A stretch of DNA of 37,629 bases from Cyclobacteriaceae bacterium. Its GTDB lineage: Bacteria; Bacteroidota; Bacteroidia; Cytophagales; Cyclobacteriaceae. The stretch lies in NCBI GenBank assembly GCA_016787625.1, contig JAEUUD010000011.1, positions 1 through 37,629 of the forward strand, in the 5' to 3' direction. Numbering within the stretch: position 1 is the stretch's first letter; every line of letters begins with the position of its first letter. Made by a program: the position numbers and the translations under genes. A model generated the notes under the pieces. The model worked only from the letters and a program-made list of their open reading frames with translations, made no database searches and was not told the origin of the DNA. Shown here in pieces: positions 1 to 37,629 of the stretch.

Positions 1-2078
1 ATGCTTCAACAGCGGCCCTTTGCTACCAGGAGTACCAACTGTCTGACGTCAACCAAAATATCGCTTACGAAAAGACAAGGATGGCGCTCTATCGCGGAAG
101 CCTGCGTCACTTACTTATGGCCTTGGCTGTAGGAAAGGCAAGCCAGGAGGGATTCACTGTGACAGATGTAGCGGGCAACGCTGTTGACATGACTCAGATG
201 GTGACGCCATCATCCATTGCAGGCTACTTCCGCATGAAACCGGATGGTCCGCTCACGGTTAAATTCCTGGACAAGACCAGCACCCTGACAGCAACGACGC
301 CCCTCGATTTTAATAAACTCGGAATACTCTTGAATAGCCAGGCCCTTCAAACCAGTGGAGCCATGAGCCAACCAAGTCTCGCACACCAGCTACCTGTTGA
401 CTATCTGCCCATATCCGGTGATGTGGAATCAAGCTATGCTGAGGCTCTCAAGAATTTCTACGAGCAGGTGTATGTTCAAACAGACAAGCCTTACTATTAT
501 CCCGGAGAACCCCTTTGGTTCAAAGCCTATCTCAACTATTACAGCGAGGCGTGGCGCGATTCACTCAGTGATGTCCTTCATGTCGAGTTACTGAATCCGG
601 AACATGAGGCACTGAATCATCGCATGTATCGCATTGAGAGAGGGACATCGCACGGTGACTTTATCCTGCCCGACTCCATTCCTCCTGGCATTTATCATCT
701 ACGGGCATTCACATCCCTTCAGCAGAATTTTGGAGATGCCCACCTGTTCACAAAGCCATTGCATGTGATGAAGATGACGGACAAGGCTGATCCAGTTCAG
801 CAGCAGCCACTCTCCGAACATCAAACGGTCGTCATCACTCCGAAAAAAGATAAGTATCATCCACGGGAGCTCATCACCCTCGAGTTTTCCGTCAATGGAA
901 GTGAGGGCGCTGGTCCAAGCAACCTGTCGGTGGCTGTGACGGATGCCGCCCAGGTTATACCCATTCCGGAAGCCACATCCATCATGAAGAACTACCCCAT
1001 TGATGGCAAGAGCATTGCAAAGATCAACGACCTCAAGTACAGAAATGAGAAGGGTATCAGTTTTTACGGCAAGTTTCTCAACAATAAAGGTATCGGTGAA
1101 AAAACCCAGCTCAATTTCATTCAGTGGAAAACAGGCGATGTGCTTTATGCCGAAACAGGAGAAGATGGTATGTTCTGGCAAACCGGACTGCAGTTTACCG
1201 ATAGCGCCAGGTTTTCTTACAAGTCCGACAAGGCGAAAGGCAAGCCATACGGAAAGGTGATTGTACTTCCCCGCGAAGAACCTGCGTTTCATGCTCCCGT
1301 GGTGGCTCCGCTGAAGGTTGTTGAGGTGGGATCCATACAACGCATCTTCTCTGATTATGAAGTTCCAAAAGACAACACCCTTCTGGACGAAGTGGCTGTC
1401 AAGGCTTCGAGAATCAATAACGATGACGTCGAGCGTGCCAAGAAACGGCCTTATGGACGTGCCGATCGCACACTCACGGCCAAGCAACTCAATATCAATT
1501 CAGCCAACCTGTTGTGGGCGCTCGTTGGCAAGGTGCCCGGGCTGGTTGTCAATCCGGTTGATGCGACCGTTCTTTTTTCCCGTGCGCAGGCAAACTCCAT
1601 CATTGGCCCGGTTACGCCGCTGGTAACAGTCAATGATATTCCCATGGGCGGAGATCCAGGCCAAACGCTATTGGCCATCGACCCGAACATCGTTGAATCG
1701 ATTGAGTTTACTTCCCGAATCAATGTGTTGTACGGCTCGCAAGGAGCCAACGGCGTTATCGCCGTGTATACCAAGTCTGGTCTCTCAGCCGATACGACGG
1801 ATCCCAACTTCCAGACCATCAAACTTCCAGGGTTTTCCCGGGTAAGAAAATTCCAGGCACCGGACTATTCGAATCCGACAACAGACGCCACTGCAGGTGA
1901 CTATCGTGCAACCATCTATTGGAATCCCGATGTCCAGACATCTGCCAATGGTAAAGCCGAAGTGACCTTTTTTGCTGCTGATCTTCCAGGAATGTACAGG
2001 GTTGTCGTCGACGGCATTACCGCCGATGGTAAACCGATCCACGGAGAGGTGTATCTTTCCATTGAAGAAAAACCCTGA
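1..2078 (+). CDS. MG2 / TonB-plug domain secreted protein, 5' truncated
   Basis: The frame is open from base 3 with no stop before the first ATG at 81, so the true start lies outside the window. Visible parts in order: a segment around 60-180 (motif RGSLRHLLMAL) that in Bacteroidota proteins usually follows an N-terminal carboxypeptidase-regulatory-like beta domain; a macroglobulin MG2-like region beginning near 468 (VYVQTDKPYYYPGEPLWFKA); a TonB-receptor plug-like region near 1490-1760 (LWALVGKVPGLVVN, then GSQGANGVIAVYTKSG); and a terminal beta segment with ADLPGMYRVVVDGI. No outer-membrane barrel follows the plug, so it is not itself a TonB-dependent transporter. Proteins of this build are common in Bacteroidota, are predicted to be exported, and have no settled function. 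The next gene starts 4 bases after its stop, suggesting cotranscription. Confidence 0.8.
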   Translation, partial: ASTAALCYQEYQLSDVNQNIAYEKTRMALYRGSLRHLLMALAVGKASQEGFTVTDVAGNAVDMTQMVTPSSIAGYFRMKPDGPLTVKFLDKTSTLTATTPLDFNKLGILLNSQALQTSGAMSQPSLAHQLPVDYLPISGDVESSYAEALKNFYEQVYVQTDKPYYYPGEPLWFKAYLNYYSEAWRDSLSDVLHVELLNPEHEALNHRMYRIERGTSHGDFILPDSIPPGIYHLRAFTSLQQNFGDAHLFTKPLHVMKMTDKADPVQQQPLSEHQTVVITPKKDKYHPRELITLEFSVNGSEGAGPSNLSVAVTDAAQVIPIPEATSIMKNYPIDGKSIAKINDLKYRNEKGISFYGKFLNNKGIGEKTQLNFIQWKTGDVLYAETGEDGMFWQTGLQFTDSARFSYKSDKAKGKPYGKVIVLPREEPAFHAPVVAPLKVVEVGSIQRIFSDYEVPKDNTLLDEVAVKASRINNDDVERAKKRPYGRADRTLTAKQLNINSANLLWALVGKVPGLVVNPVDATVLFSRAQANSIIGPVTPLVTVNDIPMGGDPGQTLLAIDPNIVESIEFTSRINVLYGSQGANGVIAVYTKSGLSADTTDPNFQTIKLPGFSRVRKFQAPDYSNPTTDATAGDYRATIYWNPDVQTSANGKAEVTFFAADLPGMYRVVVDGITADGKPIHGEVYLSIEEKP

Positions 2079-2082
2079 AGTC

Positions 2083-3015
2083 ATGAGAACCATCTGTGCC
2101 GCCTTGCTATGCCTGGCCTCCTTAACTTTAAGTGCACAGCAGGTTGCCGATACGCTTTTTCTATATGAAATCCTGAAGCCCGGTTATCCTGAAGGAAAAG
2201 GTCCACTCATCCTCCTGGATGAAGGGCACCACAACTTCCATACAACAACAGGTCGCTACATGCCATTCAGCGATTTTCTGCGCCGCGACGGATATGTTGT
2301 GAAAGGGCTTTCAGAAAGATTCACTGCTGACAACATTAAACCAGCGCGTGTGCTGGTCATCGCCAACGCCCTCCATGAGCGGAATGATTCCGACTGGTCG
2401 CTGCCGACACCTTCGGCTTTCATGCCTGAAGAGATCGGTGCGGTAGCCCATTGGGTGAAGCAAGGTGGTTCTCTGTTCCTCATCGCCGATCACATGCCGT
2501 TTCCCGGAGCAGCCGAAGATTTGGCAGCAGCATTCGGCTTTACACTTTACAATGGCTTTGCCATGAGGAAGCAGGTTGATGATCCCACCATTGCCAACGC
2601 GCTGACGATACCCGATATCTTCACGCCAGGAAAAGGACTTGGCGATCACTTTATCACGAGGGGAAGAAATCAAGCCGAGAGCATCACATCTGTTCGCACG
2701 TTTACCGGCGAAGCGTTCTCCGTCCCCGATGGCGCCACACCACTCATCGTTCTTGACGACAGTTTTGAATTGCTGATGTCACAGGTGGCCTGGCAATTCG
2801 ACAAGGATTGCGAGAAGCTTCCCGCCAAGGGACTCGTCCAGGGAGCATGTATGGACTTTGGTAAAGGCAGGATTGTTGTCTTTGGAGAAGCGGCCATGTT
2901 CTCCGCACAGATTCAAGGAGGAAAAACCCGGATGGGCATGAACGCTCCGGATGCAAAACAAAACCCTCAATTTCTACTGAACATTATCCACTGGCTGGAC
3001 CGACTGGACAAATAA
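2083..3015 (+). CDS. Secreted DUF4350-like protein
   Basis: This 310-residue protein has a clear signal peptide (MRTICAALLCLASLTLSAQQ). The ATG at 2083 is chosen over an in-frame ATG at 1972 because it gives the signal peptide and lies 4 bases after the upstream stop. The body resembles the DUF4350 / GATase-like fold: ILLDEGHHNFHT near residue 45, a strand-turn ARVLVIANAL, a WVKQGGSLFLIADH segment typical of this family, and a late GKGRIVVFGEAAMFSAQ stretch. A catalytic Cys-His-Glu triad of class I amidotransferases is not evident, so a non-catalytic or ligand-binding role is as likely as an enzyme. It probably forms a unit with the upstream plug/MG2 protein and converges on the sigma factor gene. 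Confidence 0.7.
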   Translation: MRTICAALLCLASLTLSAQQVADTLFLYEILKPGYPEGKGPLILLDEGHHNFHTTTGRYMPFSDFLRRDGYVVKGLSERFTADNIKPARVLVIANALHERNDSDWSLPTPSAFMPEEIGAVAHWVKQGGSLFLIADHMPFPGAAEDLAAAFGFTLYNGFAMRKQVDDPTIANALTIPDIFTPGKGLGDHFITRGRNQAESITSVRTFTGEAFSVPDGATPLIVLDDSFELLMSQVAWQFDKDCEKLPAKGLVQGACMDFGKGRIVVFGEAAMFSAQIQGGKTRMGMNAPDAKQNPQFLLNIIHWLDRLDK

Positions 3016-3019
3016 GCAC

Positions 3020-3628
3020 TTAGATGTGCTCCTTCTTGTTTTTCACCATGTCGTACATGAGTTCCCTGGCACGGTGAAGCTGCGCCTTGACTGTTCCAAG
3101 CGGTGCATCCAGCTCCACAGCAATCTCTTCATAGGATAGCTCATTGAAGTAGCGTAGGCGAACGAGCTTCTGGTATTTGGCTGGCAACATTCCAACAAAT
3201 ACCTGCATGAGTTCTTCCTTCTGTAGTTTGATGGTTTCCTCCTGAGGATCGGGATTGCGGTCCGGAACATCGATGGATACCGACTGCCCGTCGTCGTCGG
3301 TGTAGGTATTCTCAATGCTGAGTGTATTGATTTTCTTCTTGCGGATGTAGTCAATCGTGTTGTTGGTGGCGATTCTGAACAGCCACGTGCTGAATGTAAA
3401 GTCCTTTTTGAAACGATGCAGGCTACGGAACGCTTTGGCAAACGATTCGATCATGAGATCTTCAGCATCGTCGACGTTACGAACCATCTTGAGAATCATG
3501 TGGTATACAGGACGCTTGTAACGCTGCAATAATTTGGCAAAAGCCTTGTCGTCACCACCTACGGCCCTGTCAATCAACTCAAAATCCTCCAGTGCTTTGG
3601 ACGAAAAGCGGTTTTCTAAATCTTCCAT
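3020..3628 (-). CDS. ECF-type RNA polymerase sigma-70 factor
   Basis: This 202-residue protein has sigma region 2 at about 35-105 (YKRPVYHMILKMVRNVDDAEDL, then FSTWLFRIATNNTIDYIRKKK) and sigma region 4 at about 145-195 (LPAKYQKLVRLRYFNELSYEEIA, then APLGTVKAQLHRAREL, the helix-turn-helix that reads the -35 element). The linker is acidic and contains no extra domain. No anti-sigma factor gene is adjacent. Its start codon lies inside the last 13 bases of the upstream glycosyltransferase gene, so the two are translationally coupled. The lack of an anti-sigma partner suggests control by expression level or an unlinked factor (inference). Confidence 0.93.
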   Translation of the reverse strand: MEDLENRFSSKALEDFELIDRAVGGDDKAFAKLLQRYKRPVYHMILKMVRNVDDAEDLMIESFAKAFRSLHRFKKDFTFSTWLFRIATNNTIDYIRKKKINTLSIENTYTDDDGQSVSIDVPDRNPDPQEETIKLQKEELMQVFVGMLPAKYQKLVRLRYFNELSYEEIAVELDAPLGTVKAQLHRARELMYDMVKNKKEHI

Positions 3629-4722
3629 CGAATTCTTTTGGATACTAACGCCACAAGGCCCGTTCCAAGATAGTAAATGGCATAGTTAAAATCTAAAAAG
3701 GGGGTTTTCCACGCCTCAAAGGCGTCCCCCAGTTTCCGGGATGCACGGTGGATAAGCAACATGAGCATTAGTTCACGTACAATCAGACCCGTCCACATAA
3801 AACTCATCGAAGAAAATGACTGCACCGAAAGTGGCAGAACAAGCAACCAAGTCAGAATCCAGGTGATAGAAAAAACTCCCAGCCTGAGTTTGTCGAAAAA
3901 TCTGTAGCGTTTTCCCACGGCCAGGTGACGAAGCTTCTGATGAAGAAATGACTTCCACGTTTCCTTGGGTACTGACCATATCATGGATTGCTCACCGATG
4001 CTGACGGCAACGTTTGATGCGCTTGCGTGCTGGTTGACAAAAAGGTCGTCATCACCACCGGTCACCGAGAGATGTTTGTTAAATCCCTTGTTGTTCAGGA
4101 ATAGCGACTTCTGGTACGCCAGGTTTCTACCAGTACCCATGTACGGCTTACCCAGCAGCGCCCAGCCGATAAACTGGATGCTGGTTATCAATGATTCGAA
4201 TCGGATGAACACATTCAGGTAGCCTTTGCGAACCATGTACGGTGAATACCCGAGGACAATCTGTCGTTGTCCTTCCATGCTCGACGCCATACATCGAATC
4301 CACTGGTCACTGGCCGGGCGACAATCGGCATCGGTTAGCAGAACCCAATCGTGACGAGCAGCTTTGACGCCGAGTGTGAGAGCAAATTTCTTTCCTGTGA
4401 TGTGTTCAGGCAGGTAGTTCACGCGAACCATCTTGACCTTGGGATGTTCCTGACAAAATTGAAGGAGGAAGTCATACGTGTGATCGTTGGATCGATCTTC
4501 CACCACGATGACCTCAAAGTTGGGATAGTCTTGCCTGAGCAGTTGCGGAAGTAATTCCCTGAGGTTGGCCTCCTCATCGTGCGCACAGACAATAACAGAC
4601 ACCGGAGGTGTTGCCAGGCCTGTAGCGTGAGCCTTGCGGCGAAAGCCCGCCAGGAAGCAGATAATATAAATGAGCTGAATGGCTATGATTCCCCAGCCGG
4701 CTGCAATGAGAAGGATCGACAA
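3616..4722 (-). CDS. Membrane-anchored glycosyltransferase, family 2
   Basis: This 368-residue protein starts with a membrane helix (residues 5-26), followed by a GT-A domain: VSVIVCAHDEEANL (41-54), EDRSND (75-80), the DAD metal/nucleotide motif (131-133), GGDDD (222-226) and QKLRHL (262-267), a degenerate QxxRW-like motif. Hydrophobic segments near residues 285-345 probably return the chain to the membrane. The arrangement suits a processive or lipid-linked sugar transferase using a nucleotide-sugar in the cytoplasm; the sugar cannot be read from sequence. The start appears to be TTG at 4722: no in-frame ATG precedes the first helix, and a TATCTTTG -7 box lies 22 bases upstream. The gene overlaps the sigma factor gene by 13 bases. 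Confidence 0.88.
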   Translation of the reverse strand: MSILLIAAGWGIIAIQLIYIICFLAGFRRKAHATGLATPPVSVIVCAHDEEANLRELLPQLLRQDYPNFEVIVVEDRSNDHTYDFLLQFCQEHPKVKMVRVNYLPEHITGKKFALTLGVKAARHDWVLLTDADCRPASDQWIRCMASSMEGQRQIVLGYSPYMVRKGYLNVFIRFESLITSIQFIGWALLGKPYMGTGRNLAYQKSLFLNNKGFNKHLSVTGGDDDLFVNQHASASNVAVSIGEQSMIWSVPKETWKSFLHQKLRHLAVGKRYRFFDKLRLGVFSITWILTWLLVLPLSVQSFSSMSFMWTGLIVRELMLMLLIHRASRKLGDAFEAWKTPFLDFNYAIYYLGTGLVALVSKRIRWKI

Positions 4723-4744
4723 AGCAATGAAGTTAAAGGGCGCC

Positions 4745-4752
4745 CAAAGATA
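4745..4752 (-). promoter_or_regulatory. Bacteroidota-type -7 box for glycosyltransferase/sigma genes
   Basis: On the minus strand the bases read TATCTTTG, an exact match to the Bacteroidota -7 consensus TAnnTTTG, 22 bases before the TTG start at 4722. A clear TTG-type -33 box is not visible at the expected distance, so this is a moderate call. Confidence 0.5.
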
Positions 4753-4828
4753 GGATGAAATCCTGCAGGATGACCATTGAATTGTATTTCATGAAGGCAA
4801 ATTGCTCTTTCACTGGTGCATGGAACCT

Positions 4829-4836
4829 TATATTTG
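4829..4836 (+). promoter_or_regulatory. -7 box of tgt promoter, implying a very short or absent 5' UTR
   Basis: TATATTTG matches TAnnTTTG exactly and ends 5 bases before the tgt ATG at 4842. In Bacteroidota promoters transcription begins a few bases after this box, so the transcript may start at or next to the ATG. TTG at 4802-4804 is the only nearby -33 candidate and sits slightly too far upstream. Confidence 0.5.
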
Positions 4837-4841
4837 CGGGG

Positions 4842-5972
4842 ATGAAATTTGAAATACATCACAGGGACGCAGCATCAAAGGCACGAGCGGGAACCATTTC
4901 CACACCCCATGGTGAGATCCCTACTCCTATCTTCATGCCTGTAGGCACGGCTGGGTCAGTCAAGGCGGTGCAGCAACGGGAGCTGATGCATGATGTGAAC
5001 GCTAAAATCATCCTTGGAAATACGTACCACCTTTACCTCCGTCCCGGCCTGGATTTGCTTCAACAGTCGGGAGGCCTGCACCGTTTCATCAGTTGGGACC
5101 GTCCCATGCTGACCGACAGCGGTGGCTACCAGGTTTACTCCCTTTCAGAAAACAGAAAGATCACAAGGGAAGGCGTCACGTTCAAATCACACATTGACGG
5201 GTCACGTCACATTTTTTCGCCGGAAGGTGTCATGGACATTCAGCGTAAGATCGGTGCGGACATCATTATGGCATTTGATGAGTGTACTCCATACCCCTGT
5301 GAGTACGACTATGCGAGAAAATCGTTGAAGATCACCCACGACTGGCTCGAGCGCTGCGTCACGCGAATCAATCAAACGGAGCCGTTGTACGGCTACGAGC
5401 AAGTGCTGTTTCCTATTGTTCAGGGGAGCACGTATCCTGACTTACGGAGAACTTCTGCCGAGTTCATCGCATCACAAAATCAATCAGGGAACGCCATCGG
5501 AGGTTTGTCGGTTGGCGAGCCCGCTGAAGACATGTATGCAATGACGGAGCTGGTCTGCTCCATTCTTCCTTCGGAGAAACCACGCTATCTCATGGGCGTT
5601 GGCACACCGGAGAACATTCTTGAGTCCATTGCCCTTGGTGTGGATATGTTCGACTGTGTGATGCCGACGAGGAATGCCCGCAACGGCATGCTATTTACTA
5701 CCCAGGGTATTATTAACATTAGAAACGAAAAATGGAAGGATGACCTCACTCCCATAGACGATAATCTGGGTGGTTATGTGAGCACCCAGCATACCAAAGC
5801 TTACCTGAGGCACCTGATCATCAGCAAGGAAATTTTAGGCGCGCAAATTGCTTCTATCCATAACCTGACCTTCTACCTGTGGTTGGTTGAAAATGCCAGG
5901 AGACAGATCGAAGCAGGTACCTTTGCATCCTGGAAAGAAAAAATGGTAAAAACAGTTTCTCAAAGACTATAA
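4842..5972 (+). CDS. tgt: Queuine/preQ1 tRNA-ribosyltransferase (tRNA-guanine transglycosylase)
   Basis: The enzyme exchanges guanine-34 of GUN-anticodon tRNAs for a queuosine precursor. The start at 4842 gives the family N-terminus (MKFEIHHRDAASKARAGTI) and 376 residues; an upstream in-frame ATG at 4755 would add 29 residues with no family match. Visible motifs: TDSGGYQVYS with general base Asp92, GGLSVGE (220-226), and the nucleophile Asp271 in DMFDCVMPTRNARNG. The zinc site is unusual: positions equivalent to the three cysteine ligands are Leu309, Gly311 and Ser314, and only the His ligand (His340 in IHNLTFYL) remains. The gene is followed after 16 bases by an LptF/LptG permease, an adjacency I recall from other Bacteroidota. 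Confidence 0.95.
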   Translation: MKFEIHHRDAASKARAGTISTPHGEIPTPIFMPVGTAGSVKAVQQRELMHDVNAKIILGNTYHLYLRPGLDLLQQSGGLHRFISWDRPMLTDSGGYQVYSLSENRKITREGVTFKSHIDGSRHIFSPEGVMDIQRKIGADIIMAFDECTPYPCEYDYARKSLKITHDWLERCVTRINQTEPLYGYEQVLFPIVQGSTYPDLRRTSAEFIASQNQSGNAIGGLSVGEPAEDMYAMTELVCSILPSEKPRYLMGVGTPENILESIALGVDMFDCVMPTRNARNGMLFTTQGIINIRNEKWKDDLTPIDDNLGGYVSTQHTKAYLRHLIISKEILGAQIASIHNLTFYLWLVENARRQIEAGTFASWKEKMVKTVSQRL

Positions 5973-5988
5973 AGCAATTCCCCTTAAG

Positions 5989-7095
5989 ATGACATTGAAG
6001 ATTATAGACCGGTACATCCTGAAGAAGGTCCTTTCAACCTTCTTCTTTGTGGTCTTGATCCTCATGGCCATCATCACCGTGATCGATGTCACCGAGAAGA
6101 TGGACAAGTTCTCCAAGAACAACCTCGACTTCAACGCCATTCTTGGGTACTATCTGGATTTCATTCCATGGATTGCAGGCCTCATCACACCCATTACCAT
6201 CTTTATCGCCATCATTTATGTTACGTCACGGATGGCCGGGCATACGGAGATCATTTCCATTCTCAGCAGCGGCGTGAGCTTCCGTCGCATGCTGCTGCCC
6301 TATCTCATCGCATCCCTCGTCGTGGCCTCTATCAGTTTTGTGCTCAACGGTTGGGTGATCCCCCGTGCCACCAAGTCAAGGTTGGCTTTCGAGCTGCAGT
6401 ACTTCAACAACCGGTATTATTTCGATGCTCGCAACATTCACCTGCAGGTCGCACCTCAGGTGTACTTGTTTATCCAGAACTACAACAATGTTTCGAATCA
6501 GGGTTACCAGTTCAGCCTCGAGCGATTTGATAAGAATGTTCTTATAGAAAAACTCACCGCTGAGAATATTACCTGGGACACAGCCAAGCATACCTGGACC
6601 CTCAGGTTGTGGAAAATTCACAAGGTGAACGACATTTTTGCTTCTACGAAAAACCCGGACAGCATTCAGTTTCTGACATCAGGTAACTCACTGGATACCG
6701 CACTTGCCATTTCACCAAAGGATTTCGAAGCCCAGGAGCGAAGTTACGAGGGCATGACGACGCCTGAGCTGTTCGAGCACATCAACAAACTGAAGTTCAG
6801 AGGCGCCTCCGGCGTACAGATGTATGAGGTCGACAAGCAGATCCGTTTCGCTGCGCCATTCACGACCTTCATCCTCGTCTTTATGGGGGTTACGGTCTCT
6901 TCACGGAAAAGCCGGGGAGGAACAGGTCTCCAGATCGCCCTTGGGTTTGTGCTGGCATTTGTCTTCATTCTCTTCTTCCTCCTCACACGGTCCTTTGCGG
7001 AAACCGGAAGTATGCATCCTGTGGTTGCCGCGTGGACACCCAACCTGATCTTCATCGTCATCTCCGGCGTTCTTTACCGGTACACTCCACGATGA
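5989..7095 (+). CDS. LptF/LptG family permease of the LPS export complex
   Basis: This 368-residue inner-membrane protein of the YjgP/YjgQ family is the permease partner of LptB in the ABC machine that extracts lipopolysaccharide for transport to the outer membrane. It opens with the family signature IIDRYILKKVLSTFFFVV, has three N-terminal membrane helices (about 14-40, 55-80, 100-125), a periplasmic beta-jellyroll-like region (about 130-275) and three C-terminal helices (about 288-365). Which of LptF or LptG it represents cannot be decided without comparison with the second copy elsewhere in the genome. Its stop codon overlaps the start of the following EamA gene (ATGA), so the two are translationally coupled. 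Confidence 0.9.
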   Translation: MTLKIIDRYILKKVLSTFFFVVLILMAIITVIDVTEKMDKFSKNNLDFNAILGYYLDFIPWIAGLITPITIFIAIIYVTSRMAGHTEIISILSSGVSFRRMLLPYLIASLVVASISFVLNGWVIPRATKSRLAFELQYFNNRYYFDARNIHLQVAPQVYLFIQNYNNVSNQGYQFSLERFDKNVLIEKLTAENITWDTAKHTWTLRLWKIHKVNDIFASTKNPDSIQFLTSGNSLDTALAISPKDFEAQERSYEGMTTPELFEHINKLKFRGASGVQMYEVDKQIRFAAPFTTFILVFMGVTVSSRKSRGGTGLQIALGFVLAFVFILFFLLTRSFAETGSMHPVVAAWTPNLIFIVISGVLYRYTPR

Positions 7096-7982
7096 GCCAT
7101 TCCACCAACGACTACATCCGGCTTCACTTCATCGTCATCCTCTTTGGATTCACAGGCATCCTCGGGAAACTCATCTCCATTCCTGCGGTAGAGATGGTGT
7201 TCTTCAGGACATTGTTTGCAGCAGCAGGCATGTATGTGTTTCTCCACTTGTCAAAAAAATCGACCCGCGTTTCTCCTGCCGACCGGATTACCCTTCTCCT
7301 CACAGGCCTCATTGTCGGCATTCACTGGCTTACGTTTTTCATTTCAGGTCGTATCGCCAATGTGTCGGTAAGCCTGGTCGGGTTTGCTACCGCCAGCTTC
7401 TGGACAGCTTTTCTGGATCCGTTGATCAACAGAAGGAAGATCAACCTGATTGAGGTTTTTCTTGGGCTTTTTGTCCTCGCTGGGCTGCTCATCATTTTCG
7501 GTTCTGAATTCAATTATTCCCTCGGACTGATCGTCGGTATTGCATCGGGACTCACCTGCGCCATCTTTGCCATCATCAACGCCCGGCTCGTTGCGCGAGT
7601 CGACTCCTACGTTATTACCTATTATGAAATGATAAGTGCCGCGCTGGCCATTGGGCTCTTTCTGCCACTGTATTCAGAATACTGGGCAGAAGGACATGCC
7701 CTGCAACTCATGCCAAGAGGCTATGACTGGCTGTGGATCCTGGTGCTGGCATGGCTCTGCACGGTGTATGCATACTCAGCAGCTGTAGAACTCTTCAAAC
7801 GCATCAGCGTGTTTCTCTTTCAGCTTACCCTCAACCTGGAGCCCGTCTACGGCATATTAATGGCACTGATTGTCTTTGGTGAGGCTGAGAAAATGCAGTT
7901 GAATTTTTACATCGGCACCTTTATGATTCTGTGTGCCGTCGTTGCTTATCCGTTTATCAAGAGGAAATTAAATCCATCCTGA
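7092..7982 (+). CDS. EamA/DMT-superfamily transporter
   Basis: This 296-residue protein has about ten membrane helices in two EamA repeats. The first spans roughly residues 8-140 (FIVILFGFTGILGKLISIP at its start, then FFRTLFAAAGM), the second 150-290 (GLIVGIASGLTCAIFAIINARL at its start and LNLEPVYGILMALIVFGE near its end, a typical EamA signature). The ATG at 7092 overlaps the upstream permease stop by four bases; an in-frame ATG at 7032 inside that gene adds a hydrophilic tail without family character. The substrate, probably a small metabolite, cannot be inferred. Its 3' end overlaps the convergent ispE gene by 15 bases. Confidence 0.88.
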   Translation: MSHSTNDYIRLHFIVILFGFTGILGKLISIPAVEMVFFRTLFAAAGMYVFLHLSKKSTRVSPADRITLLLTGLIVGIHWLTFFISGRIANVSVSLVGFATASFWTAFLDPLINRRKINLIEVFLGLFVLAGLLIIFGSEFNYSLGLIVGIASGLTCAIFAIINARLVARVDSYVITYYEMISAALAIGLFLPLYSEYWAEGHALQLMPRGYDWLWILVLAWLCTVYAYSAAVELFKRISVFLFQLTLNLEPVYGILMALIVFGEAEKMQLNFYIGTFMILCAVVAYPFIKRKLNPS

Positions 7983-8774
7983 CCATCCAGGCATTGAACC
8001 TCGTATCGTTTCGAGGGAAGTACTCCCGGTGAAAATCCCATACACAGCCGAACCCGATCCGCTCATCGCCGCATAAATGGCTCCCGCATCGTAGAGCGCA
8101 GCTTTCAACTTTCCAATTGCTGAATGCTGCTGAAACATTGATGGCTCGAAGTCATTCAGCAGTCTCGTCTTCCATTGAGTAACGGGTGAAGAGACAATGG
8201 TACGCAATGCTTCTGCGGGCTCCTTCGGTACAACCCTTCGGTAGGCGTCGGCAGTAGCAACGTGTATGGCCGGTACAATCACGGTCAAATAATATCCTTT
8301 GAGCGAGATGTCAAGGTCCGTAAGCACCTCTCCCCTTCCCGTTCCAAGGGCTGGACGGCTGCCAATAAAAAAAGCACAATCACTCCCAAGCATCGAAGCA
8401 TAGTGAAGCAGCTGATCATTGGAGATGTTGAGTTGAAACGTCTTGTTCAACATCATCAGGGTATGCGCCCCGTCGGCCGAACCGCCGCCCAATCCTGCCC
8501 CAAGTGGAACGACCTTGTGCAGATGCATCTGGATCGGCGGCAACTTGAAATCCTTCTTCAGCAGCTGATAGGCCTTAACACAGAGGTTATCATCCGTATC
8601 ACCAGGTATTGTCAATCCGGTTTGGCTGAATGAAAACGTCGGGGCTGGTAAAATCTCCAGCACATCAGACCATGCTAAAGGGAAGAAGCAGGTATTGATA
8701 TTGTGATAACCGTCTGGTCTCCGGGATACTACCTGAAGTCCAAGGTTGATTTTGCACCCGGGAAAGGAGACCAT
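7968..8774 (-). CDS. ispE: 4-diphosphocytidyl-2-C-methyl-D-erythritol kinase
   Basis: This GHMP kinase phosphorylates CDP-methylerythritol in the non-mevalonate isoprenoid pathway. Evidence: the N-terminal substrate motif KINLGLQVVSRRPDGYHN (residues 8-25) and the ATP-binding motif PLGAGLGGGSADGA (90-103), then GSDCAFFI and a C-terminal AMSGSGSAVYGIF stretch, all family hallmarks. The length of 268 residues is normal. Position 7, often Ala in homologues, is Cys (PGCKINL). It lies 12 bases downstream of fabI on the same strand and is probably cotranscribed with it. Confidence 0.96.
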   Translation of the reverse strand: MVSFPGCKINLGLQVVSRRPDGYHNINTCFFPLAWSDVLEILPAPTFSFSQTGLTIPGDTDDNLCVKAYQLLKKDFKLPPIQMHLHKVVPLGAGLGGGSADGAHTLMMLNKTFQLNISNDQLLHYASMLGSDCAFFIGSRPALGTGRGEVLTDLDISLKGYYLTVIVPAIHVATADAYRRVVPKEPAEALRTIVSSPVTQWKTRLLNDFEPSMFQQHSAIGKLKAALYDAGAIYAAMSGSGSAVYGIFTGSTSLETIRGSMPGWSGWI

Positions 8775-8786
8775 CCGGGTATGCGC

Positions 8787-9599
8787 TTACTTCTTCAGTC
8801 TTTCAACGAGTTCATCGGTGATACCCGTCGTAGAAAAGCCACCGTCATGCATCAGGTTTTGCATCGTGACCATCCGGCTGTAATCGGAAAACATCAAGGT
8901 AATGTAATTGGCGCAGTCTTCTGCGCTGGCATTGCCGAGCGGCGACATCATTTTCGCATAATCAAAGAAAACATCAAATCCGCTGATGCCGGCCCCTGCT
9001 GTTGTCATGGTAGGAGACTGCGAAATGGTATTGACGCGTACCTTCTTCAACTTGCCAAAGCGATGTCCGTAGCTTCTTGCTATGGATTCCAGCACTGACT
9101 TTGCCTGCGCCATATCAGAATAATCAGGATAGCTTCGTTGTGCGGCGATATAGGTCAGGGCAAGGATGGATCCCCACTCGTTCATAGCATCGGTCTTCTC
9201 AGCTGTCTGCAGTACCTTATGAAAAGAGAGACCCGAGATGTCGAGTGTCTTTAAAAACCACTCATAGTTAAGGTCACCGTACGGCCTGTCCTTCCTGACA
9301 TTAGGGCTCATGCCGATGGAATGGAGTACAAAATCCAGTTTACCGCCAAGTACTTCCATGGAACGGGTAAACAGGGTATTCAAATCCGCCTCAGACGTTG
9401 CATCTGCCGGAATGATCTCCGCATTGCATTGGGTACCCAATTCCTTGATTTTGCCCATGCGCATGGCGATGGGTGCATTGGTCAGGGTAAACTGCCCGCC
9501 CTCATCCCTCACGCGGAGAGCCGTCTTCCACGCAATTGAATTTTCATCAAGGGCTCCGAAGATAATTCCGCGTTTTCCGCGAAGGAGGTTGTAGGCCAT
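8787..9599 (-). CDS. fabI: Enoyl-[acyl-carrier-protein] reductase (NADH)
   Basis: This short-chain dehydrogenase-type enzyme catalyses the final reduction step of fatty acid elongation. The 270-residue length fits FabI. Seen: N-terminal nucleotide-binding strand GKRGIIFGALDENSIAW (residues 8-24), LHSIGMSP (92-99), and the catalytic pattern with Tyr150 (LTYIAAQR), Tyr160 and Lys167 (Y-x6-K in DYSDMAQAKS). The SPTMTTAGAGI substrate loop is also present. The start at 9599 gives the usual short N-terminus. It is divergent from murI; ispE follows 12 bases downstream. Confidence 0.96.
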   Translation of the reverse strand: MAYNLLRGKRGIIFGALDENSIAWKTALRVRDEGGQFTLTNAPIAMRMGKIKELGTQCNAEIIPADATSEADLNTLFTRSMEVLGGKLDFVLHSIGMSPNVRKDRPYGDLNYEWFLKTLDISGLSFHKVLQTAEKTDAMNEWGSILALTYIAAQRSYPDYSDMAQAKSVLESIARSYGHRFGKLKKVRVNTISQSPTMTTAGAGISGFDVFFDYAKMMSPLGNASAEDCANYITLMFSDYSRMVTMQNLMHDGGFSTTGITDELVERLKK

Positions 9600-9680
9600 A
9601 CTTTGTCAGTTAAGTGAACACAATAATACAAAAAACGACTTTAGTTGCGGACTATCCGAACCAAGTAACGAATTTGCGGC

Positions 9681-10493
9681 ATGCAGATAAACAAGGAGCA
9701 ACCGATCGGCATATTCGACAGTGGCATCGGCGGCTTGACCGTGGCTCACGCAATCAGAACGCTGATGCCCGAAGAGAGCCTGCTCTATTTTGGGGATACG
9801 GCACACCTTCCGTACGGCGACAAATCAGAAGCCGCCATCCAGGCATACTCGGTGAAAATTGCTGATGTGCTCCTTCGCCGACAGTGCAAGGTCATTGTGA
9901 TCGCTTGTAACTCTGCCAGCTCAGCAGCCTACAACCTGTTGAAAGAATATGTCCATCGCTCTGTTGAAGTGATCAATGTCATCGATCCCATGGTGGACCT
10001 CGTCGTTGGGAAATTCGCCAATCAATCTGTTGGACTTATTGGAACGAGGCGCACGATCCAATCAGGTATCTATGCCGAAAAAATCAATGCGAGGCAAGCT
10101 GGTATAACACTGAAGTCATTGGCTACACCACTGCTCGTACCGATGATCGAAGAAGGATTTTTCAACAACCAGATCAGCGACAAGATCATTCACGAATACC
10201 TTGATGATCCTCACCTGAAAGGCATTGAAGCACTGGTATTGGGCTGCACCCACTACCCATTGGTCAAAGAAGAGATTGCCTCTTTCTTCTCGAAACGAAT
10301 TGCCGTGCTCGACTCATCAGAGGTCGTCGCCCAATCGTTGCGCGACTACCTCAGACAAGCAGGGCTCCTCAACGTAAAAAGGTCGGCTCCAGATCATTTT
10401 CTCGTTTCTGATTATACAGAATCATTCGAAGCCTCTACCAAGCAGTTTTTCAGGGAATCCGTACACCTGGAGAAATACGCGCTTTGGGGCTAA
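9681..10493 (+). CDS. murI: Glutamate racemase
   Basis: The enzyme makes D-glutamate for peptidoglycan. Seen in the 270-residue sequence: PIGIFDSGIGGLTV (residues 8-21), YFGDTAHLPYG (36-46), the first catalytic cysteine Cys76 in ACNSAS, and the second, Cys189, in GCTHYP followed by the conserved His191. These are the two-base racemase residues. The 81-base gap to divergent fabI must hold promoters for both; AATTTGCGGC directly before the murI ATG is a weak match to the -7 box and I do not annotate it. The protein is cytoplasmic. Confidence 0.96.
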   Translation: MQINKEQPIGIFDSGIGGLTVAHAIRTLMPEESLLYFGDTAHLPYGDKSEAAIQAYSVKIADVLLRRQCKVIVIACNSASSAAYNLLKEYVHRSVEVINVIDPMVDLVVGKFANQSVGLIGTRRTIQSGIYAEKINARQAGITLKSLATPLLVPMIEEGFFNNQISDKIIHEYLDDPHLKGIEALVLGCTHYPLVKEEIASFFSKRIAVLDSSEVVAQSLRDYLRQAGLLNVKRSAPDHFLVSDYTESFEASTKQFFRESVHLEKYALWG

Positions 10494-10518
10494 TGCCAGG
10501 ATGTAGGGTTTTGCAGTT

Positions 10519-10536
10519 TTTTGAAGATTTTCAAAA
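10519..10536. repeat. Short AT-rich inverted repeat between murI and the kinase
   Basis: TTTTGAA and TTCAAAA form a perfect 7-base inverted repeat around GATT, in the 109-base gap after murI. It lacks a GC core, so it is a poor terminator; a protein-binding site upstream of the histidine kinase gene is possible but unproven. A one-mismatch -7 box (CATCTTTG) lies downstream at 10549-10556. Confidence 0.35.
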
Positions 10537-10602
10537 CAAATAATCTGTCATCTTTGAGGGTTGAATTTCCTCTGATTATTCAGCTTTAATCCATTCATCT
10601 TG

Positions 10603-12744
10603 ATGACTCAGCAATCTCCTGCGATTCAAAGAGCATTGCACAATGGTTTTCCTGCACACGGACGATCACGAGCCTCGCTTTTTGGCATGATCATCTCGCT
10701 GATGTTTATCACTGGTGCAGCCTTTGGTCAACTGTCACTGGACAGTCTTACCAAAGCCCTTGAAAAAGAAAGCAATGATTCCATCAGGCTTCAACTGTTG
10801 CTCGCCTTATCGACCGAGTCGGAGTTTAGTGACTATGCGAAGTCACGCAACTATGCCAACGAGGCCAGCGTCCTGGCCGACCGTCTGGGCAACTGGGCAA
10901 GAGGAAGAGCTTACCTGCGACAGGCGTTCCTGGAGACGATGGAAGGAGATTATGCTGATGCGTTGCGATACGATCTAAGGTGTGCCGCACTATATGCTCA
11001 GGAAAAGGACAGCAGCAACCTGGCCAAAGCATACACGGATATCGGCGCAGACTTCAGGGATCTTGGAGAATACGACGATGCCTACGTTTATCTGATGCGC
11101 AGTTATTTGATTGCTAAAACTTTCAGATCAGGCCGTGGGAGGATTGATTCTCTGACGATGCTCGTGGCACTGCACAACCTGGGCACCTTGTTTCGTGAAC
11201 TCGGTCAATATGATATTGCCTACAAGCACCTAATGGCGTCTTCCGTATTGAGTGAAGCTATTGACGATGCTGATGGTCCGGCATACACCCACGACGAACT
11301 TGGTGAATTGTATCGCAAGCAAGACAACTATATAAAGGCTGAAGAAAATCTACTCATGGCTGCCTCAGAAGCCCGGAGACGCAAAATCCGCTTCCTGCTT
11401 CCCAGAATCAAAATACACCTGGCCAACCTGTATCTGGATAAAGGTGACTTTCAGAAATCCCTTACATACTTCGACTCGATAAGGATTGGTCAACTAAGCA
11501 GTACCAATAAATTTCTTCTGGCGCAGTGTGATCTTGGAACCGGACGGGTCCAAGCCAAGATTGGAAAGTATGACGAGGCCCTGGAGCACTTTGAAAACAG
11601 TTTGAAAACCTCGAAGGAACTGAATGCCAGGAATCTGACCTTGTCGGGCTATGAAGCCCTGGCTTCACTCTATGAAATCCGGAAGGAGTATGCGAAATCC
11701 CTTCAGTTTCATAAGCTGCATGACGCTTTGCGCGACAGTATATTCAGTAAATCAACGCAGGAGAAAATCCTCCAGGACCAAATCAGGCTGCAGACCATGA
11801 CGAAAGACGTGGAAATAGCGGCATTGAGTCAGTTGCAAGAGCAACAAACATCCGAAATCAAACGACAGGAGCTTGTCCAGAACGTGCTCGTCGTCGTTTC
11901 AGTGCTGGCCATTATCTTGTTGTATACCGTTTATCGCAGCGGCCAGCGAAGGAAGCGTATCAACAAAATGCTTCTTGATCATCAGGAAGAAATCAAGAAG
12001 AGAAGTATGGAATTGCACCAGCTCAACCAGGTGAAGGACAAGTTCTTTTCTATCATTTCACACGATTTACGGTCTCCCATGAGTGCTTTGGCCGGCACCT
12101 TGGACCTTCTCCACAAGAAAGGCATCACACCAGAAGAATTTGCCAGTCTTACCCAGGCACTGCGGCTGCAATTCAATCATACCAAGACCCTGATCAACAA
12201 TTTGCTGGATTGGACCCTTCTTCAGATGGACAAGCTGAAAATTCAACCGGAGACCGTTAACCTCTTTGACGTAGTCGAGGAAAGTGTGGAGGTTCTGCAG
12301 AATCTTTATCCCAAAAACATACAGTTTGAGAACCACATTGACCAGCATCTACAGGGTTTTGCCGATCCTAACATCCTGAGTCTCGTGCTGAGAAACCTCA
12401 TTTTGAATGCCATTAAGTTTACGGAGACTGGAGGACGTGTTTGGGTGACCGCAACAACGTCCAACGAGGAGATTGTGGTATCCGTTTGTGACAATGGCAC
12501 AGGGATCAAGCAGGAAATTCAGGAATTTCTGTTCACTAAAACCTCAAGCTACAGTACTCGGGGAACGGCCAATGAAAAGGGAACAGGCCTTGGCCTCATT
12601 CTTTGCAAAGAATTTATCGAAAGGAATGGGGGCAGAATCTGGCTTGAGAGTGAACCAGGCAAAGGCTCCTCATTTCATTTTACATTACCTACTGCCAAGA
12701 GCGGAACCCTTGCATCTACCCTGAAGTCGGTTGCTGCGCATTAA
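10603..12744 (+). CDS. TPR-repeat sensor histidine kinase
   Basis: This 713-residue protein has a signal/anchor segment (hydrophobic IISLMFITGAAFG, residues 30-42), tetratricopeptide repeats over about 60-390 (for example DIGADFRDLGEYDDAYVYLM and YEALASLYEIRKEYAKSL), a membrane helix at about 427-446 (VLVVVSVLAIILLYTVYRSG), a short coiled coil, a HisKA domain with phospho-acceptor His487 in SIISHDLRSP, and a HATPase domain (about 585-700) with NLILNAIKF, DNGTGI and GTGLGL. The TPR sensor lies in the periplasm and the kinase in the cytoplasm. No response regulator gene is adjacent, so the partner is unknown. ATG at 10603 is used; ATG at 10687 would leave a neater signal peptide and is a real alternative. 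Confidence 0.92.
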   Translation: MTQQSPAIQRALHNGFPAHGRSRASLFGMIISLMFITGAAFGQLSLDSLTKALEKESNDSIRLQLLLALSTESEFSDYAKSRNYANEASVLADRLGNWARGRAYLRQAFLETMEGDYADALRYDLRCAALYAQEKDSSNLAKAYTDIGADFRDLGEYDDAYVYLMRSYLIAKTFRSGRGRIDSLTMLVALHNLGTLFRELGQYDIAYKHLMASSVLSEAIDDADGPAYTHDELGELYRKQDNYIKAEENLLMAASEARRRKIRFLLPRIKIHLANLYLDKGDFQKSLTYFDSIRIGQLSSTNKFLLAQCDLGTGRVQAKIGKYDEALEHFENSLKTSKELNARNLTLSGYEALASLYEIRKEYAKSLQFHKLHDALRDSIFSKSTQEKILQDQIRLQTMTKDVEIAALSQLQEQQTSEIKRQELVQNVLVVVSVLAIILLYTVYRSGQRRKRINKMLLDHQEEIKKRSMELHQLNQVKDKFFSIISHDLRSPMSALAGTLDLLHKKGITPEEFASLTQALRLQFNHTKTLINNLLDWTLLQMDKLKIQPETVNLFDVVEESVEVLQNLYPKNIQFENHIDQHLQGFADPNILSLVLRNLILNAIKFTETGGRVWVTATTSNEEIVVSVCDNGTGIKQEIQEFLFTKTSSYSTRGTANEKGTGLGLILCKEFIERNGGRIWLESEPGKGSSFHFTLPTAKSGTLASTLKSVAAH

Positions 12745-12781
12745 GTTTCGGCACCTCATTGGAGGTACAGCTGAATACAAG

Positions 12782-12789
12782 TAAATTTG
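12782..12789 (+). promoter_or_regulatory. -7 box of promoter for the PurF-like gene
   Basis: TAAATTTG fits TAnnTTTG exactly. TTG at 12759-12761 lies 20 bases upstream, the right spacing for a Bacteroidota -33 element, making this the best two-part promoter in the window. The ATG at 12804 follows 14 bases after the box. Confidence 0.6.
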
Positions 12790-12803
12790 CCCTTTGATTT
12801 CCG

Positions 12804-14681
12804 ATGAGCGACACCATTCTTCATGAGTGCGGGATTGCCCTGGTCAGGTTGCGGAAGCCCCTGTCTTACTATATAGAGAAGTATGGCCCGACCTATGGGA
12901 TGAACAAAATGTACATCCTGATGGAAAAACAGCACAATCGTGGTCAGGATGGTGCGGGGATTGCCAACATTAAACTCGATCAGGAGCCTGGCTACCGCTA
13001 TATCAGCCGGTACCGCTCCATGAAAAGCCAGCCTGTTGCAAGCCTGTTCAGGAAAATCGGCAAGAAGTACAGGAAGGCACAAAAAGCAGGAAAAGAGAAA
13101 TTCAGGGATGAAAAATGGCTCAAGCGTAACCTGGCCTTCTCTGGCGAATTGTGGCTGGGGCACCTCCGGTACGGCACCCACGGATTCAATAGCATAGAAA
13201 ATGTACATCCGTTTCTGCGTCAGAATAACTGGCGGAGCAGAAACCTGGTCATGGCGGGCAATTTCAATATGACCAACGTGGATGAGCTTTTTGATATCCT
13301 TGTCAACCTCGGGCAGCACCCTAAAGAAAAAGTGGACACGATTACCGTCATGGAAAAGATCGGCCACTTCCTTGACGAAGAGGTGCAGTTTCAGTTTGAG
13401 AAATACAAGGATCAGTTTTCCAACCAGGAAATATCGGACATCATTGAAAATGAAATTGACCTGGCGCGAATCCTGAAGCGGGCATGCAAGGACTTTGATG
13501 GTGGGTATACCATGGCCGGATTGATCGGCTCAGGTTCCGCGTTCGTTGTCAGGGATCCACACGGAATACGCCCTGCGTATTTCTACGCCGATGAAGAAGT
13601 CGTTGTTGTCGCTTCTGAAAAACCGGCCATCAAGACAGCTTTTAATGTTGAGTATAACCAGATTGAGGAGGTAAAGCCGGGCCACGCGCTGGTCATCGAC
13701 AAGAGTGGTGACTATATGCAGCATTCCATCATACAGGCTGGCGAAAAAACATCCTGTAGCTTTGAACGCATTTACTTCTCACGCGGCAACGATCCAGACA
13801 TCTATCGCGAACGCAAGATGCTGGGAAAACTGCTTGTTCCACAGGTATTAAAGGCCATTCAATCTGACCTGAAGAACACCATCTTCTCCTACATACCCAA
13901 TACGGCAGAAACCGCATTCTACGGGATGATGGCTGAGATTGAAAATTATCTGGTACGCCGTCAGACCGAGGTGATTGTGGAAGGAAAGCCTTCCGTTGAT
14001 TCTCTTGAAGACATCCTGTCCTTCCGTCCCAGGATCGAAAAGATTGTTATTAAAGACGCCAAGTTGCGCACGTTCATTACCGATGACGACCAGCGTGACG
14101 ACCTGGTGGCTCACGTATACGACACTACCTATGAAGTGGTTAAGCGGGACAAGGACACTTTGGTGGTCATCGATGATTCTATCGTTCGCGGCACAACGCT
14201 TGAGAAGAGTATCCTTCAATTGCTGGACCGCCTCGGGCCAAAGCGTATTGTCGTTGTCTCCTCCGCACCACAGATCAGGTTCCCTGATTGTTACGGCATT
14301 GATATGAGTCGCATGGGCGATTTTGTGGCCTTCAGGGCCATGATTCAATTGCTGAAGGAGCAAGGCAAAGACGATCTTCTCGGCGAGGTATATGAAAAGT
14401 GTCAACGTGCAGGATCAGAACCCATCAATCACGTCAAGCAACTCTACGACCAGTTTACGTATGAGGAGATATCCGATAAGATTGCAGATATCGTGCGGCC
14501 TGAAGGAATGAAAGCCGAACTCAAGGTTGTATTCCAAACGGTGGAAGCCCTCCACAAGGCCATTCCCAACCACAGCGGGGACTGGTACTTCACCGGTAAT
14601 TATCCTACTCCCGGAGGCATGCGCGTAGCCAATCAGGCTTACATGAATTTCATGGATGGCAGGCTTGTCAGGGCCTACTGA
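12804..14681 (+). CDS. Large PurF-like amidophosphoribosyltransferase family protein
   Basis: This 625-residue protein joins a class II glutamine amidotransferase domain to a phosphoribosyltransferase domain. Cys9 in HECGIALV would become the N-terminal nucleophile after removal of an eight-residue propeptide. HLRYGTHG, RDPHGIRPAYF and SCSFERIYFSR are PurF signatures, and LVVIDDSIVRGTT is the PRPP-binding loop. It is over 100 residues longer than canonical PurF, with extra sequence at about 60-115 (Lys/Arg-rich) and 170-215, and the usual HNG motif reads AGNFN. It is the long PurF-like form seen in Bacteroidota. Whether it performs the first step of purine synthesis or acts on another acceptor is not decidable here. 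Confidence 0.85.
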   Translation: MSDTILHECGIALVRLRKPLSYYIEKYGPTYGMNKMYILMEKQHNRGQDGAGIANIKLDQEPGYRYISRYRSMKSQPVASLFRKIGKKYRKAQKAGKEKFRDEKWLKRNLAFSGELWLGHLRYGTHGFNSIENVHPFLRQNNWRSRNLVMAGNFNMTNVDELFDILVNLGQHPKEKVDTITVMEKIGHFLDEEVQFQFEKYKDQFSNQEISDIIENEIDLARILKRACKDFDGGYTMAGLIGSGSAFVVRDPHGIRPAYFYADEEVVVVASEKPAIKTAFNVEYNQIEEVKPGHALVIDKSGDYMQHSIIQAGEKTSCSFERIYFSRGNDPDIYRERKMLGKLLVPQVLKAIQSDLKNTIFSYIPNTAETAFYGMMAEIENYLVRRQTEVIVEGKPSVDSLEDILSFRPRIEKIVIKDAKLRTFITDDDQRDDLVAHVYDTTYEVVKRDKDTLVVIDDSIVRGTTLEKSILQLLDRLGPKRIVVVSSAPQIRFPDCYGIDMSRMGDFVAFRAMIQLLKEQGKDDLLGEVYEKCQRAGSEPINHVKQLYDQFTYEEISDKIADIVRPEGMKAELKVVFQTVEALHKAIPNHSGDWYFTGNYPTPGGMRVANQAYMNFMDGRLVRAY

Positions 14682-14689
14682 CGCGGAAT

Positions 14690-17600
14690 TTATCGAACGA
14701 CAAGCTTGACGCGGCTGACTTGCTGATCAACAGCAATCGACATGATGTACATTCCGGAAGGAAGCTGTTCACGCAATCCAATGCTTACCTCGGCAGATTC
14801 AAGTCTTACCCCATTGTTAATGAACAGGTCTTTACCACTGAGGTCCTGAATGCGCACGCCGGCTGTCTTGCCAATGTCGTCGGGGGAAAAAGTCACCCGC
14901 ACATCCAGGCCATTGGTTGGATTGGGATATACTCTCCATGCCATAAAGGTGGGTACCTCAACAGCAACTAGCTTGGAGTAAGTAAACTTGCCATCGAAAT
15001 CGGTTTGCTTCAGGCGATAGTATTGCTTACCGGGTTCCGGTTGGAGATCGTGCGCCGAATATGAAATCGGTTTTGTTGAATTGCCAGCTCCTTTGAGTCG
15101 GATGACATCTGCGAAAGTCTCCCCATCGCTTGTCCGCTGCACATCAAAATAATCGTTGTCCTGTTCTGTTTCTGTCTTCCAGTTCAATTCAACCATACCT
15201 TGTTTTACTTCTGCTGTAAACTCAACGAGTTCAATCGGTAGAGGAACAGATGAGTCAGTAATGGTCCATGCCAGGGAGTAGCTGGTTACCGCAGGGACCC
15301 CAACCTGGAATGTTCCAGCTGCCGGCGAGTTGTTGGCATAGGTCTGGGCAGGGCTCGTTTGAGCCGGATCCCAATAGTTGGCTGTATTCCAGCGCTGAGC
15401 ACGGAGGAAGTTCGTATTGGTAGGTGGTTCACCGATCGCCGTCCATGTTGTTGGCTTTTCGGAATTGAGGGCAGTAAATGTAACAGTTGCCGTAGGCCTT
15501 GTCGTTGCAAACTCAGAAGAGCCCAAAGTAATGAGCCAATATCGGTCTGTGACTGAAGCTCCTCCTGTAGTTCCGTTGAGGTTGTTCACCGTTGAAGGAT
15601 ATTCACCAGGAGGGTTTGACGCAGCTGTGGCATAGGTGGAGATGGGAACGTAGCCACTACCAACTCCACGTGTACCCGCAGAAGTCACGTTGAACACAAC
15701 AGGAATATACTCTGTAGAGGATTTTCCAAAGGGATAGGTGAAGGTGCCTGTGTTGTTATTGACAAACCAGCTAAGTGTTCCGTAAGGCGCGCCGATGTCT
15801 TCACTCTTCACATAGCCACTGGTTCTTGTAATAGCGGCCGTATTGCCCCTGGTGACCCGAAGTGTATTGCTATTGAGGTCGATCCCTCCTTGTGTAAGGG
15901 TTAAGGTTTGTGAGACATCGATGGATTTCTGAAGCTGCACCTGATTGGTAGCTGCGCCAGTGGTGATAATCAGGTTGTAGAATACATCGGTACCCGACCC
16001 GCCGAGTGTTCTGACGGCGTTAGAAGTCAGGTTGTTGAATCTAACCGTGTTGTTACCAGAAGTAAATACTCCATCGTTCGTCCAGTTGCCGCCAAGATTG
16101 AGGTTGGTCATGTTCGTTGCATCCAGATCAGATCCGGAATTAACAAGAATATTACCAGTCACATTGAGTGTGGCGGTGCCGGTGGCTTGCAGATTGGGTG
16201 TTGAGCTTCCATCTCCTACGGTAAGATCTCCAACAACCGCCGTTGTGGCATTGGCTATTTCAAAATTCCGTGTTGATCCATTTTGTCCAATAATCAGGTG
16301 GCCATAGGTCGTGTTTCTAACGGGCCATGGATTGGTGTTCGCTGTTTGATTGTAGATCACGGTGCTGGTTGCGCCAAGTGTTATCGTGGTGAATCCACTG
16401 GGGAAGCCGCCAACCCCTGCAGTTCCACTGGTCATCTCGAAGGTAGCACCATTGGCTACTTCAAATACGGTTGCGCCACCATTGCCGACAATGTCAAAAC
16501 CTGCAACCGTCATTAAGCCCGACTGCACACGCACGTTGCCTGTCAAGCTTGCGGCTGCCGAAGTGAATCCAAAGGCAGCTCCTGTTGAGCTCGTGTTGTT
16601 GGAGTGAATATTGGCGTAAACCCACGACGCAGTGCTTGCCGAGGGAACGCCGATGGTTTGGCCTGAAACGGTTCTATCAAAATTGAATATGCTTCCTGCT
16701 GCCGTGGTCAGCGTTCCCCGATTGCCATTGAATGTAAGCGCACCATGCAAGTTGACAGTACCTGCACCGGAAATATTGAGTACAGCCTGAACCTGCCGAC
16801 CATTTTGGTTAAATGGTCTGAACTTGAGATTGCCCGCACTCAATGTTCCAGTCGTGATATTGATCCTCGAAATTCTTGTTACGGTGTTGTTGGTCGGCGT
16901 ACTGATGTTTACGTCACCACCAACGTCTGCTGTAGCATCATTGATGTTCCACGCGTTGGTTACTGCCCCGGCCGGTTGAGCAACCGTGGCGTTGGCAAGT
17001 ACGATGAGATCCCTGGTTGAATTCTGATGAGTGAGGTTCTGCGAAGTCGCTCGTCCTGTTGAACCGACATCCAATGTGAGAATTTGTGCATCAACATCCA
17101 GTGTAATAGTTGTTGTCGCATCGGCAAGATTGGTATTTCCAATAACCACAGCATCTACATCGCTCGTAGGCGCATTGATTCCGGGTATATATTTCCTTCC
17201 AAAGCCGCCACTGGTTGAAATCGCAGGCGTGGGTGTAACAACCATGGATTGTGTTGGAAAGGCTGCAATGGATGAGATCGTATAAACAGTTGCAGGATCA
17301 CCGATGAGCATGATTTGATCACCGACGACCAACTCAGATTGGAAATTTGTTGATACCCCTGTGATGGTAGAATTCAGGTTGACGAGTGTGATGATACCCG
17401 TCCGTTGCTGAATCCAGGTATTCAGGTTGTTCCAGTTTTGTGCTCCCGTAAGTCTATTATAAACATAGGTTGGGTCGATCTTCTCTCCGATCTGAAAATC
17501 CACCTTTTGACCTGATGGTAACTGGTTCGGATTCATTAAAGTAAAGCCAACATTGTTTGACGCAATGTTTGCAGTTACTGTCATCGAAGGATTCTGTTCA

Positions 17601-19897
17601 GCTACTTCGTCGAATTGGTCAGTACCTGCCCAAAGCAGCGTACTGTTATTGTACCACTTCAGAATGGCTGTATTATCCAAGGCCCCATCCTTATCACCCG
17701 CCTGAAAATTAAATGTAATTGCGATGGCTCCGGTGGAGAAAGCGGAGAAAACAATACCACTGTTGGTAATGGACCAATATCGATTAACTGTATTGTTGGG
17801 CTCAATAAGTCCTGAATTGATTTCCGGGTGATCATCATCGGTACTTGAAACGGTAAGGGTACCGGTTGTCGTGACCGAGGTGCATGTGATGCTAGGTGGT
17901 GTGTAACCCAAGGTTGTTCCAACTTCAAAAGTTCGGGTAGTGGTGCCAACAGGATAATTCTTGCTAAGATTTCCAAACACGAAACCTGACGTTCTTACGA
18001 CGGTTCCGGTGCTGACAACAACATTAGAACCAGTGATTAACATGCCTGATGTTAGCGTAAGGGCTCCACCGATTGTAGCCGACGCAACATTGACCGTGAC
18101 ATCGTTTGCATTGTTGATCGTCAGGTTACGAAATACAGCATTCGTAGTCCCGGCAATTTCCTGGTTTAAGCCACTGGTAAAGACCACCTCTGCTGTTCCA
18201 ACTGCAGTGATGACAGGAGCACCTGTAACCGCCCAGAATCCATTATCCTGATTGATGGTGATGACGCGGTTGGAATAGGTAAATCCACCAGACGAGATGG
18301 CAAAACTCCCAGTGGTAAGATTGGTGTTGAGTGTTGTTGTGGCTGACGACCCATAAGTAATCCCTCCTGTCACCGTGATTAAGGCTGGCGTATTGACCGT
18401 ATTGGTAAAAGTGCCTGCCGATGAAAGGATCAGGCTTCCTGCAATATTGGACACCGCATTGAAATTGACTGCTGATCCGGCATTGCCGCTGATGCGAACT
18501 TCCTGATAAGGGTAGTTCGCGCTGCTGGCAGCAACCTGTGAACCTGCTCTGTTAAACTCAATGATTGTTCCCGCAGCCAGGGAGTGCCCCGTGCCGGTCA
18601 AGGCCGGAACTGTTCCGGCAGAAGAAATGCGAAGACGGCTTGTACCCGTCATGGTCAGGGTTCCAGTACCATCCAGGTCCGTTCCTCCGGTGACATCAAC
18701 GAAGGTCGAACCGGAAATTGTCAATGCTGTGTTAACCGTAGTCGTACCGGCAACGGTGGCCGTGTTGTTGCCTGAACAAATCAAGCGGTCGTAGGTGGTG
18801 GAATAAACATTTTGATCCGTCGAAGAAGCATACTCAACCGTGTTATTGGCATTGGCAAAATTCACCACGCTTCCACCGCCACCCAGACTCACCACACTGT
18901 TGTACGCGGTGAATGTCAGGAACGCAGGTGTAATACCATCGCCATTGTTGAATATTCCTCCTCCGTTGACTGTCAATGCAACATTGGCAGTCTGTGTGAG
19001 TTTGAGGGATCCGATATTGGTTACATCGGCCGTAGTCTGAATACGCAGACGCGTCATCGCAATCTCTCTTGTACCGGAATAGGTGTACGTGCCGGCGACA
19101 TTGACGTCATATCGACCGTTTCCACCGGTAGGTTGCGGCCACACTCCATGGTTGACAATGCTGCAGTTGACCACAGGGTCTTCGCCAACAATATTATCCC
19201 AAGTACCGCCGGCTGCGACGGTGATTGTATTGTTAAAAGTTTTTGTCCCTGTGCCGCTGTTGGCAAATTCCATGTAACCCGTAACGAGTGTTGTACCATT
19301 CACAATCATGGTGATCCTTCCGACTTTTGCATGCTGGCCCGGTGTGCCAGGCACAACCGATAAATTGCCTGCGATGGTGACGCTTTCTGTAACACTGGCG
19401 TCGATCAGACAGCCATCAGTAAAAATGGCGTTTCCGAAAGTCTTTGTGCCTGTATTGTCGGTCGGGGTAAATGTTCCGCCCAAATTAAATGTCGCTCCAA
19501 TGGCCTGAGTGACTCGTACGCCGCCAATCGAACCGGTTGCGCCAGCAGGAATATTGAAATTACCGAGCAGGTTGAGGATCCGGTTGTTGTTATTTCCTGT
19601 GATCTGGGTATTACCGTTCATGGTGGTCGTACCACTCACGGTAAGGGTCAAACTATTTGTTGGAAAATCAAGGATGGCGGTACCGTTGATGGTCAGTGAC
19701 GCGACCGTTGTCGTCACATTCATGTTGGTGGTTCCACTGGCAAGAATGACATCATCACCCACGCCAGGTACACCTGCTGGTGACCAGGTTCCGCCAGTAT
19801 TCCAATTGCCTCCGTTAGAGGTTTTTACGACCGCCAGGAGGGGACTGGAGGTGCCAAAGAGGATAACCAATAGTGCCAGCAATCTTACCTTCATCAT
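14690..19897 (-). CDS. Giant T9SS-secreted surface protein with beta-rich repeats
   Basis: This 1735-residue protein has a signal peptide (MMKVRLLALLVILFGTSSPLLA), a long Thr/Gly/Asn/Val-rich body of repeated strand-forming segments, and a C-terminal type IX sorting domain from about residue 1650 (AWRVYPNPTNG, LPSGMYIMSI, ending VKLVVR). A preceding segment (about 1545-1640: PLPIELVEFTAEVKQG, LNWKTETEQDNDYF, YYRLKQTDFDGK) is the familiar module placed before such domains. A motif with NWN...TW followed by an Asp-Val-rich strand occurs at residues 30-55 and again near 820-920, suggesting two related halves. Composition suggests a beta-helix or adhesin-like stalk; no enzyme motif is seen. Start ATG 19897 or the adjacent ATG 19894 are equally possible. 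Confidence 0.88.
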   Translation of the reverse strand: MMKVRLLALLVILFGTSSPLLAVVKTSNGGNWNTGGTWSPAGVPGVGDDVILASGTTNMNVTTTVASLTINGTAILDFPTNSLTLTVSGTTTMNGNTQITGNNNNRILNLLGNFNIPAGATGSIGGVRVTQAIGATFNLGGTFTPTDNTGTKTFGNAIFTDGCLIDASVTESVTIAGNLSVVPGTPGQHAKVGRITMIVNGTTLVTGYMEFANSGTGTKTFNNTITVAAGGTWDNIVGEDPVVNCSIVNHGVWPQPTGGNGRYDVNVAGTYTYSGTREIAMTRLRIQTTADVTNIGSLKLTQTANVALTVNGGGIFNNGDGITPAFLTFTAYNSVVSLGGGGSVVNFANANNTVEYASSTDQNVYSTTYDRLICSGNNTATVAGTTTVNTALTISGSTFVDVTGGTDLDGTGTLTMTGTSRLRISSAGTVPALTGTGHSLAAGTIIEFNRAGSQVAASSANYPYQEVRISGNAGSAVNFNAVSNIAGSLILSSAGTFTNTVNTPALITVTGGITYGSSATTTLNTNLTTGSFAISSGGFTYSNRVITINQDNGFWAVTGAPVITAVGTAEVVFTSGLNQEIAGTTNAVFRNLTINNANDVTVNVASATIGGALTLTSGMLITGSNVVVSTGTVVRTSGFVFGNLSKNYPVGTTTRTFEVGTTLGYTPPSITCTSVTTTGTLTVSSTDDDHPEINSGLIEPNNTVNRYWSITNSGIVFSAFSTGAIAITFNFQAGDKDGALDNTAILKWYNNSTLLWAGTDQFDEVAEQNPSMTVTANIASNNVGFTLMNPNQLPSGQKVDFQIGEKIDPTYVYNRLTGAQNWNNLNTWIQQRTGIITLVNLNSTITGVSTNFQSELVVGDQIMLIGDPATVYTISSIAAFPTQSMVVTPTPAISTSGGFGRKYIPGINAPTSDVDAVVIGNTNLADATTTITLDVDAQILTLDVGSTGRATSQNLTHQNSTRDLIVLANATVAQPAGAVTNAWNINDATADVGGDVNISTPTNNTVTRISRINITTGTLSAGNLKFRPFNQNGRQVQAVLNISGAGTVNLHGALTFNGNRGTLTTAAGSIFNFDRTVSGQTIGVPSASTASWVYANIHSNNTSSTGAAFGFTSAAASLTGNVRVQSGLMTVAGFDIVGNGGATVFEVANGATFEMTSGTAGVGGFPSGFTTITLGATSTVIYNQTANTNPWPVRNTTYGHLIIGQNGSTRNFEIANATTAVVGDLTVGDGSSTPNLQATGTATLNVTGNILVNSGSDLDATNMTNLNLGGNWTNDGVFTSGNNTVRFNNLTSNAVRTLGGSGTDVFYNLIITTGAATNQVQLQKSIDVSQTLTLTQGGIDLNSNTLRVTRGNTAAITRTSGYVKSEDIGAPYGTLSWFVNNNTGTFTYPFGKSSTEYIPVVFNVTSAGTRGVGSGYVPISTYATAASNPPGEYPSTVNNLNGTTGGASVTDRYWLITLGSSEFATTRPTATVTFTALNSEKPTTWTAIGEPPTNTNFLRAQRWNTANYWDPAQTSPAQTYANNSPAAGTFQVGVPAVTSYSLAWTITDSSVPLPIELVEFTAEVKQGMVELNWKTETEQDNDYFDVQRTSDGETFADVIRLKGAGNSTKPISYSAHDLQPEPGKQYYRLKQTDFDGKFTYSKLVAVEVPTFMAWRVYPNPTNGLDVRVTFSPDDIGKTAGVRIQDLSGKDLFINNGVRLESAEVSIGLREQLPSGMYIMSIAVDQQVSRVKLVVR

Positions 19898-20013
19898 ATG
19901 CCTATTCTAACCCGCAAAATACAACATAGTTTGAGGGATTTCCCCTCCATTTTCTAAATATTCCATACACGGAGTAGGTATTGATCCAGACTCAGGGCAG
20001 AGAGAAACCAGCT

Positions 20014-21027
20014 TTATGGCCCGGGATGGAGAAAAAAGTCAAGATTGACCTCATTCATGCACTTAAAATGGCCTTTTGGGCACTTTCTGAAGCCTATTTT
20101 GGAGCAGGGTCTACAATCAATCCGGTTGTTCTCAAAGACCGTAAACTTGGTCCGGTAGGGGTACATGCCGAAACCCGGAATCGTGTTGCCCCAAATGCTG
20201 AAAACCTCCTTCCGAAAGGCGGCTGCAATGTGCATCAGCCCCGTGTCATGGGTGAATACCGCCCTGGCTGTCTTGATGACGCTGGCCGACTGATTCAGGG
20301 TGAATTTACCGCACCCATTATAAACCGTCGTTTTCTTGTTGAGCTTTAACCTTAAGTCGGCCTCCTGCTCGTCATCTTTTCGTTCGAAAAACCTGACAAT
20401 TCGTTCGCCGGCTTCATGGTCCTCTTTACCCCCGAGGAGAACGACAGGCTGATTAATCTTGTCACAAAGTTCAATCATCCGGGTCAACGGCAATTTCTTG
20501 GTTTCATGCTGGCCGCCGATGGCATACACAATATAGTTGCTCCGGAATCCATCGGGTAGCCATTCTGGCGGGACCTCATCCTTTTCCGGAATGAAATAGT
20601 CAAGACCCAGCGCGTCTGTTCGAACACCCAGGTGATCAACCGTCTGCATATAGCGGTCAACGATGTGAGTATTAGGCAGTTTGTCTATTTTGAGATTAAC
20701 CTTCAACCATTTTTCCAGGTTGAGTTTGTTAAAACTCCTGGATGTCACACCCAGAGCATACTTGATCCTGAGTGTGCGCAAATTGTGATGGAGGTCAATA
20801 ACAAGATCAAACTTCTCCTGTTTCAGTTCGTGGATCAAAACCTTCAGCCTATCGCCGAGGTAGTGCATCTTGTCGATGTAGGGATTTGCTTCAAAGATCT
20901 CGCGGTATTGTTCTTTGGTGGCGTAATGAAGTTCAACTTCTTCGAGTTGTGTTTTCAATGTTCTGACCACCGGCGTAGTGAGTACGATGTCACCAATGGA
21001 AGAAAACCGGATGATGAGTACTTTCAT
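20014..21027 (-). CDS. Glycosyltransferase family 9 (heptosyltransferase-like)
   Basis: This 337-residue protein resembles LPS core heptosyltransferases, which add sugar to lipid A-core in the cytoplasm. Seen: N-terminal KVLIIRFSSIGDIVLTTPVVRTL (residues 2-24), DLVIDLHHNLRT in the first Rossmann half, and YIVYAIGG, VVLLGGKEDHEAGERI and FTHDTGLMHIAAAF in the second, where the last motif binds the nucleotide-sugar. The C-terminus carries a Cys-rich patch (CRPCSKIGFRKCPKGHFKC) common in Bacteroidota members. Heptose as the true donor is not certain. It is divergent from the EVE gene and lies 116 bases upstream of the surface protein gene. Confidence 0.92.
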   Translation of the reverse strand: MKVLIIRFSSIGDIVLTTPVVRTLKTQLEEVELHYATKEQYREIFEANPYIDKMHYLGDRLKVLIHELKQEKFDLVIDLHHNLRTLRIKYALGVTSRSFNKLNLEKWLKVNLKIDKLPNTHIVDRYMQTVDHLGVRTDALGLDYFIPEKDEVPPEWLPDGFRSNYIVYAIGGQHETKKLPLTRMIELCDKINQPVVLLGGKEDHEAGERIVRFFERKDDEQEADLRLKLNKKTTVYNGCGKFTLNQSASVIKTARAVFTHDTGLMHIAAAFRKEVFSIWGNTIPGFGMYPYRTKFTVFENNRIDCRPCSKIGFRKCPKGHFKCMNEVNLDFFLHPGP

Positions 21028-21043
21028 GTAAAAACGCCGAATT

Positions 21044-21051
21044 CAAATGTA
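21044..21051 (-). promoter_or_regulatory. -7 box for the family 9 glycosyltransferase gene
   Basis: The minus strand reads TACATTTG, an exact TAnnTTTG match, 16 bases before the ATG at 21027. No convincing -33 box is seen. On the plus strand TACTTTAG at 21116-21123, one mismatch from consensus, may serve the divergent EVE gene. Confidence 0.5.
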
Positions 21052-21141
21052 CGCTTTGCAGGAGAATACCCTGATCAGTGGTATAAAATTCCCGCCTTTT
21101 GAAGCTTCAATTTGCTACTTTAGAACACAATTTAACTCCAA

Positions 21142-21546
21142 ATGAATTATTGGCTGCTGAAGACGGAACCTGAGACCTACTCATGGGATAACCTCGCAAG
21201 TGATGGTAAAGGTGTTTGGGATGGCGTACGCAATTTCCAGGCGAGGCGAAACCTTAAAGCCATGAGTAAAGGCGATATTGCATTGATCTATCACACAGGT
21301 GAACAAAAGGCCGTTGTCGGAATAGCCATTGTCGGTAAAGGGCCCTATCCCGAGCCGAAGGATCCTGCATGGACGGCCGTCGATCTTGTTCCTGACAAGC
21401 CTCTGAAGAATCCTGTGGCACTTTCAAAAATTAAACTGGACAAGTCCCTTCAAAAAATGGTCCTGGTAAGGGCTGCCAGGCTGTCCGTTCAACCGGTCAC
21501 GGCCTCAGAATACCAGCGGGTCCTTGAGCTAAGCAAAAAGCCTTGA
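21142..21546 (+). CDS. EVE domain-containing protein
   Basis: At 134 residues this is a stand-alone EVE domain. The N-terminus NYWLLKTEPETYSWDNL, then GVWDGVRNFQARRNLKAMSKGD and LIYHTGEQKAVVGIAIV, are the family's signature segments. EVE domains belong to the PUA-like fold and are thought to bind modified bases in nucleic acids; the target here is unknown. The protein should be cytoplasmic. Its stop codon (TGA, 21544-21546) overlaps a TTG start of the next gene, whose product is exported, so the linkage is probably transcriptional rather than functional. Confidence 0.92.
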   Translation: MNYWLLKTEPETYSWDNLASDGKGVWDGVRNFQARRNLKAMSKGDIALIYHTGEQKAVVGIAIVGKGPYPEPKDPAWTAVDLVPDKPLKNPVALSKIKLDKSLQKMVLVRAARLSVQPVTASEYQRVLELSKKP

Positions 21547-23129
21547 TCAAAAGAGATACATGCATCGTACTATTCATGGTGTCCTGCTTGTTTGGTTCCT
21601 TCACCGGATGGGGCCAACCTCAGCAACCATTCCGAATGGAGATTCCCACCAAGTCAGGTGACAAAGACTTTGACGTCATCTCGATGGGCCGAGAAGGTCT
21701 TGCGCTGATCAGGGATACAGACAAATACGCTCACGGAAAAAAGAAGTGGCAGATTGAGATGGTGGATACCGTTCTTGCCAGGCAATGGTCTACTGAACTG
21801 GAGCTGGAGAATCGACTTCAACTGGTGGGATATGAACATACACCAGGGCACCTTTATCTTCTCTTTCGCGAAACAGAAACCACCTACTATAATTTTCAGT
21901 TAGTCAACCTCAGCATTGACCATCAGGAAGTCCAGGTTGACAAAGTAAAGTTTGATTTGACGTTTCAGCTTACCCACTTTACCGTGGCCGGAACCAGTGC
22001 CCTGTTTGGTGGATATATTAATTCAGAACCCGCTGTACTTATCTACAATCACTCGAGTGATCACCCAAAAGTATTGCCAGGGCTATTCACGAAAAATATT
22101 TCCCTCCTCGACCTCCGCGCCAATCAAAATCAAAGCTTCAACGTACTGCTGACGGAGACACGGCAACCTGATGATCATCGTCTCATTGTAAGAACGTACG
22201 ATCCTGACGGTAACCTGCTGGTGGATGATGTGATCAAGGTTGATCAAAGATTTACCATCCTCACCGGCATTACCAGCACACTCGTTCAGGACGAGATGAT
22301 GATCATGGGCACTTATGCCGAGGGGAATGGGAAGCAGGCTGCTGGTATTTTTTCCGTTGTCGTCGATCCATTCAATGAACAAGAGGTGACATACACAGAC
22401 CTTGCATCGATCGATCACTTTCTGGACTATCTCCCTGAGAAGAAGGCGCAGAAAATCCGTGATAAGGTCTCGAAAAACAAAGCTTCAGGTAAAACACCAA
22501 ATTACCGCGCCAACCTTCTTCCCATCCGGTTGGCAGAACACGGGGGCTCATTCTATCTACTGGCAGAAGTGTTTCATCCTGCGAGTAGTGTCAATGCGTA
22601 TCCCTACGGCAATCCCTCCTGGAATAATTCTTACAACCCATACAATCCATTTTATACACCCGGATATCCAAACAGGTCCGGTCGCTATGACAGTCCCTAT
22701 TATCCAGAACCAAGCTCCAGGAGTACAGAGGTTCGCCTGATCGAGTCGGTGGTTGTGAAATTTGGAACAAAGGGAAAAGCCCAGGCTGGCATCAGCATGA
22801 AATTTGATGATGAGAAGCGCTCTTTGATGGACCAGACAAGTGATTTTGTTATTGCCAGGGACTCCATCGTGCTCACATACAAAAAGAAAAATGAGATTGT
22901 GTACCAGCATGAGCACAATGATCCGTCAGTCAATACAGAGATCAGCAAAACCGGGATTGTCCTGATGCGTCAGGAAGACCTTTTCAAAAGTGAAGAAGAA
23001 TCAACGGGCGGCATTCGATACTGGTACGATAACCATGCGTATCTGTGGGGCTACCGCCGGGTAAAGGTTGTTGTTGATGAAGATGTTGAATCGCGTTTTG
23101 TATTTTATGCCAATCGCCTTGATTACTAG
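21543..23129 (+). CDS. Secreted protein of unknown function, paralogue A of a tandem pair
   Basis: This 528-residue protein has a signal peptide (IKRDTCIVLFMVSCLFGSFTGWG, then Gln). The start is taken as TTG at 21543, overlapping the EVE stop as TTGA; the first ATG (21576) would cut the signal peptide short. No known domain is recognised. It is homologous along its length to the next gene: compare LFGGYINSEPAVLIYN here with LIGGYFNNRPLVLFYN there, VRTYDPDGNLL with IRTYDPFGEL, and the C-terminal SRFVFYANRLDY with SRKVFFINKITYN. A Tyr/Pro/Asn-rich low-complexity segment at about 348-395 is absent from the paralogue. Strand-rich sequence suggests a beta-propeller-like fold (inference). It should act in the periplasm or outer envelope. 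Confidence 0.82.
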   Translation: MIKRDTCIVLFMVSCLFGSFTGWGQPQQPFRMEIPTKSGDKDFDVISMGREGLALIRDTDKYAHGKKKWQIEMVDTVLARQWSTELELENRLQLVGYEHTPGHLYLLFRETETTYYNFQLVNLSIDHQEVQVDKVKFDLTFQLTHFTVAGTSALFGGYINSEPAVLIYNHSSDHPKVLPGLFTKNISLLDLRANQNQSFNVLLTETRQPDDHRLIVRTYDPDGNLLVDDVIKVDQRFTILTGITSTLVQDEMMIMGTYAEGNGKQAAGIFSVVVDPFNEQEVTYTDLASIDHFLDYLPEKKAQKIRDKVSKNKASGKTPNYRANLLPIRLAEHGGSFYLLAEVFHPASSVNAYPYGNPSWNNSYNPYNPFYTPGYPNRSGRYDSPYYPEPSSRSTEVRLIESVVVKFGTKGKAQAGISMKFDDEKRSLMDQTSDFVIARDSIVLTYKKKNEIVYQHEHNDPSVNTEISKTGIVLMRQEDLFKSEEESTGGIRYWYDNHAYLWGYRRVKVVVDEDVESRFVFYANRLDY

Positions 23130-24606
23130 GATTGCATTTGCACTGGCATTCATTGCCGTGTCGGGGGTGAGCTTCGCGCAGGTGGCTCAGATGGCCAGGT
23201 TTGAATTACCCCTGGAGGAAAAGGACGAAGTGAAGTACCTGACGGCAGGCCTTGCCGAGAATGGTCTGATGGCTTACCGCCGCGTGGGCGGCAGGAAGGA
23301 AGATCATGTTGAACTGATCAAGGTTGACACTTCCCTGCATGAGACTTGGAGAGGCAGCATTCCCATCGACAAGCGTCTCGATGTGATGCACGTGAGATCT
23401 TTCGGCAATCTGTTCTTTCTGTTGCTCAAGGACAGGGAGCGGTTGGGCCGTGACTTTCAGATTTTTGCCGTCAACATGAGTTCTGGAAACTACGGAATGT
23501 ATTCTGTGAAGAACATCATTCCATTCTATCCTACTGAATTTGTCCTTACCAGCAAGGCGGCGCTCATCGGTGGTTACTTCAACAACCGCCCACTCGTCCT
23601 CTTTTACAATTTTGAATCACAGAGTTCCAGGATTCTTCCCGGTTTCTTCAATTCACCCGGAGAACTCAATCAAATTAAAGTGAACAGCGACGGGACGACC
23701 GACATTGTTGTTAGCGCAAGAAACTTCGAAAAACGCCGGGCGCTGTGGATTAGAACCTATGATCCTTTTGGAGAACTTGTCCGAACGACGGTGATCCAGC
23801 CCGATGAAGACAAGCACCTCATCTTTGGCCGGTCCATGGTGATGCCAGGTGGTCGTCAGCTTGTTGCCGGAGTCTATGGCAGATTCACTGAGTACTCACG
23901 AGGCGTGTTTGTTGCTACCATTGAACCAACGGGCGAGTACGCCATACAGTATCACAACTTTGCGCAGCTGAAGAATTTTTTCAACTACATGAAAGCGAAG
24001 CAACAAAAACGGGTGAAGGACAGGATCGAAAGGAAAAAGATAAAAGGCAAGAAACTGAAATTCAACTACCGTCTTGTTGTTCATGATCTCATTGCGTACA
24101 ACAACCAGTTGTTACTTGTCGGTGAGGCTTTCTATCCCCACTATATTTATCCAAGGATGGGCGACCCCAGATTCCCGCACTACAATCCACAGGCACGAAC
24201 CAACAGGGTCTTTGACGGCTACAAATACACGCATGCTGTGGTCATCGGATTTGGCAAGGACGGACAGCTGCTATGGGATAACAGTTTTGAGATCAACGAT
24301 GTAAAAACTTTCCAACTGCAGCAATTTGTCAAGGTTCAACCCACCAACAACCGCATTCTGCTGATGTACCTTTTTGAAAACGCCATACGGACCAAGATCA
24401 TTCTTGACGATCAGGTGCTGGAAGGCAAAGCCACAGACAAGCTGAAGCCTGGAGCAACCGGCGAAGAACTCGACAGGGACTTTGAGAACACCGACACCAT
24501 GGACAATTGGTACGGAAAGTACTTTTATGCTTACGGCACCCAGACCCTCAAAGGCCGCCGGGGGTCGCGGAAAGTTTTCTTTATCAATAAGATCACTTAC
24601 AACTAG
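23107..24606 (+). CDS. Secreted protein of unknown function, paralogue B of a tandem pair
   Basis: With start ATG 23107 this is 499 residues. That start gives a compact signal peptide (MPIALITRIAFALAFIAVSG, then VSFAQ) and overlaps the upstream gene by 23 bases; in-frame ATGs at 23077 and 23083 are alternatives that lengthen the n-region. It aligns with paralogue A throughout. Distinct features are a basic stretch near residues 295-320 (KAKQQKRVKDRIERKKIKGKK) and FDGYKYTHAVVIGFGKDGQLLWDNSFEI later, a motif I recall from other Cytophagales hypothetical proteins. No catalytic motif is recognised. The deep overlap implies translation coupled to paralogue A, so the two products may be made together in fixed ratio. 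Confidence 0.82.
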   Translation: MPIALITRIAFALAFIAVSGVSFAQVAQMARFELPLEEKDEVKYLTAGLAENGLMAYRRVGGRKEDHVELIKVDTSLHETWRGSIPIDKRLDVMHVRSFGNLFFLLLKDRERLGRDFQIFAVNMSSGNYGMYSVKNIIPFYPTEFVLTSKAALIGGYFNNRPLVLFYNFESQSSRILPGFFNSPGELNQIKVNSDGTTDIVVSARNFEKRRALWIRTYDPFGELVRTTVIQPDEDKHLIFGRSMVMPGGRQLVAGVYGRFTEYSRGVFVATIEPTGEYAIQYHNFAQLKNFFNYMKAKQQKRVKDRIERKKIKGKKLKFNYRLVVHDLIAYNNQLLLVGEAFYPHYIYPRMGDPRFPHYNPQARTNRVFDGYKYTHAVVIGFGKDGQLLWDNSFEINDVKTFQLQQFVKVQPTNNRILLMYLFENAIRTKIILDDQVLEGKATDKLKPGATGEELDRDFENTDTMDNWYGKYFYAYGTQTLKGRRGSRKVFFINKITYN

Positions 24607-24636
24607 CCTGCCTTCATCAGTCCGCAAATAAACCGT

Positions 24637-24644
24637 TATATTTG
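24637..24644 (+). promoter_or_regulatory. -7 box of pyrR promoter, near-leaderless
   Basis: TATATTTG is an exact match to TAnnTTTG and lies 9 bases before the pyrR ATG at 24654. Transcription from it would leave only a few untranslated bases, with no room for an RNA attenuator ahead of pyrR. A -33 box is not clear. Confidence 0.5.
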
Positions 24645-24653
24645 CGTTCAGGC

Positions 24654-25193
24654 ATGCAGAAAAAGCTCATTCTTGACTCCGATCTACTCACCATCACTAT
24701 TGATCGCCTTTGTCAGGAATTGATTGAAAATCACGGGAAATTTGAGGACACAGTGTTGCTCGGACTTCAGCCGAGGGGCATCTTCCTTGCAGAATGGATA
24801 AAAGAGAAGCTTGACAAAGCAACCGGCAAGGAGACCCTCCTTGGCTACCTGGACGCCACATTTCATCGCGATGATTTCAGGAGACGGGAAGAACCACCCA
24901 AGGCGAGCGAAACACGAGTGCCCTTCCTGATTGAAGGGAAAAAAGTGGTGCTTATTGATGACGTCCTTTATACAGGTCGTACTGTTCGCGCGGCCCTGGA
25001 TGCAATGATTGCGTTTGGCAGGCCGGAAAAAGTTGAATTGCTGGTGCTCATTGACAGAAAGCGAACCAGGGAACTACCTATTTCAGCTGATTACGTTGGA
25101 AAATTCGTCAATACACTGGATACGCAACGTGTACTCGTCGAACTGGACGGTGGCAGGAAGCATGATAAAATTTGGTTAATCAATAAAGAATGA
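24654..25193 (+). CDS. pyrR: PyrR bifunctional regulator / uracil phosphoribosyltransferase
   Basis: This 179-residue PyrR family protein carries the PRPP-binding motif [17 protein letters not shown] (residues 98-114) and the PyrR signatures [13 protein letters not shown] (37-49) and [13 protein letters not shown] (63-75). In Firmicutes PyrR binds a pyr leader RNA and also converts uracil to UMP. ATG 24654 is chosen over TTG 24642 because the latter lies inside the -7 box. pyrB follows after 4 bases, so the two form a pyrimidine operon. No PyrR-binding attenuator is visible upstream or between the two genes. Confidence 0.95.
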
Positions 25194-25197
25194 GACT

Positions 25198-26124
25198 ATG
25201 CCTCGACTGAGTCAACCTCACTTGTTGGGGATCAAGAACATCACACGGGAAGACATCGAACTCATTTTCGAAACTGCTGACAATTTCAAGGAAGTTATTA
25301 ACCGGCCGATCAAAAAAGTACCATCGCTGCGGGACGTCACGATTGCCAATGTGTTTTTTGAAAACTCTACCCGCACCAGGCTTTCATTCGAGCTTGCACA
25401 GAAAAGGCTTTCTGCTGATGTGATCAACTTCTCGGCATCAACGAGTTCCGTAAAAAAAGGAGAAACCCTGCTCGATACTGTCAACAATATTTTGGCCATG
25501 AAGGTTGACATGATCGTCATGCGTCATGCCAGCGCGGGAGCTCCTCATTTTCTTTCACGCCATATCAAGGCCAATATCATCAACGCCGGCGACGGCACTC
25601 ACGAGCATCCTACACAAGCCCTGCTGGATGCCTATTCCATTCGTGAAAAACTGAAATCGGTTGCCGGCAAGAAAGTGGCCATCATCGGCGACATCCTTCA
25701 TTCACGGGTTGCCCTGTCCAACATTTTCGCGTTGAACAAATTGGGCGCTGAAGTCACGGTCTGCGGACCTCCTACCCTCCTGCCAAAGTTCATCAGCAAG
25801 CTGGGCGTTCGTGTTGAGTTGGATTTACAAAAAGCACTGGCATGGTGCGATGTGGCCAACGTGTTGCGCATCCAGCTTGAGCGACAGCAGCTCAAGTACT
25901 TTCCTTCGTTGAGAGAATATGCACTTTACTACGGTATCAATCGGGGCATCCTGGATAAGCTAAAGAAGGATATCGTCCTCATGCACCCTGGTCCCATCAA
26001 CCGGGGAGTTGAGTTGAGCAGTGATGCTGCCGATTCACATCACTCCATCATCCTCGACCAGGTTGAAAACGGCGTTGCTGTTCGAATGGCCGTCATGTAT
26101 CTTCTTGCGGGCGCAGCTTCCTGA
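25198..26124 (+). CDS. pyrB: Aspartate carbamoyltransferase catalytic subunit
   Basis: The enzyme joins carbamoyl phosphate and aspartate at the second step of UMP synthesis. The 308-residue protein shows the carbamoyl-phosphate motif [12 protein letters not shown] (residues 54-65), the downstream [10 protein letters not shown] motif and a C-terminal [10 protein letters not shown] stretch, all standard for PyrB. No pyrI regulatory subunit gene is adjacent, so allosteric control by CTP through PyrI is not indicated here. Four bases separate it from pyrR. Confidence 0.97.
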
Positions 26125-26142
26125 TCCCCATCGGGGACTTTT
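26125..26142 (+). terminator. Possible weak intrinsic terminator after pyrB
   Basis: TCCCC-ATC-GGGGA forms a five-pair GC-rich hairpin directly after the pyrB stop, followed by C and TTTT. The stem is short and the loop tight, so termination may be partial. A TACCTTGC sequence just downstream (26144-26151) may be the -7 region of the next gene. Confidence 0.4.
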
Positions 26143-26171
26143 GTACCTTGCAGTCTGAAATTTCATATCCT

Positions 26172-27542
26172 ATGATCTACAACTCCATCATTGACACCAT
26201 TGGCAATACCCCGATGGTTCGACTCAATCATGTCACCAAAGGTATCCAGGGAACCATTCTCGCAAAGGTTGAGTATTTCAATCCCGGCAACTCCACCAAA
26301 GACAGGATGGCTATTCGCATGGTAGAGGATGCAGAGAAAGCCGGGATACTGAAACCTGGAGGAACGATCATCGAAGGCACATCAGGCAACACCGGAATGG
26401 GTCTTGCCTTGGCAGCAGTGGCCAAGGGCTACAAGTGCATTTTTACCATGGCCGATAAACAATCCCAGGAAAAAATCAACATCCTGAAAGCCGTGGGGGC
26501 AGAAGTTGTTGTTTGTCCAACCAATGTAGAACCGGAAGATCCCAGATCTTATTATTCGGTGGCCCGAAAACTCAACAAGGATATCCCCAATTCATATTAC
26601 CCCAATCAGTACGACAATCCGTCCAACACGGCAGCACATTACGACACAACAGGACCTGAAATCTGGCAACAGACCGAAGGAAAGATTACACATTATGTAG
26701 CGACGGTGGGAACGGGTGGCTCCATGTGCGGCACAGCAAAATTCCTCAAGGAAAAGAGGCCGGACCTGGTCACGGTTGGCATTGATACGTACGGGTCGGT
26801 TTTTAAGAAGTACAAGGAGACCGGCGTCTTCGATCGCAATGAGATTTATCCATACCTCACGGAAGGATTTGGCGAGGACATCCTCCCCAAGAATGTCAAT
26901 TTCGATGTCATTGATTCTTTCATTAAAGTCACTGATAAAGATGGGGCTATCGCTGCACGCAGGCTATCCAGGGAAGAAGGGTTATTTGTTGGTTGGAGTA
27001 GCGGCTCAGCATTGCACGGAGCACTGGAATACGCCAGGGTCCATCTAAAGAAAAATGACCTGATGGTCGTTCTGTTACCCGATCATGGAACGCGTTACCT
27101 CAACAAAGTCTACAACGACAACTGGATGAAGGATCACGGATTTCTCGAAGAGCGGACATTTGCATCCGCTCGCGATATCATCTCAAGAAGGAAGGAGAAG
27201 AATGGTCTCTTTACCGTAGCAAGGAATGCGAGCATTGGAGAGGCCATCCGCATCATGAACCTGGAAGGCATTGATCAGGTTCCTGTTGTTGATAAAACGG
27301 AATTTGTGGGCAGCCTGGCTTCTGCAAGCGTGCTGGAGAAAATCATCAATGATCCGGTGGCCAAGGAGAGCACCGTAGGTGACCTCATGGACAAACCGAT
27401 GCAGTTTGTAGCACAGGATACCACGTTGGATGTGTTGTCATCCATGCTTAACAAAAACAACAAGGCATTGCTTGTCAGGGATGACGCCGATCGGGTTCAC
27501 ATTATTACCCAGCATGATATCCTAAAAGCAATGACCAATTAA
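26172..27542 (+). CDS. PLP-dependent cystathionine beta-synthase-like enzyme with CBS domains
   Basis: This 456-residue fold-type II PLP enzyme condenses serine or O-acetylserine with a thiol. The PLP lysine is Lys43 in NPGNSTKDRMA; EGTSGNTGMGLA binds the substrate carboxylate and GTGGSMCGTA the cofactor phosphate. Two CBS motifs follow the catalytic domain (from about residue 340: GEAIRIMNLEGIDQVPVVD and VGDLMDKPMQFVAQDTTLDV), the layout of cystathionine beta-synthase. There is no N-terminal heme domain, as expected for bacteria. Cysteine synthase activity cannot be excluded. The ATG at 26172 is chosen over TTG 26148 because it matches the family N-terminus (YNSIIDTIGNTPMVRL). Confidence 0.9.
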   Translation: MIYNSIIDTIGNTPMVRLNHVTKGIQGTILAKVEYFNPGNSTKDRMAIRMVEDAEKAGILKPGGTIIEGTSGNTGMGLALAAVAKGYKCIFTMADKQSQEKINILKAVGAEVVVCPTNVEPEDPRSYYSVARKLNKDIPNSYYPNQYDNPSNTAAHYDTTGPEIWQQTEGKITHYVATVGTGGSMCGTAKFLKEKRPDLVTVGIDTYGSVFKKYKETGVFDRNEIYPYLTEGFGEDILPKNVNFDVIDSFIKVTDKDGAIAARRLSREEGLFVGWSSGSALHGALEYARVHLKKNDLMVVLLPDHGTRYLNKVYNDNWMKDHGFLEERTFASARDIISRRKEKNGLFTVARNASIGEAIRIMNLEGIDQVPVVDKTEFVGSLASASVLEKIINDPVAKESTVGDLMDKPMQFVAQDTTLDVLSSMLNKNNKALLVRDDADRVHIITQHDILKAMTN

Positions 27543-27544
27543 GG

Positions 27545-28723
27545 TCAGTGCTTGAGGACTTCGACTTCCACGCGGTCATTATAGTTGGCGTACACGCTGT
27601 TTTGCGGATACACCATCATCTTACCGCCCTCTCCTTTGGTCAGCATTCTTTCAACAGCAACGCCTTGCGAGACCAGGTACCTGCGAACTGCTTCTGCGCG
27701 GAGTTCCGTCAGTTCTTTGGCTGATCCCTTTTTCTTGACATTGGTCACATCACTCTCAAAGTACTTCGAGCTTGTGCCAAGGGTAATAATATCCCGCGCT
27801 TCCGTGCCGTTGCAGTGACCGTGTATCCTCACTTTGTAGTTGGTATGCTCCTTCATCAGGTCGGCGAGCCCGTCAAGTTCACCTTGCGATTCAGGGTGCA
27901 TGACCACCGAATTGCGGTAGAAGTTCACATTGTTGAACTCAATGTAATCTCCACGCCTTGCTCGCTCCAGGCTTAAAGGTATGATCAATTCTCCCTGAGA
28001 TCCCGTGCCCGAGGAAACCGGCAGCGGGTCTTTGAAGTTGAAGGTCGTTTCAGAGGCCTTGTAGCCCGGTGCGACCGTGGTAACAAAATACTGACCGGCC
28101 GAATTTCTTGGAGGAGGAAGGTCAATCACTTCATCCGCCTTGAAAGCCTGATACTGAGTAGCTTTATCTGACTCTGCAAAATGAATTTCGCCGCGTATTT
28201 CATTGCCATTGTCAGCGTTCAGGAACCTGAACATAAAGAGCTTGCCTTTAACGACTCGCTTTGGTGCCGGTTTTACTGCAGGAGTATCCACCTTGACAAC
28301 CGGAGGTGGGGCTACCACCGAGTCCTTTTTCACCTCTACAGGAGGCGGAGTAACAATGGGCGGGGTTATCACCACAGGAGCTTCCGGGACTTCGGTAACT
28401 ACTTCCTGACCCAGTTTGCCAATAAACAACCATGCATCCTTGTATTCTGATTCCGATCGGATTTTGATCATGAAAGAAAAAGCCTTCCTCCGGTCAGGGG
28501 TTTCCAGGAGGTATACATAGTATAGTTTGCGCGGAGCATTGATTGCATACTGGGCATTGAATCCCAATTTATTTGCCCGGGCAGTAAACCGGACGGCATT
28601 TTCATGCACGGCAAAAACACCGATGGTGACATAGTGCTGATTGTCCGGTGCGGTCTGGGCAAGGGCTGAAGTTCCAAGGGAAGCAAAAGTCAATGCGCAC
28701 AGTAAAACCTTCAAAGCCTTCAT
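27545..28723 (-). CDS. OmpA-family envelope protein with SPOR-like N-terminus, paralogue 1
   Basis: This 392-residue protein has a signal peptide (ending TSALAQ), a SPOR-like region at about 28-105 (YVTIGVFAVHENAVRFTARA, then YYVYLLETPDRRKA), a Pro/Val-rich linker (about 115-160), an extra beta module (about 160-255) and an OmpA-like C-terminal domain (about 262-392: YIEFNNVNFYRNSVVMHPES, IHGHCNG, LTELRAEAVRRYLVSQGV). Such domains anchor envelope proteins to peptidoglycan. The position normally held by the diaminopimelate-binding Asp is Asn (GHCNG), and about 20 extra residues follow it. It is a tandem paralogue of the next gene upstream. Confidence 0.88.
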   Translation of the reverse strand: MKALKVLLCALTFASLGTSALAQTAPDNQHYVTIGVFAVHENAVRFTARANKLGFNAQYAINAPRKLYYVYLLETPDRRKAFSFMIKIRSESEYKDAWLFIGKLGQEVVTEVPEAPVVITPPIVTPPPVEVKKDSVVAPPPVVKVDTPAVKPAPKRVVKGKLFMFRFLNADNGNEIRGEIHFAESDKATQYQAFKADEVIDLPPPRNSAGQYFVTTVAPGYKASETTFNFKDPLPVSSGTGSQGELIIPLSLERARRGDYIEFNNVNFYRNSVVMHPESQGELDGLADLMKEHTNYKVRIHGHCNGTEARDIITLGTSSKYFESDVTNVKKKGSAKELTELRAEAVRRYLVSQGVAVERMLTKGEGGKMMVYPQNSVYANYNDRVEVEVLKH

Positions 28724-28767
28724 AGGATGCAGTTTGAGTGCTTCGAAGATAGCAAATTGCTCAATAC

Positions 28768-28782
28768 CGCCGCGAAACGGCG
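28768..28782. repeat. GC-rich hairpin between the two OmpA-family genes
   Basis: CGCCG-CGAAA-CGGCG forms a perfect five-pair stem. No T-run follows on either strand, so it is more likely a transcript-processing or attenuating structure between the two genes than a full terminator. A one-mismatch -7 box (TATCTTCG, minus strand, 28744-28751) follows before the next start. Confidence 0.35.
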
Positions 28783-28810
28783 ATAAAGGAAGGGAGGAAC
28801 GAGATGAGGG

Positions 28811-29713
28811 CTACTGGTTGCTTAATACTTCAATCTCCACACGAACATTGGCTTCCGCCTTGTCGTCATCAACAGCGAACAAAGGTTTTTTACCACCCCA
28901 TGCCTTGATGGACATGCGCTTGCTGCTGATTCCATTGGTGATCAGATAATCGCGGATAGCCGCTGCACGAAGCTCCGACAGCTTCTCTGCAGAACCGTAG
29001 TCTTCAACCGTTCCATCAAGGGAGAAGAACTCTGCTGATTTGGGCTTCATTTTGATGATTTTACCCTTGTCATTTCCATTGGTGTGTCCGTGGATCCGGA
29101 TTTTTTCGTTTGGATGACTTTTCATGATCTGTACGAGCCTGTCAACTTCATACTTGGACTCAGGGCGAAGTACAGCAGCGTCGCGGTAGAAGAAGATATA
29201 GTCGAGGGTTTCTGTATCACCCTTCTTTATGATCATGGTCTTTTTTTCAACAGCTTCCTTGATTTTCTCCTCTTCGGATTTTTCAGGAACTACTGGAGCA
29301 GGAGGAGGCTCGACCGCTACGATCTTGACTTCTTCAGCGGGTTTTTCAACAACCTTGACGACGACCGACTCAGGTTCAGGAGTTTTGGTCAGCACCTCAC
29401 CCACGGAGCCATTGTAAACCCATGCATCAGCAAATGGTGTGGCGCCTCGCACGCGCATCACTTCAGAAACCGCCGAGCTTTTGTCCGGCGTTTGCATGAT
29501 GTAGACGTAGTACAACCCGCGGATCTTGTTCAGTTCTGATATAGGCTTGATGTTATACTTCTTTGCCTGGCTCACAAATCGTGAGGCATTGTTTTGCGAT
29601 GAGAATGCGCCAATAACGACAACATAGTTGTCTGGTTCGCCACCTTCATTTTGTGCAACAGCCGGTGCCAGGCAGGTGGTTGAGATCAGGAAAGCCAACG
29701 AGAGTGTCTTCAT
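28811..29713 (-). CDS. OmpA-family envelope protein with SPOR-like N-terminus, paralogue 2
   Basis: This 300-residue protein has a signal peptide (MKTLSLAFLISTTCLAPAVAQ), a SPOR-like region at about 28-105 (YVVVIGAFSSQNNASRFVSQ, YYVYIMQTPDKSSA), a Pro/Glu/Val/Lys linker and an OmpA-like domain (about 165-300: YIFFYRDAAVLRPESKYEV, IHGHTNG, LSELRAAAIRDYLITNGI). It lacks the middle beta module of its neighbour but shares the same order of other parts and the Asn in place of the ligand-binding Asp. The genes are separated by 87 bases, so this copy is likely transcribed first, from a promoter at 29731-29738. Confidence 0.88.
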   Translation of the reverse strand: MKTLSLAFLISTTCLAPAVAQNEGGEPDNYVVVIGAFSSQNNASRFVSQAKKYNIKPISELNKIRGLYYVYIMQTPDKSSAVSEVMRVRGATPFADAWVYNGSVGEVLTKTPEPESVVVKVVEKPAEEVKIVAVEPPPAPVVPEKSEEEKIKEAVEKKTMIIKKGDTETLDYIFFYRDAAVLRPESKYEVDRLVQIMKSHPNEKIRIHGHTNGNDKGKIIKMKPKSAEFFSLDGTVEDYGSAEKLSELRAAAIRDYLITNGISSKRMSIKAWGGKKPLFAVDDDKAEANVRVEIEVLSNQ

Positions 29714-29730
29714 GCGAGGGAATTTACATG

Positions 29731-29738
29731 CAAAATTA
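29731..29738 (-). promoter_or_regulatory. -7 box for OmpA-family paralogue 2
   Basis: The minus strand reads TAATTTTG, an exact TAnnTTTG match, 17 bases before the ATG at 29713. A TTG lies 25 bases further upstream, too far for a confident -33 assignment. Confidence 0.5.
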
Positions 29739-29834
29739 GACTCGTGTCGCCTATAAATTTATTCAATTTACGGCTAAATCTTACATTCAACGGCACCAAA
29801 CGGGTGATCGGTCCGCCCTGATAACAACAAAAGA

Positions 29835-30260
29835 CTAGGGCATCCGATTGGAATGACGGGAAGCGAGCATCCAGCGGGTTCTGGTTTTGACATAAACCTC
29901 CGTGTAGCGCAAGTCCAGTTTGAAGGCTGTGCCGCTGTTGATTCCTTCAAAAGTACCCAGCCCTGTGACCACCGCCGCGTTGCCGTAGACCCTTACCATA
30001 GCCTCCTTGACTGTAACCTGTTGATAGACCAACCGGCCACTTTTCATGTCATCCAATACTTCCTGTTTAGACTGAATCCATCCGTTGGAGTGAACATACT
30101 GAATCCGGTCATCAAAAGTCACCTGTATCGAGTCGGCATTCTTTGCAATGAGCCACTCAAATTTTTTCCTGGACAACTCAAGCAAATAGGTCTCCGTAGG
30201 AGATTGCGCCAAGAGATTTGCCGTCGTGCAAAGAAAAATAACGATGACCAGTTTCTTCAT
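29835..30260 (-). CDS. Small exported NTF2-like (DUF4440/SnoaL-type) protein
   Basis: This 141-residue protein has a signal peptide (MKKLVIVIFLCTTANLLAQ) followed by an NTF2-like cone fold pattern: a helical start (ETYLLELSRKKFEWLIAKN), DDRIQYVHSNGWIQSKQEVLDDMKSGRLVYQ, strands VRVYGNAAVVTGLGTFEG, and a final YTEVYVKTRTRWMLASRHSNR. This is the layout of DUF4440 proteins. Some are enzymes and others ligand-binding; nothing here decides. It lies 2 bases downstream of the desaturase gene, so the two are cotranscribed. Confidence 0.82.
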   Translation of the reverse strand: MKKLVIVIFLCTTANLLAQSPTETYLLELSRKKFEWLIAKNADSIQVTFDDRIQYVHSNGWIQSKQEVLDDMKSGRLVYQQVTVKEAMVRVYGNAAVVTGLGTFEGINSGTAFKLDLRYTEVYVKTRTRWMLASRHSNRMP

Positions 30261-30262
30261 GA

Positions 30263-31273
30263 CTAGTGTCGTGCTTCAACAACCATCTCCACATCAGGGC
30301 GAGACTCGTCGGACAGCATGACCTTTCCTCGCTCCTGCCGGAGGATGCGCATGTACAATGAGATGTTCTTATCAAACAGAAACTGGAAGAACAGTTTCGT
30401 CCATGACGTATGAGCTTTGAGAGAGTCATAATATTCCGGCGCCTGCTTTTTCAGGTCAGGCAACTTATTCCAGGGTATGGAAGGGAAGTCATGGTGTTCA
30501 TTATGGAAGCCCACGTTGAACGCTACTTTGTTTAGTGGTCCGTAATAACTGTATGTTTCCTGCCTTTCATCAAGCGTCAGATAGTGTTCCTGAATCCAGC
30601 GGGCACCCAGCGGATGTAGCCCGACGGAAAAGAAAAAACTAAACAACAGGAAGAAGAATGCCTTCGGGCCGAAAAGCATCCAGATGGCAACATTAAAACT
30701 GACTTGTACAATCCAGTTGGCCACGATCCATCCGTCGACGGGCTTGATCTCCTTGAGGCGAATGGTTCTGATGGCCTGAAACACCGGAAAGAACAGGAGC
30801 CACAGGGCCTTTCCTAAAAAAGAGTGATTGATCAGTTTTGCTTCCCAATAGTCTGGCAGATCACCATCGAGTTCATGAACTCCCTGAAACGCATGATGCT
30901 TGATATGATACCTTACGAATGAAATGGCGCTAGGCAATGTATGGGGCAGGTTGGCAATGATGGCAGCGGCGAGGTTCCACGACTTGCGCTTGAAGAGTAA
31001 GTGATGTGTGCATTCATGAATCATCACAAACAAAGCATGGTTCGCAAAAGCTCCTCCCAGATAAGCTGCCAGGAGGACAATCCACCAGGATGCATCCTTC
31101 ACCAGATATGCGCCACCGATCATTCCGCCAACAAGGCCAAAGATGGCAAGCACCGTCATGGGATTCTTCCCGATCAATGTTCTTACCTCAGGATGTTTTA
31201 CCATGATCTCGCGGGTCCTGAGCCGGTGCGGTTCCGGACCTGTGGAGAATCGAAATGTCTCTGTAACTGTCAT
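30263..31273 (-). CDS. Membrane fatty acid desaturase, DES-type sphingolipid Delta4-desaturase homologue
   Basis: This 336-residue integral-membrane di-iron enzyme has three His motifs: HECTHH (86-91), HIKHH (123-127) and HNEHH (257-261), plus EHY (229-231). The C-terminal part from GLHPLGARWIQEHY through ETYSYYGPLN, FNVGFHNEHHDFP and EYYDSL is strikingly close to eukaryotic dihydroceramide Delta4-desaturase (DEGS/DES) as I recall it. The N-terminal segment (about 5-40: PHRLRTREIMVKHPEVRTLIG) matches the Lipid_DES region that precedes the desaturase domain in that family. Many Bacteroidota make dihydroceramides, so a sphingoid-base desaturase is the leading guess; a plain acyl-lipid desaturase is the alternative. 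An NTF2-like gene follows after 2 bases. Confidence 0.88.
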   Translation of the reverse strand: MTVTETFRFSTGPEPHRLRTREIMVKHPEVRTLIGKNPMTVLAIFGLVGGMIGGAYLVKDASWWIVLLAAYLGGAFANHALFVMIHECTHHLLFKRKSWNLAAAIIANLPHTLPSAISFVRYHIKHHAFQGVHELDGDLPDYWEAKLINHSFLGKALWLLFFPVFQAIRTIRLKEIKPVDGWIVANWIVQVSFNVAIWMLFGPKAFFFLLFSFFFSVGLHPLGARWIQEHYLTLDERQETYSYYGPLNKVAFNVGFHNEHHDFPSIPWNKLPDLKKQAPEYYDSLKAHTSWTKLFFQFLFDKNISLYMRILRQERGKVMLSDESRPDVEMVVEARH

Positions 31274-31291
31274 TTAAGGTTCAATAAGCGG

Positions 31292-31299
31292 CAAAGGTA
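31292..31299 (-). promoter_or_regulatory. -7 box for the desaturase gene
   Basis: The minus strand reads TACCTTTG, an exact TAnnTTTG match, 18 bases before the ATG at 31273. It separates the desaturase/NTF2-like unit from the aromatic operon ending 64 bases upstream. Confidence 0.5.
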
Positions 31300-31337
31300 A
31301 GAATTTTTCAACCGGTACGGTCAGCAATTGATCAGTA

Positions 31338-32444
31338 CTACACTTTGACGTCTGACTGATTCATGACACTGGTTTGAACCTGGATCGACTCATGATGGAT
31401 CAGCCTTAGCAAGTCCTTCATGAATTCCTCATCCAGTCCCATCGCCTTGCCCAGCGCAACGCGCGTCTGAATAATCTCTTCCCATCGACTCACCTGGAGG
31501 ATGGTAACATGATTGTCCTTCTTGTATTGACCAATCTGTTTTGAGATCTTCATTCGGTTGGCCATCTTCTGCATGATCTCATCGTCAATATGGTCGATCT
31601 GCTCGCGAAGTATGCCCAGGGTATCCTTGAATTTTTTATCTGCAGATGTCACCGTCCTCACCACCAGGCCATCGACAATGTTAGCCAAAGCTGCCGGCGT
31701 CACCTGCTGTTTTGCGTCGCTCCATGCGGCATCGGGATTGAGATGACTCTCAATCATCAGCCCCGACATATCGAGGTCGAGCGCTTTCTGAGCGACCATG
31801 GCAATCAACTCACGATTGCCAGAAATGTGACTTGGGTCACAAAAAAGTTCAAGGGCAGGTACACGTGTCTTCAATTCAATCGCCAAATCCCACATGGGTG
31901 CATTGCGGAAGGGTCCTTTCTCAAAAGAAGAGAACCCACGATGAATGGCTGCCAGGCGTTTGATACCCGCCCGCTCCACACGCTCGAGGGCTCCTATCCA
32001 GAGATCGATGTCCGGGTTTACCGGATTCTTCACCATCACGGGAATGTCAACACCTTTCAATGCGTCAGCAATCTCCTGAACAGAGAATGGATTGACCGTC
32101 GTGCGGGCGCCAATCCAAAGAATGTCAACTCCAGCCTTGAGACATGCCTCAACATGCGCGGCCGTAGCGACTTCCGTTGAAATTGGCAGGCCAGTTTCAT
32201 TTTTCGCCTGAGCCAGCCAATTCAGGCCCTCCTGCCCTGCGCCCTCAAATTGTCCAGGTCGCGTACGAGGCTTCCAGATTCCTGCACGAAGGGCGTGGAC
32301 TTTCCCGGTGGCAGCAAGCAGCTTCGCCGTGGTGAGCATTTGATTCTCTGTCTCCGCACTGCAAGGACCGCTGATGATAAACGGTCTTGTGGCTCCAAAC
32401 GTCCCGGCAATGGTTTGCGGTTGGTTGTCAGTCATTGGTTTCAT
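31338..32444 (-). CDS. Bifunctional DAHP synthase / chorismate mutase
   Basis: This 368-residue fusion joins 3-deoxy-7-phosphoheptulonate synthase (type I beta, about 1-265) to an AroQ-type chorismate mutase (about 275-355). The synthase part shows FIISGPCSAE, RAGIWKPRTRPGQFEG, NPVNPD, IHRGFSSFEKGPFRNAPMWDL and CDPSHISGNRE; the mutase part shows LREQIDHIDDEIMQKMANRMKI and IGQYKKDN. It thus catalyses the first step of the shikimate pathway and the chorismate-to-prephenate step. As the last gene of the pheA-led operon its start overlaps the tyrA stop by four bases (ATGA). Fused mutase often confers feedback inhibition by prephenate (known for related enzymes, inferred here). Confidence 0.95.
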   Translation of the reverse strand: MKPMTDNQPQTIAGTFGATRPFIISGPCSAETENQMLTTAKLLAATGKVHALRAGIWKPRTRPGQFEGAGQEGLNWLAQAKNETGLPISTEVATAAHVEACLKAGVDILWIGARTTVNPFSVQEIADALKGVDIPVMVKNPVNPDIDLWIGALERVERAGIKRLAAIHRGFSSFEKGPFRNAPMWDLAIELKTRVPALELFCDPSHISGNRELIAMVAQKALDLDMSGLMIESHLNPDAAWSDAKQQVTPAALANIVDGLVVRTVTSADKKFKDTLGILREQIDHIDDEIMQKMANRMKISKQIGQYKKDNHVTILQVSRWEEIIQTRVALGKAMGLDEEFMKDLLRLIHHESIQVQTSVMNQSDVKV

Positions 32445-33322
32445 AGTGAATGCTCTTGAAAAGTTGGCGTAATACTTTTGGCAGGGTCCAATACACGTCG
32501 AATCGTGTTTGCTTCCTGCAATACGCGATAGAGTTCCCTGGTGTTTCGCTTCATCAATTGGTAGTGAAATCGCTGTAAATGCATAATGTATTCCGCTAAA
32601 GCCTGACCAAGATACTCTGCATTTTGTTCAAAAATGGGGGCCCACATTTCAGGGGAGCTCTTGGCTAATCTCACTGTGGAGGCAAAGCCGCTTCCAGCGA
32701 GGTTGAAAATGTTTTTCTCGTCTTTCTCAATGTCCAGAACCGTTTGACCCAACAAAAACGAACTCACATGAGAAAGATGGGACACGTAAGCGACGTGCCT
32801 GTCATGGTCGTCAGGTTCCATAAAGATTGTCTGAAGGCCCAGGATTGAAAAGACTTTTTGAGCTACCATGATGGCGTCCGGGCTTGAGCGATCGCGCTCA
32901 CAGACAATGTTGACTTTCCCACGAAAAAGACCAGTACATGCGGCGGCGGGTCCGGAATTTTCAGTACCGGCCAATGGATGAGCAGCAACGTATTGACTTC
33001 TTCTGGGATGTATGGCTACCTCTTTGCATATCGCTGCCTTGGTCGAGCCAAAATCAATCACTACTGCACCCGGCTTCATCACATCAAGTATTTGAGGCAG
33101 CATGGCCCTGATGGAGTGGACCGGGATAGCAAGCAAAATGACATCTGCATCTGAAAGCGTTTCTCCTTCAGGCCTCAGGTCATCGACCAATCCAAGTTGG
33201 AGGGCCAATGTTCCATGCTCCGGTTTGAAGTCGACGCCGGTGCGGCGGATTCCCGGTTCATTTTTCAGGTCAAGACCGGCACACCCGCCGATAAGACCAA
33301 GTCCTACGATGGTCACGTTCAT
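32441..33322 (-). CDS. tyrA: Prephenate dehydrogenase
   Basis: The enzyme oxidatively decarboxylates prephenate to 4-hydroxyphenylpyruvate for tyrosine. The 293-residue protein has the NAD-binding motif TIVGLGLIGG (residues 4-13), VIDFGSTKAAI, AAHPLAGTENSGP and the YVSHLSHVSSFLL stretch holding the family's catalytic His. There is no fused mutase or ACT domain; the mutase is on the DAHP synthase. Starts and stops overlap neighbours by ATGA on both sides (33319-33322 and 32441-32444), indicating tight translational coupling. Confidence 0.94.
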   Translation of the reverse strand: MNVTIVGLGLIGGCAGLDLKNEPGIRRTGVDFKPEHGTLALQLGLVDDLRPEGETLSDADVILLAIPVHSIRAMLPQILDVMKPGAVVIDFGSTKAAICKEVAIHPRRSQYVAAHPLAGTENSGPAAACTGLFRGKVNIVCERDRSSPDAIMVAQKVFSILGLQTIFMEPDDHDRHVAYVSHLSHVSSFLLGQTVLDIEKDEKNIFNLAGSGFASTVRLAKSSPEMWAPIFEQNAEYLGQALAEYIMHLQRFHYQLMKRNTRELYRVLQEANTIRRVLDPAKSITPTFQEHSL

Positions 33323-34515
33323 GCGACAGTCATTTTATTTACCGGAACAACATTTTGCAACTTCCACCCCTCTATCCGGCTCAAGGCCTCTCTCAATAAT
33401 TCCTCTGAAGCGCAAAGGGATATTCTCACATATCGTTTGCCTTCCTTTCCAAATACAAAACCAGGCGTGATAAAAACCCTTGCCTCATACAAGAGACGAT
33501 CTACCCAGGTTTCCACATCATCCACATGATCCGCGACTTTTGCCCACACAAATAGGCCACTTTGCTGCACGGCATAGGCACAATCCAGGGCATCAAGAAT
33601 GCGCAGGGCCAATAACTTTCTTCTTCTGTAAGTAGCATTGAGGTTTTTGTTCCAAAGGTCATCTGACTTCAGCGCTTCAACTGCCGCTTGCTGAAGTCCA
33701 AGAAACATGCCTGAGTCCATATTGCTTTTTACTTTGAGCACCGCTTCAATATGATGTCGGCCTCCGGCCACCCAGCCAATTCGCCATCCGGCCATATTAT
33801 GCGATTTGCTTAATGAGTTCAGTTCCATGGCCACGTCAACGGCACCGTTGCAGCTTAGGATGCTCAAGGGTGTATCATTCAATATCAGGCTATAAGGGTT
33901 GTCATTCACAATAAGGAATTCATTTTCCCTGGCCAGGTCTACCAAGGCCTGGAGTTCATCCCCTGACGCCACGCGGCCCGTGGGCATATGGGGAAAATTC
34001 ACCCACATGATCTTCACCCTGGATAAATCCTGTTGCGAAAGCGAGTCGATATCGATTCCCCAACCTTGTGACTCTTTCATGGAATATGGTCTCACCATTC
34101 CACCCGCCAATTTTGTTGCCGATGCATAGGTTGGATAACCCGGATCCGGAACAAGTGCTTCGTCACCGTCATTGAGAAAGGCCATGGAAATGTGCATGAT
34201 GCCTTCCTTTGAACCCATCAAAGGAAGTATCATCGACTCAGGGTCAAGGGTCACGTTGTAAACACGCTCGTACTGGTCCGCAATGGATTTTCGCAACGAA
34301 GGAATTCCCTTGTAGCTCTGGTAGCCATGGCTTCCCTTTTGTTCTGCAACCTGAACGAGTGCCCGGATCGTCTTGTCCGTTGGTGGCAAATCGGGACTTC
34401 CAATCCCCAAATTGATCACAGGATCCTCTGGCTTGTCAAGTGCACGGACCTCAGCGAGCTTCTTGCTGAAGTAGTATTCTTCAATATCTGCGATACGGGA
34501 TGCTGTCTTAATCAT
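33319..34515 (-). CDS. Class I/II aminotransferase, probably aromatic
   Basis: This 398-residue PLP-dependent aminotransferase probably performs the last step to phenylalanine and tyrosine, judged by its place between pheA and tyrA. PLP-binding Lys237 lies in SLSKSHNMAGWRIGW; GIGSPDLPP, GYQSYKGIPSLR, DPGYPTY and the C-terminal YVRISLCAS are family marks. The motif usually written N-P-T-G with a cofactor-contacting Asn reads HMPTG (176-180), so that Asn is Met. LL-diaminopimelate aminotransferase is a sequence-similar alternative that operon context makes less likely. A gap of 4 bases separates it from pheA. Confidence 0.9.
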   Translation of the reverse strand: MIKTASRIADIEEYYFSKKLAEVRALDKPEDPVINLGIGSPDLPPTDKTIRALVQVAEQKGSHGYQSYKGIPSLRKSIADQYERVYNVTLDPESMILPLMGSKEGIMHISMAFLNDGDEALVPDPGYPTYASATKLAGGMVRPYSMKESQGWGIDIDSLSQQDLSRVKIMWVNFPHMPTGRVASGDELQALVDLARENEFLIVNDNPYSLILNDTPLSILSCNGAVDVAMELNSLSKSHNMAGWRIGWVAGGRHHIEAVLKVKSNMDSGMFLGLQQAAVEALKSDDLWNKNLNATYRRRKLLALRILDALDCAYAVQQSGLFVWAKVADHVDDVETWVDRLLYEARVFITPGFVFGKEGKRYVRISLCASEELLREALSRIEGWKLQNVVPVNKMTVA

Positions 34516-34519
34516 GGCA

Positions 34520-35413
34520 TTAAAATTTTATCTCTCCTTTTTTGTATTCACCCAGGATGTTCATGTTTCTTGTATGCCGCATGACGTCTTGCATGGCTTT
34601 ATTGTAATCCTCCCTCACCGTCCATTCGACATCAACATGGATGGAGTATTCCCACGGCCGGCCAAGAATAGGAATCGATTGAATCTTGGTCAGATTGATG
34701 GAATGCTTTTTGAAGATCATAAGCACATCGGCAAGGCTGCCAGCCTGGTTGGTCACTTCAAATGACAGGGATGCCTTGTTGCTGTCTGCACCCACACCTG
34801 GGGTCTTTGATAGAATCAGGAATCGTGTGAAATTCTTCTTGTTTGTTTCAATGCGCTTCTCAAGAATAAGAAGACCATACTTTTCCGCGGCTCGATCATT
34901 GGCAATCGCGGCCACATCCCTTAAGCCCAACTGACTGATTCTTCTTGCCGAAAGGGCCGTGTCATCGCTTTCGCGGATGGACACCGTATCTCCAAACTGA
35001 TGAAGAAAGTCCGTGCATTGACGGATTGCCATAGGATGCGATTCAACTGTGCGGATGTCACGGATGGCGACGCCTGGCAACGCCATCAGGTGAAGGTGGA
35101 TGGGCAGGTAGAGCTCGCCCACAATGAAGAAGTGATACTGCTGGAGCAGGAAGTAGTTGGGGAGGATGCTCCCAGCAATGGAATTCTCTATGGCCATCAC
35201 ACCGAATGATGCCCGACTTGTTTTGACGGCTTCACACAACGCATGGAAGGTCATGCATTCAATCGTCTCAACACTGTTCCCAAAGTAGGCACGTGCGGCT
35301 TCTTCGTGAAAACTTGCTGAAATGCCCTGAATGGCCACAGGAGCCAGGTCAGCACGGTCAGGCAGCACTTCAATCATTTGTTGTTCAGTTGTCTTCATTA
35401 CCTGTTCAGTCAT
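34520..35413 (-). CDS. pheA: Prephenate dehydratase with ACT domain
   Basis: The enzyme converts prephenate to phenylpyruvate. The 297-residue protein has a PDT domain (about 26-202) with VAIQGISASFHEEAA, GVMAIENSIAGS, ESHPMAIRQC and the catalytic TRF at 196-198, and an ACT domain (about 215-290) with GSLADVL (225-231) and LTKIQSIP (241-248). The phenylalanine-binding ESRP motif of canonical PheA is QSIP here. It is the first gene of the operon. The ATG at 35413 lies 5 bases after the attenuator hairpin; in-frame ATGs at 35398 and 35377 are alternatives that leave the conserved start of the fold intact. It has no fused chorismate mutase. Confidence 0.94.
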   Translation of the reverse strand: MTEQVMKTTEQQMIEVLPDRADLAPVAIQGISASFHEEAARAYFGNSVETIECMTFHALCEAVKTSRASFGVMAIENSIAGSILPNYFLLQQYHFFIVGELYLPIHLHLMALPGVAIRDIRTVESHPMAIRQCTDFLHQFGDTVSIRESDDTALSARRISQLGLRDVAAIANDRAAEKYGLLILEKRIETNKKNFTRFLILSKTPGVGADSNKASLSFEVTNQAGSLADVLMIFKKHSINLTKIQSIPILGRPWEYSIHVDVEWTVREDYNKAMQDVMRHTRNMNILGEYKKGEIKF

Positions 35414-35418
35414 AAAAT

Positions 35419-35447
35419 AAAAAGTCCCGCTTTCGGCGGGACTTTTT
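35419..35447 (-). terminator. Intrinsic terminator acting as attenuator ahead of pheA
   Basis: On the minus strand AAAAAGTCCCGC, loop CGAAA, and GCGGGACTTTTT form a perfect 12-pair stem (7 GC-rich pairs plus 5 A-T) ending in a T-run. It ends 5 bases before the pheA ATG and lies downstream of a Phe/Tyr-rich leader frame, the classic position of an attenuator. It is symmetric and would also work on the plus strand, but nothing is transcribed toward it from that side. Confidence 0.92.
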
Positions 35448-35479
35448 GGAGTGTCTTGTTACGATTTTATTTAACAATA

Positions 35480-35548
35480 CTACATTCCATGAAGTCCCTC
35501 CTGGCCTCTGAAAGAATAGTAGTAGAAATAAAATCGGTTCGCGTTCAT
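35480..35548 (-). CDS. Phe/Tyr-rich leader peptide of the aromatic operon attenuator
   Basis: A 22-codon frame (ATG at 35548, TAG at 35480-35482) upstream of pheA. Codons 6-13 read F-Y-F-Y-Y-Y-S-F, seven aromatics in eight codons, matching the end products of the downstream operon. Codons 16-19 contain the antiterminator strand described separately. The peptide itself is presumably a by-product: ribosome stalling at uncharged tRNA-Phe or tRNA-Tyr is the signal. It is too short for standard ORF calling. I see no unambiguous promoter upstream; transcription must begin somewhere above 35548. Confidence 0.85.
   Translation of the reverse strand: MNANRFYFYYYSFRGQEGLHGM
35492..35501 (-). promoter_or_regulatory. 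Antiterminator strand inside the leader frame
   Basis: On the minus strand GGAGGGACTT copies the terminator 3' arm (GCGGGACTT) with one difference. Its GGGACTT can pair with AAGTCCC (35438-35444) of the terminator 5' arm, with two further G-C pairs past a mismatch. It spans leader codons 16-19: free when a ribosome stalls at codons 6-11, mostly covered when the ribosome reaches the stop codon. Confidence 0.75.
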
Positions 35549-35656
35549 GAGGGCAATAACGATTAAATAATGCGGTTATCCAAGAGTCCAGGCTTTCAAT
35601 TGAAATAATCAGGAAAATTGTACAAAACACTAACTACTGTTAGTCACGTCAAACCT

Positions 35657-35664
35657 TACCTTTG
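35657..35664 (+). promoter_or_regulatory. -7 box for the small lipoprotein gene
   Basis: TACCTTTG matches TAnnTTTG exactly, 18 bases before the ATG at 35683. No -33 box at a plausible distance is evident. It is divergent from the aromatic leader. Confidence 0.5.
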
Positions 35665-35682
35665 ACCTAAAACAAAGCAGAT

Positions 35683-36120
35683 ATGAGAGCGTACATCGTT
35701 GCCATTGCGGCCCTATTGATATTTGGAGGCTGCGGAAAGTCCACCACTGACCATGACCACGATGGTTCAACAGCCGACTCAACGGACGCCAACAGAATAT
35801 TGTATGATCAGGTCATGGACATCCATGATCAGGTGATGCCGAAAATGCAGGACATATATAACCTGAAGAAAAAGCTTCAGGATCAGATTGCTGCCACTCC
35901 GAACATGGTGGTTGAAGAACGGCAAAAACTTGAGCGACGGATCGCTGCACTCGATTCGGCAGACAAGATGATGATGGAATGGATGCACAAATTTTCGCCC
36001 CTACCCGATTCTGCCGGACGCGAGGCGGCACGCGAGTATCTTGAATCTGAAATGGAAAGCATCAAGAAAGTCAGGGATGCCATGCTGGAAGCCATCCAGC
36101 GAGAGCAGGGTTCAAACTAG
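35683..36120 (+). CDS. Small lipoprotein with a coiled-coil region
   Basis: This 145-residue protein has a lipoprotein signal peptide with lipobox LIFGGC (Cys17). After a short acidic/His spacer (DHDHDGST), the rest is helical and heptad-like: YDQVMDIHDQVMPKMQDIYNL, KKKLQDQIA, then ERQKLERRIAALDSADKMMMEWMHKF and a C-terminal helix. Similar small proteins in Bacteroidota are often given uninformative names such as viral A-type inclusion protein. It is likely anchored in an envelope membrane; the partner and role are unknown. Its stop overlaps the convergent SET gene by four bases. Confidence 0.8.
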   Translation: MRAYIVAIAALLIFGGCGKSTTDHDHDGSTADSTDANRILYDQVMDIHDQVMPKMQDIYNLKKKLQDQIAATPNMVVEERQKLERRIAALDSADKMMMEWMHKFSPLPDSAGREAAREYLESEMESIKKVRDAMLEAIQREQGSN

Positions 36121-36620
36121 TCCAAATGCGGGTGAGCCACCCGCTTGGGTATTTTGTGATGGGGTAGGTGCTTGCCGTTAGCTTTTGTAGTTCTGGCCTT
36201 ACGTTGCTCTTCCCTGATGTTGTAGCGTATTGCCTGCCAGTACTCCCTGCCGTAATCAACAAAGATCTCTGACCTGGCGGGAATGTCCCGGATTGCCTCG
36301 ATGAAGCACCTTTTACCCGACGTGACATAGTCTGCATTGTTTCTGATGCCCTTTACCTTGACAATGCCCATGGCATCATTGGCAAAATGAGCCACTGACT
36401 TTGTTGTCTTCCATGCATCAATCACATGTTTAAGATTAAAGTAGAAGACATACCCGTTGCGTTCATCGGGCATCTTTTCTACCTCCTTCCAGGTCAGGAT
36501 TTCTCCCTTGTATTCAACAATACGTGTCCCTTTCGGAATCAGCACTTTAGTGAACAAGCCTTTCCCTGCACCGGGCAGCAATGACTTTCTTACGTACAGA
36601 TGTTTCTCCAGCAGCGCCAT
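36117..36620 (-). CDS. SET domain-containing protein (putative protein lysine methyltransferase)
   Basis: At 167 residues this is a minimal SET domain with a basic tail. Seen: GAGKGLFTKVLIPKGTRIVEYKGE (17-40), a motif in the place of the cofactor-binding RFxNHxC..N stretch that reads AHFANDA then GIRNNADY (77-98), and SEIFVDYGREYW (117-128), including the active-site Tyr region. Bacterial SET proteins methylate lysines on proteins; the substrate here is unknown. The last 35 residues are Lys/Arg/His-rich and may bind nucleic acid or an acidic partner. It is downstream of leuA on the same strand, with a possible own -7 region TACCTTGC at 36637-36644. Confidence 0.88.
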   Translation of the reverse strand: MALLEKHLYVRKSLLPGAGKGLFTKVLIPKGTRIVEYKGEILTWKEVEKMPDERNGYVFYFNLKHVIDAWKTTKSVAHFANDAMGIVKVKGIRNNADYVTSGKRCFIEAIRDIPARSEIFVDYGREYWQAIRYNIREEQRKARTTKANGKHLPHHKIPKRVAHPHLD

Positions 36621-36716
36621 GAATGATAAAAAGGGCGCAAGGTATGCGGAAGATACGTTGGGTGAAAATTATATTTTTCTAAATATCCCTCACGCAACCA
36701 TGTCCTCCGCTCCGTC

Positions 36717-37629
36717 CTACTTATTCGTCAGGACCAACTGGCTTGACACGAGTGTGATCAGGTCACCATCATCGATGAGTTTCTTTTCATCCGCCACCAG
36801 GAGAAAGTTCTCATAGAATTGATTGAGGTCTTCGCCTTCCAGGTGATATCCGAGGAGCTCCATCCGGTGCTTAAGTGCTGCCCTTCCGCTTCTGGCTGTT
36901 AGAACGATGGATGACGCTGGCACGCCTACGTCAGCCGGGTTAATGATTTCATAGTTTTCTGCATGTTTCAGGAAGCCATCCTGGTGGATGCCTGAAGAAT
37001 GGGCGAATGCATTTCTGCCGACAATGGCCTTGTTGGGCTGCACCGGCATGCGCATCATTCGACTCACCCGCTGGCTGATGTCGAAGATCCGCTCCGATTT
37101 GATGTTGGTATGAAATCCAAGATCCTTGTGCGTTTGCAAGATCATGGCCACCTCTTCCAATGAGGTGTTGCCTGCTCGTTCTCCGATACCGTTGATGGTC
37201 ACTTCAGCCTGGCGGGCTCCGTGAAAAATCCCTTCCATGGTGTTGGCCGTAGCCAGGCCCAGATCGTTGTGACAGTGCACTGACACAACGGCTCTGTGGA
37301 TATTCTTCACATGCTCAAAGAGGTACTGAATCCGTTTTCCGTAAAGGTGAGGCAAGCAATAGCCGGTTGTATCGGGGATATTGACTACATCTGCACCGGC
37401 CTGAATCACCGCTTCAATCATACAGGCGAGGAAGGCAAGGTCTGCCCTGCCGGCATCCTCTGCGTAAAACTCAACTTCATAATTCTTCTCCTTGGCATAC
37501 CTGACAGCCCAAACGCCTTGCTCAAGCACCTGCTCCCTTGTGGATTTAAACTTGTGTTTGATATGTACATCGGATGACCCGATGCCGGTATGAATTCGTC
37601 CGCGCTCAGCATGCCTTAGCGCCTCTGCC
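36717..37629 (-). CDS. leuA: 2-Isopropylmalate synthase, 5' truncated by the window edge
   Basis: The enzyme condenses acetyl-CoA and 2-oxoisovalerate at the first step of leucine synthesis. The frame stays open to the window edge, so the N-terminus is missing; a GTG at 37529 is internal, not a start. Visible motifs: HTGIGSSDVHIKHKFK, FYAEDAGRADL, NIPDTTGYCLP, SVHCHNDLGLATANTMEGI (the HxH metal site) and FAHSSGIHQDG. The sequence ends soon after SIVLTARSGRAALKHR, with no room for the C-terminal leucine-binding regulatory domain of classical LeuA, so this is the short form. Homocitrate synthase or citramalate synthase are related alternatives, less likely given the motifs. Confidence 0.92.
   Translation of the reverse strand, partial: AEALRHAERGRIHTGIGSSDVHIKHKFKSTREQVLEQGVWAVRYAKEKNYEVEFYAEDAGRADLAFLACMIEAVIQAGADVVNIPDTTGYCLPHLYGKRIQYLFEHVKNIHRAVVSVHCHNDLGLATANTMEGIFHGARQAEVTINGIGERAGNTSLEEVAMILQTHKDLGFHTNIKSERIFDISQRVSRMMRMPVQPNKAIVGRNAFAHSSGIHQDGFLKHAENYEIINPADVGVPASSIVLTARSGRAALKHRMELLGYHLEGEDLNQFYENFLLVADEKKLIDDGDLITLVSSQLVLTNK

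Follow-up and report, generated by a model that had tools for sequence, protein, structure and literature searches.

A candidate ribosome-mediated attenuator reading phenylalanine and tyrosine codons at the head of the aromatic pheA cluster in a member of the Cyclobacteriaceae and its relatives

Introduction

Control of biosynthetic operons by attenuation, in which a leader peptide rich in the end product of the operon is translated, is classic, and in its ribosome-mediated form it requires that translation keeps pace with transcription. The leader pheL of Escherichia coli is rich in Phe and is not known to hold a Tyr run. Leaders that read several end products of a shared pathway are known from the branched-chain ilv operons, where several amino acids are represented in one leader; the leader presented here likewise covers several end products, although pathway and amino acids differ.

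From the Bacteroidota, a structured and conserved 5' element upstream of pheA was reported for Flavobacterium psychrophilum and other Flavobacteriaceae, along with clues to leader-peptide attenuation at amino-acid operons, those elements being without an Rfam match (PMC9723704). Gene name and phylum are shared with our leader; codon content, antiterminator and occurrence in other families are not described in the main-text passages on that element. A predicted attenuator, taken from the Merino website, is given in Table 7 of PMC1173090 for the cluster pheA > hisHb > aroAIbeta-aroQ > tyrA of B. thetaiotaomicron, which is similar to the one studied here; the entry describes neither a leader peptide nor a sensed amino acid. 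Short ORFs resembling leader peptides are mentioned in PMC7366714, the main text of which does not contain the word pheA, PMC4833913 cites a comparative study by Lopatovskaya and others (2010), and the authors of PMC2965389 (2010) wrote that, before their own case in Firmicutes and apart from ermC, leader-peptide systems were known to them from Proteobacteria and Actinobacteria only.

A literature search of titles and abstract openings, with supplements and most subscription papers outside its scope, found no description of a combined Phe/Tyr leader in Bacteroidota. Composite specificity, covariation, a spacing rule, tandem copies and a link to DAHP synthase (DAHPS) were likewise not found described by this search or in the parts of PMC9723704, PMC1173090 and PMC7366714 that bear on the subject, which is no proof of absence. 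The initial annotation had called such leaders little described in Bacteroidota, which is fair, although the field is not empty, given the pheA element (PMC9723704) and the predicted attenuator (PMC1173090). The type of attenuation is known; its composite specificity and class-wide architecture look new.

In the present study a leader region upstream of pheA was analyzed in a stretch of 37,629 nt of contig JAEUUD010000011.1 from a Cyclobacteriaceae bacterium, hereafter the window. Judged from the sequence, the region is very probably (roughly nine chances in ten) a ribosome-mediated transcription attenuator of the trp/phe/his type, which would sense charged tRNA-Phe and tRNA-Tyr together.

Materials and Methods

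PheA searches gave matches in 47 of 58 whole genomes, of which the best 30 were used as loci (L001-L030); the named loci are the best 80 of 83 PheA matches. For a second sample, 148 genomes were picked evenly across the phylum; a prephenate dehydratase is present in 128, of which 70 were examined, namely every one of the 32 matched genomes that share the class or a lower rank with the window's genome (itself excepted) and 38 others. Promoters were sought within 130 nt upstream of the leader with the consensus of the Bacteroidota type, TTG, a spacer of 18-23 and TAnnTTTG.

Segment A, the putative antiterminator strand, was placed solely by its pairing with the terminator and the aromatic run solely by its codons. 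Spacing was evaluated in 55 of 66 non-redundant leaders, i.e., those in which a terminator was detected (59 leaders) and the helix scored 14 or more. From the swap test, in which own and foreign pairing partners are compared, nine loci were left out beforehand as having no convincing leader directly before the terminator (L053, L054, L055, L084, L086, L089, L097, L103, L104), as were near-duplicates and loci lacking a detected terminator. A MAFFT alignment of 37 sequences (A1) served for reading conservation only; by eye, the terminator arms were out of register in several rows, so pairs were counted by the own-versus-other pairing tests instead.

Results and Discussion

The leader region in the window

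Leader frame and terminator (Table 1) sit in an intergenic region of 269 nt, with pheA on one side and a divergent gene (35683-36120) on the other. The initial annotation had described a frame of 22 codons with seven Phe/Tyr in codons 6-13, a terminator of 12 pairs and the downstream order pheA, aminotransferase, tyrA and DAHP synthase/chorismate mutase (DAHPS/CM), and each of these was recovered, the gene identities by Pfam. To this we add GGGACTT, a mimic of the terminator 3' arm inside the leader frame. This segment A is complementary to segment C in the terminator 5' arm and starts 14 nt past the first base of the last aromatic codon; its position inside the leader frame is what attenuation requires. 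Neighbouring genes of the cluster are at most 4 nt apart or overlap, so that all four likely share one transcript.

Table 1. Positions of the candidate attenuator elements and of the downstream genes in the window.
Feature	Position	Strand	Evidence or remark
Leader ORF, MNANRFYFYYYSFRGQEGLHGM	35480..35548	-	22 codons + stop; conserved in relatives
Control codons 6-13, F Y F Y Y Y S F	35510..35533	-	7 of 8 F/Y
Putative protector stem, 5' arm CGAUUUUAUUU, at leader start	35526..35536	-	MFE fold and own-versus-other pairing test
Putative antiterminator segment A, GGGACUU	35492..35498	-	Mimics terminator 3' arm; within leader frame
Putative protector stem, 3' arm AAAUAAAAUCG	35462..35472	-	MFE fold; here 3' of leader stop
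Intrinsic terminator	35419..35447	-	12 bp, 5-nt loop CGAAA, U-rich tail
Segment C, AAGUCCC, in terminator 5' arm	35438..35444	-	Alternative partner of A
pheA, prephenate dehydratase (PDT + ACT)	34520..35413	-	Pfam
Aminotransferase class I/II	33319..34515	-	Pfam
tyrA, prephenate dehydrogenase (PDH_N + PDH_C)	32441..33322	-	Pfam
DAHP synthase fused to chorismate mutase type II (DAHP_synth_1 + CM_2)	31338..32444	-	Pfam

When the intergenic region was shuffled 5000 times with its dinucleotides preserved, no frame with at least seven Phe/Tyr in eight codons arose, and no second ATG frame of up to 45 codons reaching six of eight F/Y/W was found in the window on either strand. The fold of the 157-nt leader was equalled by none of 200 shuffles (z -4.4) and contains both structures, the long stem CGAUUUUAUUU/AAAUAAAAUCG and the terminator. 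That the hairpin is the terminator of the neighbouring upstream gene was rejected, since this neighbour lies on the plus strand.

In its Phe-rich leader peptide, terminator, alternative pairing and downstream prephenate dehydratase gene the region resembles pheL-pheA of E. coli (RF01859, Phe_leader). Unlike pheL, the leaders studied here combine Phe with Tyr and sometimes Trp, and they precede a cluster for both products together with DAHP synthase. A search with the families of Rfam 15 gave no match at gathering threshold anywhere in the window; the Phe_leader model spans the leader with 21.8 bits, below its cut-off of 55, and Trp_leader (RF00513) reached 20.2 bits with a cut-off of 41, so membership in both was rejected.

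Conservation among relatives

The leader, taken as at least six F/Y/W in eight codons, was present upstream of pheA in 29 of the 30 best whole-genome loci, the window included; in the thirtieth (L030) the aromatic run is present and the frame continues into the terminator. Among the named loci with at least 290 nt upstream it was found in 60 of 76 (from the best 80 of 83 matches), counts which ignore kinship and come from sets that partly overlap (L001-L030 with L031-L049); the 16 loci without it include three that hold DAHPS in the cluster (L053, L058, L085). When the best 80 of 83 named loci were scanned on both strands (1.67 Mb in all), 60 frames of at least six of eight lay in pheA upstream regions versus 14 elsewhere. 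In the second sample a leader of at least five of eight stood at pheA in 28 of the 32 genomes of the same class and, within 400 nt of the PDT match, in none of the 38 genomes outside it. The regions of 1.0-1.5 kb fetched for these 38 held two weak frames of five of eight (L120, L178); both are over 1.1 kb upstream of the PDT match and were not counted as leaders.

The comparison of relatives proposed in the initial annotation bears its interpretation out: although the sequence drifts, the frame, its aromatic codons and the terminator persist, and the pairing between antiterminator and terminator shows covariation. As far as sequence can tell, the same switch, its base pairs changed yet still matching, precedes these genes in most relatives examined. 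A search for a His leader in the window's own genome (approximately 84% complete; five His in a row) gave five places, two of them overlapping, and none of the four distinct ones was convincing.

Codon content and the sensed amino acids

Both Phe and Tyr occur in all 66 non-redundant leaders (292 F and 220 Y in total), and the mixed codons, which the initial annotation had seen as fitting an operon with two products, go with DAHP synthase clusters. Sensing of Phe alone, with the Tyr codons as passengers, would agree with the surplus of F over Y. It is nevertheless unlikely, considering that no leader does without Tyr, that both residues are found among the last three aromatic codons in 43 of 55 leaders, and that the leaders found before a pheA standing alone are dominated by F (6 Y versus 32 F in eight hand-picked segments). 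Combined reading of Phe and Tyr is thus retained, and the leader is most likely a starvation sensor for these two amino acids.

Trp is absent from the window's own leader. A single W lies in the run of 25 of the 66 non-redundant leaders if W is counted as aromatic, and strictly inside the run of 13 of 64 leaders if selection is by F/Y only; by script it appeared in 10 of the 30 best whole-genome loci (same genus), in L023 only through an extended TTG start. In counts that ignore kinship, W makes up 13 of 73 interior residues other than F/Y versus approximately 0.5% W in PheA frames, Gly (19) and Asn (15) both being commoner in this position. Leaders with W would read Trp as well. In three loci where the aminotransferase is divergent from pheA (L089, L106, L107), leaders like MKNNFFINFIIIFIYELS have many Phe and Ile codons and a single Tyr, and may be a version for Phe only or for Phe/Ile.

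Link to the gene content of the cluster

Presence of the leader follows the cluster: as scripted, it was found in 76 of 81 loci with DAHPS/CM downstream of pheA versus 3 of 18 loci without, a count from which 13 loci near contig ends were dropped and in which the genus g24 was entered as leaderless; two of the DAHPS loci (L153, L163) were scored leaderless through a misplaced internal ATG, so that 78 of 81 is nearer the truth. In g24, which belongs to the same family, pheA is without a leader in both genomes (G131, G166). Here the order is DAHPS/CM-aroB-aroA-pheA-aminotransferase-tyrA on one strand with short gaps (L214/L226 and L217/L227, respectively), aroB encoding 3-dehydroquinate synthase and aroA EPSP synthase. 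DAHPS/CM is preceded in both genomes by the leader MLITAAIYFTFFYFYFRSQSRIGAVYCLAKN or a near copy and a terminator of 13 bp; so although a different gene now comes first, the cluster is still headed by the switch. A second DAHPS/CM lies further upstream in G166, without such a leader.

In two genomes of the family f24 (G069 L216, G150 L215) DAHPS/CM is located elsewhere in the genome and preceded by frames ending in YRFYYWYC and YYRFYWYC; a terminator was not found after these frames, which are possibly decayed or different leaders. Two aromatic leader frames in series before pheA were observed in six loci, of which L105 and L151 have by scan a terminator for each, and L091, L100, L101 and L145 one or none.

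Promoter matches, terminators and the distance to pheA

A promoter of full score was found upstream of 21 of 65 leaders and in none of 65 shuffled regions. The objection, raised in the initial annotation, of a transcription start that excludes the frame is not borne out in these relatives; the window's own match is weak (7 of 9, shuffles averaging 6.9) and decides nothing.

Terminators were found in 84 of the 100 loci whose candidate frame has four or more of eight, and were not found for 7 of the 66 non-redundant leaders, by a scan which demanded a U-rich tail and overlooked a clear hairpin in L012. From the terminator to the most upstream in-frame ATG of pheA the median gap is 22 nt; in the window it is 5 nt, and one clade has 75-78 nt. 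Translational control, instead of or besides attenuation, in which the hairpin would mainly hide the pheA start region and be opened by the ribosome on the leader, draws on the short gaps, as in the window and in 23 of the 81 loci with an in-frame ATG after the terminator, where the gap is 15 nt or less. Set against this are the wide variation of the gap, which makes hiding of the start unlikely at 75-78 nt, and the U-rich tails typical of intrinsic terminators, a weak point, as the scan required such tails. As the principal mechanism we hold it to be improbable, to much the same degree as sensing of Phe alone or slightly more so; since short gaps would permit hiding of the start in part of the family, an added effect on pheA translation is possible there. 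Transcription attenuation remains the preferred reading in what follows.

Antiterminator and terminator pairing

The terminator 5' arm varies between groups and segment A varies along with it, as in the pairs CGGGACTT/AAGTCCCG, GGGGGATT/AATCCCCC, CGGGGCTT/AAGCCCCG, GCCCGGGA/TCCCGGGC and CGAGGCTTT/AAAGCCTCG. Complementarity of A and C was significant against dinucleotide shuffles (p<=0.05) in 71 of 84 loci and missed this level in 13. In the swap test with 61 non-redundant loci, the own terminator arm scored 18.8 versus 14.3 for foreign arms, and the observed mean was reached in 0 of 5000 permutations; the leader 5' part scored 18.7 with its own tail versus 15.3 with foreign ones (likewise 0 of 5000). 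Judged by these pairings, leader and terminator coevolve.

The second of these results also bears on nascent-peptide arrest of the SecM/TnaC kind, in which the aromatic peptide itself would stall the ribosome in response to the free amino acid. Some clades do share the peptide motifs RFYF and GLxRES. These are explicable by RNA pairing, the shared tail having bases able to pair with the leader start: given the own-versus-other pairing of leader 5' part and tail, the frequent Arg (CGA) before the run and the RESLC/RESVC tails seen in many relatives seem to be partners in RNA pairing and not traits of the peptide. As, moreover, peptides diverge widely between groups while their F/Y content is constant, and codon content tracks gene content, peptide arrest appears very unlikely. 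A chance low-complexity frame beside an unrelated bidirectional terminator is ruled out for practical purposes by the shuffles, the conservation, the covariation and a neighbour that is divergent and not convergent.

Spacing between control run and antiterminator

In 48 of 55 leaders the distance between the final aromatic codon and segment A, counted from that codon's first base to the start of A, is 10-16 nt (median 13); among shuffled regions whose helix scores comparably, 15% show this. The position of A has a standard deviation of 2.2 nt relative to the run versus 10.3 nt relative to the stop codon, so that the control run is its anchor. From toeprints in E. coli, a ribosome with the last aromatic codon in its A site covers approximately 12 nt past the first base of this codon and would therefore leave A just free; the spacing fits what is expected for the leading edge of a stalled ribosome.

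In nascent folds up to the terminator loop, A:C pairing was predicted for 54 of 55 leaders with the ribosome at the last aromatic codon, for 52 of 55 with the ribosome at the first, and for 43 of 55, the window included, with no ribosome at all; the 0 of 55 obtained with the ribosome at the stop codon is no evidence, since this state hides all upstream sequence by construction. Termination in the absence of translation is usual in trp-type attenuators. In contrast to the textbook trp leader, where the untranslated leader terminates, such termination is not predicted by the nascent folds for most leaders studied here, and this stands beside the support that the long protector stem received in the swap test. 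A ribosome waiting at the stop codon would no longer cover A in the many relatives where A precedes this codon by 19-30 nt; in these, success of the terminator would depend on timing or on the local hairpins observed.

Proposed mechanism and its reach

The interpretation as an attenuator is supported by conserved frame and codons, by the terminator and its covarying pairing with A, by the fixed distance from run to A, and by the link with the gene cluster. Transcription in the window would begin upstream of the leader, and a ribosome translating the leader would follow the RNA polymerase closely. With Phe or Tyr in short supply, the uncharged state of either tRNA in the cell would slow this ribosome within the aromatic run, its leading edge just before A; A (GGGACUU) would be free to pair with the emerging C (AAGUCCC), no terminator would form, and pheA, the aminotransferase gene, tyrA and DAHPS/CM would be transcribed. 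With Phe and Tyr plentiful, the ribosome would pass over A, C would join the 3' arm of the terminator, and transcription would halt before pheA, with expression of the cluster reduced as the presumed effect.

A wider reading, towards which we lean by a modest balance, is that of a class-wide attenuator of the aromatic family, in which one OR-sensor would read charged tRNA-Phe and tRNA-Tyr, joined by tRNA-Trp in a fifth to more than a third of the non-redundant leaders, and would head a cluster holding the first enzyme of the whole aromatic pathway. Its codons would be retuned to gene content, it would move to a new first gene where the order changes, and in some lineages two leaders would be stacked. 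If this were true, the conserved spacing from run to antiterminator would mean that the polymerase and the ribosome travel close together in this class, and a class-wide switch with the spacing of a ribosome footprint would offer a direct test of transcription-translation coupling in Bacteroidota. The leaders would also provide a natural series for how control codons follow operon content, from mostly Phe to Phe and Tyr to Phe, Tyr and Trp, single or in tandem, and before pheA or DAHP synthase.

Neighbouring genes

The divergent gene on the plus strand has by eye a lipoprotein-like start and no Pfam match. Among the 19 closest named loci (L031-L049), 18 have it in this divergent position upstream of pheA as well, the exception being L035. 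Beyond it, 36117-36620 on the minus strand encodes a small SET-domain protein (PF00856).
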